40,811 bases of DNA from Candidatus Acidiferrum typicum. GTDB lineage: Bacteria; Acidobacteriota; Terriglobia; Acidiferrales; UBA7541. Position numbers and translations under genes: made by a program. The notes beneath the pieces are model-generated. The model did no database searches, was not told the DNA's origin, and saw nothing but the letters and a program-made list of their open reading frames with translations. Positions 1 through 40,811 of this stretch are shown here, piece after piece. Numbering within the stretch: the first letter of the stretch is position 1; every line of letters starts with the position of its first letter. The stretch covers positions 1 through 40,811 of the forward strand of contig JAOAPV010000025.1 of the NCBI GenBank assembly GCA_025463055.1. The letters are read 5' to 3'.

Positions 1-322
1 GAAAGAGAGTATTGGCGCAGAGCTTCGACAGAAAAATGGCGAATGGATCGGAGACAGAAAGCCGCAACGCGCTGAGTGTGTCGTTCGTTTGCTCGCGCAA
101 AAAGCCCGGCTGCAGCATCAGGGAAGCCGCAAAAAGAAAGGCCAGCCACAGCAGGCCGGGCCCGAAGCGTCGCGACTCTTCTCTCGTAGGATCAAACGTA
201 AAGCTGAACAGCACCACGATCATCAGAATGAAAACGACGGTCGTGGTCAGCAGCTCGCGCGAGCGAAACTCCGTGCGCAGCTCTTTGCCAAGCAGTACGC
301 CCGTGTTGGAGAACAAGCTCAT
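1..322 (-). CDS. ccmB: Heme exporter protein CcmB, 5' part only (runs off the left edge)
   Basis: CcmB is the membrane subunit that works with the CcmA ATPase (and CcmC) to release holo-CcmE during cytochrome c maturation. About 107 N-terminal residues are visible, starting MSLFSNTGVLLGKELRTEFR. The cytoplasmic opening helix with LGKELRTEFRSRELL is typical of the family, and it is followed by two hydrophobic stretches at about residues 26-42 and 58-70. The ATG at 320-322 lies 9 bases after the ccmA stop, so the two are co-transcribed. The frame stays open to the edge of the window. A full CcmB is about 220 residues, so roughly half is missing here only because the window ends. Confidence 0.88.
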   Translation of the reverse strand, partial: MSLFSNTGVLLGKELRTEFRSRELLTTTVVFILMIVVLFSFTFDPTREESRRFGPGLLWLAFLFAASLMLQPGFLREQTNDTLSALRLSVSDPFAIFLSKLCANTLF

Positions 323-331
323 CTAACTTAT

Positions 332-1036
332 CTAGGCATTGGCAAACGTCAGGATGGAATGCAGGCTCGCACCATTTCGCGTGTCGGCGACCACCGCACC
401 GGCGTCCAGGCGTATCGCGCGCGTTGCCACATCGGAAATTTCCGATTCACCGTGCAAGCTCATCAGGATTGTGCAGTCGGCGTCGCGTAAACGCCGCAGG
501 GTCGCCGCCAGCCAACTCACACCTTGCGGATCGAGACCGGTCGCCGGTTCGTCGAGAAGCAAAACGGAAGGCTCGTGCAGCAGCGCGCGCGCAAGCGCTA
601 CGCGCTGGCGCATTCCCCGTGAAAACGTGCGCACCAGCGAATCGCGCCGCTCGAATAGGCCTACATCGCGCAGCAACGACTCGACTCGCTGCGAAGGCTC
701 CGGAATCTCCAGCAGCCGCGCGAAGAGCAGCAGATTTTCCTCCGCGGTCAACTCGTCGTAAACCATCGTGGCGTGCGCCACGAACCCGGTATTTTTGGTC
801 GCCCGCTCGGATTGGTTGGGCGCAGGAGAAAATGTCAGCTTCCCCGCTGACGGCCGCACCAATTGTGCTGCAATCCGCAGCAGCGTGGTCTTGCCTGAGC
901 CGTTGCGGCCCGCAAACGCCACGCACTCGCCCGGCTCGATCTCAAGAGACACACGGCGCAACGCGTAAAGCCCGCCGTATCTTTTGTCGATATTTTCGAG
1001 GCGAAGACCTATGCGGCGCGTTTCCGCGGGCGTCAC
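332..1036 (-). CDS. ccmA: Heme exporter ATP-binding protein CcmA
   Basis: ABC-type ATPase of the cytochrome c maturation system. It couples ATP hydrolysis to release of heme-loaded CcmE from the CcmABCD membrane complex. The 234-residue protein has a Walker A motif GRNGSGKTT at 43-51, an ABC signature variant FSRGMRQR at 138-145, and Walker B VLLLDEP from 158 followed by the D-loop. Family length is about 200-230, so it is complete. The start is GTG with a GAGGG Shine-Dalgarno stretch just upstream. The sequence alone would fit many ABC transporters; the assignment rests on ccmB directly downstream and ccmE/F/H upstream in the same operon. Confidence 0.9.
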   Translation of the reverse strand: MTPAETRRIGLRLENIDKRYGGLYALRRVSLEIEPGECVAFAGRNGSGKTTLLRIAAQLVRPSAGKLTFSPAPNQSERATKNTGFVAHATMVYDELTAEENLLLFARLLEIPEPSQRVESLLRDVGLFERRDSLVRTFSRGMRQRVALARALLHEPSVLLLDEPATGLDPQGVSWLAATLRRLRDADCTILMSLHGESEISDVATRAIRLDAGAVVADTRNGASLHSILTFANA

Positions 1037-1079
1037 CGCGCGCCCTCACTAAAATCCACAGCGGACCGCATGCGCACGC

Positions 1080-2321
1080 TTAGCCTCGCACCAGTTCGCG
1101 CAGCACCTTCTCCGCCTGCGCGCGCTCCTGAGCATACTCCTCTTCGGAAATTGTGCCGGCCTGCCGCCGCAGCTCCAGGCGAAACATCTGATCTTTCAGC
1201 GCATCGAGGTTCGAGTCGACAGCAGCATCGACTTGAGAGAGTTTCTTCGACTTCGATGCAGCTTTACCCTTGCCACTTGGCGGAGGGACATCGCCAGCAA
1301 CAGCCATAACCGGTTTGCGCACCAAGAGCATCGCGCCTAGCGCAAAAATTCCCACGAAGCCCGCAATCAGCGGCCACTTCAACACATCCAGCCGCCCAGG
1401 TATCGACTGAATGTTTGCCGCCGCTGCCGCGGCCTGCGCGTCCCGACCGCCTTGTCCACCGCCCCCTCCGGAGCCTTCACTTTGCAGCGGCGGCGCGGTA
1501 CCGGACACATTCACCGCCATTACATTGTTGGCCGGCACATTCTCCCGGCCGTAGACGCTCATGCCCTGCTCTTGTCCGCCACTCTCCAAACCGTCGCCGC
1601 TGATCTGCATAGTCGGCGAAGCCACGACAAGTAGCCGGTCCGCGGGATAAATCGTTGCCACTTTCAGTGTGGCGGCGTTTCCAGGATATGGAACCTCGTA
1701 CGCGTAGCGCATCGTGTTTTGTCCCGGGCGCAGCGCGTAGGCAATGGCGTACTTCCCTTTGCCTTTATCGATCGGAGTTTGCATCACGGGCATGCCGGTC
1801 GGCCCGGAAGCAGCGACCTGCTGCAAATGCGCATTCTCCGGAATCACAAATTCGAAATTGCCGTCGCCACGAAAGTACGCTTGCGGTGGCTGCGAATGAT
1901 TCTGAATCGAATATTCCTCAGCCACAGTTAGGTGGTCGCCACTGGGCTGAAAAAACACAATCCGCGAAACCACCGCAATGATCTTGGGATCCTTAGACGG
2001 CTCGAAAACGCTCACTTCCACGCTGCTATTGCCAGGCGGAACGGGCTGGTGAAAGTTAATTCCCTTGTACACGGCGCGCACCAGCATCGGTTGCGAGCCA
2101 AGCGCCGGATAGTCAAATGAAAATTGCCCTTGGGCATCGGTCTTTGAGTTCGCAACGGGCTGCATTCCGCCTTGCAATTGAATCAATATGACTTCGATGG
2201 CTGATGCTGACTTGCCTGTTGTGCCGTTCTTTACCGTGCCGTGAAGCGTTCCCGCGCGCCCCAACGCCGCAAATAGAAGCAGTGTCGCGAAGCAAATACC
2301 AAAGCTGCGAACTGGTCTCAT
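1080..2321 (-). CDS. Exported, membrane-anchored CnaB-type protein in the ccm operon
   Basis: 413 residues of unknown function. The N-terminus is a signal peptide (MRPVRSFGICFATLLLFAALGRA). Residues about 25-105 look like a carboxypeptidase-regulatory/CnaB-type beta sandwich (GTLHGTVKNGTTGKSASAI, DAQGQFSFDYP). A second beta-rich domain covers about 110-270. A Gly/Ala-rich linker (about 285-308) leads to one transmembrane helix (WPLIAGFVGIFALGAMLLV, about 318-337), then a charged cytoplasmic tail. The tail ends in a helical hairpin of the type RLELRRQAGTISEEEYAQE, very like the hairpin in the gene just upstream. The ATG overlaps the TAA of that gene by one base, so it is part of the operon. 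It sits where proteobacteria have ccmI-type assembly factors, so a role in apocytochrome handling is a guess. Confidence 0.75.
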   Translation of the reverse strand: MRPVRSFGICFATLLLFAALGRAGTLHGTVKNGTTGKSASAIEVILIQLQGGMQPVANSKTDAQGQFSFDYPALGSQPMLVRAVYKGINFHQPVPPGNSSVEVSVFEPSKDPKIIAVVSRIVFFQPSGDHLTVAEEYSIQNHSQPPQAYFRGDGNFEFVIPENAHLQQVAASGPTGMPVMQTPIDKGKGKYAIAYALRPGQNTMRYAYEVPYPGNAATLKVATIYPADRLLVVASPTMQISGDGLESGGQEQGMSVYGRENVPANNVMAVNVSGTAPPLQSEGSGGGGGQGGRDAQAAAAAANIQSIPGRLDVLKWPLIAGFVGIFALGAMLLVRKPVMAVAGDVPPPSGKGKAASKSKKLSQVDAAVDSNLDALKDQMFRLELRRQAGTISEEEYAQERAQAEKVLRELVRG

Positions 2322-2698
2322 TACTGACCACGCTCCGTGTCCGCAGTATGCGGAGCACGCGGGCGACGAACCTGCGAGTCCGTCACCTTCTCAATTTCGG
2401 CCAACACCAACGCCGCTTCGTTCTCAATAGAAGTCTTCATCGCGTCATAGTCGCTTTCGGAATATTTACCCGAGCGAAACTCAAAACGTAAGTCTCGTAA
2501 ATTGTCGTAAATGGTGTCGCGCCGCTCCATCAAGTGGTCCAGCTTGGTGCGATGCGGCGCCAAATCAGAGGCATCCGCTTGGATGTAAAACATAAAAAGA
2601 AGCGTAGCCATAGCCAGCGCCAAGCATGCGCCAAGCACTGCGCCATCTGCTGACGAAATCATAAATATCAATCCGAAATCCAAATAAGCGCCGGCCAT
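2321..2698 (-). CDS. Small CcmI-like membrane protein
   Basis: 125 residues. A hydrophobic helix at about 18-40 (GAVLGACLALAMATLLFMFYI) is followed by a soluble helical region with LMERRDTIYDNLRDLRFEF and SGKYSESDYDAMKTSIENEA. The pattern of a membrane helix followed by L..R...I...L.DL.FE...GK.S..DY resembles the N-terminal part of CcmI/CycH, which passes apocytochrome to the CcmF/H heme lyase. The TPR part of full-length CcmI is absent. It overlaps ccmH upstream and the CnaB-type gene downstream by one base each (TAATG), so translation is probably coupled. The CcmI link is from resemblance and position only. Confidence 0.65.
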   Translation of the reverse strand: MAGAYLDFGLIFMISSADGAVLGACLALAMATLLFMFYIQADASDLAPHRTKLDHLMERRDTIYDNLRDLRFEFRSGKYSESDYDAMKTSIENEAALVLAEIEKVTDSQVRRPRAPHTADTERGQ

Positions 2699-3195
2699 TA
2701 GTCCTCAGTCTCTTGGGTGACGCGGCGCCGGGCGCGCTCCAGATCTTGCGCCGAAATTCCCCGCACTGCACTCACCGTTGCTGCGCGCGGCATCACGCGA
2801 CGCCATTTCCAAATCACGAAAACCACGAGCAGCGTTCCCAGGAGCAGGTAAATGGTCGGCAGGCTCCACGCGACCAGGCTCAGCCCAGATTTCGGCGGCT
2901 CCGCGTACACTTTGGTGCCAAACTCTTGCACAAACCCCGACGTGATCTCCGTCTCAGACTCGCCGCGCGCCACCGCTTCGTCAAGATGTTTCAACATGCT
3001 CGCGGAGGTTGTGCAGCCGACGTGATTGCATTGTGTCAGCACCTGATTGCAGCTGCACATGCACATGAACTTGCCGCCGATTTGCTTGGCGCGATTATCC
3101 GCTTGCTGCGCCTGCAGGTGCGAAGAAAGCAACGCGCTTGAAGAGGCACTGAGCGCAATCACCAGAAAGAAAGCCGCTAAACGCCGTTTAGTCAT
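2698..3195 (-). CDS. ccmH: Cytochrome c maturation protein CcmH, with atypical cysteine motif
   Basis: CcmH is the periplasm-facing thiol protein that prepares apocytochrome CXXCH cysteines for heme attachment by CcmF. I start it at the ATG at 3193-3195, which overlaps the ccmF stop by 8 bases; an upstream start would reach 3267 but adds no hydrophobic leader. The 165-residue product has an N-terminal hydrophobic segment (AAFFLVIALSASSSALL), the motif KFMCMCSCNQVLTQCNHVGC with cysteines at 45, 47, 49, 56 and 61, the family's three-helix region (SMLKHLDEAVARGESETEI), and a C-terminal membrane helix (SLPTIYLLLGTLLVVFVIW). Canonical CcmH has LRCxxCQ; aligned on C45, the second cysteine is replaced by Ser48 with cysteines on either side. 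Confidence 0.87.
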   Translation of the reverse strand: MTKRRLAAFFLVIALSASSSALLSSHLQAQQADNRAKQIGGKFMCMCSCNQVLTQCNHVGCTTSASMLKHLDEAVARGESETEITSGFVQEFGTKVYAEPPKSGLSLVAWSLPTIYLLLGTLLVVFVIWKWRRVMPRAATVSAVRGISAQDLERARRRVTQETED

Positions 3196-5248
3196 GCCCT
3201 TCCCGAAGCGCCACAGAAGGCGCGAGTGTCTGCGCAGAGGCCGGCTGAGCCGCACGTTCAGGGGCACCGGATAAAACCAGTACCGCTCGCCGGTTCGGCA
3301 GCAAGGTCACCAGCGTGCCCAGCACAACGACCAACCCGCCCAGCCAGATCCATTTCACTAGCGGATTCAAATACGCGTGAACCACCGGAGCTTGCGTTTC
3401 CGGGTTCTGTCCCGCGTATACGACATAGAGGTCTTCCCGCAGCGTCGAGTAAATCGCGACCATCGTGCCTGACTGTTCGTTGGTCTGGAAAAAGCGCCGC
3501 TCCGGGTACAACATCATCAGCGGCTTGTTGTCGCGCCATACTTCCACGATCATGCGCTCGGAAGTGTAATTCTTCTCCACCTTGGAATCGAAACCTTGCA
3601 GCAGCAGCTTGTAACCGCCAATCTGAAGGGTCGAGCCTGGCTGCATGTCTTTCTGCGCGTCGCGATTGAATGCCGCGCCCGCCAGCCCCACGAAAATCAG
3701 CACCATGCCCATGTGTACGATGTATCCGCCGTAGCGGCGCGTGTTGCGCATGGTGAGGTCGACAGCAGAAGCGAGGAACGACGCGCCAGACCGTGAGCGA
3801 ATCACACGCGCGCCGCGGAAAAATTCCATGCCGATCGTCGAAGTCACAAATACACAAAGGATCAGGCACACCAGCGAGAAAAACTCGCGCAGTCCCAAAG
3901 CAAAAAAGACAACCCCGGCCAACAAACCAATTACAAGAGGCCAACCAAAATTGCGCTTTAAGCTATCAGTGGAAGTTTTGCGCCAAGCGAGCAGCGGCCC
4001 CACACCGGTGAGAAACAGAAGCAGCAATCCGATCGGAACGTTCACCTTGTTAAAGAACGGCGCCCCCACGCTGATGCGCGAACCGGAAAACCATTCCGAA
4101 AATACCGGAAACAGCGTCCCCGAAAGCACGGCGATGCAGGAGACCAGTAAAATCAAATTGTTAAATAGAAAGCTCGATTCGCGCGACACCATCGAGTCCA
4201 GTTGATTCTCGCTCTTGAGGTAGTCGCGATTTTTCAGGTAAGCCACAAAGCAGACGGCGAAAATCAGCAGCAAAAATCCAACAAAGTAGTTCCCGATGCT
4301 CGACTGCGCAAAAGCATGAACCGAGCTGACCACACCGCTGCGCGTCAGTAAAGTCCCCAGGATGCATAGCATGAATGTAGTGAACACCAGCCAGACGTTC
4401 CACACCTTCATCATGCCGCGCTTTTCCTGCATCATCACCGAATGCAGAAAGGCGGTGCCGGTCAGCCAGGGCAGAAGCGACGCGTTCTCTACGGGATCCC
4501 AGCCCCAGTAACCGCCCCAGCCCAACACGGCGTAAGCCCAATGCGCGCCGAGCAAAATACCCATGGTCTGGAAGCACCACGCGATCATCGTCCACTTGCG
4601 CGTCAGGTGAATCCATTTTTCTCCAGGATAGCGAGCCAGCAGCGCACCCAGCGCAAACGCAAACGGAATCGTAAATCCGGTGTAGCCGGAATAAAGATTC
4701 GGCGGATGGATCACCATCTCCGGATATTGCAGCAGCGGAGTCAGACCGTTGCCATCCGCGCGAGTGAAAATCTCGAGCGTGCCATTCGCGCCCGTAGAAG
4801 CCAGCACCTTGAACGGGCTGGCCACAAAATTATTTAGTGTAAGAAAGAAAATCTGCACGCCGGCTAGCACCACACCGACGTATGGCATCAACTCTCCGTT
4901 TTTATTGCGGTAGACCAGCAGAACGGAAAAAACGTAAATGGCGAGCAGAAAACTCCAGAAAAGGAGCGAGCCTTCCTGCCCCGACCAGAGCGCGGCAATC
5001 TTATAGAAGGTCGCCAGATCGCGATTGCTGTGAGCGACCACATACGAAACCCAGTAGCTATCGCTGAAAAATAGGTAAACAAGGCTGGCGGTGGCGAGGA
5101 AAATCAGCCCGCAGGTAGCAATCCCGGCTTGCCGCGCGCTCTTGACCAGCAGCGGATGGCGCGTGCGAATCGCGAAGATGCCGCCAACAAAGGCGTATCC
5201 CGCGCACAAAAACGCAAGGAGCAACGCAAAGGAACCAAAAACATCCAC
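3188..5248 (-). CDS. ccmF: Cytochrome c heme lyase CcmF
   Basis: Multi-spanning membrane heme lyase that joins heme from holo-CcmE to apocytochrome c on the outer face of the inner membrane. 686 residues, as expected for CcmF/NrfE. The tryptophan-rich WWD-type motif GWGGYWGWDPVENASLLPWL lies near residues 240-262, flanked by many hydrophobic helices. A large periplasmic domain occurs near the C-terminus before a last helix (WLGGLVVVLGTLVTLL). The start is GTG, preceded by AAGGTGG at good spacing. It lies 51 bases after ccmE and its stop overlaps the start of ccmH, so it is mid-operon. Confidence 0.95.
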   Translation of the reverse strand: MDVFGSFALLLAFLCAGYAFVGGIFAIRTRHPLLVKSARQAGIATCGLIFLATASLVYLFFSDSYWVSYVVAHSNRDLATFYKIAALWSGQEGSLLFWSFLLAIYVFSVLLVYRNKNGELMPYVGVVLAGVQIFFLTLNNFVASPFKVLASTGANGTLEIFTRADGNGLTPLLQYPEMVIHPPNLYSGYTGFTIPFAFALGALLARYPGEKWIHLTRKWTMIAWCFQTMGILLGAHWAYAVLGWGGYWGWDPVENASLLPWLTGTAFLHSVMMQEKRGMMKVWNVWLVFTTFMLCILGTLLTRSGVVSSVHAFAQSSIGNYFVGFLLLIFAVCFVAYLKNRDYLKSENQLDSMVSRESSFLFNNLILLVSCIAVLSGTLFPVFSEWFSGSRISVGAPFFNKVNVPIGLLLLFLTGVGPLLAWRKTSTDSLKRNFGWPLVIGLLAGVVFFALGLREFFSLVCLILCVFVTSTIGMEFFRGARVIRSRSGASFLASAVDLTMRNTRRYGGYIVHMGMVLIFVGLAGAAFNRDAQKDMQPGSTLQIGGYKLLLQGFDSKVEKNYTSERMIVEVWRDNKPLMMLYPERRFFQTNEQSGTMVAIYSTLREDLYVVYAGQNPETQAPVVHAYLNPLVKWIWLGGLVVVLGTLVTLLPNRRAVLVLSGAPERAAQPASAQTLAPSVALREGHD

Positions 5249-5299
5249 TGCGGTCCACCTTCCCCGAAGCGCCCCTGTTGGGCAGGGTCGCCTACCACT

Positions 5300-5731
5300 C
5301 TACATTGTGCTGGGTTTCTCCGAACCCGGCTTCGCGTCGCCGCCGGGCGCTGCTTCGTATTTCGACGCGCACTTGGCCTGGACGTGCTCGGCTACAAAAC
5401 TCCCATTGTTCGCCAAACTGCCTTCCACCAGCGCTTGCGATTTGTCCACAAACGTATCCGGCAGCGGCTCGTTACCCACGTAACTTACCGGCAGCAACTT
5501 CCCTTCTCCCGCCAGAACGAAATCCACTCGCCCGGACAGCCGTTTGATTGTCCCGGGCTCAACGGTCCCGCCCACGCGGAGCCGATGTGCGCGCGCCGTG
5601 CCATGCAAGGTCTGCAACTCAGCAATGGTGTGGTAGTACGTCTTGCTTTCGCCATACCCCAGCCAGGCAAGGAAACCCATGGACACAACGATAATCCCGA
5701 TGCCTATGCCAAATTTTGTGCGCTTATGCAT
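5300..5731 (-). CDS. ccmE: Heme chaperone CcmE, CXXXY type
   Basis: Periplasmic heme chaperone that binds heme covalently and hands it to CcmF. 143 residues: an N-terminal membrane anchor (GIGIGIIVVSMGFLAWLGYG, about 8-27), then the OB-fold (LRVGGTVEPGTIKR, VDFVLAGEGKLLPVSYVG, LVEGSLANNGSFVAEHVQAK) and a short flexible tail. The heme-binding site of the usual form is HXXXY; here the aligned residues are C121-A-S-K-Y125, preceded by the same AK dipeptide seen before the E. coli histidine. The cysteine type is known from archaea and some sulfate reducers. AGGAG lies 8 bases before the ATG. It is the first gene of the ccm operon as seen here. Confidence 0.93.
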   Translation of the reverse strand: MHKRTKFGIGIGIIVVSMGFLAWLGYGESKTYYHTIAELQTLHGTARAHRLRVGGTVEPGTIKRLSGRVDFVLAGEGKLLPVSYVGNEPLPDTFVDKSQALVEGSLANNGSFVAEHVQAKCASKYEAAPGGDAKPGSEKPSTM

Positions 5732-5794
5732 AGCAGCGCTCCTAGAGAGGGGTCAATGGCTCAGATGCATTCTATCACGCGAAAGTCGCAAATC

Positions 5795-6388
5795 TCACGC
5801 AAAGCTCTGGCGAGCAGAAGCGCCCGGGCTGACCAGCGCCTCTCGCAAGCGGTGGGCGGATTCACCCGACGTATCTGCATCGAATGCAAAGGGTTTGTCT
5901 CGATCGAGCAAGATTGCGCAAGGAAGTTCGCCGGATCTTAGAACCGGCAAGAATTGCTCGAGGGCTTGTGAAAGCGGTACTAGCCTCTTCGGTTTGAGCG
6001 AACGGCGAATCCGCGCCAGCACGCCTGGAAGGCGATTCGCGATGAGGTGCTGAAGGTCATCATCTGTGCCATCTTTCAACGGGCACTCGAGCGCATGCGT
6101 TAGGAAAAAGCCGCCACGCTGAAATTCCGCAAGCACCGCCTCCGCAGATTTTCCAGCAAGCGTTACCCCGGCGGCGGCAAGCAAGATCTTCGCTTCACCC
6201 TCCCACCCGCCCGCAGGCGAGTAGATAAAATCGGAGTCGTTCAGCGGTGTAACAGCTCCGAGCAGCAGGGTGCCTATGTGCACCGGCCGAAAGCGCGTCG
6301 TCCACTCTAGCCGCTGCAAACGCCGCGCAATATGTTGGGGAGAGGCTAGTTGCCCGCAGCCGTCACAACGCAAGTCCGCTTGGCTCAT
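5795..6388 (-). CDS. Unassigned protein, perhaps of the uracil-DNA glycosylase-like fold
   Basis: I do not recognise the family with confidence. From the ATG at 6386-6388 the product is 197 residues; a TTG start at 6460 would add 24, and neither has a good Shine-Dalgarno. It opens with a CDGCG pair that could bind a metal. The order of later motifs (RPVHIGTLLLGAVTPLNDSD, a FIYSP stretch, FQRGGFFLTHALECPL, and a helix before a strand RRSLKPKRLVPLSQAL) loosely follows that of uracil-DNA glycosylase superfamily proteins. The usual catalytic GE(A)P motif is not clear. It ends 63 bases before ccmE on the same strand and might be transcribed with it. Confidence 0.55.
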   Translation of the reverse strand: MSQADLRCDGCGQLASPQHIARRLQRLEWTTRFRPVHIGTLLLGAVTPLNDSDFIYSPAGGWEGEAKILLAAAGVTLAGKSAEAVLAEFQRGGFFLTHALECPLKDGTDDDLQHLIANRLPGVLARIRRSLKPKRLVPLSQALEQFLPVLRSGELPCAILLDRDKPFAFDADTSGESAHRLREALVSPGASARQSFA

Positions 6389-6499
6389 GGTCACAAAGGA
6401 TCGTAGATGAGCCAGCCGCCGAGCGCAAACCGCAAACAGCTCAACAGAGCCCGCATTCAACGAGACATCTTGAAAATTGGATGGACTTGATCAGAGCGG

Positions 6500-6820
6500 C
6501 TATTTGGGAACAGCGAGATCGGACGGCAGCTTCGACCGCAAACACCACTTCAGCTCCTGGCTTAGCTCGGTCACTTCCATACCGGGCATCACGATGAACT
6601 TGCAGCTCAGCATCTCGCGCGATTCATCATCGTCAGGCAATTGGCAGGAAACGCGGCAATACTGGCATTCCTGGTTCCAGCAGAATCGACCGTAAGGAAT
6701 GGTTTCCGGGCTGATGAATTGAAAGCAGCGCAAAAGCGAATTGCGCTCCGGGACCTGAAACTTCTTCCCCAGGATAGTGATGTCCACCAACTTTTCGTAA
6801 GGACGGAACGGTTCCGACAT
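6500..6820 (-). CDS. Small [2Fe-2S] ferredoxin-like protein
   Basis: 106 residues when started at the ATG at 6818-6820, which has AGGA about 9 bases upstream; an in-frame start 13 codons earlier is less likely. The sequence reads as a beta-grasp ferredoxin-type domain (VDITILGKKFQVPERNSLLRCFQF), with the cluster motif C47-X4-C52-X2-C55 inside GRFCWNQECQYCRVSC and a fourth ligand candidate C73 17 residues later. Extra cysteines lie at 32, 59 and 93. The ISPETIPYGRFCWN stretch is typical of small NuoG-like ferredoxin-domain proteins. It probably transfers single electrons, but no partner is visible in the neighbourhood. Confidence 0.75.
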   Translation of the reverse strand: MSEPFRPYEKLVDITILGKKFQVPERNSLLRCFQFISPETIPYGRFCWNQECQYCRVSCQLPDDDESREMLSCKFIVMPGMEVTELSQELKWCLRSKLPSDLAVPK

Positions 6821-7017
6821 AGTCGATTCCTGTTTTCCGCGCACCTGCCGCTGCGTCAAGCTCGCGCAGCGTTCCCTGTGCTGATGCGCATCAGAGTTAG
6901 CGGTAATCAGAGTAGACCTGACGTGCGGGGGCTACAACGAAACGTCTATCGAAGCGTTGCCAATGTGCTACGGGGTGCGTTGAGGGTGGAATGCGAGGGA
7001 GGCCGATCCGCAGGCGG

Positions 7018-7989
7018 TCAACCCATATAGAAGTATTGGCCCATCTCGCGGAATTTCTGATAGCGCGCGTCGAGCAAATCCTTCACCGACTGATTCGTCA
7101 GCATCACCAGCTGGCGGTCCAGCACGGTGTCGAGTAACCGTGCCGCCCCTTCGTAGTCGGTATGCGCGCCGGCTTCCGGTTCCGCCACGATTTCGTCGAT
7201 AATGCCCATCTCTTTCAAGTCCGTGGCGGTAATCTTCAGCGCGACAGCGGCGGTTTCGGCCTTCGTCGAATCGCGCCACATGATGGCGGCGCAGCCTTCA
7301 GGAGAAATCACGGAATAAAAACTGTTTTCGAGGATGTTCACGCGGTCACCCACGGCTATAGCCAAAGCACCGCCTGATCCGCCTTCGCCCGTAACAGTTA
7401 CGATGATCGGCACCGGGAGACGGGCCATCTCTCGCAAGTTCAGCGCAATCGCTTCCGCTTGACCGCGTTCTTCTGCGTCGAGGCCGGGGTAAGCGCCCTG
7501 CGTATCGATAAATGTAAAGATCGGGCGGCCATATTTCGCTGCCAGTTTCATCACGCGCAGCGCCTTGCGATAACCCTCTGGTTTCGGCTGGCCGAAATTG
7601 CGCACCAGCCGCTGCTTGGTGTCGCGGCCTTTCTGGTGACCGATGACCGCCACGGGGCGCCCGTGAAATTTCCCCAGCCCGGCGACAATCGCTTTGTCGT
7701 CGCCATACCCGCGATCGCCGTGCAGCTCGAAGAAATCGGTGAACAGCAGCCCGATAAAATCCAGCGTGTACGGCCGCTGCGGATGCCGCGCGATTTGCGC
7801 GCGCTGCCAGGGACCCAGGTGCTCGTAGAATTCGCGCCGCAGCTCCGACACTTGCTGGCGAATGCGCTCCAGATCCGCGTCGCCGTTCGTGCTTCCGGCC
7901 AGATGGCGCAGATCCTCGACATCTTTTTCCAGGCGCTCGATTTCGCGCTCGCGGCTCCCCTGGGTTTGAGGTTTGTCTCTGCGCGCCAT
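7018..7989 (-). CDS. accA: Acetyl-CoA carboxylase carboxyltransferase subunit alpha
   Basis: Alpha subunit of the carboxyltransferase that moves the carboxyl group from biotin to acetyl-CoA to make malonyl-CoA, the first step of fatty acid synthesis. 323 residues from the ATG at 7987-7989, the normal length. The N-terminal coiled helix (REREIERLEKDVEDLRHL) is followed by the crotonase-like fold with RPYTLDFIGLLFTDFFELHGDR, GHQKGRDTKQRLVRNFG, FIDTQGAYPGLDAEERGQAEAI and GEGGSGGALAIAVGD. The ATG shares one base with the dnaE stop (TGATG), so translation is probably coupled. The partner subunit gene accD is not in the window. Confidence 0.96.
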   Translation of the reverse strand: MARRDKPQTQGSREREIERLEKDVEDLRHLAGSTNGDADLERIRQQVSELRREFYEHLGPWQRAQIARHPQRPYTLDFIGLLFTDFFELHGDRGYGDDKAIVAGLGKFHGRPVAVIGHQKGRDTKQRLVRNFGQPKPEGYRKALRVMKLAAKYGRPIFTFIDTQGAYPGLDAEERGQAEAIALNLREMARLPVPIIVTVTGEGGSGGALAIAVGDRVNILENSFYSVISPEGCAAIMWRDSTKAETAAVALKITATDLKEMGIIDEIVAEPEAGAHTDYEGAARLLDTVLDRQLVMLTNQSVKDLLDARYQKFREMGQYFYMG

Positions 7990-10900
7990 CACATCACCAG
8001 TTCGATTGCCTGCGCACCGCAAATTTGCCGCACCGATTCTATCAGTTCGGCCTTCACCGTGACGCGCTGTTGTGAATGCAGCACTGCCATCGAACCATCC
8101 GGGGAATGCATCTCAAAGAGAACAGGACTTGGTCCAGGTGAACCCGCAAACAGCTCTTCCAATCGATCGAGGGTGCTTTCGCTCAGCGACTCGGTCTCCA
8201 GCCGCACACGAAACTCCGGCGTTGCCTTGCGCTCGGCAATGTCTTCCAATCGCCGCGCTTCTTGCAGCGAGAGCCGCGTACCTGCCTCTTCGATTTGCAC
8301 GCGCGCCTTCAGCAACAACGGCGTTCCCGGCTTGAGGAGGTTCTCGAGTTTCGCAAAGCTTTCGGGGAAGGCGAGCAGCTCTTGCACGCCGGTCATGTCT
8401 TGCACGGTATAAATAGCCCACCGTGCGCCTTTCCGCGAGCGCATTGGCCGCACTCCCACGATTAGCGCCGCTACTGCGACTTCTTTTCCATTGCGCTGGC
8501 CTTCGATTTCCGCAAGCGAAACCGTCTTCAGTTCCTGCAAGCGGGATGCGTATTTCGCCAGTGGGTGGCCGGAAACGTAAAAACCCAACATTGCGTATTC
8601 GCTGGCCAACCGCTCTTCTTCGCTCCAAGGCTCGGACTCCCGCATCTCGAATGCGACAGGCGCGGGTGCTGCCGCCGTCCCGAATAGGCCATGCTGGCCC
8701 GATTCCCGGGCCCGGGTGGCACGCTGCTGCGCCATCACGGCGTCATCGACCGATGCAAGCATGCTCTCGCGCGCGCCCAACGAATCCATCGCGCCAGACT
8801 TGATCAAGCTCTCGAAAACGCGTTTGTTCAGGAATCGCGATTCGATACGCTCGCAAAATTCGTATAGTGAATGGAATTCGCCCTGCGTCAGCCGCGATTC
8901 GCGAATCGCCTTTGCGGTGTTCTCACCCACGTTCTTGATGGCGGCGAGCCCGAAGCGAATGGCTTCGCCAACCGGAGTGAAATAGAGGTCGCTCTCGTTC
9001 ACATCCGGCGGCAGGATGGAAATGCTCATCCCGCGGGCCTCATTGATGTATTTTACGATCTTGTCGGTGTTGCCGGCTTCCGAGGTGAGCAGCGCGGCGA
9101 TGAACTCGACGGGATAATGCGTCTTCAAATATGCCGTCTGGTAAGCGAGCAGGGCGTACGCGCAGGAGTGCGACTTATTGAAACCGTAGCCCGCGAATTC
9201 TTCCATCAAGTTGAATATTCGCTCGGCCTTTTTCTCTGGAATCTTGTTGTTCGCACAACCGGCCATGAATTTCGCGCGCTGCGCCGCCATCTCTTCTTTT
9301 TTCTTCTTGCCCATCGCGCGGCGCAAAATGTCGGCTTCACCGAGCGAAAAACTCGCCAGGCAGTTGGCGATTTGCATCACCTGTTCCTGATACAAGATCA
9401 CGCCGTAGGTTTCTTCCAGGATGTCTTTTAGCTGCGGCAGTTCATAGCTGACTTTCGTTGTTCTGTGCTTGCGCTTGATGAAATCATCGATCATGCCGCC
9501 CTGAATCGGGCCTGGGCGGTAGAGCGCGTTCAAAGCCGTCAAATCTTCAATGCGCGTGGGCTGATAGCGCCGCAGGATGTCGCGCATGCCGTGTGATTCA
9601 AACTGAAAAATGGCTGTGGTGTCGCCGCGGGAAAAAAGCTTGTAGGTGTCCGCGTCTTCAAGGCCCAGCGTGTCCAGGTCAACCTTCACGCCGCGGTTTT
9701 TCTCGATCATGCGCACCGTGTCTTGCAAGACGGTTAGCGTCGTCAGCCCGAGAAAATCCATCTTGAGCAGACCGATTCGCTCCAACGCATTCATGTCGTA
9801 CTGCGTGGTGACTTCATCCCGGCTCGTCTTATAGAGCGGCACGATATCCGTGAGGGGTCGCGGCGAAATCACTACACCTGCCGCGTGCGTGGAGGCGTGC
9901 CGCGACAAGCCTTCCAGCCGCAGCGCGACCGCCATCAAATCCTTCAGGCGCTCGTCGGCGTTTACAGCGGCCTTCAACTGAGGCGTTTGCGCCAGAGCAG
10001 GCTCCAGCTCGATACCGAGGGTATTGGGCACGAGTTTGGCAAGGCGGTCGACCTCAGCATAGGGAATGTCCATCGCGCGGCCGACGTCCTTGATCGCCGC
10101 CTTCGCCGCCATCGTGCCGAAGGTAATAATCTGCGCGACGTTTTCGCGGCCGTACTTCTGCGTCACGTAGTCAATTAATTCGCCGCGCCGTCGCATGCAG
10201 AAGTCGATATCGATATCTGGCATGGACACGCGCTCGGGATTCAGGAAGCGCTCAAACAGCAGGTTGTATTGCAGCGGGTCCACATCCGTGATGCGTAGCG
10301 CGTAGCTCACCAGGCTGCCCGCAGCCGACCCGCGGCCCGGCCCCACCGGGACGTCCTGAGTGCGCGCGTAATGAATGAAATCCCAAACGATCAGGAAGTA
10401 GCCTTCATAACGCATCTTCTGAATCATTTCGATTTCAAAAGTGAGTCGCTTCTCGTATTCCGAAAGCGGATTCCGCAGCAGGCCTTGCTGCGCTTGCCGC
10501 TCCAATATCGGCAGGCGCGACGCGAAGCCTTCGCGCACCACTTTCTCGAAGTAGCTCCCCGCCGTGTGTCCCGGCGGAACTTTGAACTCCGGAAACGGGC
10601 TCGGGATCCGCTCGATCTTCACATTGCAGCGGTGCGCGATGTCCACCGTGCGGCTCAGCGCGTCCGGCAATTCTCCGAATACCTGCGCCATTTCCGCCGC
10701 GCTCTTAAAGTAAAACTGGTCGGTTTGAAACTTCATGCGATGCGCATCGCTCATAGTCTTGCCGGTCTGGATGCAGAGCATAACTTCTTGCGCATGCGCG
10801 TCGTCGTGATGCAGGTAGTGGCAATCGTTAGTGGCCACCAGCGGGATGCCCGACTCTTTCGAGAGGCGGACGAGTTCGGGGTTCACGCGCTTTTCGATTT

Positions 10901-11489
10901 CGAGTCCCTGATCCTGAATCTCGAGGAAAAAATTGCTCTTGCCGAAGATGTCGCGCAGCCGGTACGCGTTTTCTCGCGCGAGATCAAACTTCTCTTCCAC
11001 GACGGCTTCCGTGACAGGCCCTCGCAGGCACGCCGAAAGAGCGATCAATCCTTTGCTGTGCTTTGAGAGTAGTTCGTAGTCAATGCGCGGCTTGTAGTAA
11101 AAACCTTCGAGAAAGCCCGCGGAGACCAGCTTGATCAGGTTGTGATAGCCCTCGAGCGATTCGCACAGGAGAACCAAATGATTGCTGCCACGCGTACCCG
11201 GCTCACCTTCGCCGCGCTCCTGGCCGTTGCTTCCGTTTGTTTTTTCGCCGCGCTCGTGACGGCTGCCGCGCGCGACATACACTTCGCAGCCAATGATCGG
11301 CTTGACGTCGCGCTTGCTGGCCTCATAGAAAAAGTTGGCCGCGGCAAACAGATTGCCGTGGTCGGTGATCGCCACCGCCGGCATTTTCTGCCGTGAGGCT
11401 TCATCCAATAGCTCGGAAGTTTCGCAAGCCCCGTCCAGGAGGCTGTAATCGGTGTGAACGTGCAGATGAACGAACTGCGGCTGACCCAT
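7989..11489 (-). CDS. dnaE: DNA polymerase III subunit alpha
   Basis: Replicative DNA polymerase catalytic subunit, 1166 residues, normal for DnaE1. It starts with the PHP domain (FVHLHVHTDYSLLDGA; AITDHGNLFAAANFF). A charged low-complexity insert (RHERGEKTNGSNGQERGEGE) lies within that domain near residues 75-100. The palm contains the catalytic acids in SMPDIDIDFCMRRR near residue 425 and the third acid region IEDLTALNALYRPGP. Helix-hairpin-helix and OB-fold (YTVQDMTGVQELLAFPESF) regions follow in the C-terminal third. It overlaps accA by one base, the same gene neighbourhood as in proteobacteria. Confidence 0.96.
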   Translation of the reverse strand: MGQPQFVHLHVHTDYSLLDGACETSELLDEASRQKMPAVAITDHGNLFAAANFFYEASKRDVKPIIGCEVYVARGSRHERGEKTNGSNGQERGEGEPGTRGSNHLVLLCESLEGYHNLIKLVSAGFLEGFYYKPRIDYELLSKHSKGLIALSACLRGPVTEAVVEEKFDLARENAYRLRDIFGKSNFFLEIQDQGLEIEKRVNPELVRLSKESGIPLVATNDCHYLHHDDAHAQEVMLCIQTGKTMSDAHRMKFQTDQFYFKSAAEMAQVFGELPDALSRTVDIAHRCNVKIERIPSPFPEFKVPPGHTAGSYFEKVVREGFASRLPILERQAQQGLLRNPLSEYEKRLTFEIEMIQKMRYEGYFLIVWDFIHYARTQDVPVGPGRGSAAGSLVSYALRITDVDPLQYNLLFERFLNPERVSMPDIDIDFCMRRRGELIDYVTQKYGRENVAQIITFGTMAAKAAIKDVGRAMDIPYAEVDRLAKLVPNTLGIELEPALAQTPQLKAAVNADERLKDLMAVALRLEGLSRHASTHAAGVVISPRPLTDIVPLYKTSRDEVTTQYDMNALERIGLLKMDFLGLTTLTVLQDTVRMIEKNRGVKVDLDTLGLEDADTYKLFSRGDTTAIFQFESHGMRDILRRYQPTRIEDLTALNALYRPGPIQGGMIDDFIKRKHRTTKVSYELPQLKDILEETYGVILYQEQVMQIANCLASFSLGEADILRRAMGKKKKEEMAAQRAKFMAGCANNKIPEKKAERIFNLMEEFAGYGFNKSHSCAYALLAYQTAYLKTHYPVEFIAALLTSEAGNTDKIVKYINEARGMSISILPPDVNESDLYFTPVGEAIRFGLAAIKNVGENTAKAIRESRLTQGEFHSLYEFCERIESRFLNKRVFESLIKSGAMDSLGARESMLASVDDAVMAQQRATRARESGQHGLFGTAAAPAPVAFEMRESEPWSEEERLASEYAMLGFYVSGHPLAKYASRLQELKTVSLAEIEGQRNGKEVAVAALIVGVRPMRSRKGARWAIYTVQDMTGVQELLAFPESFAKLENLLKPGTPLLLKARVQIEEAGTRLSLQEARRLEDIAERKATPEFRVRLETESLSESTLDRLEELFAGSPGPSPVLFEMHSPDGSMAVLHSQQRVTVKAELIESVRQICGAQAIELVM

Positions 11490-11578
11490 GTCTCTTAATT
11501 GTAAATGTTGCGCGCGATAATTGCGACTCGCATTCTAACGTTTCCCACAGGTTGTTAGCGCCAGGAAGCCCAACCGAA

Positions 11579-13090
11579 CTATTTCCGCCCGCCGCTCTTC
11601 TTTGCCCCCGCAGTGCTCTTCCCGTGTGATGGCGCCGCCGGTTTTGCTCCCGGCTTCCCTGCTCCCAAGCGTTCGCGATGATGCGCCTTCGTTGCGGCTT
11701 TAGCGGCCGCGGCCGTCGCTTCGGCATGCTTCCCTGCGGCCGCCGGAGCCCCGTGCGCTTTCTCCGCACCCTTCGCGCCCTTCTTTTCCTTTTTCTTTGG
11801 AGCTTCCTTGATCCCAGAGAGCTTCCGCAAAATCTTCTCGCGCTCCTCAGGAGTTTTCCCCCGTCCGGTCAACTGAACGGCAAAAACCTGCTCGACAATG
11901 CTGTCGAACTTCGCGCCGCGCTCCATGCCCAGCGTTTCCAGTTCGGTCGCGACTAGTGGTAGCCCGATGCGAACGGGCCTCCACTTATTCAGGTACGCGC
12001 GGATTTTTGACAGTGCCGCCGAATTGCGAGACTCCGCGAGCAGATACGCGACCTGATCGAGCGGCACCTTCTCAATGAACCGGTACGCATCAATGGGGGC
12101 GTTGGTCTTGCGGCCAGATAGTTCTTTCGCTGCCTCGTCTGCCTCCTGCGCGAATCCCAGCACAAGCTCTGTTTCCGAGGAGCGATAACCTGCCTTCGAC
12201 AGCACAGCACCTTGTTCGCGATCTTTCAGCCGGCCCAGAACCGCTAAGAGCATAGGAGTCGCCAGGCGCGGACGGAATCCTGCGGTGAACAAGTCCTCGC
12301 GGACTTTCATCAATCGCGCAATCGCATCATAGTCCGCATGCCGCTTCGCGAGATTCGAGTTGATGGCTTCCAGCAAATCGTGCTGCTCCCACGCCTTCAG
12401 TACGACGGTGGGCCGCTCCTCGCGCGCGACCGCGCGCAGCTCGCCGCCGGAATCCTCCGACGATATAGCCTTGTGTAGCTCGCGTTCGATGGCCAGGTCA
12501 AACCACTCCTGGGTCCGCGCCTCAAGCTTGAACCCCATGCGCGAAGAAAATCGCAGGACGCGCAGTAAACGCACGGGTTGGTTCGTAAAACTGTGAATCG
12601 TAAGCGCGCGAACCTCCCCGCGCTCAATGTCAGACAAGCCGTTGGTAGGATCGAGCAGCAGCCCGCGCGACGCCGGATTCAGCGAGATCGCGATCGCGTT
12701 CAGGGAAAAATCGCGCCGCCGCAAATCTTCCATAATGGTCGACCAGCGAACCTCCGGACGCGTCCCTGGCCGTACGTAGTGATCATCGCGGGCCGCTGAA
12801 ATGCTGCCTTCCACATCGCCGCCGAAGAGCACTTCGATGTGCCGCAGCTTTTCGTCCTCGAAGAGAATTTTCGCGCCGCCCTTTTCCAGTTCACGCGCAA
12901 TCTTGGTCGGGTTCCCTTCTACCGTGAAGTCCAGATCACGCAGCGACGCGCCGGTGATGAGGTCGCGGACCGTGCCGCCCGTCAAGTACAAGTTGAAGCC
13001 CATCGCCGCGGATAGTTCCTGCACGCGCATCATCACGGCGCGCTGCTCCGGCGACAACCGGCTTTCCAGCAAGAACATATAATCTGGCAT
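11579..13090 (-). CDS. CCA tRNA nucleotidyltransferase / poly(A) polymerase family protein with Lys/Ala-rich tail
   Basis: Class II nucleotidyltransferase that adds or repairs the CCA end of tRNA, or a related poly(A) polymerase; sequence alone does not separate these. 503 residues. The head has LYLTGGTVRDLITGASLRDLD, with catalytic Asp52 and Asp54, then RRRDFSLNAIAISL and the neck motif QPVRLLRVLRFSSRMGF. A helical body follows to about residue 427. The last 75 or so residues are almost only Lys, Ala, Gly, His and Pro, unlike the usual family end. A strong Shine-Dalgarno (AAGGAGA) precedes the ATG at 13088-13090. No second gene of this family is visible here. Confidence 0.88.
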   Translation of the reverse strand: MPDYMFLLESRLSPEQRAVMMRVQELSAAMGFNLYLTGGTVRDLITGASLRDLDFTVEGNPTKIARELEKGGAKILFEDEKLRHIEVLFGGDVEGSISAARDDHYVRPGTRPEVRWSTIMEDLRRRDFSLNAIAISLNPASRGLLLDPTNGLSDIERGEVRALTIHSFTNQPVRLLRVLRFSSRMGFKLEARTQEWFDLAIERELHKAISSEDSGGELRAVAREERPTVVLKAWEQHDLLEAINSNLAKRHADYDAIARLMKVREDLFTAGFRPRLATPMLLAVLGRLKDREQGAVLSKAGYRSSETELVLGFAQEADEAAKELSGRKTNAPIDAYRFIEKVPLDQVAYLLAESRNSAALSKIRAYLNKWRPVRIGLPLVATELETLGMERGAKFDSIVEQVFAVQLTGRGKTPEEREKILRKLSGIKEAPKKKEKKGAKGAEKAHGAPAAAGKHAEATAAAAKAATKAHHRERLGAGKPGAKPAAPSHGKSTAGAKKSGGRK

Positions 13091-13193
13091 CGCTCTCCTT
13101 ACCCTTTAGGGCCACGCTTACCTCAACGCGCCGCCCTCTGCACTTCCCCTGGGGTTCTGGCCGCCAGGCACGTTTCCGCCGCGCTCGCTCTTG

Positions 13194-14093
13194 CTAAGCG
13201 CGCGGATGATGAGCCTTGTAAATCTGCTTCAGCCGCTCCTCGACCACATGGGTGTAAATCTGCGTCGTGGAAATGTCAGCGTGTCCCAGCATGAGCTGCA
13301 CTGATCGCAAATCCGCGCCGCCTTCCAGCAAATGCGTTGCAAAACTGTGCCGCAGCATGTGCGGCGTGAGCGCGACACGCAGCCCGGCGCGTCGTCCATA
13401 GGCCGACAATATCTTCCACACGCCTACGCGGCTAAGCGCGGCACCGCGCCGGTTTATAAACAGTGCCGGCCCCGAGCTGGCTTTAGCATTACGCAGCAAC
13501 TGTGGTCGGCCTTCGCGTAGATATTTGTCGACCATGCCCAAGGCTTTCTTGCCTACGGGAACGATGCGTTCCTTATCACCTTTGCCAATGCAGCGCACAC
13601 AACCAACCTTCGTGTCCAGATCGTTGACGCCCAGCCCGGTCAGCTCGGAAACGCGTAGCCCAGTCGAATACAGCACCTCGAGCATTGCCCGGTCGCGCAA
13701 ACCCATCGGCGTCTTCTGGTCCGGCTGCTCCAGCAGTTTCTCGACCTCCTCCAGCCGCAAATATCCAGGCAAATGCCGCCGGATCTTTGGCGATTCGAGA
13801 TTGATCGATGGGTCCTCCGGAATCAGCTCCTGTATCTGGGCGAAACGGAAAAAATTCCGCAGGGTTACCAATTGCCTCGCCACGGTCCGGCTCTCCAGCT
13901 TTAGGCGATATAGGCCGGCCAGAAAATCCACCAGGTCATCGCGTCCCACGCTCTCAAGCGTCAGTTTTCGCTTCCGCGCAAACTCATCGAATTTCAGCAA
14001 ATCGCGTTTGTACGCGGAAATCGTGTTGACGGAGAGCCCCTTCTCCACTCGCACATGCATCAAGTACGACGAAATGACTGTCGATATTTCCAT
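13194..14093 (-). CDS. xerD: Tyrosine recombinase XerD-type
   Basis: Site-specific recombinase that resolves chromosome dimers at dif together with a partner Xer protein. 299 residues, normal length. The N-terminal SAM-like domain (YLMHVRVEKGLSVNTISAYK) is followed by the catalytic domain with all expected residues: Arg147 in STGLRVSEL, Lys171 in GKGDKERIV, His245 and Arg248 in HMLRHSFATHLLEGG, His271 in LGHADISTTQIYTH, and the nucleophile Tyr280. XerD rather than XerC is a judgement from the N-terminal motif. Its ATG shares one base with the murJ stop (TAATG). No attachment site or phage gene lies nearby, so this is the housekeeping enzyme. Confidence 0.92.
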   Translation of the reverse strand: MEISTVISSYLMHVRVEKGLSVNTISAYKRDLLKFDEFARKRKLTLESVGRDDLVDFLAGLYRLKLESRTVARQLVTLRNFFRFAQIQELIPEDPSINLESPKIRRHLPGYLRLEEVEKLLEQPDQKTPMGLRDRAMLEVLYSTGLRVSELTGLGVNDLDTKVGCVRCIGKGDKERIVPVGKKALGMVDKYLREGRPQLLRNAKASSGPALFINRRGAALSRVGVWKILSAYGRRAGLRVALTPHMLRHSFATHLLEGGADLRSVQLMLGHADISTTQIYTHVVEERLKQIYKAHHPRA

Positions 14094-15694
14094 TAGATGT
14101 CCACGTACGCTGCGCCGCCGCGTCCCCTGCGCAAAGCAATCCCGTAAATCTCTTCCATTTCATGGCAACGGAAAATCCATGCCAGGCCCAGATATAGAGC
14201 CGTCGCACCCACGATAAGCCCTGTAAATACCGAGAGTTGCACGAGGAAACGCGAATGCACGGTGAACTCTGTGTAATGATTGCCCAACCAGCAGGCGACT
14301 CCCATTATCCCGGAGCATAGGGAAATCTTTGCGAACGAGCGCAGAATCTCCATCGTTCCCAGTGCCCCGTAGCGTAAGCGAAAGATGATGAAGAGCGCGA
14401 AGAAATCAAAGAAGCAGGCGATTGCGGTCGCCAATGCCGGACCGCCGTTCTGCACGCGCTTAAAGAAGAACTGCAAGAACACAATATTGAGCACCAGATT
14501 GATGATCAGAGACATCCCGGCCACAATCACCGGCGTCCTGGTATCTCTCGTCGAATAGAAGGCTGGCACAATCAGCTTCACCGAAGCCAGGGCTGGCAAC
14601 CCTGCGGCGTAATACAGCAAAGCCCGCGCGGTCAATCGCGTAGACGCGGGAACGAACTGCCCGTGTTGGAATAGCACGCGAATAATGGGCTCGCGCAAGA
14701 TCATCAGGCCAAGAGCGGCCGGTATGGTAATAAATGCCACAATTCGCACGGAAAACGTCAGTGTTTTCTTTAGCGCTTCGTAATCTTTCGCGGCGGCCTG
14801 GTGCGACATCATGGGCAGGATTGCCGTAGCCACGGCGATGGCGTACCCGCCAAGCACCAGCTCCATTACTCGATCCGCGTAGTACAGCGCAGTCAGGCTC
14901 CCCTCGGGCATTTTGCTGGCCGTAGAAAAGTAAGTGTCCACGAATAAGTTGATCTGCCCGATCCCGATGCCAAAGAACCGCGGGAGCATCAGCCGCGCCA
15001 CGTTCTGTATCCCGGGATGAGAAAACGATATGCCAAAATCGAAGTTCATGCCCTTCTGCACCAGCGATGGCACCTGAATCAGAAACTGCAATGCGCCCCC
15101 AACCAGCACTCCAACGGCGAGGGAGACAGCGGGATCTTTGAAAAACGGCCATACGGCGCCAATCGAAAACAGAATCACCGCCAAGTTCAAGAAAACGGAC
15201 GTCGCGGCCGGTAACCCGAACGAATGAAAGCAGTTGAGGATGCCCATGGCTAACGCAGCCAGCGCCACGAAAAATAGATAAGGGAAGATCACACGATTCA
15301 GGTTCACCGCTTGATCCCATGAAACATTGCTCGCGTCCGCCGTAAACACGTGGATTACCGAGGGCGAGAACACCATTCCTAAAACGGTGATAATCGCGAC
15401 CACAAACGCCAACGTCCAAAACAGCCTATTCGCGAAATCCCACACTTCCGCAGTGGACTTCTCCCGCATGTAAGTTGTGAAAACCGGGATAAAAGACGCC
15501 GTCATCGAGCCTTCCGCGACCAATCGGCGGAAAAGGTTGGGAATCCGATAGGCCAAAATAAATGAGTTAGCGGAGAGGGACGTCCCCAAGAGAAAGGCAA
15601 TTCGCTGATCTCGCACATACCCCAAGATTCGGCTAACGATGGTGACCAGGGATATTATCGAGGCCGATTTGAGAATCTGCTTTTTTTCGGTCAA
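14093..15694 (-). CDS. murJ: Lipid II flippase MurJ
   Basis: Integral membrane flippase that moves lipid II across the inner membrane for peptidoglycan synthesis. 533 residues with about 14 hydrophobic helices, as in the MviN/MurJ family. Family stretches include ASIISLVTIVSRILGYVRDQ at the N-terminus, SFILAYRIPNLFRRLVAEG, MTASFIPVFTTY, and MILREPIIRVLFQHGQF. The start is TTG, preceded by GAGG at suitable spacing, and the residues straight after it match the conserved N-terminus. It is the first gene of a two-gene unit with xerD, one base overlapping. The C-terminal helix is followed by a short basic tail. Confidence 0.94.
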   Translation of the reverse strand: MTEKKQILKSASIISLVTIVSRILGYVRDQRIAFLLGTSLSANSFILAYRIPNLFRRLVAEGSMTASFIPVFTTYMREKSTAEVWDFANRLFWTLAFVVAIITVLGMVFSPSVIHVFTADASNVSWDQAVNLNRVIFPYLFFVALAALAMGILNCFHSFGLPAATSVFLNLAVILFSIGAVWPFFKDPAVSLAVGVLVGGALQFLIQVPSLVQKGMNFDFGISFSHPGIQNVARLMLPRFFGIGIGQINLFVDTYFSTASKMPEGSLTALYYADRVMELVLGGYAIAVATAILPMMSHQAAAKDYEALKKTLTFSVRIVAFITIPAALGLMILREPIIRVLFQHGQFVPASTRLTARALLYYAAGLPALASVKLIVPAFYSTRDTRTPVIVAGMSLIINLVLNIVFLQFFFKRVQNGGPALATAIACFFDFFALFIIFRLRYGALGTMEILRSFAKISLCSGIMGVACWLGNHYTEFTVHSRFLVQLSVFTGLIVGATALYLGLAWIFRCHEMEEIYGIALRRGRGGAAYVDI

Positions 15695-15735
15695 CGGACC
15701 TCGCTCCGCGGCCTAACCCCAATGAAAACAATGAG

Positions 15736-15765
15736 TTGACAGGGAAAACGCGCTTAACATAACAT
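15736..15765 (+). promoter_or_regulatory. Likely sigma70-type promoter for the gene at 15814
   Basis: A perfect TTGACA lies at 15736-15741. An A/T-rich TAACAT, matching four of six -10 bases, lies at 15760-15765 after 18 bases. The site sits in the divergent gap between murJ and the plus-strand gene that starts at 15814. Confidence 0.5.
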
Positions 15766-15813
15766 ACATTCTGACGTTTCGCAAATTTACCAATTTCATT
15801 AAGTGCGGACCCT

Positions 15814-16308
15814 GTGAAGAACCGAGCCCCAGCCTCTACGCACAAGAAGGTCGTCGTCGTCCTTTTGGACAAGAAAGCCCTTCGCCGCTATCTAGGTCCA
15901 ACGCGACTCGGCCAAGCTGATCCGATCGACGTGCTCACGCCCGATGGTGAGCACGAGCAGATTCCGCTCGCGAAAGTCCGCGCGATCTATTTCGTGCGGG
16001 AGTTTTCTGACGACTTCGAGCCCGAACGCAAAGCCTTCCTTAGCCGCCCGAAGCTTGATGGCCTTTGGGTGCGCCTGCGCTTCACCGACAGCGAGACGCT
16101 CGAGGGTGTCGTCCCCAACGACTTGCTCTCGTTGCTCGACAACGGCCTACAAATCACTCCGCCCGACCTGAATTCCACGACTGACCGCATCTTTGTCCCG
16201 CGCAGCGCGCTTTCTGAGGTCACCGTGCTCGGCGTTGTGGGCATCGCCCGCCGCAAGCCCGGAGCCGCTGCTGCCGCAGCAAACCAGCCTCGCCTGTTTA
16301 CGGAATAG
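15814..16308 (+). CDS. Unassigned small protein, acidobacterial type
   Basis: 164 residues starting at a GTG; no stronger start lies in frame upstream, and no good Shine-Dalgarno is seen. I recognise it only as a type of conserved hypothetical common in this phylum. The sequence has two beta-rich halves: KKVVVVLLDKKALRRYLGP with DPIDVLTPDGEHEQIPLAKV, and a second part with VRLRFTDSETLEGVVPNDLL, DRIFVPRSALSEVTVLGV and an Ala-rich end. The repeated pattern of a small beta strand pair followed by a verdict such as IPLAKV or VPRSAL suggests a small barrel, perhaps PilZ- or Sm-like. A promoter lies upstream and a hairpin terminator starts on its stop codon, so it is probably a single-gene unit. 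Confidence 0.75.
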   Translation: MKNRAPASTHKKVVVVLLDKKALRRYLGPTRLGQADPIDVLTPDGEHEQIPLAKVRAIYFVREFSDDFEPERKAFLSRPKLDGLWVRLRFTDSETLEGVVPNDLLSLLDNGLQITPPDLNSTTDRIFVPRSALSEVTVLGVVGIARRKPGAAAAAANQPRLFTE

Positions 16309-16348
16309 CCGGGCGCGAGCTTACCTCGGGCGCGGCTGGCTATTTTTT
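16305..16348 (+). terminator. Rho-independent terminator over the stop codon
   Basis: ATAGCC at 16305-16310 pairs with GGCTAT at 16338-16343. The G/C-rich inner arms around CGAG and CTCG pair in part. T's follow at 16343-16348. The first stem bases include the TAG stop of the preceding gene. Confidence 0.7.
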
Positions 16349-16429
16349 CTTCATGGTCTCCCCAAACCGCCAGGGAACTTGCATCGTCTTTACACGTATC
16401 CAGAGATGGATGCTGTCCCCGAGGTGCCC

Positions 16430-18862
16430 ATGCAGTCCCTACTCTCTGACTTACGCTATGCTGCCCGTGAACTTCGGAAACGCCCAGGCTTTACCCTGAC
16501 CGCGGTGCTCTCGCTTGCGCTCGGCATCGGAGCGACAAGCGCCGTCTTCAGCGTGATTTACGCGGTGCTCATCGATCCCTTTCCCTACCCAGGCTCCGAC
16601 CGCATTGTGGAGCTGCGGCTCGTGGACAAATCCGGCACGGACCGCTTCGCTGGCCCCAACGCCCAGCAAGCGGACCAGCTTCGCCAAGCGAAATCGGTCG
16701 AGGACGTCACCCTTATGGATTGGTGGAACCTGACCACCACGGACGGCGACCTCCCAGAAGACGTGCAGGCCATGTATATCGACCCAAACGCGCCGAATCA
16801 CTGGGGCATCCGCGCGCTGATGGGACGCTGGCTGATTCCTTCGGACGCGCCGCCGGGACAAACGCCACAGCCCGTCGTGGTGCTTACCTACCATTTCTGG
16901 CAACGCTATTACATGGGCGACCCCAACGTGATCGGGCGCACCATTCAGCTTGTCCACAAGCCGTACCAGATCGTGGGCGTGATGCCACCGCGCTTCAAAT
17001 GGGGCAACCCGGATATGTACGTGCCGCTGAAGGTCACTCAGGACCCGAACATCCACTACGCGGCTTCCATCAAGATTCGGACGGGCGTGAACCTGGAGCA
17101 AGCCGGCGGGGAGCTCCAGCCCCTCGTCGAAGAGTTCGCCAGGCAGGCGCCCACGCAATATCCAGACAAGTTCAAAGTCAAACTGCGCAGCATTGTGGAG
17201 GTGTACGCGCGGCCGCTGGGGCCCACGCTATATTTGCTTCTCGGCGCAGTCGCTTCCCTTCTCCTGATTGGCTGCGCGAACGTTTCCATTTTGCTGCTGG
17301 CGCGAGGCACCGAGCGGCAGCACGAGCTTGCGGTTCGCGCGGCCATTGGGGCCGACCGTCTGCGCATGATTCGGCAGTTGCTTACGGAATCGCTCGGCAT
17401 CGCGACAACCGGCGCTGCACTGGGCATTCTCCTGGCCTGGCGGGGGCTGTCGTTCCTCGCCTCGCGGCTACCGGAAAATTCGTTTCCCGCGGAATCTGTC
17501 ATCAAGATGAATATTCCAGTCCTGCTGTTCAGTGTCGGCCTCGCGTTTGCCACAGCCATTATTTTTGGACTCTGGCCGGCGCTACAGCTCTCACGGCCGG
17601 AGATCGCGCGGCTGATGCAGACTAGCTCGCGACGCGTGGCGGGAAGTGTGGGAGCGAGGCGCAGCCACGGAGCGATGGTCGGCGCTCAAGTTGCGCTGAC
17701 GCTTCTCATGCTCACCGCGGCCGGTGCCGCGGGCAAAGGCTTTCTCCGCCTCGTGCATACGGATCTCGGCTACAACCCGCACAATGCGATGTCAGTTCCA
17801 ATCCCGATCCACGAGAACACGCACGTAACGTGGAAAGACCGCGCCGAGTATTTCGAGCAAATTCGCGCCAAAATCGCCGCGATGCCGCAAGTTGAGGTGG
17901 CGGGCATCTCCACCAACGCGACGCCGCCATCGAGCGGCTGGCGCCAGAACATTGAAATTATGGGCAGCACGGCGTCAGAGAAGCCTGAAGTGCGCGTGAA
18001 CTTCGTCAGCCCGGAATATTTCCCCCTGCTGAAGATTCCGCTCTCGCAGGGGCGCCTTTGGGATCATGCCGAAGACATGCGCGGCGCCTCGCTCGCCGTC
18101 ATCAACCAGACCATGGCGCGCCAGTTCTGGCCCAACGGCGATGCAATCGGCCATCAAGTCCGCATACCTTCGCTGAAGGACCAGCCGCCCTATCAGCGTG
18201 CGGTGGCCGGCAGCGACGGCTGGCTGCAAATTATCGGTATTGTTGCCGATGCGCGTGACGATGGCCTGCGAAATCCCATCAAGCCCGGGGTCTATATTCC
18301 TTATACAACCCAGATGTGGATGTTCACACAGATTCTCGTGCGCACACGCGTCCCACCGCTTTCTCTGTTACACGATATTCGCGCGCAGATCGTACAGATC
18401 GATCGGGAACAACAGACCATGCGCGTGCGAGACCTCGATCAGTGGATTACCGGCGAGCAGGAATACGCGCAGCAGCGCCTTGTCGCAACCCTCTTTGGAA
18501 TTTTCTCGATTTTGGCGCTGGCACTCGCCGCGGTTGGCCTGTATAGCGTCGTGTCTTACGGAGTGGCCACGCGCACCAACGAATTCGGCATCCGCATGGC
18601 CCTCGGCGCACGAGCTGCGGATGTCTTTCGCATCGTGCTTTCCTCGACGGCCGTAAACGTGGGTGGAGGGTTGGCTGCCGGTATTGTCTTAAGCATCGCC
18701 TTCGACAAGCTCTCTACCAAGTGGGTTACGGAAAGCTCGCGCGATCCGCTGATTCTTGCAAGCGTCACACTTCTTCTGATCATCGCCGCTACCCTTGCGT
18801 GTCTCGTGCCGGCACGTCGCGCTGCGGCGACCGATCCCATGCAAGCATTGCGTTACGACTAA
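16430..18862 (+). CDS. ADOP-type orphan permease (duplicated MacB/FtsX permease)
   Basis: 810 residues from the ATG at 16430-16432, which has GAGG 5 bases upstream; starts further upstream would read through the preceding terminator. The opening QSLLSDLRYAARELRKRPGF is the usual start of acidobacterial duplicated orphan permeases. The layout is a membrane helix (TAVLSLALGIGATSAVFSVIYAV), a periplasmic MacB-type core domain, a block of FtsX-type helices (about 260-400), a second MacB core (about 430-640), and a final helix block ending with VPARRAAATDPMQALRYD. No ATPase gene flanks it, so the partner and cargo are unknown. Such proteins are usually present in many copies per genome in this phylum. 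Confidence 0.9.
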   Translation: MQSLLSDLRYAARELRKRPGFTLTAVLSLALGIGATSAVFSVIYAVLIDPFPYPGSDRIVELRLVDKSGTDRFAGPNAQQADQLRQAKSVEDVTLMDWWNLTTTDGDLPEDVQAMYIDPNAPNHWGIRALMGRWLIPSDAPPGQTPQPVVVLTYHFWQRYYMGDPNVIGRTIQLVHKPYQIVGVMPPRFKWGNPDMYVPLKVTQDPNIHYAASIKIRTGVNLEQAGGELQPLVEEFARQAPTQYPDKFKVKLRSIVEVYARPLGPTLYLLLGAVASLLLIGCANVSILLLARGTERQHELAVRAAIGADRLRMIRQLLTESLGIATTGAALGILLAWRGLSFLASRLPENSFPAESVIKMNIPVLLFSVGLAFATAIIFGLWPALQLSRPEIARLMQTSSRRVAGSVGARRSHGAMVGAQVALTLLMLTAAGAAGKGFLRLVHTDLGYNPHNAMSVPIPIHENTHVTWKDRAEYFEQIRAKIAAMPQVEVAGISTNATPPSSGWRQNIEIMGSTASEKPEVRVNFVSPEYFPLLKIPLSQGRLWDHAEDMRGASLAVINQTMARQFWPNGDAIGHQVRIPSLKDQPPYQRAVAGSDGWLQIIGIVADARDDGLRNPIKPGVYIPYTTQMWMFTQILVRTRVPPLSLLHDIRAQIVQIDREQQTMRVRDLDQWITGEQEYAQQRLVATLFGIFSILALALAAVGLYSVVSYGVATRTNEFGIRMALGARAADVFRIVLSSTAVNVGGGLAAGIVLSIAFDKLSTKWVTESSRDPLILASVTLLLIIAATLACLVPARRAAATDPMQALRYD

Positions 18863-19041
18863 GCTGCGGAGGCGCGTCGAGAAGGGGTAACGGACTTTGC
18901 TCGGCGGATCATCGGGAGATTGGGCGGAATACCCAGATGGCGCGTTCCCCAGTGGCAGAGTTCGCTAATCAGCGGAATTAGCTCGCTGCCCGCCTTCGTC
19001 AAGGAATAGATTACTTGCGGCGGCACTACTGGCTTGCATCC
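18859..19041 (-). pseudogene. HxlR-family regulator, C-terminal remnant
   Basis: Reading the minus strand from 19041 gives GCKPVVPPQVIYSLTKAG, then SELIPLISELCHWGTRHLG, then a short tail ending at TAG (18859-18861). The VVPPQVIYSLTKAG... LCHWG pattern is the C-terminal beta-wing and last helix of HxlR/DUF24 winged-helix regulators. The helix-turn-helix core is not present upstream in this frame, where non-homologous sequence follows. A TTG-started stretch near 19087 with a KYAQFC motif could be the N-terminus left after an internal deletion. These regulators often sit divergently beside an NmrA-type gene, as here. The remnant's stop overlaps the permease stop by two bases. Confidence 0.75.
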
Positions 19042-19159
19042 GCGACTCCCGGTTACAAAATTGTGCGTACTTCCTGAAGGCTTTCAATACTTATACCATC
19101 TAGCGTTAATCGTTGGCCGCTCGCACGAAATAGCGGGAGAACCGTTAGGAGAACGAACC

Positions 19160-20029
19160 ATGATTTTAGTTACCGGGGCAAGCGGAACGGTCGGCAAAGC
19201 CGTCTTGAACGAAGTCGCCCGCAGCGGGGCGAAACATAAGGCGATGTACCGCTCGGCAGACGAAGCGGTGAAGGCACCCACGGGCACGCAGACTGTAATC
19301 ACGGACTTCGCGAAGAAAGAAACGCTGGCGGCGACGTTGCGCGACGTGGACAGCGTCTATCTAGTCTGCTCGCCGATTCCTGATCTCGTGCAACTCGAAA
19401 GCAACATGATCGAAGCGTGCCTCGCGGCCGGAGTGAAGCATATCGTCCTGAACTCGGCTCTGGGCGCGGGCGACTACGCGAAGTCGTTCCCTTCCTGGCA
19501 CCGCAAGGTCGAAGACAAGCTCAAGAGCACGGGGCTTCCTTTCACCATCCTCCGGCCAAATAGCTTTCATCAAAACGTGGTGACCTATTTCGCTCCTAGT
19601 ATCCGCGCACAAGGCGTTTTCTACAGCTCCATGGGCAACGCTAAGACGAGCTACCTAGATGTGCGTGATATCGCTGCCGTCGCGGCTAAAGCCCTGGCTG
19701 GCGGCGAGCACAGCGGAAAAACCTATGAGCTGAACGGCCCGGAACCCCTGACATACGCGGCACTCGCCGAGAAAATCTCAAAGCACGCAGGGCGACCCGT
19801 GCAGTATGCGGATATTCCCGCGGAAGCGCGGCGGAACGCTATGCTCGATCAAGGTATGCCGGCCTGGCAGGTCGATGCGCTGCTCGATTTGCAAGACTAC
19901 TACACGTCCGGCAACGGCGGCACTGTTGATCAGTTGCTGCCAACGCTCCTCGGACGCCAGCCAATTACCATGGATCGGTTTCTTGCGGAATTTGCCGGCG
20001 AGTTCCGCAGCCAAGCTGCTAGCGCCTGA
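19160..20029 (+). CDS. NmrA-like NAD(P)-binding oxidoreductase
   Basis: 289 residues from the ATG at 19160-19162, which has AGGAGA at good spacing; an upstream in-frame start at 19034 is rejected. Rossmann-fold atypical SDR of the NmrA/QorB group, which bind NAD(P) and either reduce quinones or act as redox-sensing proteins. The N-terminal GASGTVGKAV glycine motif, a strand ending VYLVCSP, LNSALGA, the WHRKVEDKLKSTGLPFTILR active-site region and LDVRDIAAVAA are as expected. The substrate cannot be read from the sequence. An HxlR remnant lies on its left and a broken SnoaL-like gene 19 bases to its right. Confidence 0.9.
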   Translation: MILVTGASGTVGKAVLNEVARSGAKHKAMYRSADEAVKAPTGTQTVITDFAKKETLAATLRDVDSVYLVCSPIPDLVQLESNMIEACLAAGVKHIVLNSALGAGDYAKSFPSWHRKVEDKLKSTGLPFTILRPNSFHQNVVTYFAPSIRAQGVFYSSMGNAKTSYLDVRDIAAVAAKALAGGEHSGKTYELNGPEPLTYAALAEKISKHAGRPVQYADIPAEARRNAMLDQGMPAWQVDALLDLQDYYTSGNGGTVDQLLPTLLGRQPITMDRFLAEFAGEFRSQAASA

Positions 20030-20048
20030 GGGCCCGCTGAAGGAACCG

Positions 20049-20443
20049 GTGAATGCGAAATCCGGAATGACCCACGCGGCGAGCCGCGAATTCATTCGCA
20101 ACCACTTTGAAGAGTTCGTGACCCGGAAGAACGTCGAGATCGGAAACGTGAACTTCGCTCCGAATTTCGTGGATCACGGCGTCGATGTTCCGCTCGGAAC
20201 GCCGCCGGGGCCGGCGCGATCCAATACGTCGCCGGAGTGCTAAAGCGTTTCCCTGACTTGCACGTCGAGATCGAAGACATGATTGCGGAGGACGACAAAG
20301 TTGTGGTGCGAAACCACTGGACGGCGACCGATTCGCAAAATGAGAAAAAGCTCGAGTTCCGCGGCATCGTAATCTGGCGCATTGCCGCGCGGCAAATTGC
20401 TGAGCGCTGGGCTTACCTGGAAGCTCCGCACCCGCCTTCATAG
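20049..20443 (+). pseudogene. SnoaL-like (NTF2-fold) cyclase-type gene, frameshifted
   Basis: From a GTG at 20049 (or the ATG at 20067) the frame reads SREFIRNHFEEFVTRKN, then NFAPNFVDHGVDVPL, and stops early. A shift by one base near 20205-20225 restores a matching continuation, GAIQYVAGVLKRFPDLHVEI, then EDMIAEDDKVVVRNHWTA and IVIWRIAARQIAERWAYLEA to the TAG at 20441-20443. Joined, it is a complete SnoaL-like polyketide cyclase/ester cyclase family protein of about 130 residues. The shift is consistent with loss of one base in the G/C-rich run around GCCGCCGGGGCCGGCGCG. It could be a real lesion or a sequencing error in that run. Confidence 0.75.
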
Positions 20444-20455
20444 AGAGACCGAAAA

Positions 20456-20719
20456 CTAGCTTTTCACGCGCTTGACCTTCCCGGTTAGGGCCATGATCAA
20501 GACCGATTTCTGTCCATTGAGCTGACGAATTTCCTTCGCGAGCGCCGCGACATCTTTCTTTTTCGCCTCCACGATTTCCAGGACGATCGACTTTTCGCTT
20601 TTCCCGCTGTAGTAGCCCGTCGTGGGCTGCAGCGTGAAGCTTTCAAACTTCTATCCTGTTAGGCGAATGATTTCATCGCGGTTCAGGTCTTCCGTATAAA
20701 TCCGATAAACCTTGTTCAT
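20456..20719 (-). pseudogene. Small ORF with one in-frame amber codon
   Basis: From the ATG at 20717-20719, with GGAG 8 bases upstream, the frame reads MNKVYRIYTEDLNRDEIIRL, two more codons, and then TAG at 20651-20653. The same frame then runs on for 64 sense codons (KFESFTLQPTTGYYSG, EKSIVLEIVEAKKKDVAALA, IRQLNGQKSVLIMALTGKVK) to a second TAG at 20456-20458. The part after the amber keeps a coherent amphipathic, alternating beta/alpha pattern, so the lesion is recent or is read through. The family is not one I can name. It is divergent from lpxD. Confidence 0.65.
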
Positions 20720-20750
20720 AAATGAGCTCCGGCAATCGCAAAAGAATACG

Positions 20751-20762
20751 TGACAATTGTCA
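20751..20762. promoter_or_regulatory. 12-base perfect palindrome, possible operator
   Basis: TGACAATTGTCA reads the same on both strands. It lies 31 bases upstream of the amber-containing ORF and about 100 bases upstream of lpxD, in the gap between the two divergent genes. The form TGACA-N2-TGTCA suits a dimeric regulator. Confidence 0.35.
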
Positions 20763-20865
20763 GCCATCGCGAAGGCTCGAATCAAACTTAGGGCGCGTAC
20801 CAGCGTGTTACTCGCCACTTTTTCGCGGATATGCGAGACTCGCACTCTGAAGAGGAGCCTTGTCC

Positions 20866-21903
20866 ATGAAACTTTCTGAGATTGCGCCGAAGCTCGCCTG
20901 CCGCCTGGAAGGTGCACCCGACACTGAAATTCGCGGCATCGCCGGGATCGAGAACGCCGAACCCGGTCAAATTACGTTTCTCGCCAATCGGCGTTACTTT
21001 CCGCTTCTGAAAACCACGCGGGCGTCTGCCGTCCTGATCGAAGATGGCATCAGTCTCGATCGCGGCGCCGGCTCGCCCCCGATTGCGGCCCTGCGCACGC
21101 AAAACCCGTACCTCGCGTTCGCCCACGCCATCGAACTGTTTTATCAGCCGCCGCGCTATGAACCCCGCATTGATCCCACCGCGGTTATTGCGCCGACCGC
21201 CCGCGTCGGCGCAGGCGCACACATTGGTCCCTACTGCTTCATCGACGAAGACGCGGACATCGGGCGCAATGCCGTGTTGCACAGCTTTGTCACGATTTAT
21301 CGCGGGGCGAAGATTGGCGACACCTTTTTCGCCCACGCGCACGCCGTGGTTCGCGAGTTCTGTCGCATTGGCAACCGCGTCATTCTTCAGAACGGCGTGG
21401 TCATCGGCGGCGACGGCCTGGGATTCGCCAAACAAAAAGACGGCACCTGGTACAAAATGCAGCAGTCCGGCCCTGCCGTACTGGAAGACGACGTCGAAGT
21501 ACAGGCAAACGCTTGCGTCGACCGAGCCACCGTAGGAGAAACGCGCATCGGCCGCGGAAGCAAGCTCGATGATCTCGTGCTCGTCGGGCACGCGTCGCAC
21601 GTCGCTGAAAACACCATGCTCTGCGGCCAGGTGGGACTTGCTGGTTCCACAAAAATCGGCGCCGGCTGCATTCTCGCCGGACAGGTCGGTACCGCCGGCC
21701 ACCTTTCCGTTGGTGACGGCGCTGTGGTCACCGCCAAGAGCGGTATCCCCGGTGACGTTCCCCCTCGTACCCTCTATTCGGGCTATCCCGCCGTAGAAAA
21801 TCGGCATTGGCTCAAGACGACAGCGGCACTGAATCGTTTGCCGGACTTGCAGAGACGCGTATGGGAATTGGAGTCGGAGGTCGAAAAGCTGAAGAAGCGC
21901 TGA
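20866..21903 (+). CDS. lpxD: UDP-3-O-acylglucosamine N-acyltransferase
   Basis: Third enzyme of lipid A synthesis. It adds the N-linked acyl chain to UDP-3-O-acyl-glucosamine. 345 residues from the ATG at 20866-20868, which has AGGAG 8 bases upstream; a TTG two codons earlier is too close to that site. The N-terminal domain (ENAEPGQITFLANRRYFPLL) is followed by left-handed hexapeptide repeats (PTARVGAGAHIGPYCFIDED onward). The catalytic His lies in KLDDLVLVGHASHV, followed by GLAGSTKIGAG. The C-terminal helix ends with LESEVEKLKKR. The gene shows that the cell makes LPS; no other lpx gene lies in the window. Confidence 0.95.
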   Translation: MKLSEIAPKLACRLEGAPDTEIRGIAGIENAEPGQITFLANRRYFPLLKTTRASAVLIEDGISLDRGAGSPPIAALRTQNPYLAFAHAIELFYQPPRYEPRIDPTAVIAPTARVGAGAHIGPYCFIDEDADIGRNAVLHSFVTIYRGAKIGDTFFAHAHAVVREFCRIGNRVILQNGVVIGGDGLGFAKQKDGTWYKMQQSGPAVLEDDVEVQANACVDRATVGETRIGRGSKLDDLVLVGHASHVAENTMLCGQVGLAGSTKIGAGCILAGQVGTAGHLSVGDGAVVTAKSGIPGDVPPRTLYSGYPAVENRHWLKTTAALNRLPDLQRRVWELESEVEKLKKR

Positions 21904-21924
21904 AGCAGAGTGTCTAGCTCCTCT

Positions 21925-22818
21925 TTATTCTTTGGGCGCCCAAAACGGTTCCCGCGCCGGAACGAATTCCACCGGCACTTCACTCACAAACGTCTTTAGC
22001 CAGCGAGCGCATTCCTCCATCCCCGCCTGCTCCGAAGGGATGTGTCCGAGAATGATGAGCGCTTTCGGCTTCCCTTCCGTCACTGCGTCGGCCACGTATT
22101 CGACAGTCTCCCACTCGCGCGACTCTCCGGTCACAAGTACCTGGACGCCGCTCATTTCCAGAGCACGCGTCTCCTTTGCGAAGCCGGAAGAGCCGGGAAC
22201 CAGCGCCACCTTATTTACTTTGAGCTTCGGATCGCCTACGACGCGTATCACGTGAATCCTCAAGCGGCTCTTTAGCTCAGCCGCCAGATGTTCCAGATCC
22301 GTCTCTGGAACTACAAACAAGTATTGGTTGCCGGGATCTTGAAACTTTTCCCAATCCAGAGCGTGCGCCATTCCCGCCTCGATGCCGTCCCGTCTCATAC
22401 GGTGCCAATGATCGTGAAATCTCCAGATCACCAAATTGTGTTCCTGAATGAACGCGCGCTTGGCAGCCAGCACTGGATCGTTTTCTTTTTGCTCAAGTTC
22501 GTCGGGCTTGTCCAGGTGGTTGTAGAAGGTCGGCTCGTGCGTGATGATCAGGTTCTGCCCGGCCGCCGCGGCTCGCTGGAGCACATCCAACGTAGCCATC
22601 ATGGTTACAGCGATGCCGTGGACCTCCGCGTCCGGATTTCCCGCTTTGAACGTGTCTACTGTCTCTTGTTGCCAGGGAATTCCGACATGCACCTGAATAC
22701 GAGCGATAACTTCACGCGCTGTTAAAGGTTCGCCTTGAGCCGCCGCTAAATTCGCGCCAATACTGCCTGTCGCCGCCAAGACGAGAACCGCACAGGCGCA
22801 AAAGCTTCTACTCTTCAT
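21925..22818 (-). CDS. Exported NIF3-like (dinuclear metal) protein
   Basis: 297 residues with a clear signal peptide (MKSRSFCACAVLVLAATGSIG, cleavage probably after NLAAAQ). The mature part resembles the NIF3/YbgI fold: TAREVIARIQVHVGIPWQQE, the metal-binding stretch LIITHEPTFYNH, a middle region WRFHDHWHRMRRDGIEAGMA, and the C-terminal IILGHIPSEQAGMEECARW. Ordinary NIF3 proteins are cytoplasmic and their role is unclear, although some have been described as GTP cyclohydrolase- or peptidase-like. Export to the periplasm is unusual. It is convergent with lpxD, 21 bases between stops. Confidence 0.8.
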   Translation of the reverse strand: MKSRSFCACAVLVLAATGSIGANLAAAQGEPLTAREVIARIQVHVGIPWQQETVDTFKAGNPDAEVHGIAVTMMATLDVLQRAAAAGQNLIITHEPTFYNHLDKPDELEQKENDPVLAAKRAFIQEHNLVIWRFHDHWHRMRRDGIEAGMAHALDWEKFQDPGNQYLFVVPETDLEHLAAELKSRLRIHVIRVVGDPKLKVNKVALVPGSSGFAKETRALEMSGVQVLVTGESREWETVEYVADAVTEGKPKALIILGHIPSEQAGMEECARWLKTFVSEVPVEFVPAREPFWAPKE

Positions 22819-22862
22819 GAGCAGACGGCCTTTCTTGATGCATAGCGTTTGACAGCGAAGTC

Positions 22863-23609
22863 TTACACACCTTCTGGCGGCGCGGCTCCAGGAAAACCGA
22901 TGGGCCGCTGCTCCGGCGGCAAACCCGTGGCCATGGCGTCGTGCACTCGATCATTCAGAGCGTCGCGCTCGTCAAAAGAATATCCGGATGGATCAATCGG
23001 ATCGAGAAATTCCACCAGGATTTCGCCGGGATAAATCTTCAGCGAGCGCTTGCGCATAACCCTGTGCGCACCGGAGCACGCGACGGGCACAATCGGCACT
23101 CCCGCCTTGATGGCCATCACTACAGCGCCCTTTTTAAAATCTTGCAGCCGCCCGTCCGGACTCCGCGTGCCTTCCGGGTAAATCAAAAACGATTGCCCCC
23201 GCCGCAGGGATGCCGTTGCCTTCTCGACGCTCGCAATCGCGGAATCGCGCTCTCCTCGATTCACGGGAATGAACCCGGCCAGCGTAAATGCCTGCCCGGC
23301 AATCGGCCACTTAAAAAGGGATTCCTTCAACAGAATCGCCACGCGCCGTGGAATCGCTCCCACCACTGCGGGCGCATCCGCGGAACTCGTGTGATTCGCC
23401 ACAAACAGGCACGCACCCGCGGGAATTCGCTGGCGGCCTGCGATTCGAACTCTAACGCCGACCGCACGAAGAAAAAACATCACACCTCCCACGCCTCCCC
23501 AATACAAGGGACCGGGATTGCGGGAAATTAGCGTATACAAAAGCAATGGCGGACCTGCGAGAAGTATGTACAGCGGAAGAAAGATGCAGATGAAAATGGC
23601 GCGAAGCAT
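22863..23609 (-). CDS. plsC: 1-acyl-sn-glycerol-3-phosphate acyltransferase (PlsC type)
   Basis: Membrane acyltransferase that adds the second acyl chain to lysophosphatidic acid. 248 residues. An N-terminal membrane helix (FICIFLPLYILLAGPPLLLY) is followed by the catalytic NHX4D motif (N72-H73...D78 in ANHTSSADAP), FKWPIAGQAFTLAGFIPVNR, FLIYPEGTRSPDGRL and KAGVPIVPVACSG. All four blocks of the family are present in order. The start is ATG. PlsC-family enzymes vary in substrate, so an ornithine- or lysophospholipid acyltransferase is possible. It lies between the NIF3-like gene and the M61 peptidase, with short gaps on both sides. Confidence 0.9.
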   Translation of the reverse strand: MLRAIFICIFLPLYILLAGPPLLLYTLISRNPGPLYWGGVGGVMFFLRAVGVRVRIAGRQRIPAGACLFVANHTSSADAPAVVGAIPRRVAILLKESLFKWPIAGQAFTLAGFIPVNRGERDSAIASVEKATASLRRGQSFLIYPEGTRSPDGRLQDFKKGAVVMAIKAGVPIVPVACSGAHRVMRKRSLKIYPGEILVEFLDPIDPSGYSFDERDALNDRVHDAMATGLPPEQRPIGFPGAAPPEGV

Positions 23610-23659
23610 TAGTGCGCAGAACTCTCTCGAATCCCATCGCCAGCGTCAAGTCTGCACGT

Positions 23660-25474
23660 TCAACGTGCTTCGGCGGAGGCTGTGACCGGCTGCGTGGTGC
23701 CATGCAAAATACCCTCGCGGATGCGCTTCGCCTTTGCGTTGGCGTGCGAGTCCTCCACCACTTGATAAAATGTTTCGGTCGCTTCGCCAATACGAAAATC
23801 GATGGCAATCTCGCGTTCATCGCGCCGGACTCGCAGATGCACTTCATTACCGGCCTTCTGCGAATAAACCCAGCGCTCCGGATTGCGCGGAGCCTCCGAA
23901 CCATTCCAACTAAGAACTACATCGCCAGAGCGCAGTCCGACTTGCGCCGCGGTGCTTTCCGGGTCCACATTTCGCACGATGACTTCTCCGGACGCGCCCC
24001 GCTCGGTGAAAAATCCTAGCACCGGGCGCTTGTGCTGCGCCTTTCGCAAATCCAAACCCGCGAGCGACAGTATCTGCGAGTAGGGCAACGCCTCCGCGTG
24101 CGCGACGTACTTGTTAAAGAAATCCTCGAACGAGCCGCCGGCGACTTGCTCCGCAGTCAAGCGAACATCCAGGCTGTCGCGGTACGGCTTATTTTGCTTC
24201 GCAAATTCATTGTTCATCGCGCGCAGCACGTCATCGAGACTCCGCTCGTTGTTCGTGCGATCGCGGATCAAGAGGTCGAGCAGCACGCCCAGCACTTGCC
24301 CCTTCGCATAGTAAGACACGCTCTCCTGCGGCCGGTTGTACAGCGGATATTTCTCCAGCCACGCATCAAGGCTGGATTCCTCGGCGCTTTGCCACCGACT
24401 GGCGGGACGGTTCTCAAGCTCGCTGACCTGCTGGCTCAGGTCAAAATAAAATTGGTCCTTGCTCCAAAGCTGCGTCCGCACCAGCGTGTACGCCGCATAT
24501 GTGCTCGTCACGCCTTCCGCAAACCACAGCGCCCGCGTGTACTGCTCTTTCGTGTAATTCACCGGCTCCAACGTAGCCGGCCGGATGCGTTTCACATTCC
24601 ACAGATGGAAAAACTCGTGAGCCGCAATGTTCGGCAACTGCTCCTCGGAACGCACCGAAATCGCAGTGGAATTGGCGTGTTCCATTCCGCCTCCCGCCCC
24701 TTCCCCTAGGTGAACGAGAAACGTGTAATGCTCGTACGGCGCCCCTTCCATCAGCTTTAGCTCATACGTGCAAATCCGCCGAAACTCGTCTTCGACTTCC
24801 TTTCTGTTCCATTTATCGCCATGCACCACAACGGAAACCCGGGGATTCATCCCGCGCAGCTCAAATTCATCAAACTTCGCAGCCTCAATCGGAGCATCAA
24901 CGAGCGCGTCGTAACTTGGCGCGGTAAAAGTAAGTTTTCGCGCACGCCCCATCGATTCCAAAATGTGCGATGAGGCACCCGCCGCTTGCCATTCCAGAGG
25001 AACATCCGACATTGCGATTTCAGCTTCTTCGGCCCGGCGCGCTGGCACGTACATCAGAATCATCGCTGGATTGATGAACGCGTGCTCGGCGTTTAGCTGA
25101 GTGGCGAACGGCCCAGGCTCGTCCCAGTAAGTTTCGTAGCGAACCGTGATCGTGCCATTCCCGGTTATTCGCCAGGTTAGTTTGTCTAGTTTTTCGATAG
25201 CCGCCTGGTTGGAACCCGCAAACGCATCGACCTCTCGCACATGTGCGCTGAAGTCGCGTATCTGGTACAACGCATTCCACGCAGGCATCTGCACAATCAC
25301 TTCGCCGGTCACATCCGGAACCTCCATGCTGACGTGAAAAATGTGACGTTCTGGGTGTTCAACGGAAACTGCGTAGCGGATAGTGGCGCTCGCACCCGTC
25401 GCAGCAAGTGCAAAAAGCACAGCAGTCAGAATCATTCGGAAAAACGGAAAACGCCGGGCGTGCAGGACCTTCAC
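23660..25474 (-). CDS. M61-family glycyl aminopeptidase with PDZ domain
   Basis: 604 residues from a GTG at 25472-25474, whose GTGA overlaps the mpl stop by three bases of frame. This start gives a good signal peptide (VKVLHARRFPFFRMILTAVL then FALAATGASA). A beta-rich N-terminal domain precedes the zinc motif AAHEFFHLWNVKRIRP (HEXXH near residue 285), followed by WFAEGVTSTYAAYTL with the third zinc ligand candidate Glu. A PDZ domain is at about 490-575 (NVDPESTAAQVGLRSGDVVL). M61 peptidases remove N-terminal Gly and Ala. Here the enzyme would act in the periplasm, downstream of two muropeptide-recycling genes. The Gly preference of this copy is not shown by sequence. Confidence 0.9.
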   Translation of the reverse strand: MKVLHARRFPFFRMILTAVLFALAATGASATIRYAVSVEHPERHIFHVSMEVPDVTGEVIVQMPAWNALYQIRDFSAHVREVDAFAGSNQAAIEKLDKLTWRITGNGTITVRYETYWDEPGPFATQLNAEHAFINPAMILMYVPARRAEEAEIAMSDVPLEWQAAGASSHILESMGRARKLTFTAPSYDALVDAPIEAAKFDEFELRGMNPRVSVVVHGDKWNRKEVEDEFRRICTYELKLMEGAPYEHYTFLVHLGEGAGGGMEHANSTAISVRSEEQLPNIAAHEFFHLWNVKRIRPATLEPVNYTKEQYTRALWFAEGVTSTYAAYTLVRTQLWSKDQFYFDLSQQVSELENRPASRWQSAEESSLDAWLEKYPLYNRPQESVSYYAKGQVLGVLLDLLIRDRTNNERSLDDVLRAMNNEFAKQNKPYRDSLDVRLTAEQVAGGSFEDFFNKYVAHAEALPYSQILSLAGLDLRKAQHKRPVLGFFTERGASGEVIVRNVDPESTAAQVGLRSGDVVLSWNGSEAPRNPERWVYSQKAGNEVHLRVRRDEREIAIDFRIGEATETFYQVVEDSHANAKAKRIREGILHGTTQPVTASAEAR

Positions 25475-26913
25475 CGAGCAGGCGCCTCGGTAGGTACACC
25501 GCGGTCGAGCTTCTTCACTAACTTTTCGCAAAGGCCGTCGAAACTACCATTGGACATGATCAGCAAGAGATCCCCGGGCTTCGCTTCGGTCGAAAGATAT
25601 TCCGCGATGGCGTCGGACCCCGCGAAAGTGCGCGCCTCACGGCCCAGGGCACGAACATCGGTGGCCACTGATTCGGGATCCATGCGGTTATCATCGCCAA
25701 GCTGCTGCGCGCGAAACACGCCGCCGAGCACGACGCGATCCGCCAAGGCCAGCGCCTTCGGCAGCGACTCCTGAAACACTTTGCGCCGCATCGAGTTCGA
25801 GCGCGGTTCCAGGATGGCCCACAGCCGCCGCTTCGGCCAACGGCTTCGGGCCGCCTCGATCGTCGCCTTCACCGCCGTCGGATGATGCGCGAAGTCGTCC
25901 ACCACCAAAATCCCCCCGTGCTCGCCCTTCACATCCATTCGACGCTTCACGCTCCGAAACGTTGCCAGTGCCTTCGCTATTGAATCCGCGCTGATTCCGC
26001 GACCGTGCGCCACCGCAATTGCCGCCAGGGAGTTGAGCACGTTGTGCCGCCCGGTAGCAGCCAGCACAAACTCGCCAAAGGATTTGCCCTTGTGCTGAAC
26101 GCGGAATCTCGTCTTGTCCCCTTCCACCTCGACACCCTCGGCAACCCAATCATTACCATCCGAAAATCCGTACGTCTCCACAGGGCAGAACGCCCTGCTC
26201 GCCGCACGCCGCAAAGCCGGACCCGAATCACTCGTGTCGCCCCAGATTACAACCCGCCCGCTCCGCGGCACCAGGTTCACCAAACGCCGGAAAGCCAGCT
26301 CGTAAGTCTCGAGATCCGCATAAATATCGGCATGATCAAACTCCAGCGACGTAATGATCAGATCGTCCGGATGATAATGAAAAAACTTCGGCCCGCGATC
26401 CCAGAATGCCGTCTCATACTCATCGCCTTCCAAAATAAATTCCGCGCCACCCCCGAGCCCATAACTCTTTCCGAAATTCTCTGCCACGCCACCAACCAGG
26501 AAATTCGGCAGGCGCCCCGCACTATGAAAAATCCACGCCAGCATTGCCGTCGTCGTCGTCTTCCCATGCGTGCCGCTGATCACAATCGAATGCCGCCCCG
26601 GCAAAAACACTTCCTCCAAAATCTCCGGCAGCGACCGATACGGAATTTTCCGGTCCAGCACTTCCTCCAGCTCAAGATTCCCACGGGCGATGATATTCCC
26701 TACAATCACCAAATCCGGCGCCGGCTGCAGGTGTGCCGCGTCAAACGTGTTGTAAAACGAAATGCCCAGGCTCTCCAGCAGTGTCGAAGCGGGCGGGTAC
26801 ACACCACTGTCTGACCCTGTCACGCGATATCCGCTCTCGCGCAGCATTCCCGCCAGCGGCGCCATAGCCGAGCCGCCGATTCCAATCACGTGTACGCGCT
26901 TTTCCTCACTCAT
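25471..26913 (-). CDS. mpl: UDP-N-acetylmuramate:L-alanyl-gamma-D-glutamyl-meso-diaminopimelate ligase
   Basis: Peptidoglycan-recycling ligase that joins recovered L-Ala-gamma-D-Glu-meso-DAP tripeptide to UDP-MurNAc, bypassing three Mur ligase steps. 480 residues from the ATG at 26911-26913, whose ATGA overlaps the ldcA stop. The Rossmann-like N-terminus (VHVIGIGGSAMAPLAGMLR), the Mur-ligase ATP loop SGTHGKTTTTAM (from about 113), LEGDEYETAFWDRGPKF, TSLEFDHADIYADLETY and the C-terminal VDDFAHHPTAVKATIEAAR and LWAILEPRSNSMRRKVFQ are typical of Mpl rather than MurC. Fused or free MurC is not in the window. Confidence 0.94.
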   Translation of the reverse strand: MSEEKRVHVIGIGGSAMAPLAGMLRESGYRVTGSDSGVYPPASTLLESLGISFYNTFDAAHLQPAPDLVIVGNIIARGNLELEEVLDRKIPYRSLPEILEEVFLPGRHSIVISGTHGKTTTTAMLAWIFHSAGRLPNFLVGGVAENFGKSYGLGGGAEFILEGDEYETAFWDRGPKFFHYHPDDLIITSLEFDHADIYADLETYELAFRRLVNLVPRSGRVVIWGDTSDSGPALRRAASRAFCPVETYGFSDGNDWVAEGVEVEGDKTRFRVQHKGKSFGEFVLAATGRHNVLNSLAAIAVAHGRGISADSIAKALATFRSVKRRMDVKGEHGGILVVDDFAHHPTAVKATIEAARSRWPKRRLWAILEPRSNSMRRKVFQESLPKALALADRVVLGGVFRAQQLGDDNRMDPESVATDVRALGREARTFAGSDAIAEYLSTEAKPGDLLLIMSNGSFDGLCEKLVKKLDRGVPTEAPAR

Positions 26914-27884
26914 CGAGTAACCGCTGCCTCCAAAATCTCCAAAGTTCCGTCCCCCTGTGCGCGCAAGCGCGCGTTGACGCCCAACGGAAGCGTCAGCATC
27001 GGCCGCGTCGTGTGGCCCACCGGCGCGCCAAACACGATTGGCACGCCCAGCCGCCCCAGAATTCGCGAGCAAACATCACGCACCGTAGGACTGCCGGCAA
27101 CCGGCGGCTCGCAGTCCGGAAAATCGCCCAGCACAATTCCCGCGACGCAATCCAGCTTCCCCGCCTGCTTGAAATGCATCAACACGCGGTCCACCTGATA
27201 CGGCTTCATCCCCCGATCTTCCAGAATCAAAATGGCGCCGCGCGTATCCAGCTCCCAAGGCGTGCCGAAAGTCGCCTCCACGATTGTCATGGCCCCGCCC
27301 AGCAGTCGTCCCTCCGCCTCACCGCCAACCAGCACCTCACCGCGCAGTGAAGTATTCCACCCGCGGTCCGTCTCGCTGATGGACGCCCGCAAGGATTTCT
27401 CATCGTAGCCGCCGGGAGCATCCGCTCCGGCGTCAAGCCCCGCACCCGCCATCGGTCCGTAAAACGTCACCCATCGACGCTGCTGCCACAAAAAAATCTG
27501 CAATGAAGTGAGATCGCTAAAGCCAATAACCGCCTTAGGCTCGTCCAGCGCCGAGGCAAGGCTCGCATCCAGCAAATAATTCGACCCGTAACCCCCGCGC
27601 GAGCCGACCAGCGCATCAACGCAAGCATCATTTAGCAACTTCACAAATTCAGCGCGACGCGCGCCGGCACTCGCCGCAAAATAACCTTCCGGCTGACCCG
27701 GCTCAGGCATCTCCGCGGCAAATCCCAGCCCCCGGAGTTCCCCTACGCCAGCCGCGACTTTTGCCTCGCTTCCAGGAGAAGCCGGCGCAAAAACGGCAAT
27801 CCGCGCACCTCGCTCAAGTGCTTTCGGTTTATGCACCCCAGCTTTCAACTGCGCTCCGGAACTCGCGGAAATATTCGGCGTCAT
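26910..27884 (-). CDS. ldcA: LD-carboxypeptidase, peptidase family S66
   Basis: Cytoplasmic serine peptidase that removes D-Ala from murein tetrapeptides, leaving the tripeptide that Mpl uses. 324 residues. The nucleophile is Ser123 in IGFSDLTSL, Glu222 lies in LILEDRGMKPYQ and His291 in GAPVGHTTRPMLTLPLG. Spacing matches the known S66 triad. Other family blocks are RIAVFAPASPGSE and DALVGSRGGYGSNYLLD. There is no signal peptide, fitting cytoplasmic recycling. The ATG overlaps the mgtC stop by four bases (ATGA) and the stop overlaps the mpl start in the same way. Confidence 0.93.
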   Translation of the reverse strand: MTPNISASSGAQLKAGVHKPKALERGARIAVFAPASPGSEAKVAAGVGELRGLGFAAEMPEPGQPEGYFAASAGARRAEFVKLLNDACVDALVGSRGGYGSNYLLDASLASALDEPKAVIGFSDLTSLQIFLWQQRRWVTFYGPMAGAGLDAGADAPGGYDEKSLRASISETDRGWNTSLRGEVLVGGEAEGRLLGGAMTIVEATFGTPWELDTRGAILILEDRGMKPYQVDRVLMHFKQAGKLDCVAGIVLGDFPDCEPPVAGSPTVRDVCSRILGRLGVPIVFGAPVGHTTRPMLTLPLGVNARLRAQGDGTLEILEAAVTR

Positions 27885-28543
27885 TCGTGATGCCCCTCAA
27901 AGGGAACCACTTCGACCACCACACCTGGCCGACTCAGCTTCTTTACAATTTGCTCTTGCTGTCGATACCCGGTATCCGCATGAAACTCCACAATAGAAGT
28001 AGGCCCGTTCATCGACACGCGAAACTGTTGCGGCTTCACCTTCAAAGACTCGAGCAATTTCTGAACTTCGCTTGCAATGTCTTCCGTGTGACCGGCTGTG
28101 ATTCGGAAACCCATCTCCCGTGGCTTCAGGTTGGCTACGCGAGCGAACCATCCCAGTACCACCAGCCCGAAAAGCACGAGGCCCGTCGCATATCCTCCCA
28201 CAGCGTACAACCCTCCGCCCACCGCCATTCCGATCGCGGCCTCGACGAAGATCGTCGCAGCCGTGGTCAAGCCCACTAGTCCCCCAGCTTCCCGCAAGAT
28301 CGCGCCCGCCCCGAGAAAGCCGATCCCCTGCACAAGATTGGAAGCAATGCGGGTGCCGGACGTATCGCCAAAACTTTTCGCCAATTGGTACGACAGGATG
28401 GTGAACAGCGCCGAGCCCATGCAAACAAACGCGCTCGTGCGGATGCCGGCCGGGCGGCGGTGGTAGTCGCGCTCGACGCCAATAGCGGCGCCCAGCAGCG
28501 CCGCTAAGCTCAATCGCAAAACCATTTCGTGTAACGTGAGCAT
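27881..28543 (-). CDS. MgtC/SapB family membrane protein
   Basis: 220 residues from the ATG at 28541-28543; a longer upstream frame contains no family sequence and overlaps the kinase gene. Five hydrophobic segments make up the N-terminal half, with the family motif LLGAAIGVERDYHRRPAGIRTSAFVCMGSALF and LVQGIGFLGAGAILRE plus GLTTAATIFVEAAIGMAVGGG. The soluble C-terminal part (about 140-220) looks like an ACT-type domain (VSMNGPTSIVEFHADTG). The MgtC group has been linked to magnesium-limited growth and to inhibition of ATP synthase in pathogens, but function in free-living bacteria is not settled. It is the first gene of the recycling run. Confidence 0.88.
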   Translation of the reverse strand: MLTLHEMVLRLSLAALLGAAIGVERDYHRRPAGIRTSAFVCMGSALFTILSYQLAKSFGDTSGTRIASNLVQGIGFLGAGAILREAGGLVGLTTAATIFVEAAIGMAVGGGLYAVGGYATGLVLFGLVVLGWFARVANLKPREMGFRITAGHTEDIASEVQKLLESLKVKPQQFRVSMNGPTSIVEFHADTGYRQQEQIVKKLSRPGVVVEVVPFEGHHE

Positions 28544-28584
28544 GGGAGTGCGCCAGTTTCGCTCGCACCGAGCAATTTTACTAT

Positions 28585-29493
28585 CTACAGCTTGAACTGC
28601 GTTAGTTTCGCGAAATGCCGTGCTCTGCCGTGTATCTCGCTGCGCTTCAGAGTGCGCAAGCGGTCCAGCCCGAATTTCTCGACGCAAAAGCTGCCCAATA
28701 CCGACCCGTACACCATTGCGCGCCGCAGCGAAGCATCCCCTCTGTTCCCCGCACTCGCCAGGTAGCCCATGAATCCGCCGGCAAAGCAATCGCCGGCTCC
28801 CGTAGGATCATGCGGTTCCTCCAGCGGAAAGGCAGGCACGCAGAACACGCCGCGCGCGTCCACCATCATCGCGCCATACTCCCCGCGCTTCACAATCAAT
28901 GTCGACGGCCCCATCTTGAAAATGTGCCGCGCGGCGCGCAGCAAATTGTGTTCGTTCGAAAGCTGCCGCGTCTCAATGTCGTTGATCATCAAAATATCGA
29001 CATGGCGCAGCGTCTCGCGCAAATCGGCATTGCTGCGCTCAATCCAATAATTCATGGTGTCCAGCGCCGCGATCTTTGGCCGCTTCGTCACCTGCTGCAG
29101 CACGTCGCGCTGCAAATCAGGAGCAATGTTGGCGAGAAACACATATTTGGACGCCCGATAGCGTTCCGGAAGCCGCGGCTTGAAGTCCGCAAACACGTTC
29201 AGCTCCGTGGCCAGTGTGACGCGCTCGTTCAAATTCTCCGAGTATTTGCCGGCCCAGAAAAAGGACTTTCCCGGCACACGCTCCAGGCCTTCCACGTCGA
29301 TGTGGCGCCCGCGAAAAATTGCGGCGTCTTTTTCCGTGAAGTCGTCTCCGACAATGCCTACCAGATTCACCGGCGTGAAAAAACTTGCCGCAACCGAAAA
29401 ATAGGTCGCCGCACCGCCCAGCGTGCGGTCCACTTTTCCGTACGGGCTCTCGAGCGCGTCGAAGGCTACGGAGCCAACCACGAGTAAGGACAC
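28585..29493 (-). CDS. PfkB-family (ribokinase-type) sugar or nucleoside kinase
   Basis: 302 residues starting at GTG with AGGAGA 6 bases upstream. The N-terminal part (LLVVGSVAFDALESPYG, TLGGAATYFSVAASFF, NLVGIVGDDF) and the C-terminal signature DPTGAGDCFAGGFMGYL, with the catalytic Asp, are typical of PfkB-type kinases. The substrate cannot be read off. Only 9 bases separate it from mtnP upstream. The MTA phosphorylase product is already a 1-phosphate, so a nucleoside such as adenosine is a more reasonable guess than methylthioribose. No further salvage genes are in the window. Confidence 0.85.
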   Translation of the reverse strand: MSLLVVGSVAFDALESPYGKVDRTLGGAATYFSVAASFFTPVNLVGIVGDDFTEKDAAIFRGRHIDVEGLERVPGKSFFWAGKYSENLNERVTLATELNVFADFKPRLPERYRASKYVFLANIAPDLQRDVLQQVTKRPKIAALDTMNYWIERSNADLRETLRHVDILMINDIETRQLSNEHNLLRAARHIFKMGPSTLIVKRGEYGAMMVDARGVFCVPAFPLEEPHDPTGAGDCFAGGFMGYLASAGNRGDASLRRAMVYGSVLGSFCVEKFGLDRLRTLKRSEIHGRARHFAKLTQFKL

Positions 29494-29502
29494 GATGTTC
29501 TC

Positions 29503-30408
29503 CTAGGAAAGATATTTGCCGATGATGGGAGCAAGCCGCTTCTTGGTAACCGCTGGAACCAGCTTCAAGTCCGTAACTAAAGCGTGCCGCAACGCCGCGC
29601 CGCATTTGCAGCTACGTTCCTTCGGCATTGCCCGCACAGCCTCGCGCAGCACCTTCTGCGCGTTCTCTGCGTTTTGATTTAGGGTCGTGATAATTTGAGT
29701 AGCCGTCACGGATTCGTGCTCCGGGTGCCAGCAGTCGTAATCGGTAATCATCGCGATGCTCGCATAGCAAAGCTCTGCCTCTCGCGCCAGCTTTGCTTCC
29801 GTAACATTGGTCATCCCGATCACTTCAAAGCGCAGTTGCCGGTGCACATGCGCCTCAGCCAGCGTGGAAAATTGCGGCCCTTCGATGCAAACGTACGTCC
29901 CGCGTGGGTGCACTTTCACTCCGCAGTGCGTGCTGGCATCCGCAAGTACAGCAGAAACCTGCCCACAAGTCGGCTTATCAAACGTGACATGCGCCACTAA
30001 GCCGCCTCCGAAAAATGTCGAAACGCGACTCTTCGTGCGATCCACAAATTGATCGACGACTAGAAACTCTCCGGGACGCAAATCCTCCTGCAGTGATCCC
30101 ACCGCGCTAACTGAAATAACGCGTTCGACTCCAAGCTGCTTCATCGCGCAGATGTTCGCGCGAAAATTAATCTCGCTAGGCAAAATGCGATGCCCGCGCC
30201 CGTGGCGCGCCAAAAACGCCACGCGCTTCCCCTCCAGCGTTCCCAACACAATAGCGTCTGACGGCTCCCCGAATGGCGTCTTCACGCGAATCTCGCGCAT
30301 GTCTTTCAGCCCCGCCATGGAATAGAGTCCGCTGCCACCAATGATGCCAATGTCCGCTGCTACCTTGCTCGCCGCTTCTTTGCCCGTCGCTTTAGCCCGC
30401 GCTGTCAT
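29503..30408 (-). CDS. mtnP: S-methyl-5'-thioadenosine phosphorylase
   Basis: Phosphorolytic cleavage of methylthioadenosine, a polyamine and SAM by-product, to adenine and 5-methylthioribose-1-phosphate. 301 residues from the ATG at 30406-30408, which has a strong AGGAGA site; the longer frame upstream is not needed. Blocks are IGIIGGSGLYSM (phosphate binding), ARHGRGHRILPSEINFRANI, VSAVGSLQEDLRPGEFLVVD, EGPQFSTLAEA and GMTNVTEAKLAREAELCYAS. The TDYDCWH ending of the base site (MITDYDCWHPE) favours MTA over inosine. Length is normal. It is downstream of meaB, 28 bases apart. Confidence 0.9.
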   Translation of the reverse strand: MTARAKATGKEAASKVAADIGIIGGSGLYSMAGLKDMREIRVKTPFGEPSDAIVLGTLEGKRVAFLARHGRGHRILPSEINFRANICAMKQLGVERVISVSAVGSLQEDLRPGEFLVVDQFVDRTKSRVSTFFGGGLVAHVTFDKPTCGQVSAVLADASTHCGVKVHPRGTYVCIEGPQFSTLAEAHVHRQLRFEVIGMTNVTEAKLAREAELCYASIAMITDYDCWHPEHESVTATQIITTLNQNAENAQKVLREAVRAMPKERSCKCGAALRHALVTDLKLVPAVTKKRLAPIIGKYLS

Positions 30409-30436
30409 TCGTCTCCTTTTAGAAACTTTGCGCCCA

Positions 30437-31402
30437 TCACGCAGTTCCGCCCAATCCACTCCGTGCCAAAATGTCGCTGACCGCCGAGAACGGATCCTTC
30501 TTCCTCTCCGCCACTTCTTCCGCCAACTGCGTCAGCCGCGCCTCGCCTCCAGGGCCGCCGAGCGCCCTCTGCAACAACCGCGATTCCAGCAATTCAATCA
30601 GCCTCAGCTTCCAATGCTCGACGTGCTTGCGTTTGCGCTCTCCGCTCGCCTCAAAATGCTTGCGAAACCGCGCGATGGTCTCCGCAAGCGCATCAATTCC
30701 CTTGTTCTCGGATGCCACGGTGCGCACCACCGGAGGATGCCAGCCCTCGCGCGGCATCACCAGCGACAGCATCGCATTCAACTGCTGCTCCAACCGGTCC
30801 GCACCCTCCCGATCGGACTTGTTCAACACAAAAATATCGCCGATTTCCATCAGCCCGGCTTTCATGTTCTGAATGTCGTCGCCCATGCCCGGCACCAGCA
30901 TCACCACAACGCAATCCGCCAGCCGCACGATATCGATTTCATCCTGCCCGACGCCCACAGTTTCGATCAGCACCTGCTGCTTCCCCGCCGCATCGAGCAG
31001 CAGCGCCACTTCCGCCGTCGCCCGCGCCAAGCCGCCCAGAAACCCCCGCGTAGCCATCGAGCGAATGAACATCCCGGAATCGCCCGCGTGCCCCTGCATG
31101 CGAATCCGATCGCCCAGAATCGCGCCGCCCGAATACGGACTAGTCGGGTCGACCGCAATCACGCCAACCTGCTCCTGCTTACCGCGATAATGCGCGGACA
31201 ACCGGTCCACGAGCGTGCTCTTCCCCGTCCCCGGCGCACCCGTCACTCCGGTTAGATACGCCTTGCCGGTCCGGGGAAACAGCAGCCGCAGCAGTTCCTC
31301 CGAGTCCGGCTCATGATTCTCAATCGCAGTAATTGCGCGCGAAAGCGCCCGCACATCCCCTGCGCACACCCGTTGCGCCCAATTCTCAATCGACTGCGAC
31401 AT
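30437..31402 (-). CDS. meaB: MeaB/ArgK-type GTPase, methylmalonyl-CoA mutase chaperone
   Basis: P-loop GTPase that guards coenzyme B12 loading of methylmalonyl-CoA mutase. 321 residues. Walker A GAPGTGKST lies at 55-63, then LSAHYRGKQEQVGVIAVDPT and SPYSGGAILGDRIRMQ, IETVGVGQDEIDI and DCVVVMLVPGMGDDIQNMKA, with the guanine-base motif VLNKSD. ATG start with AGGAA 5 bases upstream. No mutase is in the window, but an acyl-CoA dehydrogenase lies upstream on the same strand, which suits branched-chain or odd-chain acyl-CoA breakdown. Some relatives chaperone isobutyryl-CoA mutase instead. Confidence 0.93.
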   Translation of the reverse strand: MSQSIENWAQRVCAGDVRALSRAITAIENHEPDSEELLRLLFPRTGKAYLTGVTGAPGTGKSTLVDRLSAHYRGKQEQVGVIAVDPTSPYSGGAILGDRIRMQGHAGDSGMFIRSMATRGFLGGLARATAEVALLLDAAGKQQVLIETVGVGQDEIDIVRLADCVVVMLVPGMGDDIQNMKAGLMEIGDIFVLNKSDREGADRLEQQLNAMLSLVMPREGWHPPVVRTVASENKGIDALAETIARFRKHFEASGERKRKHVEHWKLRLIELLESRLLQRALGGPGGEARLTQLAEEVAERKKDPFSAVSDILARSGLGGTA

Positions 31403-31443
31403 GGATTTCCTGTGGAGCGCTCGAGCAGGCCAGGCGCATCACC

Positions 31444-32595
31444 CTATTTTGTCTTGCCGAGTAGCTGGCGGGCAATCACCAATCGCTGAATTTCGCTGGT
31501 GCCCTCGCCAATGGTGCACAGCTTCACGTCACGATAATACTTTTCCGCCGGATAGTCCTTGATGAATCCGTATCCGCCGTGGATCTGCACGCATTCGTTC
31601 GCCACGCGCACCGCCACTTCGCTCGCGAAAAGCTTCGCCATGCTGGACTCCCGAGTAAACCGCGCGTTCCCGCTGTCCGCAAGCCAAGCCGCTTGATACA
31701 CCAGCAGCCGCGCCGCTTCCACCTGCGTGGCCATGTCCGCCAGCTTGAACTGAATGGCCTGAAACTCGCTGATAGGCTGCCCAAACTGTTTCCGTTGTTT
31801 CGCGTACTTAGTAGCCGCTTCCAACGCACCCTGCGCCATTCCCAGCGCCAGCGCCGCAATCGAAATTCTCCCTCCGTCCAGAATCTTCAGGCTGCCGATG
31901 AATCCTTCTCCCTCCGCGCCCAGCATATTCTCTTCTGGAACTCGGCAGTCCGAAAAAATCACTTCCGAAGTGTCACTCGCCCGCATCCCCAGCTTGTTTT
32001 CTTTTTTCCCTGGCTTGAATCCCGGCATTCCCTTTTCCAAGATGAACGCGCTGATCCCGTGCGAATTCTTCGACTTGTCCGTCACCGCCATCGCCACGCA
32101 AACGTCCGCATAGTGCCCGTTCGTGGTAAACGTCTTCGCCCCGTTCAGCACCCAATTCTTGCCATCGCGCTTCGCCGTAGTCCGAGTGCCGCCCGCATCC
32201 GACCCAGCTTCCGGTTCCGTAAGCGACCAAGCGCCAATTTGTTTTCCCTGCGCCAACGGCGCGAGATATTTCTTCTTTTGCGCCTCATTGCCAAACTTGA
32301 AAATGTGATTGCTGCACAGCGAATTGTGCGCCGCCACGATCAAACCAACCGAGCCATCAACCCGCGACAACTCCTCGATCGCAATCGCGTATTCAATGTA
32401 CCCGAGATCCGCCCCGCCATACTCTTCCGGGAAAATCACACCGAGCAGTCCCATCTCGCCCAGCTTCGGCATTATCTCCATCGGGAAATGCGAAGCCTCA
32501 TCCCACTCCATCACATGCGGCGCAATTTCCCCCTCGGCAAATTCGCGCACGCTGCGCCGCAAATGCTGCTGCTCTTCAGTAAAAGCGAAATCCAC
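31444..32595 (-). CDS. Acyl-CoA dehydrogenase
   Basis: FAD enzyme that makes the alpha-beta double bond in a short or branched acyl-CoA. 383 residues, normal length. GTG start preceded by GAGGATTCCC. Blocks: [97 protein letters not shown] and the catalytic region [20 protein letters not shown], in which the base is probably the Glu after IG. Substrate chain length is unknown. The closest annotated relatives I know of this type act on short or branched-chain CoAs. It is 41 bases upstream of meaB. Confidence 0.93.
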
Positions 32596-32677
32596 GGGAA
32601 TCCTCGGTAGGTCTAAGTTTTATCTATACCCAGCCAAACTCCGGCTTATGCAAGTATTTTACACGAAGACCTGTAGC

Positions 32678-32700
32678 TCAGGTCCGCCTTTTGGACCTGA
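32678..32700. repeat. Intergenic palindrome, 8-base stem
   Basis: TCAGGTCC at 32678-32685 pairs exactly with GGACCTGA at 32693-32700 around a 7-base loop (GCCTTTT). It lies between the acyl-CoA dehydrogenase start and the M2 peptidase stop, and is followed by GGCTTTT on the plus strand. It could end minus-strand transcription only weakly, since there is no T-run on that side. Confidence 0.5.
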
Positions 32701-32747
32701 GGCTTTTCTGAAACCAAGCCCAACATTTACGTGGAAAACTGCCCTCT

Positions 32748-34637
32748 TCACCAACCCACAGCGTAACCCTTCGCCTTGTTCTGCTCGTCCAACCAAGTTT
32801 TCAGCGGCGCGAAATAATCCCCCAGCGCATTCGCGTCCATTTGCTTCTCGCCGGTCAGCGTCTCCAGCGCCTCTTGCCAAGGTTTACTCTGCCCCAGCGC
32901 AAGCATATCGTTCAGCCGCTTCCCAGCAACCTTGTTGTCGTAAATCGAGCAGCGATGCAGCGGCCCCGAATACCCCGCCTCACGGCAAAGCGCCCGCTGA
33001 AATTGAAATTGCAAAATCCGCGCCAGAAAATACCGCATGTAAGGAATATTTCCCGGCACATGGGCCTTCGCGCCAGGATCAAAATCCGCCTCGGTGCGCG
33101 CCATCGGCGGCACAATCCCCGAATACTTCAACCGCAGGTCCCACCAGGCCTTGTTGTACTCGTCCGGCTTGACCCGCCCGGAAAACACTTCCCACCGCCA
33201 CTTGTCGATCGTCAATCCGAACGGCAAAAACGCTACTTTTTCGAGCGCCTGCGCCAGCAGATAGTCGATGTCCCCCGAAGCCGGCGGAACCGTCTCGATC
33301 AATCCAATCTTCTTCAGATACTCCGGCGTGACCGACAGCGCAATCGTGTCCCCCACCGCCTCGTGAAATCCGTCATTCGCGCTGTTCTGAAATAGTGGCG
33401 GCTGCGTGTTGTACGCCCGTTGATAAAAGTTGTGCCCCAGCTCGTGATGAATCGTCCGGAAATCTTCCTCTGTAATTTGAATACACATCTTGACGCGCAC
33501 ATCGTCTTTCGAATCGATGTCCCAAGCGCTCGCGTGGCAGACCACGTCGCGGTCCGCCGGCTTCGTGAACAGCGACCGTTCCCAAAATGTTTTCGGCAGC
33601 GGCGCGAATCCCAGCGAAGTGAAAAATCCTTCGCCGTACTTCACCATGCCGCGTGCGTCTGTCTTCCGGTCCCGCAAAATCTTTGTCAAATCGTAGCTCT
33701 GCTCCGGCTTCGGCGAATCCATCAGCGGATAGACGTTGTTCCATTCCTGCGCCCAGATATTCCCCAGCAGATGCGCGGGAATCGCCCCATTCGGCGGGAC
33801 AATCTCCTTGCCATATTTCTTCGCAAGCTGCCCGCGGACGTACGCGTGCAGCGACAGATACAGCGGCCGCAGTTGCTCCCACAAACGGTCCAGCTCTTTC
33901 GCAAACGCGTCCGGCGGCATGTCGTAATTCGAACGCCACAGCGCCCCCGCATCCGCAAATCCCAGCTCCCGCGAGCCCTTATCCCCCAGATCGACCATCC
34001 GCGCGTACCGCTGCCGCATCGGCGCGCCCACCGCGTGCCATCCAATCCACGCGCGTTTCAGCTCTTCGGAATCGCGGCTCTCCGCCATCAACCTACCGAC
34101 GGCCGTCACGTCCAGGCACTTTCCTTGCTCCCCGTCCGGACACCATTTCCCCCTTCCGTAATCTCCATCCAGCGAAACCAGAATTTCCGCCAACTCCTTC
34201 TGCTCGGCAGGATTGTTCGGCGCAGGAAATCCGCTTGCCAACTTGAGCAGCTTCATCTTCCGAGCCATCACTGGCGGCAACTGCACCGCATCGAATCGCG
34301 TCGCCTGCTTCGCCAATTCCACGCTCAGCGTATTCAGCGTTTCTCCCGCATCCGCCGCCATCGCTTCCGTATCGGAAGTAATGAAATTCTCCTGCACCCA
34401 CGAAGCCCGGGACTGCTTCACGCCTAAGTCCAACAGCCGCTTCTCCGCGTCGTCCAAAAACGCGTTCGCCTGCTCAACCGTAGGCGCACCCGCGCTCCCC
34501 TCTTTCGCCTTTCGCACATTGTTGTGCGGCTTGTCTTGTCCCAGAGCCGTTTCGCGAAAGCTATACGTTAACAAAGCAGTCGCTGCCGCAATTCCGCACA
34601 CAGCAATAGAAGTCCTCAAGAGAGTTCGAATGCTCAT
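32748..34637 (-). CDS. M2-family peptidyl-dipeptidase (angiotensin-converting enzyme homologue)
   Basis: Zinc metallopeptidase that removes dipeptides from C-termini. 629 residues with an N-terminal signal-like segment (MSIRTLLRTSIAVCGIAAAT). The zinc motif is HHELGH near residues 397-402; the third ligand Glu lies in NDGFHEAVGD near 425. The stretch PGNIPYMRYFLARILQFQFQ and the WWDLRLKYSGIVPP block match animal and bacterial M2 enzymes. Cysteines around WCPDGEQGKCLDV and elsewhere may form disulphides. It lies 14 bases after the threonine aldolase stop. A periplasmic place of action is inferred from the leader. Confidence 0.93.
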   Translation of the reverse strand: MSIRTLLRTSIAVCGIAAATALLTYSFRETALGQDKPHNNVRKAKEGSAGAPTVEQANAFLDDAEKRLLDLGVKQSRASWVQENFITSDTEAMAADAGETLNTLSVELAKQATRFDAVQLPPVMARKMKLLKLASGFPAPNNPAEQKELAEILVSLDGDYGRGKWCPDGEQGKCLDVTAVGRLMAESRDSEELKRAWIGWHAVGAPMRQRYARMVDLGDKGSRELGFADAGALWRSNYDMPPDAFAKELDRLWEQLRPLYLSLHAYVRGQLAKKYGKEIVPPNGAIPAHLLGNIWAQEWNNVYPLMDSPKPEQSYDLTKILRDRKTDARGMVKYGEGFFTSLGFAPLPKTFWERSLFTKPADRDVVCHASAWDIDSKDDVRVKMCIQITEEDFRTIHHELGHNFYQRAYNTQPPLFQNSANDGFHEAVGDTIALSVTPEYLKKIGLIETVPPASGDIDYLLAQALEKVAFLPFGLTIDKWRWEVFSGRVKPDEYNKAWWDLRLKYSGIVPPMARTEADFDPGAKAHVPGNIPYMRYFLARILQFQFQRALCREAGYSGPLHRCSIYDNKVAGKRLNDMLALGQSKPWQEALETLTGEKQMDANALGDYFAPLKTWLDEQNKAKGYAVGW

Positions 34638-34651
34638 TTACGCTCCGCCCT

Positions 34652-35782
34652 TTATGGAGTGCGACGGCTAGCCGCCGCCTTTACGCCTGAAGCCTCAGCA
34701 GCCAATTCACCCAACACAACCAAAGCCCGCTCAATCCCCGCGCGATTTACATCGACATGCGTAACCAGCCGCACCGAATAAGGCGCCGTATCCTGCGCCC
34801 AAACCCCTCGCCGATGCAACATCTCGCACAACTCCACCGCCGTCTTCCCCGTCCCCGAGCAATCAAAAATCACAATGTTGCTCCGTACCTTCGCCGCATC
34901 AATCCGCAACCCGCGAATCTGCGCAATCCCTTCCGCCAGCCGCCGCGCATTCTCATGATCGATGTGCAGCCGCCCAGGCGACTTCTCCAGCGCAATCAAT
35001 CCCGCCGCAGCAATTACGCCTGCCTGCCGCATCCCGCCGCCAACCATTTTCCGATACACGCGCCCCTTCTCAATAAACGCGCGCGTACCCACTACGATCG
35101 ACCCCACCGGCGCGCCCAATCCCTTCGACAGGCAAAACATCACCGAATCCACCTTGCGCGTCATCGAAGCGACGTTCTCCCCTAGCGCCGTAGCCGCATT
35201 AAAAATGCGCGCCCCATCCATGTGCACCTTCAACCCCATCGCATGCGCGCCATCGCAAATCTCATCCACCTGCGCCGTCGGATACACCGTCCCGCCCCAC
35301 ATGTTGACCGTGTTCTCCAGGCAAATCAGCGCCGTTTGCGAATCGTAATAAATTGTCGGGCGAATCACCGCCGCAATCTGATTCCAACTCATGATCCCAT
35401 CTTCCGCACGCACAACGCGCGGCATGCATCCGGCAATCGCCGACATCGAAGCCAGCTCATACAAATTCACATGGCCGCGCTCTTCGCAAACCACCTCGTC
35501 GCCATGATGCGTCCAAACCTTGATCGCAATCAGGTTCCCCATGCACCCCGTAGGCACAAACAGCGCCGCCTCTTTCCCAAAAATCTCCGCCGCCCGCGCC
35601 TCCAACCGGTTTACCGTAGGATCTTCGCCATAAACGTCGTCTCCAACTTCGGCCGACGCCATAGCAGCCCGCATCTCCGCCGAAGGCCGCGTAACCGTAT
35701 CGCTACGCAAATCCACCGCCCCACCACTTGCCCCAGCCCGATTCAACTCCATCACCACATCCGTTTTGGTCTCAGTAGCCAC
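34652..35782 (-). CDS. ltaE: Low-specificity L-threonine aldolase
   Basis: PLP enzyme that cleaves L-threonine or L-allo-threonine to glycine and acetaldehyde. 376 residues with a GTG start after AAGGGG; an ATG ten codons on is also possible. Family blocks are [71 protein letters not shown] and [15 protein letters not shown], with the PLP lysine in the last. Length is slightly above the usual 340 because of the N-terminal and C-terminal extras. It precedes the M2 peptidase in the same direction. Confidence 0.92.
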
Positions 35783-35876
35783 GTCGTTCCCCTTCGCCTC
35801 TGTGCTCCGACCTCAATGCACTCTGGGTTGAAATTTCCATTCTTAGACTTTTTTACTCTTTCACGCTTACACTGTT

Positions 35877-37046
35877 CTACTTCATCAACTCCACAAAAAC
35901 CTCATTCGAAACGCTAACCCGCCCCGGCGCCAGCCTCACCAAGCTCCCGTCCCGCTCAATCAACCCCGCGGAACTCAGCCGCGCAAATCGCGCATCCAAC
36001 GAAACGCCATATTCCCGCTCGATCCGCGCAATATCGATCCCGTCCAAGTGCCGCAATCCCAAAAACAACTCCTCCTCCAGCGCACTCTCTGCAGTCAACT
36101 TTTCAACCTGCTCGACCGGCAACGGTCCCGCTGTCAGCGCCCCAACATAACCCGCCGCATCATGCGCATTAGCCCACCGCTCCGTACCAGAAAACGAATG
36201 CGCCCCAGCCCCAAATCCCAAATAAGCCTCTCTCCGCCAATATTTCAAGTTATGCCGCGAAGCAAATCCCGGCCGAGCCCAATTCGAAATCTCATAATGC
36301 TCATACCCCGCCGCCCCCAACACTGCGCAAGCCGTCTCATAAAACTCTGCCATCGCATCATCGTCAGGCACATCGCCCGCGCTATACCGATTCCCGCCGC
36401 GCAAAAGCTCCGCGCCAAGATGGCTTCCCTCATCGACCTCCAGCAAATAAACCGAAACATGCTCCGGCGCCAATTCCACCAGCGAATCCAGCGACTCCCG
36501 CCAAGTCGTGCGCGACTGCTTTGGCAGCCCCGCAATCAAATCAAAACTAATATTCGCAATCCCCGCCCCGCGCAAAAGAGCCGCAGCCCGATAAACGTCC
36601 GCCCGCCGATGCATCCGCCCCGCCGCCTTCAACTCCTCATCGCAAAACGATTGCACGCCGAAACTAACCCGATTAATCCCCGCCACAACCCAAGCCGCCG
36701 CCTTTTCCTCTGTCACCGTCTCCGGGTCCGCCTCCAACGTAACTTCCGTCAATTCCGCAACAAAATTCTCCCGAACCGCATCCACAATCCGTCGCAGATG
36801 CGAAGCATCCAGCAAACTAGGCGTCCCTCCACCCATATAAATCGTATCGACGACAGCATCTGCAATCGCCTCAGGCAAAGTAATCCCAGCCCCCTCATAA
36901 AGCCGTCGATGCCCCGCCATCTCACCGCAAACGCAATTCACATAGGGCGCAAATCGCGCCGAAGACACCACTCCCGTATGGAAGTTGCAATAAGTGCACT
37001 TCGTCTGACAAAACGGCACCTGCACATAAATCCCAAGAGTATTCAT
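35877..37046 (-). CDS. hemW: Radical SAM protein HemW (heme chaperone / CPO-like)
   Basis: Radical SAM protein related to oxygen-independent coproporphyrinogen oxidase. HemW proteins bind heme and hand it to respiratory enzymes. I use the ATG at 37044-37046 because the next residues MNTLGIYVQVPFC are the family start; 389 residues. The [4Fe-4S] ligands are C13, C17, C20 (CQTKCTYC). YMGGGTPSLL and LEADPETVTEEK follow, then VSFGVQSFCDEELKAAGRMH and ISFDLIAGLPKQSRTTWRES. True CPO enzymes have a fourth Cys after CXXXCXXC, which is not seen here, so HemW is preferred. No ribosome site is obvious. Confidence 0.9.
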   Translation of the reverse strand: MNTLGIYVQVPFCQTKCTYCNFHTGVVSSARFAPYVNCVCGEMAGHRRLYEGAGITLPEAIADAVVDTIYMGGGTPSLLDASHLRRIVDAVRENFVAELTEVTLEADPETVTEEKAAAWVVAGINRVSFGVQSFCDEELKAAGRMHRRADVYRAAALLRGAGIANISFDLIAGLPKQSRTTWRESLDSLVELAPEHVSVYLLEVDEGSHLGAELLRGGNRYSAGDVPDDDAMAEFYETACAVLGAAGYEHYEISNWARPGFASRHNLKYWRREAYLGFGAGAHSFSGTERWANAHDAAGYVGALTAGPLPVEQVEKLTAESALEEELFLGLRHLDGIDIARIEREYGVSLDARFARLSSAGLIERDGSLVRLAPGRVSVSNEVFVELMK

Positions 37047-37125
37047 AGTCAGCAAAACTTTAACATGCCCCCGTAGCGCTGGCATCCTGCCGGCGCGTCC
37101 GCTCCCGCTTTCACTCTTTCACTTT

Positions 37126-37527
37126 CTAACCCTTCGACTCTTCCACTCGCACAAAAATCTTCCTCTCCCGTGGCCCATCAAACTCACAAAGAAAAATCCC
37201 CTGCCAAGTCCCCAGTACTAATTTCCCGCCTTCCACAAAAATCATTTGGCTAGCTCCCACCATCACCGCCTTAGCATGCGAATCCGTATTCCCCTCCGCA
37301 TGACGGTAAGGCCCCGACCGCGGCACCAGCCGGTCAAACACGCCCTCCAAGTCGGAAGCCACATCCGGATCCGCATGCTCATTCATAGCCACACCTGCCG
37401 TAGTATGCGGCACATAAACATAGCAAATTCCGCTCACGACGCCAGACTCTCCCACCACGCGTTCTACGGCCGTAGTCACATCCAGCAACTGAGTCCGCCG
37501 CCCCGTCTTCACCCGCAAAGTTTCCAT
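37126..37527 (-). CDS. YjbQ family (UPF0047) protein
   Basis: 133 residues from the ATG at 37525-37527, with GGAG 8 bases before. Matches the small YjbQ/UPF0047 family: [20 protein letters not shown], then [40 protein letters not shown] and [20 protein letters not shown], ending [18 protein letters not shown]. The conserved His, Glu and Asp in [14 protein letters not shown] and [11 protein letters not shown] may form a metal or phosphate site. Some members are described as having thiamine-phosphate synthase activity, but the role is not settled. It is 79 bases upstream of hemW. Confidence 0.9.
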
Positions 37528-37667
37528 CCGCCATCTCCGCACTCAATAAAAGTTTAGCACCTGCCCTCCTCTGCGAACCTCAGCGCCCTCTGCGTCTCTT
37601 TACCCTGAGCCTCGAAGGGTGCGTTATCTTTTTCTTTTACTGTGTTAAATTCTTGAAGATTCTTCCC

Positions 37668-38462
37668 ATGTCCAATCGCCTCCAAAACAAAGTAATCCTC
37701 ATCACCGGCGCTGCTCAAGGCATCGGCTTCGCCTGCGCCCGGCAAGCAGCCACCGAAGGCGCCTCCGTAGTCCTGGCCGACATCCAGCAAGACCGCGGCG
37801 AACAATCCGCCGCCGCAATCCGCAACGAAGGCGGCCGCGCCCAATTCCATCCGGTCGACGTCCGCGACGAATCCCAATGCGCCGCTCTGATCGACCACAC
37901 CATCCGCACCCACAAGAAACTCGACGGCCTGGTAAACAATGCCGGCTGGTTCCCCCGCGCCACGCTAGAGCAAACCACGACGCAGCTCTGGGAAGAAGTC
38001 CTAAACGTAAACCTCCGCAGCGCCTTCTACTGCTGCAAATACGCCGTCCCCAAATTACGCGAAGCCCGCGCCGGCAGCATCGTCAACATGGGCTCCATCT
38101 GCGGCATCCAAAGCCTTCCCAACCTCGTAGCCTACGGAGCCGCAAAAGGCGGCCTCCTCACCCTCACCCGCACCCTAGCAGGCGCCCTCGCGCAAGATCG
38201 TATCCGCGTCAACTATGTAATCCCCGGCTGGGTCTTCACCGAAGGCGAGCTAGCCATCCAAAAAGGAGAAGGCCGCACCGAAGACGACCTGCGCAAAGCC
38301 GGCGAAAAGCTAGCCTTCGGCCGCGCCCAATCTCCGCAAGAAACCGCCTACGCCGTCGTCTACCTCCTAAGCGACGAGTCCGCCCAAGTCACCGGCACAA
38401 CAATGCACCTGGACGCCGGCGCCTCCACGTTACCAATCCAACCAGGCACCTACCCGGGCTAA
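37668..38462 (+). CDS. Short-chain dehydrogenase/reductase (SDR)
   Basis: NAD(P)-dependent oxidoreductase of 264 residues, from the ATG at 37668-37670. A TTG five codons earlier is less likely. It has the cofactor motif ITGAAQGIGFACARQAA, a DVRDESQ strand end, LVNNAGWFPR, and the catalytic Ser/Tyr/Lys around GSICGIQSLPNLVAYGAAKG. The C-terminal VTGTTMHLDAGAST is standard for SDRs of the FabG-like classical type. Substrate is unknown. Coding bases are rich in C over G, like the surrounding minus-strand genes, which is unusual for a plus-strand gene here. Confidence 0.92.
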   Translation: MSNRLQNKVILITGAAQGIGFACARQAATEGASVVLADIQQDRGEQSAAAIRNEGGRAQFHPVDVRDESQCAALIDHTIRTHKKLDGLVNNAGWFPRATLEQTTTQLWEEVLNVNLRSAFYCCKYAVPKLREARAGSIVNMGSICGIQSLPNLVAYGAAKGGLLTLTRTLAGALAQDRIRVNYVIPGWVFTEGELAIQKGEGRTEDDLRKAGEKLAFGRAQSPQETAYAVVYLLSDESAQVTGTTMHLDAGASTLPIQPGTYPG

Positions 38463-38801
38463 GTAGCACAGGCTCTCTTGCCTGTGCGTCCACGTGGAGT
38501 GCGGCGTCTTGTTCATCCTGAGCCTCGAAGCGCCGCCGCTTCAGCAATGTTAGCCACCTCACCTACGGCGTCCGTCCATCGCCGACGTCAACACGTGCAC
38601 CCGTAGCGGCCGCCGACCGTGGCGGGCCCCTTTTGAAAAGTCACCACAATACCCAGCGACGACCTCGACTTCACCACCCCCTGCTCTATCAACCTTTTCG
38701 CAAACTCCCGCCACATCTCCCCACGGTATCCAGCCGCAAATACGCTAGTCTCTATACCTACACCAAATTTCAAGCACAGCACCGCCAAGGAGCCAGTCCC
38801 A
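38463..38801. other. Intergenic region with one palindrome
   Basis: About 340 bases with no gene I can support. The left end carries a perfect 8-base-stem palindrome (38467-38488). A 14-base string CCTGAGCCTCGAAG at 38518-38531 also occurs at 37604-37617. The rest is C-rich. AAGGAG near 38789 serves the next gene. Confidence 0.6.
38467..38488. repeat. Intergenic palindrome, 8-base stem
   Basis: GCACAGGC at 38467-38474 pairs exactly with GCCTGTGC at 38481-38488 over a TCTCTT loop. It begins 5 bases after the SDR stop codon. No T-run follows, so it is a weak terminator at best. Confidence 0.5.
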
Positions 38802-39248
38802 ATGCGACGTCTCGTCATTCTGCTCTTCTTGTTCTCATCTCTAGGTCTACCGCAAACATTCGCCCAATCCGAAGGCGACGAAACCAAAATCATCGCCCTA
38901 GAAAATCTTTGGAACCAGATGCAGATCGCGCACGACGCCGACGCCATGGGAACCATGCTGGACGACGACTTCGTGCTCACCGACTTCGATGGCTCCGTCC
39001 TGAACAAATCGCAGTTCCTCGTTACCATTCGCGACAAATCCAATCAGCTCACCCTCGAGTCCACCCAAGACATGAAGCTCCACCGTCACGGCGACACCGT
39101 AGTAGTAATCGGCTCCACCCACGAAAAAGGCACCCTAAAAGGTAAGCCCTACGAACACCACGGCCGCTTCACCGATACCTGGATCAAGCGCGACACCCAA
39201 TGGCTATGCATAGCCAGCCAGCTATCCCTAATCCCCAAATCCTTGTAA
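38802..39248 (+). CDS. Exported NTF2-fold (SnoaL/DUF4440-like) protein
   Basis: 148 residues from the ATG at 38802, with AAGGAG 9 bases before. A signal peptide (MRRLVILLFLFSSLGLPQTF, cut after QTFAQ) precedes a small alpha/beta barrel: ENLWNQMQIAHDADAMGTML, DDDFVLTDFDGSVLNKSQF, VVVIGSTHEKGTLKGKPYEH and GRFTDTWIKRDTQWLCIAS. This is the NTF2-like/DUF4440 layout, with the W-x-C-I-A-S strand typical of the group. Members bind many kinds of small ligand, so no function is claimed. It stands alone between two long gaps. Confidence 0.85.
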   Translation: MRRLVILLFLFSSLGLPQTFAQSEGDETKIIALENLWNQMQIAHDADAMGTMLDDDFVLTDFDGSVLNKSQFLVTIRDKSNQLTLESTQDMKLHRHGDTVVVIGSTHEKGTLKGKPYEHHGRFTDTWIKRDTQWLCIASQLSLIPKSL

Positions 39249-39595
39249 TCGATCGCGCGAATCTCGAAAGAACAAGCGCAGCCAATCCGTCGTAGGGTTA
39301 CGCCTTAGAGTTTGCGGCCTCAAGCGGTACCGGAAGTACCAAGCTCGCGCAATTCAAAGCCGCCCATTCAATCCCGCTGAGTACACATTGAGTACCGGTT
39401 CGTTCTAATTGCATCACTTGATATTGACAAGAGGCTCCCTCCGCGTATGTTGCTGCCTCAAAGCTGGTGCTGCAAACTGCAACTCTAATTCTGTTCCCCT
39501 CATCGTGGAATGGGAGCGCCTCAGAGCTTGAGGTAAGGGGTTAAAGGCACCTGCCACTACAGGCTTGCTTTCTTAACTTCACCGGAGGCCCTCCC
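39249..39595. other. Intergenic region with promoter and folded leader
   Basis: About 347 bases without a gene. The middle carries a good promoter match (39424-39451). Downstream, CCCCT at 39496-39500 pairs with AGGGG at 39536-39540, and CCTCA at 39519-39523 pairs with TGAGG at 39529-39533 inside it. Further small complementary strings follow (CCTG and CAGG around 39551-39562). GGAGG at 39584-39588 is the ribosome site of the next gene. Confidence 0.55.
39424..39451 (+). promoter_or_regulatory. Likely sigma70-type promoter for the IPT/TIG gene
   Basis: A perfect TTGACA at 39424-39429, a 16-base gap, and TATGTT at 39446-39451, which matches four of six -10 bases. The gene starts about 145 bases further on, leaving a long leader. 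Confidence 0.5.
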
Positions 39596-40811
39596 ATGCC
39601 CGGCATTTGGTGCTCGCAACGCCCTACCCCTGTGCATTCTCGCGCCCGCGGCGTAAGCGCAATCAGCGCTGGAATACTCGCAGCACTGGCGTGGCTGAGC
39701 CTGGCGGCCCCGCAGGCAAGGGCCGGGGTCGTCCTCGTGCAGCATACGAGCAAGGACGCCGGGACCGCCAGTTCCGCCTCGCTCGCGTTCCCCGCGAACA
39801 ACACGGCAGGCAACTGGATTGGCGTGGTCATTCGTGCTGGCCACTCCGGTCAAGTCTTCACTGTCAGCGATACGCTTGGGAACACGTACAAGCAAGCCGT
39901 GCAATTCAATCAAACCCTGGACGCCCCCAACGGCGAGACCTTGGCGATTTATTACGCTGAGAATATCGGCGGCGGAACCAACACCGTCACGGTTTCGCAA
40001 TCTCTCGCGAACAATACTTTGCGCTTTGCCATCCTTGAGTACTCCGGACTGGCCACCTCCGGTTCCCTTGACGTAACTTCCGCGGCTCAGGGTTCAGGAA
40101 CCACGTTGAACAGTGGCACTGCCACAACTACCGTGGGTGGAGATCTGATTTTAGGTGAAGCAACCACTGCCTCAGGCGTGACTTTCACCGCCGGCAGTGG
40201 GTACACCATCGAAGAGCGCGTGCCGGCAGCTCCCAACACAAAATTAATCGCGGAGGACGCGGTCCAGGCGGCTGCCGGAGCAGTCTCCGTAAGCGCCACG
40301 CTGTCCATCTCCGAAAACGGAGGGGCCTTGCTCGCAGCATTTAAGGCCACCCCCAGCGGAACCTTGCCGCTCAGCATCACCTCCTTGACTCCCACGTCCG
40401 GTCCCGTGGGCGCCTCGACCACGATAGCGGGCGTAAACTTCGGTGCAACCCAAAGCACCAGCACGGTCACGTTCAACGGCGTTGCGGCGACGCCGACCAA
40501 TTGGAGTTCCACCAGCATCACGGCACCGGTCCCAACGGGCGCAACGACAGGCAACGTGGTCGTAACCGTCGGCGGTCAATCCAGCAGCGGAGTGAACTTC
40601 ACCGTCACAGTTCCCGCCCCTTCGATCACCAATCTGACCCCTAACAGCGGGCCCGTAGGCCCTTCGATCACGATCGCGGGCACGAACTTCGGCGCAACCC
40701 AAGGCACCAGCACGGTCATGTTCAACGGAGTTGCGGCCACCCCGACCAATTGGACCGCTACGAGCATCACGGCACCGGTCCCAACCGGCGCGACGACAGG
40801 CAACGTGGTCG
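39596..40811 (+). CDS. Secreted protein with IPT/TIG-type repeats, 3' end beyond the window
   Basis: The frame opens at the ATG at 39596-39598, 7 bases after GGAGG, and stays open for 405 codons to the window edge; it has no stop in the window. A long signal peptide ends near residue 45 (GILAALAWLSLAAPQARA|G). Residues to about 260 form one beta-rich module (NWIGVVIRAGHSGQVFTVSD, LRFAILEYSGLATSGSLDV, ENGGALLAAFKATPSG). From residue 261 follow IPT/TIG-type units beginning ITSLTPTSGPVGAS and, 83 residues later, ITNLTPNSGPVGPS, with VNFGATQSTSTVTFNG-like cores. Such proteins are exposed at the cell surface or secreted. Full length is unknown. Confidence 0.85.
   Translation, partial: MPGIWCSQRPTPVHSRARGVSAISAGILAALAWLSLAAPQARAGVVLVQHTSKDAGTASSASLAFPANNTAGNWIGVVIRAGHSGQVFTVSDTLGNTYKQAVQFNQTLDAPNGETLAIYYAENIGGGTNTVTVSQSLANNTLRFAILEYSGLATSGSLDVTSAAQGSGTTLNSGTATTTVGGDLILGEATTASGVTFTAGSGYTIEERVPAAPNTKLIAEDAVQAAAGAVSVSATLSISENGGALLAAFKATPSGTLPLSITSLTPTSGPVGASTTIAGVNFGATQSTSTVTFNGVAATPTNWSSTSITAPVPTGATTGNVVVTVGGQSSSGVNFTVTVPAPSITNLTPNSGPVGPSITIAGTNFGATQGTSTVMFNGVAATPTNWTATSITAPVPTGATTGNVV
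40376..40811 (+). repeat. Tandem 249-base IPT/TIG coding repeat
   Basis: The unit starts at 40376 and again at 40625, a period of 249 bases (83 codons). Over the 62 residues visible in both, 53 are the same by my count. The last visible 60 bases of the two units are nearly identical in DNA. The second unit is cut by the window edge, so more may follow. Confidence 0.8.

Follow-up and report, generated by a model that had tools for sequence, protein, structure and literature searches.

Two questions are raised by the ccm operon in this stretch of DNA: whether a CcmE with cysteine in place of the heme-binding histidine (CXXXY for HXXXY) is out of place next to a CcmH, and whether the two proteins are matched to each other. 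The window, meaning the whole stretch analysed, was an entire contig of 40,811 bp (C59) that ended inside ccmB, and it belonged to a genome assembled into 146 contigs (5.33 Mb). Sequence homology, the residue at the heme site, gene order and distribution were read directly. The features of the window concerned were the following.

5300..5731, minus strand: ccmE, Cys-type heme chaperone, 143 aa (PF03100, E 4.8e-21; aligned to 8ce8, 1sr3, 1j6q and 2kct)
5357..5371, minus strand: CASKY motif, with C121 as the heme-attachment residue and Y125 as the axial Tyr, both by homology (alignment to E. coli H130...Y134; Cys in 81/95 acidobacterial genomes)
3188..5248, minus strand: ccmF, heme lyase with WGGYWGWDPVEN motif (PF16327, E 9.9e-64; PF01578, E 2.5e-34)
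2698..3195, minus strand: ccmH-family gene, cysteine-rich variant (PF03918, E 1.4e-17)
3013..3063, minus strand: CcmH cysteine cluster C45-M-C47-S-C49-x6-C56-x4-C61, where LRCxxC is expected
2321..2698, minus strand: 125-aa membrane protein, often found here in Cys-type operons (by eye similar to the N-terminal part of CcmI)
1080..2321, minus strand: 413-aa protein with a carboxypeptidase-regulatory-like N-terminus (PF13620, below cut-off)
332..1036, minus strand: ccmA, ABC ATPase (TIGR01189, 133.0 bits, cut-off 131.6)
2..322, minus strand: 5' part of ccmB, truncated where the contig stops (the fragment matched TIGR01190 at E 2e-09)

The window encodes a CcmE of the cysteine type

The ccmE open reading frame ran from an ATG at 5731 down to 5300 on the minus strand; the first-pass annotation had given no strand, and the plus strand of 5300-5731 carried another reading frame. 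The protein belonged to the CcmE family, with a PF03100 score of 75.4 bits (cut-off 24.6) over residues 31-127. When aligned by HMMER, H130-D-E-N-Y134 of E. coli CcmE (PDB 8ce8_E and 1sr3) fell on C121-A-S-K-Y125 of the window protein, and the cysteine of D. vulgaris CcmE (2kct) fell on C121 in a weak match (E 0.19). The first-pass annotation had named these same residues, preceded by an AK dipeptide, and had placed the protein in the known CXXXY type. Its numbering was right and the dipeptide is present; the comparison it had proposed placed Cys rather than His at the heme site against both proteins (weakly for 2kct), and the assignment to the Cys type was supported by the alignment and by the survey below.

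The surroundings of the site carried the same signal. Of 189 rows in the CcmE alignment, 101 had Cys at the site; P or A followed in 100 of these, S or T came next in all 101, and K or R stood ahead of the Tyr/Phe place in 100. This pattern was unlike that of the His type, and the CASK of the window fitted it. A further position, T93 of the window (in PDTF), also tracked the type, being mostly T, N or I in Cys rows and mostly L or M in His rows. Compared to the System I* known from archaea and Desulfovibrio (Allen 2006; Goddard 2010; as cited in PMC3601427), this genome had the same Cys in the HXXXY place, a C-x-S-K-Y motif and the CcmABCEF proteins, but CASKY instead of the commoner CPSKY. 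The cysteine noticed in this ccmE is real, it was read correctly, and the gene is an ordinary member of System I*.

Gene order and the remainder of the genome

On the minus strand the genes followed each other as ccmE, ccmF, the ccmH-family gene, the 125-aa membrane protein, the 413-aa protein, ccmA and the start of ccmB. The operon had been described as an otherwise full ccmEFH...AB; the E-F-H..A order was found as described, but ccmB is incomplete, the contig ending inside it. The ccmA product also scored higher with other ABC models, none of which reached its own cut-off. For ccmH we chose the ATG at 3195 as the start, a GTG at 3267 giving the longest open reading frame. The 125-aa protein (2321..2698) had no significant family match in the model library, and the C-terminal helix of the 413-aa protein showed a very weak likeness to CcmI (TIGR03142, E 0.16). 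Between ccmH and ccmA these two proteins occupy 1080-2698 (minus strand), and Cys-type loci from Acidobacteriota, Chloroflexota and one Bacillus had relatives at the equivalent place.

We compared gene order among loci with ccmE and ccmB on one strand, some genomes being entered twice. Among Cys-type loci 67 of 83 had ccmB downstream of ccmE, versus 4 of 70 among His-type loci, and the E-F-H..A-B order of the window is the one usual for Cys-type clusters. The His-type System I, as in E. coli, has the same set of proteins with the same roles, but it has His at the site, other residues after it, and ccmAB upstream of ccmE, as seen for ccmB in 66 of the 70 His-type loci.

The System I* set CcmABCEF was found in this genome, with A, B (in part), E and F in the window and C on a second contig, C79. 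This contig carried the remainder of a ccmB (recognised by eye), ccmC (TIGR01191, E 2.7e-36, 125.2 bits, under the cut-off of 186), a weak CcmD-like stretch (TIGR04391, E 0.1) and the ferrochelatase gene hemH (TIGR00109, E 7.1e-84). The ends of the two contigs matched in ccmB (window 3-155 against 2510-2662 of L423, on C79); because the identity was only 92% over these 153 bases, C79 and its ccmC may come from a sister strain, and the match may point to mixed strains in the assembly. The genome gave one CcmE match, one PF03918 match and no ResB match at E 0.001, so that the ccm set, with a CcmC on C79, is its only recognised maturation system. A third PF01578 match of the genome was located on contig C55.

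Cysteine is the commoner heme-site residue in the Acidobacteriota genomes read

PF03100 was present in 186 of 297 genomes drawn from Acidobacteriota. The heme site was inspected in 97 of the 186, a chosen and non-random sample made up of the 30 best-scoring matches, family representatives and 22 others, mostly low-scoring; G252 and G282, whose sites were unreadable, were left out. The site was Cys in 81 and His in 14 of the 95 genomes read, with Cys genomes in 52 and His genomes in 4 of 56 families and no family mixed. The window's own class contained 33 genomes with a PF03100 match, of which 12 were read (its own included), all with Cys. Given Cys in 81 of 95 genomes, C121 of the window is not a chance change. 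The Cys type was already known, and the window gene adds little to it; what the survey adds is that it is the commoner form in the Acidobacteriota genomes read.

To set this beside a sample unselected for CcmE or CcmH, public genomes were scanned with a CcmF DNA pattern, which gave at least 118 loci. CcmE was readable in 101 of those listed, with Cys in 29 and His in 72, and the Cys type is thus widespread. Among the loci listed, Cys occurred in Acidobacteriota (6), Chloroflexota (5), Ignavibacteriota (4), Myxococcota (3), Bacillota (2) and others, and 61 of the 72 His loci were from Pseudomonadota; in a further 17, each from Pseudomonadota, no CcmE lay within reach. Two records call for a remark. 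A Coriobacteriales frame of 242 aa (L249/L253, G314:C144:1460-2059) held two CcmE matches, one without the motif and one with CPSKY, and a record titled as a Klebsiella pneumoniae MAG (L226) carried a CcmF that grouped with rows of the Myxococcota sample, its title being probably wrong.

The CcmH-family protein beside ccmF is a cysteine-rich variant

Absence of CcmH was a criterion for System I* in the title of a 2006 paper (Allen 2006, through PMC3601427); this genome has one PF03918 protein, encoded next to ccmF. In the 2011 review (PMC3601427), about one third of bacteria with System I* CcmE contain CcmH and its absence is not characteristic, so that the window resembles that third. Among archaea, CcmH was reported only from Ferroglobus in PMC4429474. 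We considered a CcmH beside a Cys-type CcmE as an oddity in itself, as the first-pass annotation had when it called this an unusual context for CXXXY, and rejected the idea on the strength of the review's one third and of 78 Cys-type CcmE/CcmH pairs found here.

That annotation was correct in that the operon has a CcmH: the protein is a member of PF03918 (63.7 bits, cut-off 25). It had overlooked the form, which is not that of the textbook, FMCMCSCNQVLTQCNHVGC (with FMCMCSC) standing in place of LRCxxCQ. The active-site loop held five cysteines, a form common to many Acidobacteriota; a four-Cys form of the cysteine-rich protein was seen in Chloroflexota. Compared to canonical CcmH (P. aeruginosa 2hl7, E. 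coli 2kw0), the window protein is of the same family and its AlphaFold model matches in fold. Both active-site Cys positions were kept in the profile alignment, in which the profile of the window protein's relatives matched 2hl7 at E 1.3e-11 and 2kw0 at E 8.4e-10, but the first Cys was not preceded by LR, the spacing between the two was longer by one residue and included an additional Cys, and two more cysteines came after the pair. The model (pLDDT 89.4, pTM 0.55) had 2hl7 and 2kw0 as its best PDB matches, with Foldseek probability 1.00 and TM by target of 0.71 and 0.63, at E values of only 9.5e-3 and 3.4e-2 and with no match under 0.001; it predicts the helical fold of a CcmH domain. An alignment of 32 sequences (Acidobacteriota, Chloroflexota and one Bacillus), all picked for their extra cysteines, showed no variation at C45, C49 and C56.

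A cysteine-rich CcmH that lacks LRCXXC has a published precedent. According to PMC4600277, the CcmH-like proteins of Geoglobus and Ferroglobus have C-x-C motifs and no LRCXXC, and they are encoded beside ccmF in organisms with a CXXXY CcmE, as in the window. They differ in being archaeal and in flanking a second ccmF, and the likeness is one of description, not of alignment. The CcmH variant is the part of this locus worth keeping, a modest lead that may deserve a test. In-frame CcmF-CcmH fusions were seen in L051, L058, L065, L072, L073, L278 and L380, in frames of 592 to 1266 aa, some of them cut or lengthened by the stretch.

Cysteine-rich CcmH accompanies Cys-type CcmE in one direction only

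For each CcmE, the best CcmH-family protein found in its own locus or genome was taken as the partner, and CcmH was defined as cysteine-rich if it had four or more Cys within 25 residues. This gave 161 pairs, near relatives included, which are not independent. All 83 His-type CcmE were paired with a plain CXXC CcmH and none with a cysteine-rich one. The 78 Cys-type CcmE were paired with a cysteine-rich CcmH in 51 cases (40 Acidobacteriota, 10 Chloroflexota, 1 Bacillus), with a plain CXXC CcmH in 17 (16 Chloroflexota and one unranked genome whose CcmH was not near ccmF) and with another form in 10. The cysteine-rich form thus went one way only, with Cys-type CcmE and never with His-type CcmE. 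Six Chloroflexota loci had an LRCP[VI]CQ protein, the exact LRCPxCQ, beside a Cys-type CcmE.

A survey of Acidobacteriota for Cys or His together with CcmH had also been proposed by the first-pass annotation. Besides the 81 of 95 genomes with Cys, it yielded 40 Cys pairs with cysteine-rich CcmH (38 of them with this protein in the CcmE or CcmF locus; L269 and L270 had it away from ccmF), 6 Cys pairs whose CcmH was of the other form and lay away from ccm genes, and 9 His pairs, all plain. Among the 10 proteins of other form, nine had Ala or Ser for the first Cys (APCC, SPCC, SPFC, SLCP) and lay in loci without a CcmF or CcmE match; the tenth (L420) had an ambiguous motif. PF03918 proteins with Ser or Ala for the first Cys (SPYCPG..C or APCCW-like) were seen in stretches without a CcmE or CcmF match (L358-L379; L255-L258, L267, L273 and L277). 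Of 33 acidobacterial genomes searched whole, the window's own included and most picked for having no CcmH near ccmE, 12 gave no PF03918 match. CcmH without a readable CcmE partner was left unpaired in 24 of 40 stretches from the phylum of G304, in 8 of 40 Chloroflexota stretches and in several pattern loci.

Two stricter rules were tried and dropped. A strict covariation of the CcmE residue with the CcmH motif looked complete in Acidobacteriota and failed in Chloroflexota. A tie between the Arg of LRC and His-type CcmE also failed, an Acidimicrobiales His type (L117/L251) having IAC and Chloroflexota His types having LDC, VAC, LAC or LKC.

Common descent would account for the pairing as well as function would

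We further mapped both traits on a CcmF tree of 202 rows built with fasttree, in which the row nearest to the window was a Candidatus Acidiferrales bacterium (L171; Acidobacteriota, Terriglobia) at 69% identity. The CcmE residue required 4 changes over the 202 rows, compared to a mean of 67 when shuffled, and the cysteine-rich CcmH required 4 changes over 140 rows. The tree left only three to four independent pairs; none of them ran the opposite way, and a sign test did not reach significance.

The link between Cys-type CcmE and cysteine-rich CcmH probably reflects only the shared ancestry of one operon lineage. Both traits were strongly clustered on the tree, and gene order split largely along the Cys/His division too, although the reverse combination, His-type CcmE with cysteine-rich CcmH, was found in 0 of 161 pairs and the independent pairs offered no opposite case. 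With about four changes per trait and 16 Chloroflexota pairs of Cys-type CcmE and plain CcmH, shared ancestry explains the pattern equally well. The pairing is real as a count and is indistinguishable from common descent.

A more tentative explanation is that the two proteins are functionally matched: CcmH would use its additional thiols to help cleave or take over the cysteine-heme link, or to bind a metal or cluster with that activity. It would fit the 51 of 78 versus 0 of 83 cysteine-rich partners, the division within Acidobacteriota, the three cysteines that were invariant even if in sequences picked as cysteine-rich, and the in-frame fusions, all seven of which carried a cysteine-rich CcmH. 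It is weakened by the 17 Cys-type CcmE with plain CXXC CcmH, six of them the exact LRCPxCQ, by the 12 of 33 whole-searched genomes without a PF03918 match, and by the few independent pairs on the tree. A dedicated role of this CcmH with Cys-type CcmE is therefore possible, and shared ancestry alone is more likely. If the pairing is functional, it would bear on how the stable cysteine-heme bond is broken in System I*, which the 2011 review (PMC3601427) gave as an open question.

Proposed heme relay and the cysteine-heme bond

We consider it about 88% probable that the window gene is a Cys-type CcmE of System I* in which C121 stands in for His, Y125 is a ligand and heme is relayed from CcmC to CcmE to CcmF. 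We propose heme binding to this cysteine, and each step of the transfer, by analogy with work on M. acetivorans, Desulfovibrio and E. coli; our literature searches found no biochemistry on any acidobacterial CcmE. By this analogy, CcmC would load heme onto CcmE, where C121 would replace the His that is covalently bound to a heme vinyl group and form a thioether or related cysteine-heme link, with Y125 as the likely axial ligand. CcmAB, joined by CcmD if that is what the weak CcmD-like stretch encodes, would release holo-CcmE, which would pass its heme to CcmF with the cysteine-rich CcmH alongside, and CcmF would attach the heme to CXXCH apocytochromes.

A covalent bond at C121 is not certain, because a report on D. 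vulgaris CcmE describes ferric heme bound non-covalently by its Cys, C127 (PMC3884852), and the cysteine of the window might likewise hold heme by thiolate coordination only. We regard this as unlikely: Desulfovibrio Cys-type CcmE was described as binding heme covalently, in an operon that works without CcmH in E. coli (PMC3601427), and C120 of M. acetivorans CcmE was needed for holo-CcmE, the C120A mutant giving no heme-stained CcmE band (PMC9084895). It is highly improbable that heme sits at H116, which the first-pass annotation had named as an alternative, or at another residue with C121 incidental, given that C121 is conserved, that E. coli has Glu at the place of H116 (8ce8/1sr3), and that His occurred there in 263 CcmE rows only in the window (entered twice, also as L001) and in one other CcmE (L094), so that H116 is no conserved heme site.

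Four Chloroflexota loci (L390, L395, L398 and L407) had His at the CcmE site (KHGPEF, KHDARF and similar) together with Cys-type gene order, and on the CcmF tree these and L389 were His-site rows nested among Cys-type rows. Laboratory swaps of Cys and His at the CcmE site were not tolerated. These Chloroflexota are possible natural switches between Cys and His inside a Cys-type operon. The place of window T93 was L or M in all five of their CcmE rows. CcmF was also compared for compensatory sites: of 13 columns that split the Cys and His types, the five rows clearly kept the Cys-type residue at 5 and had the His-type residue at 1 (window S325), the rest being mixed or different.
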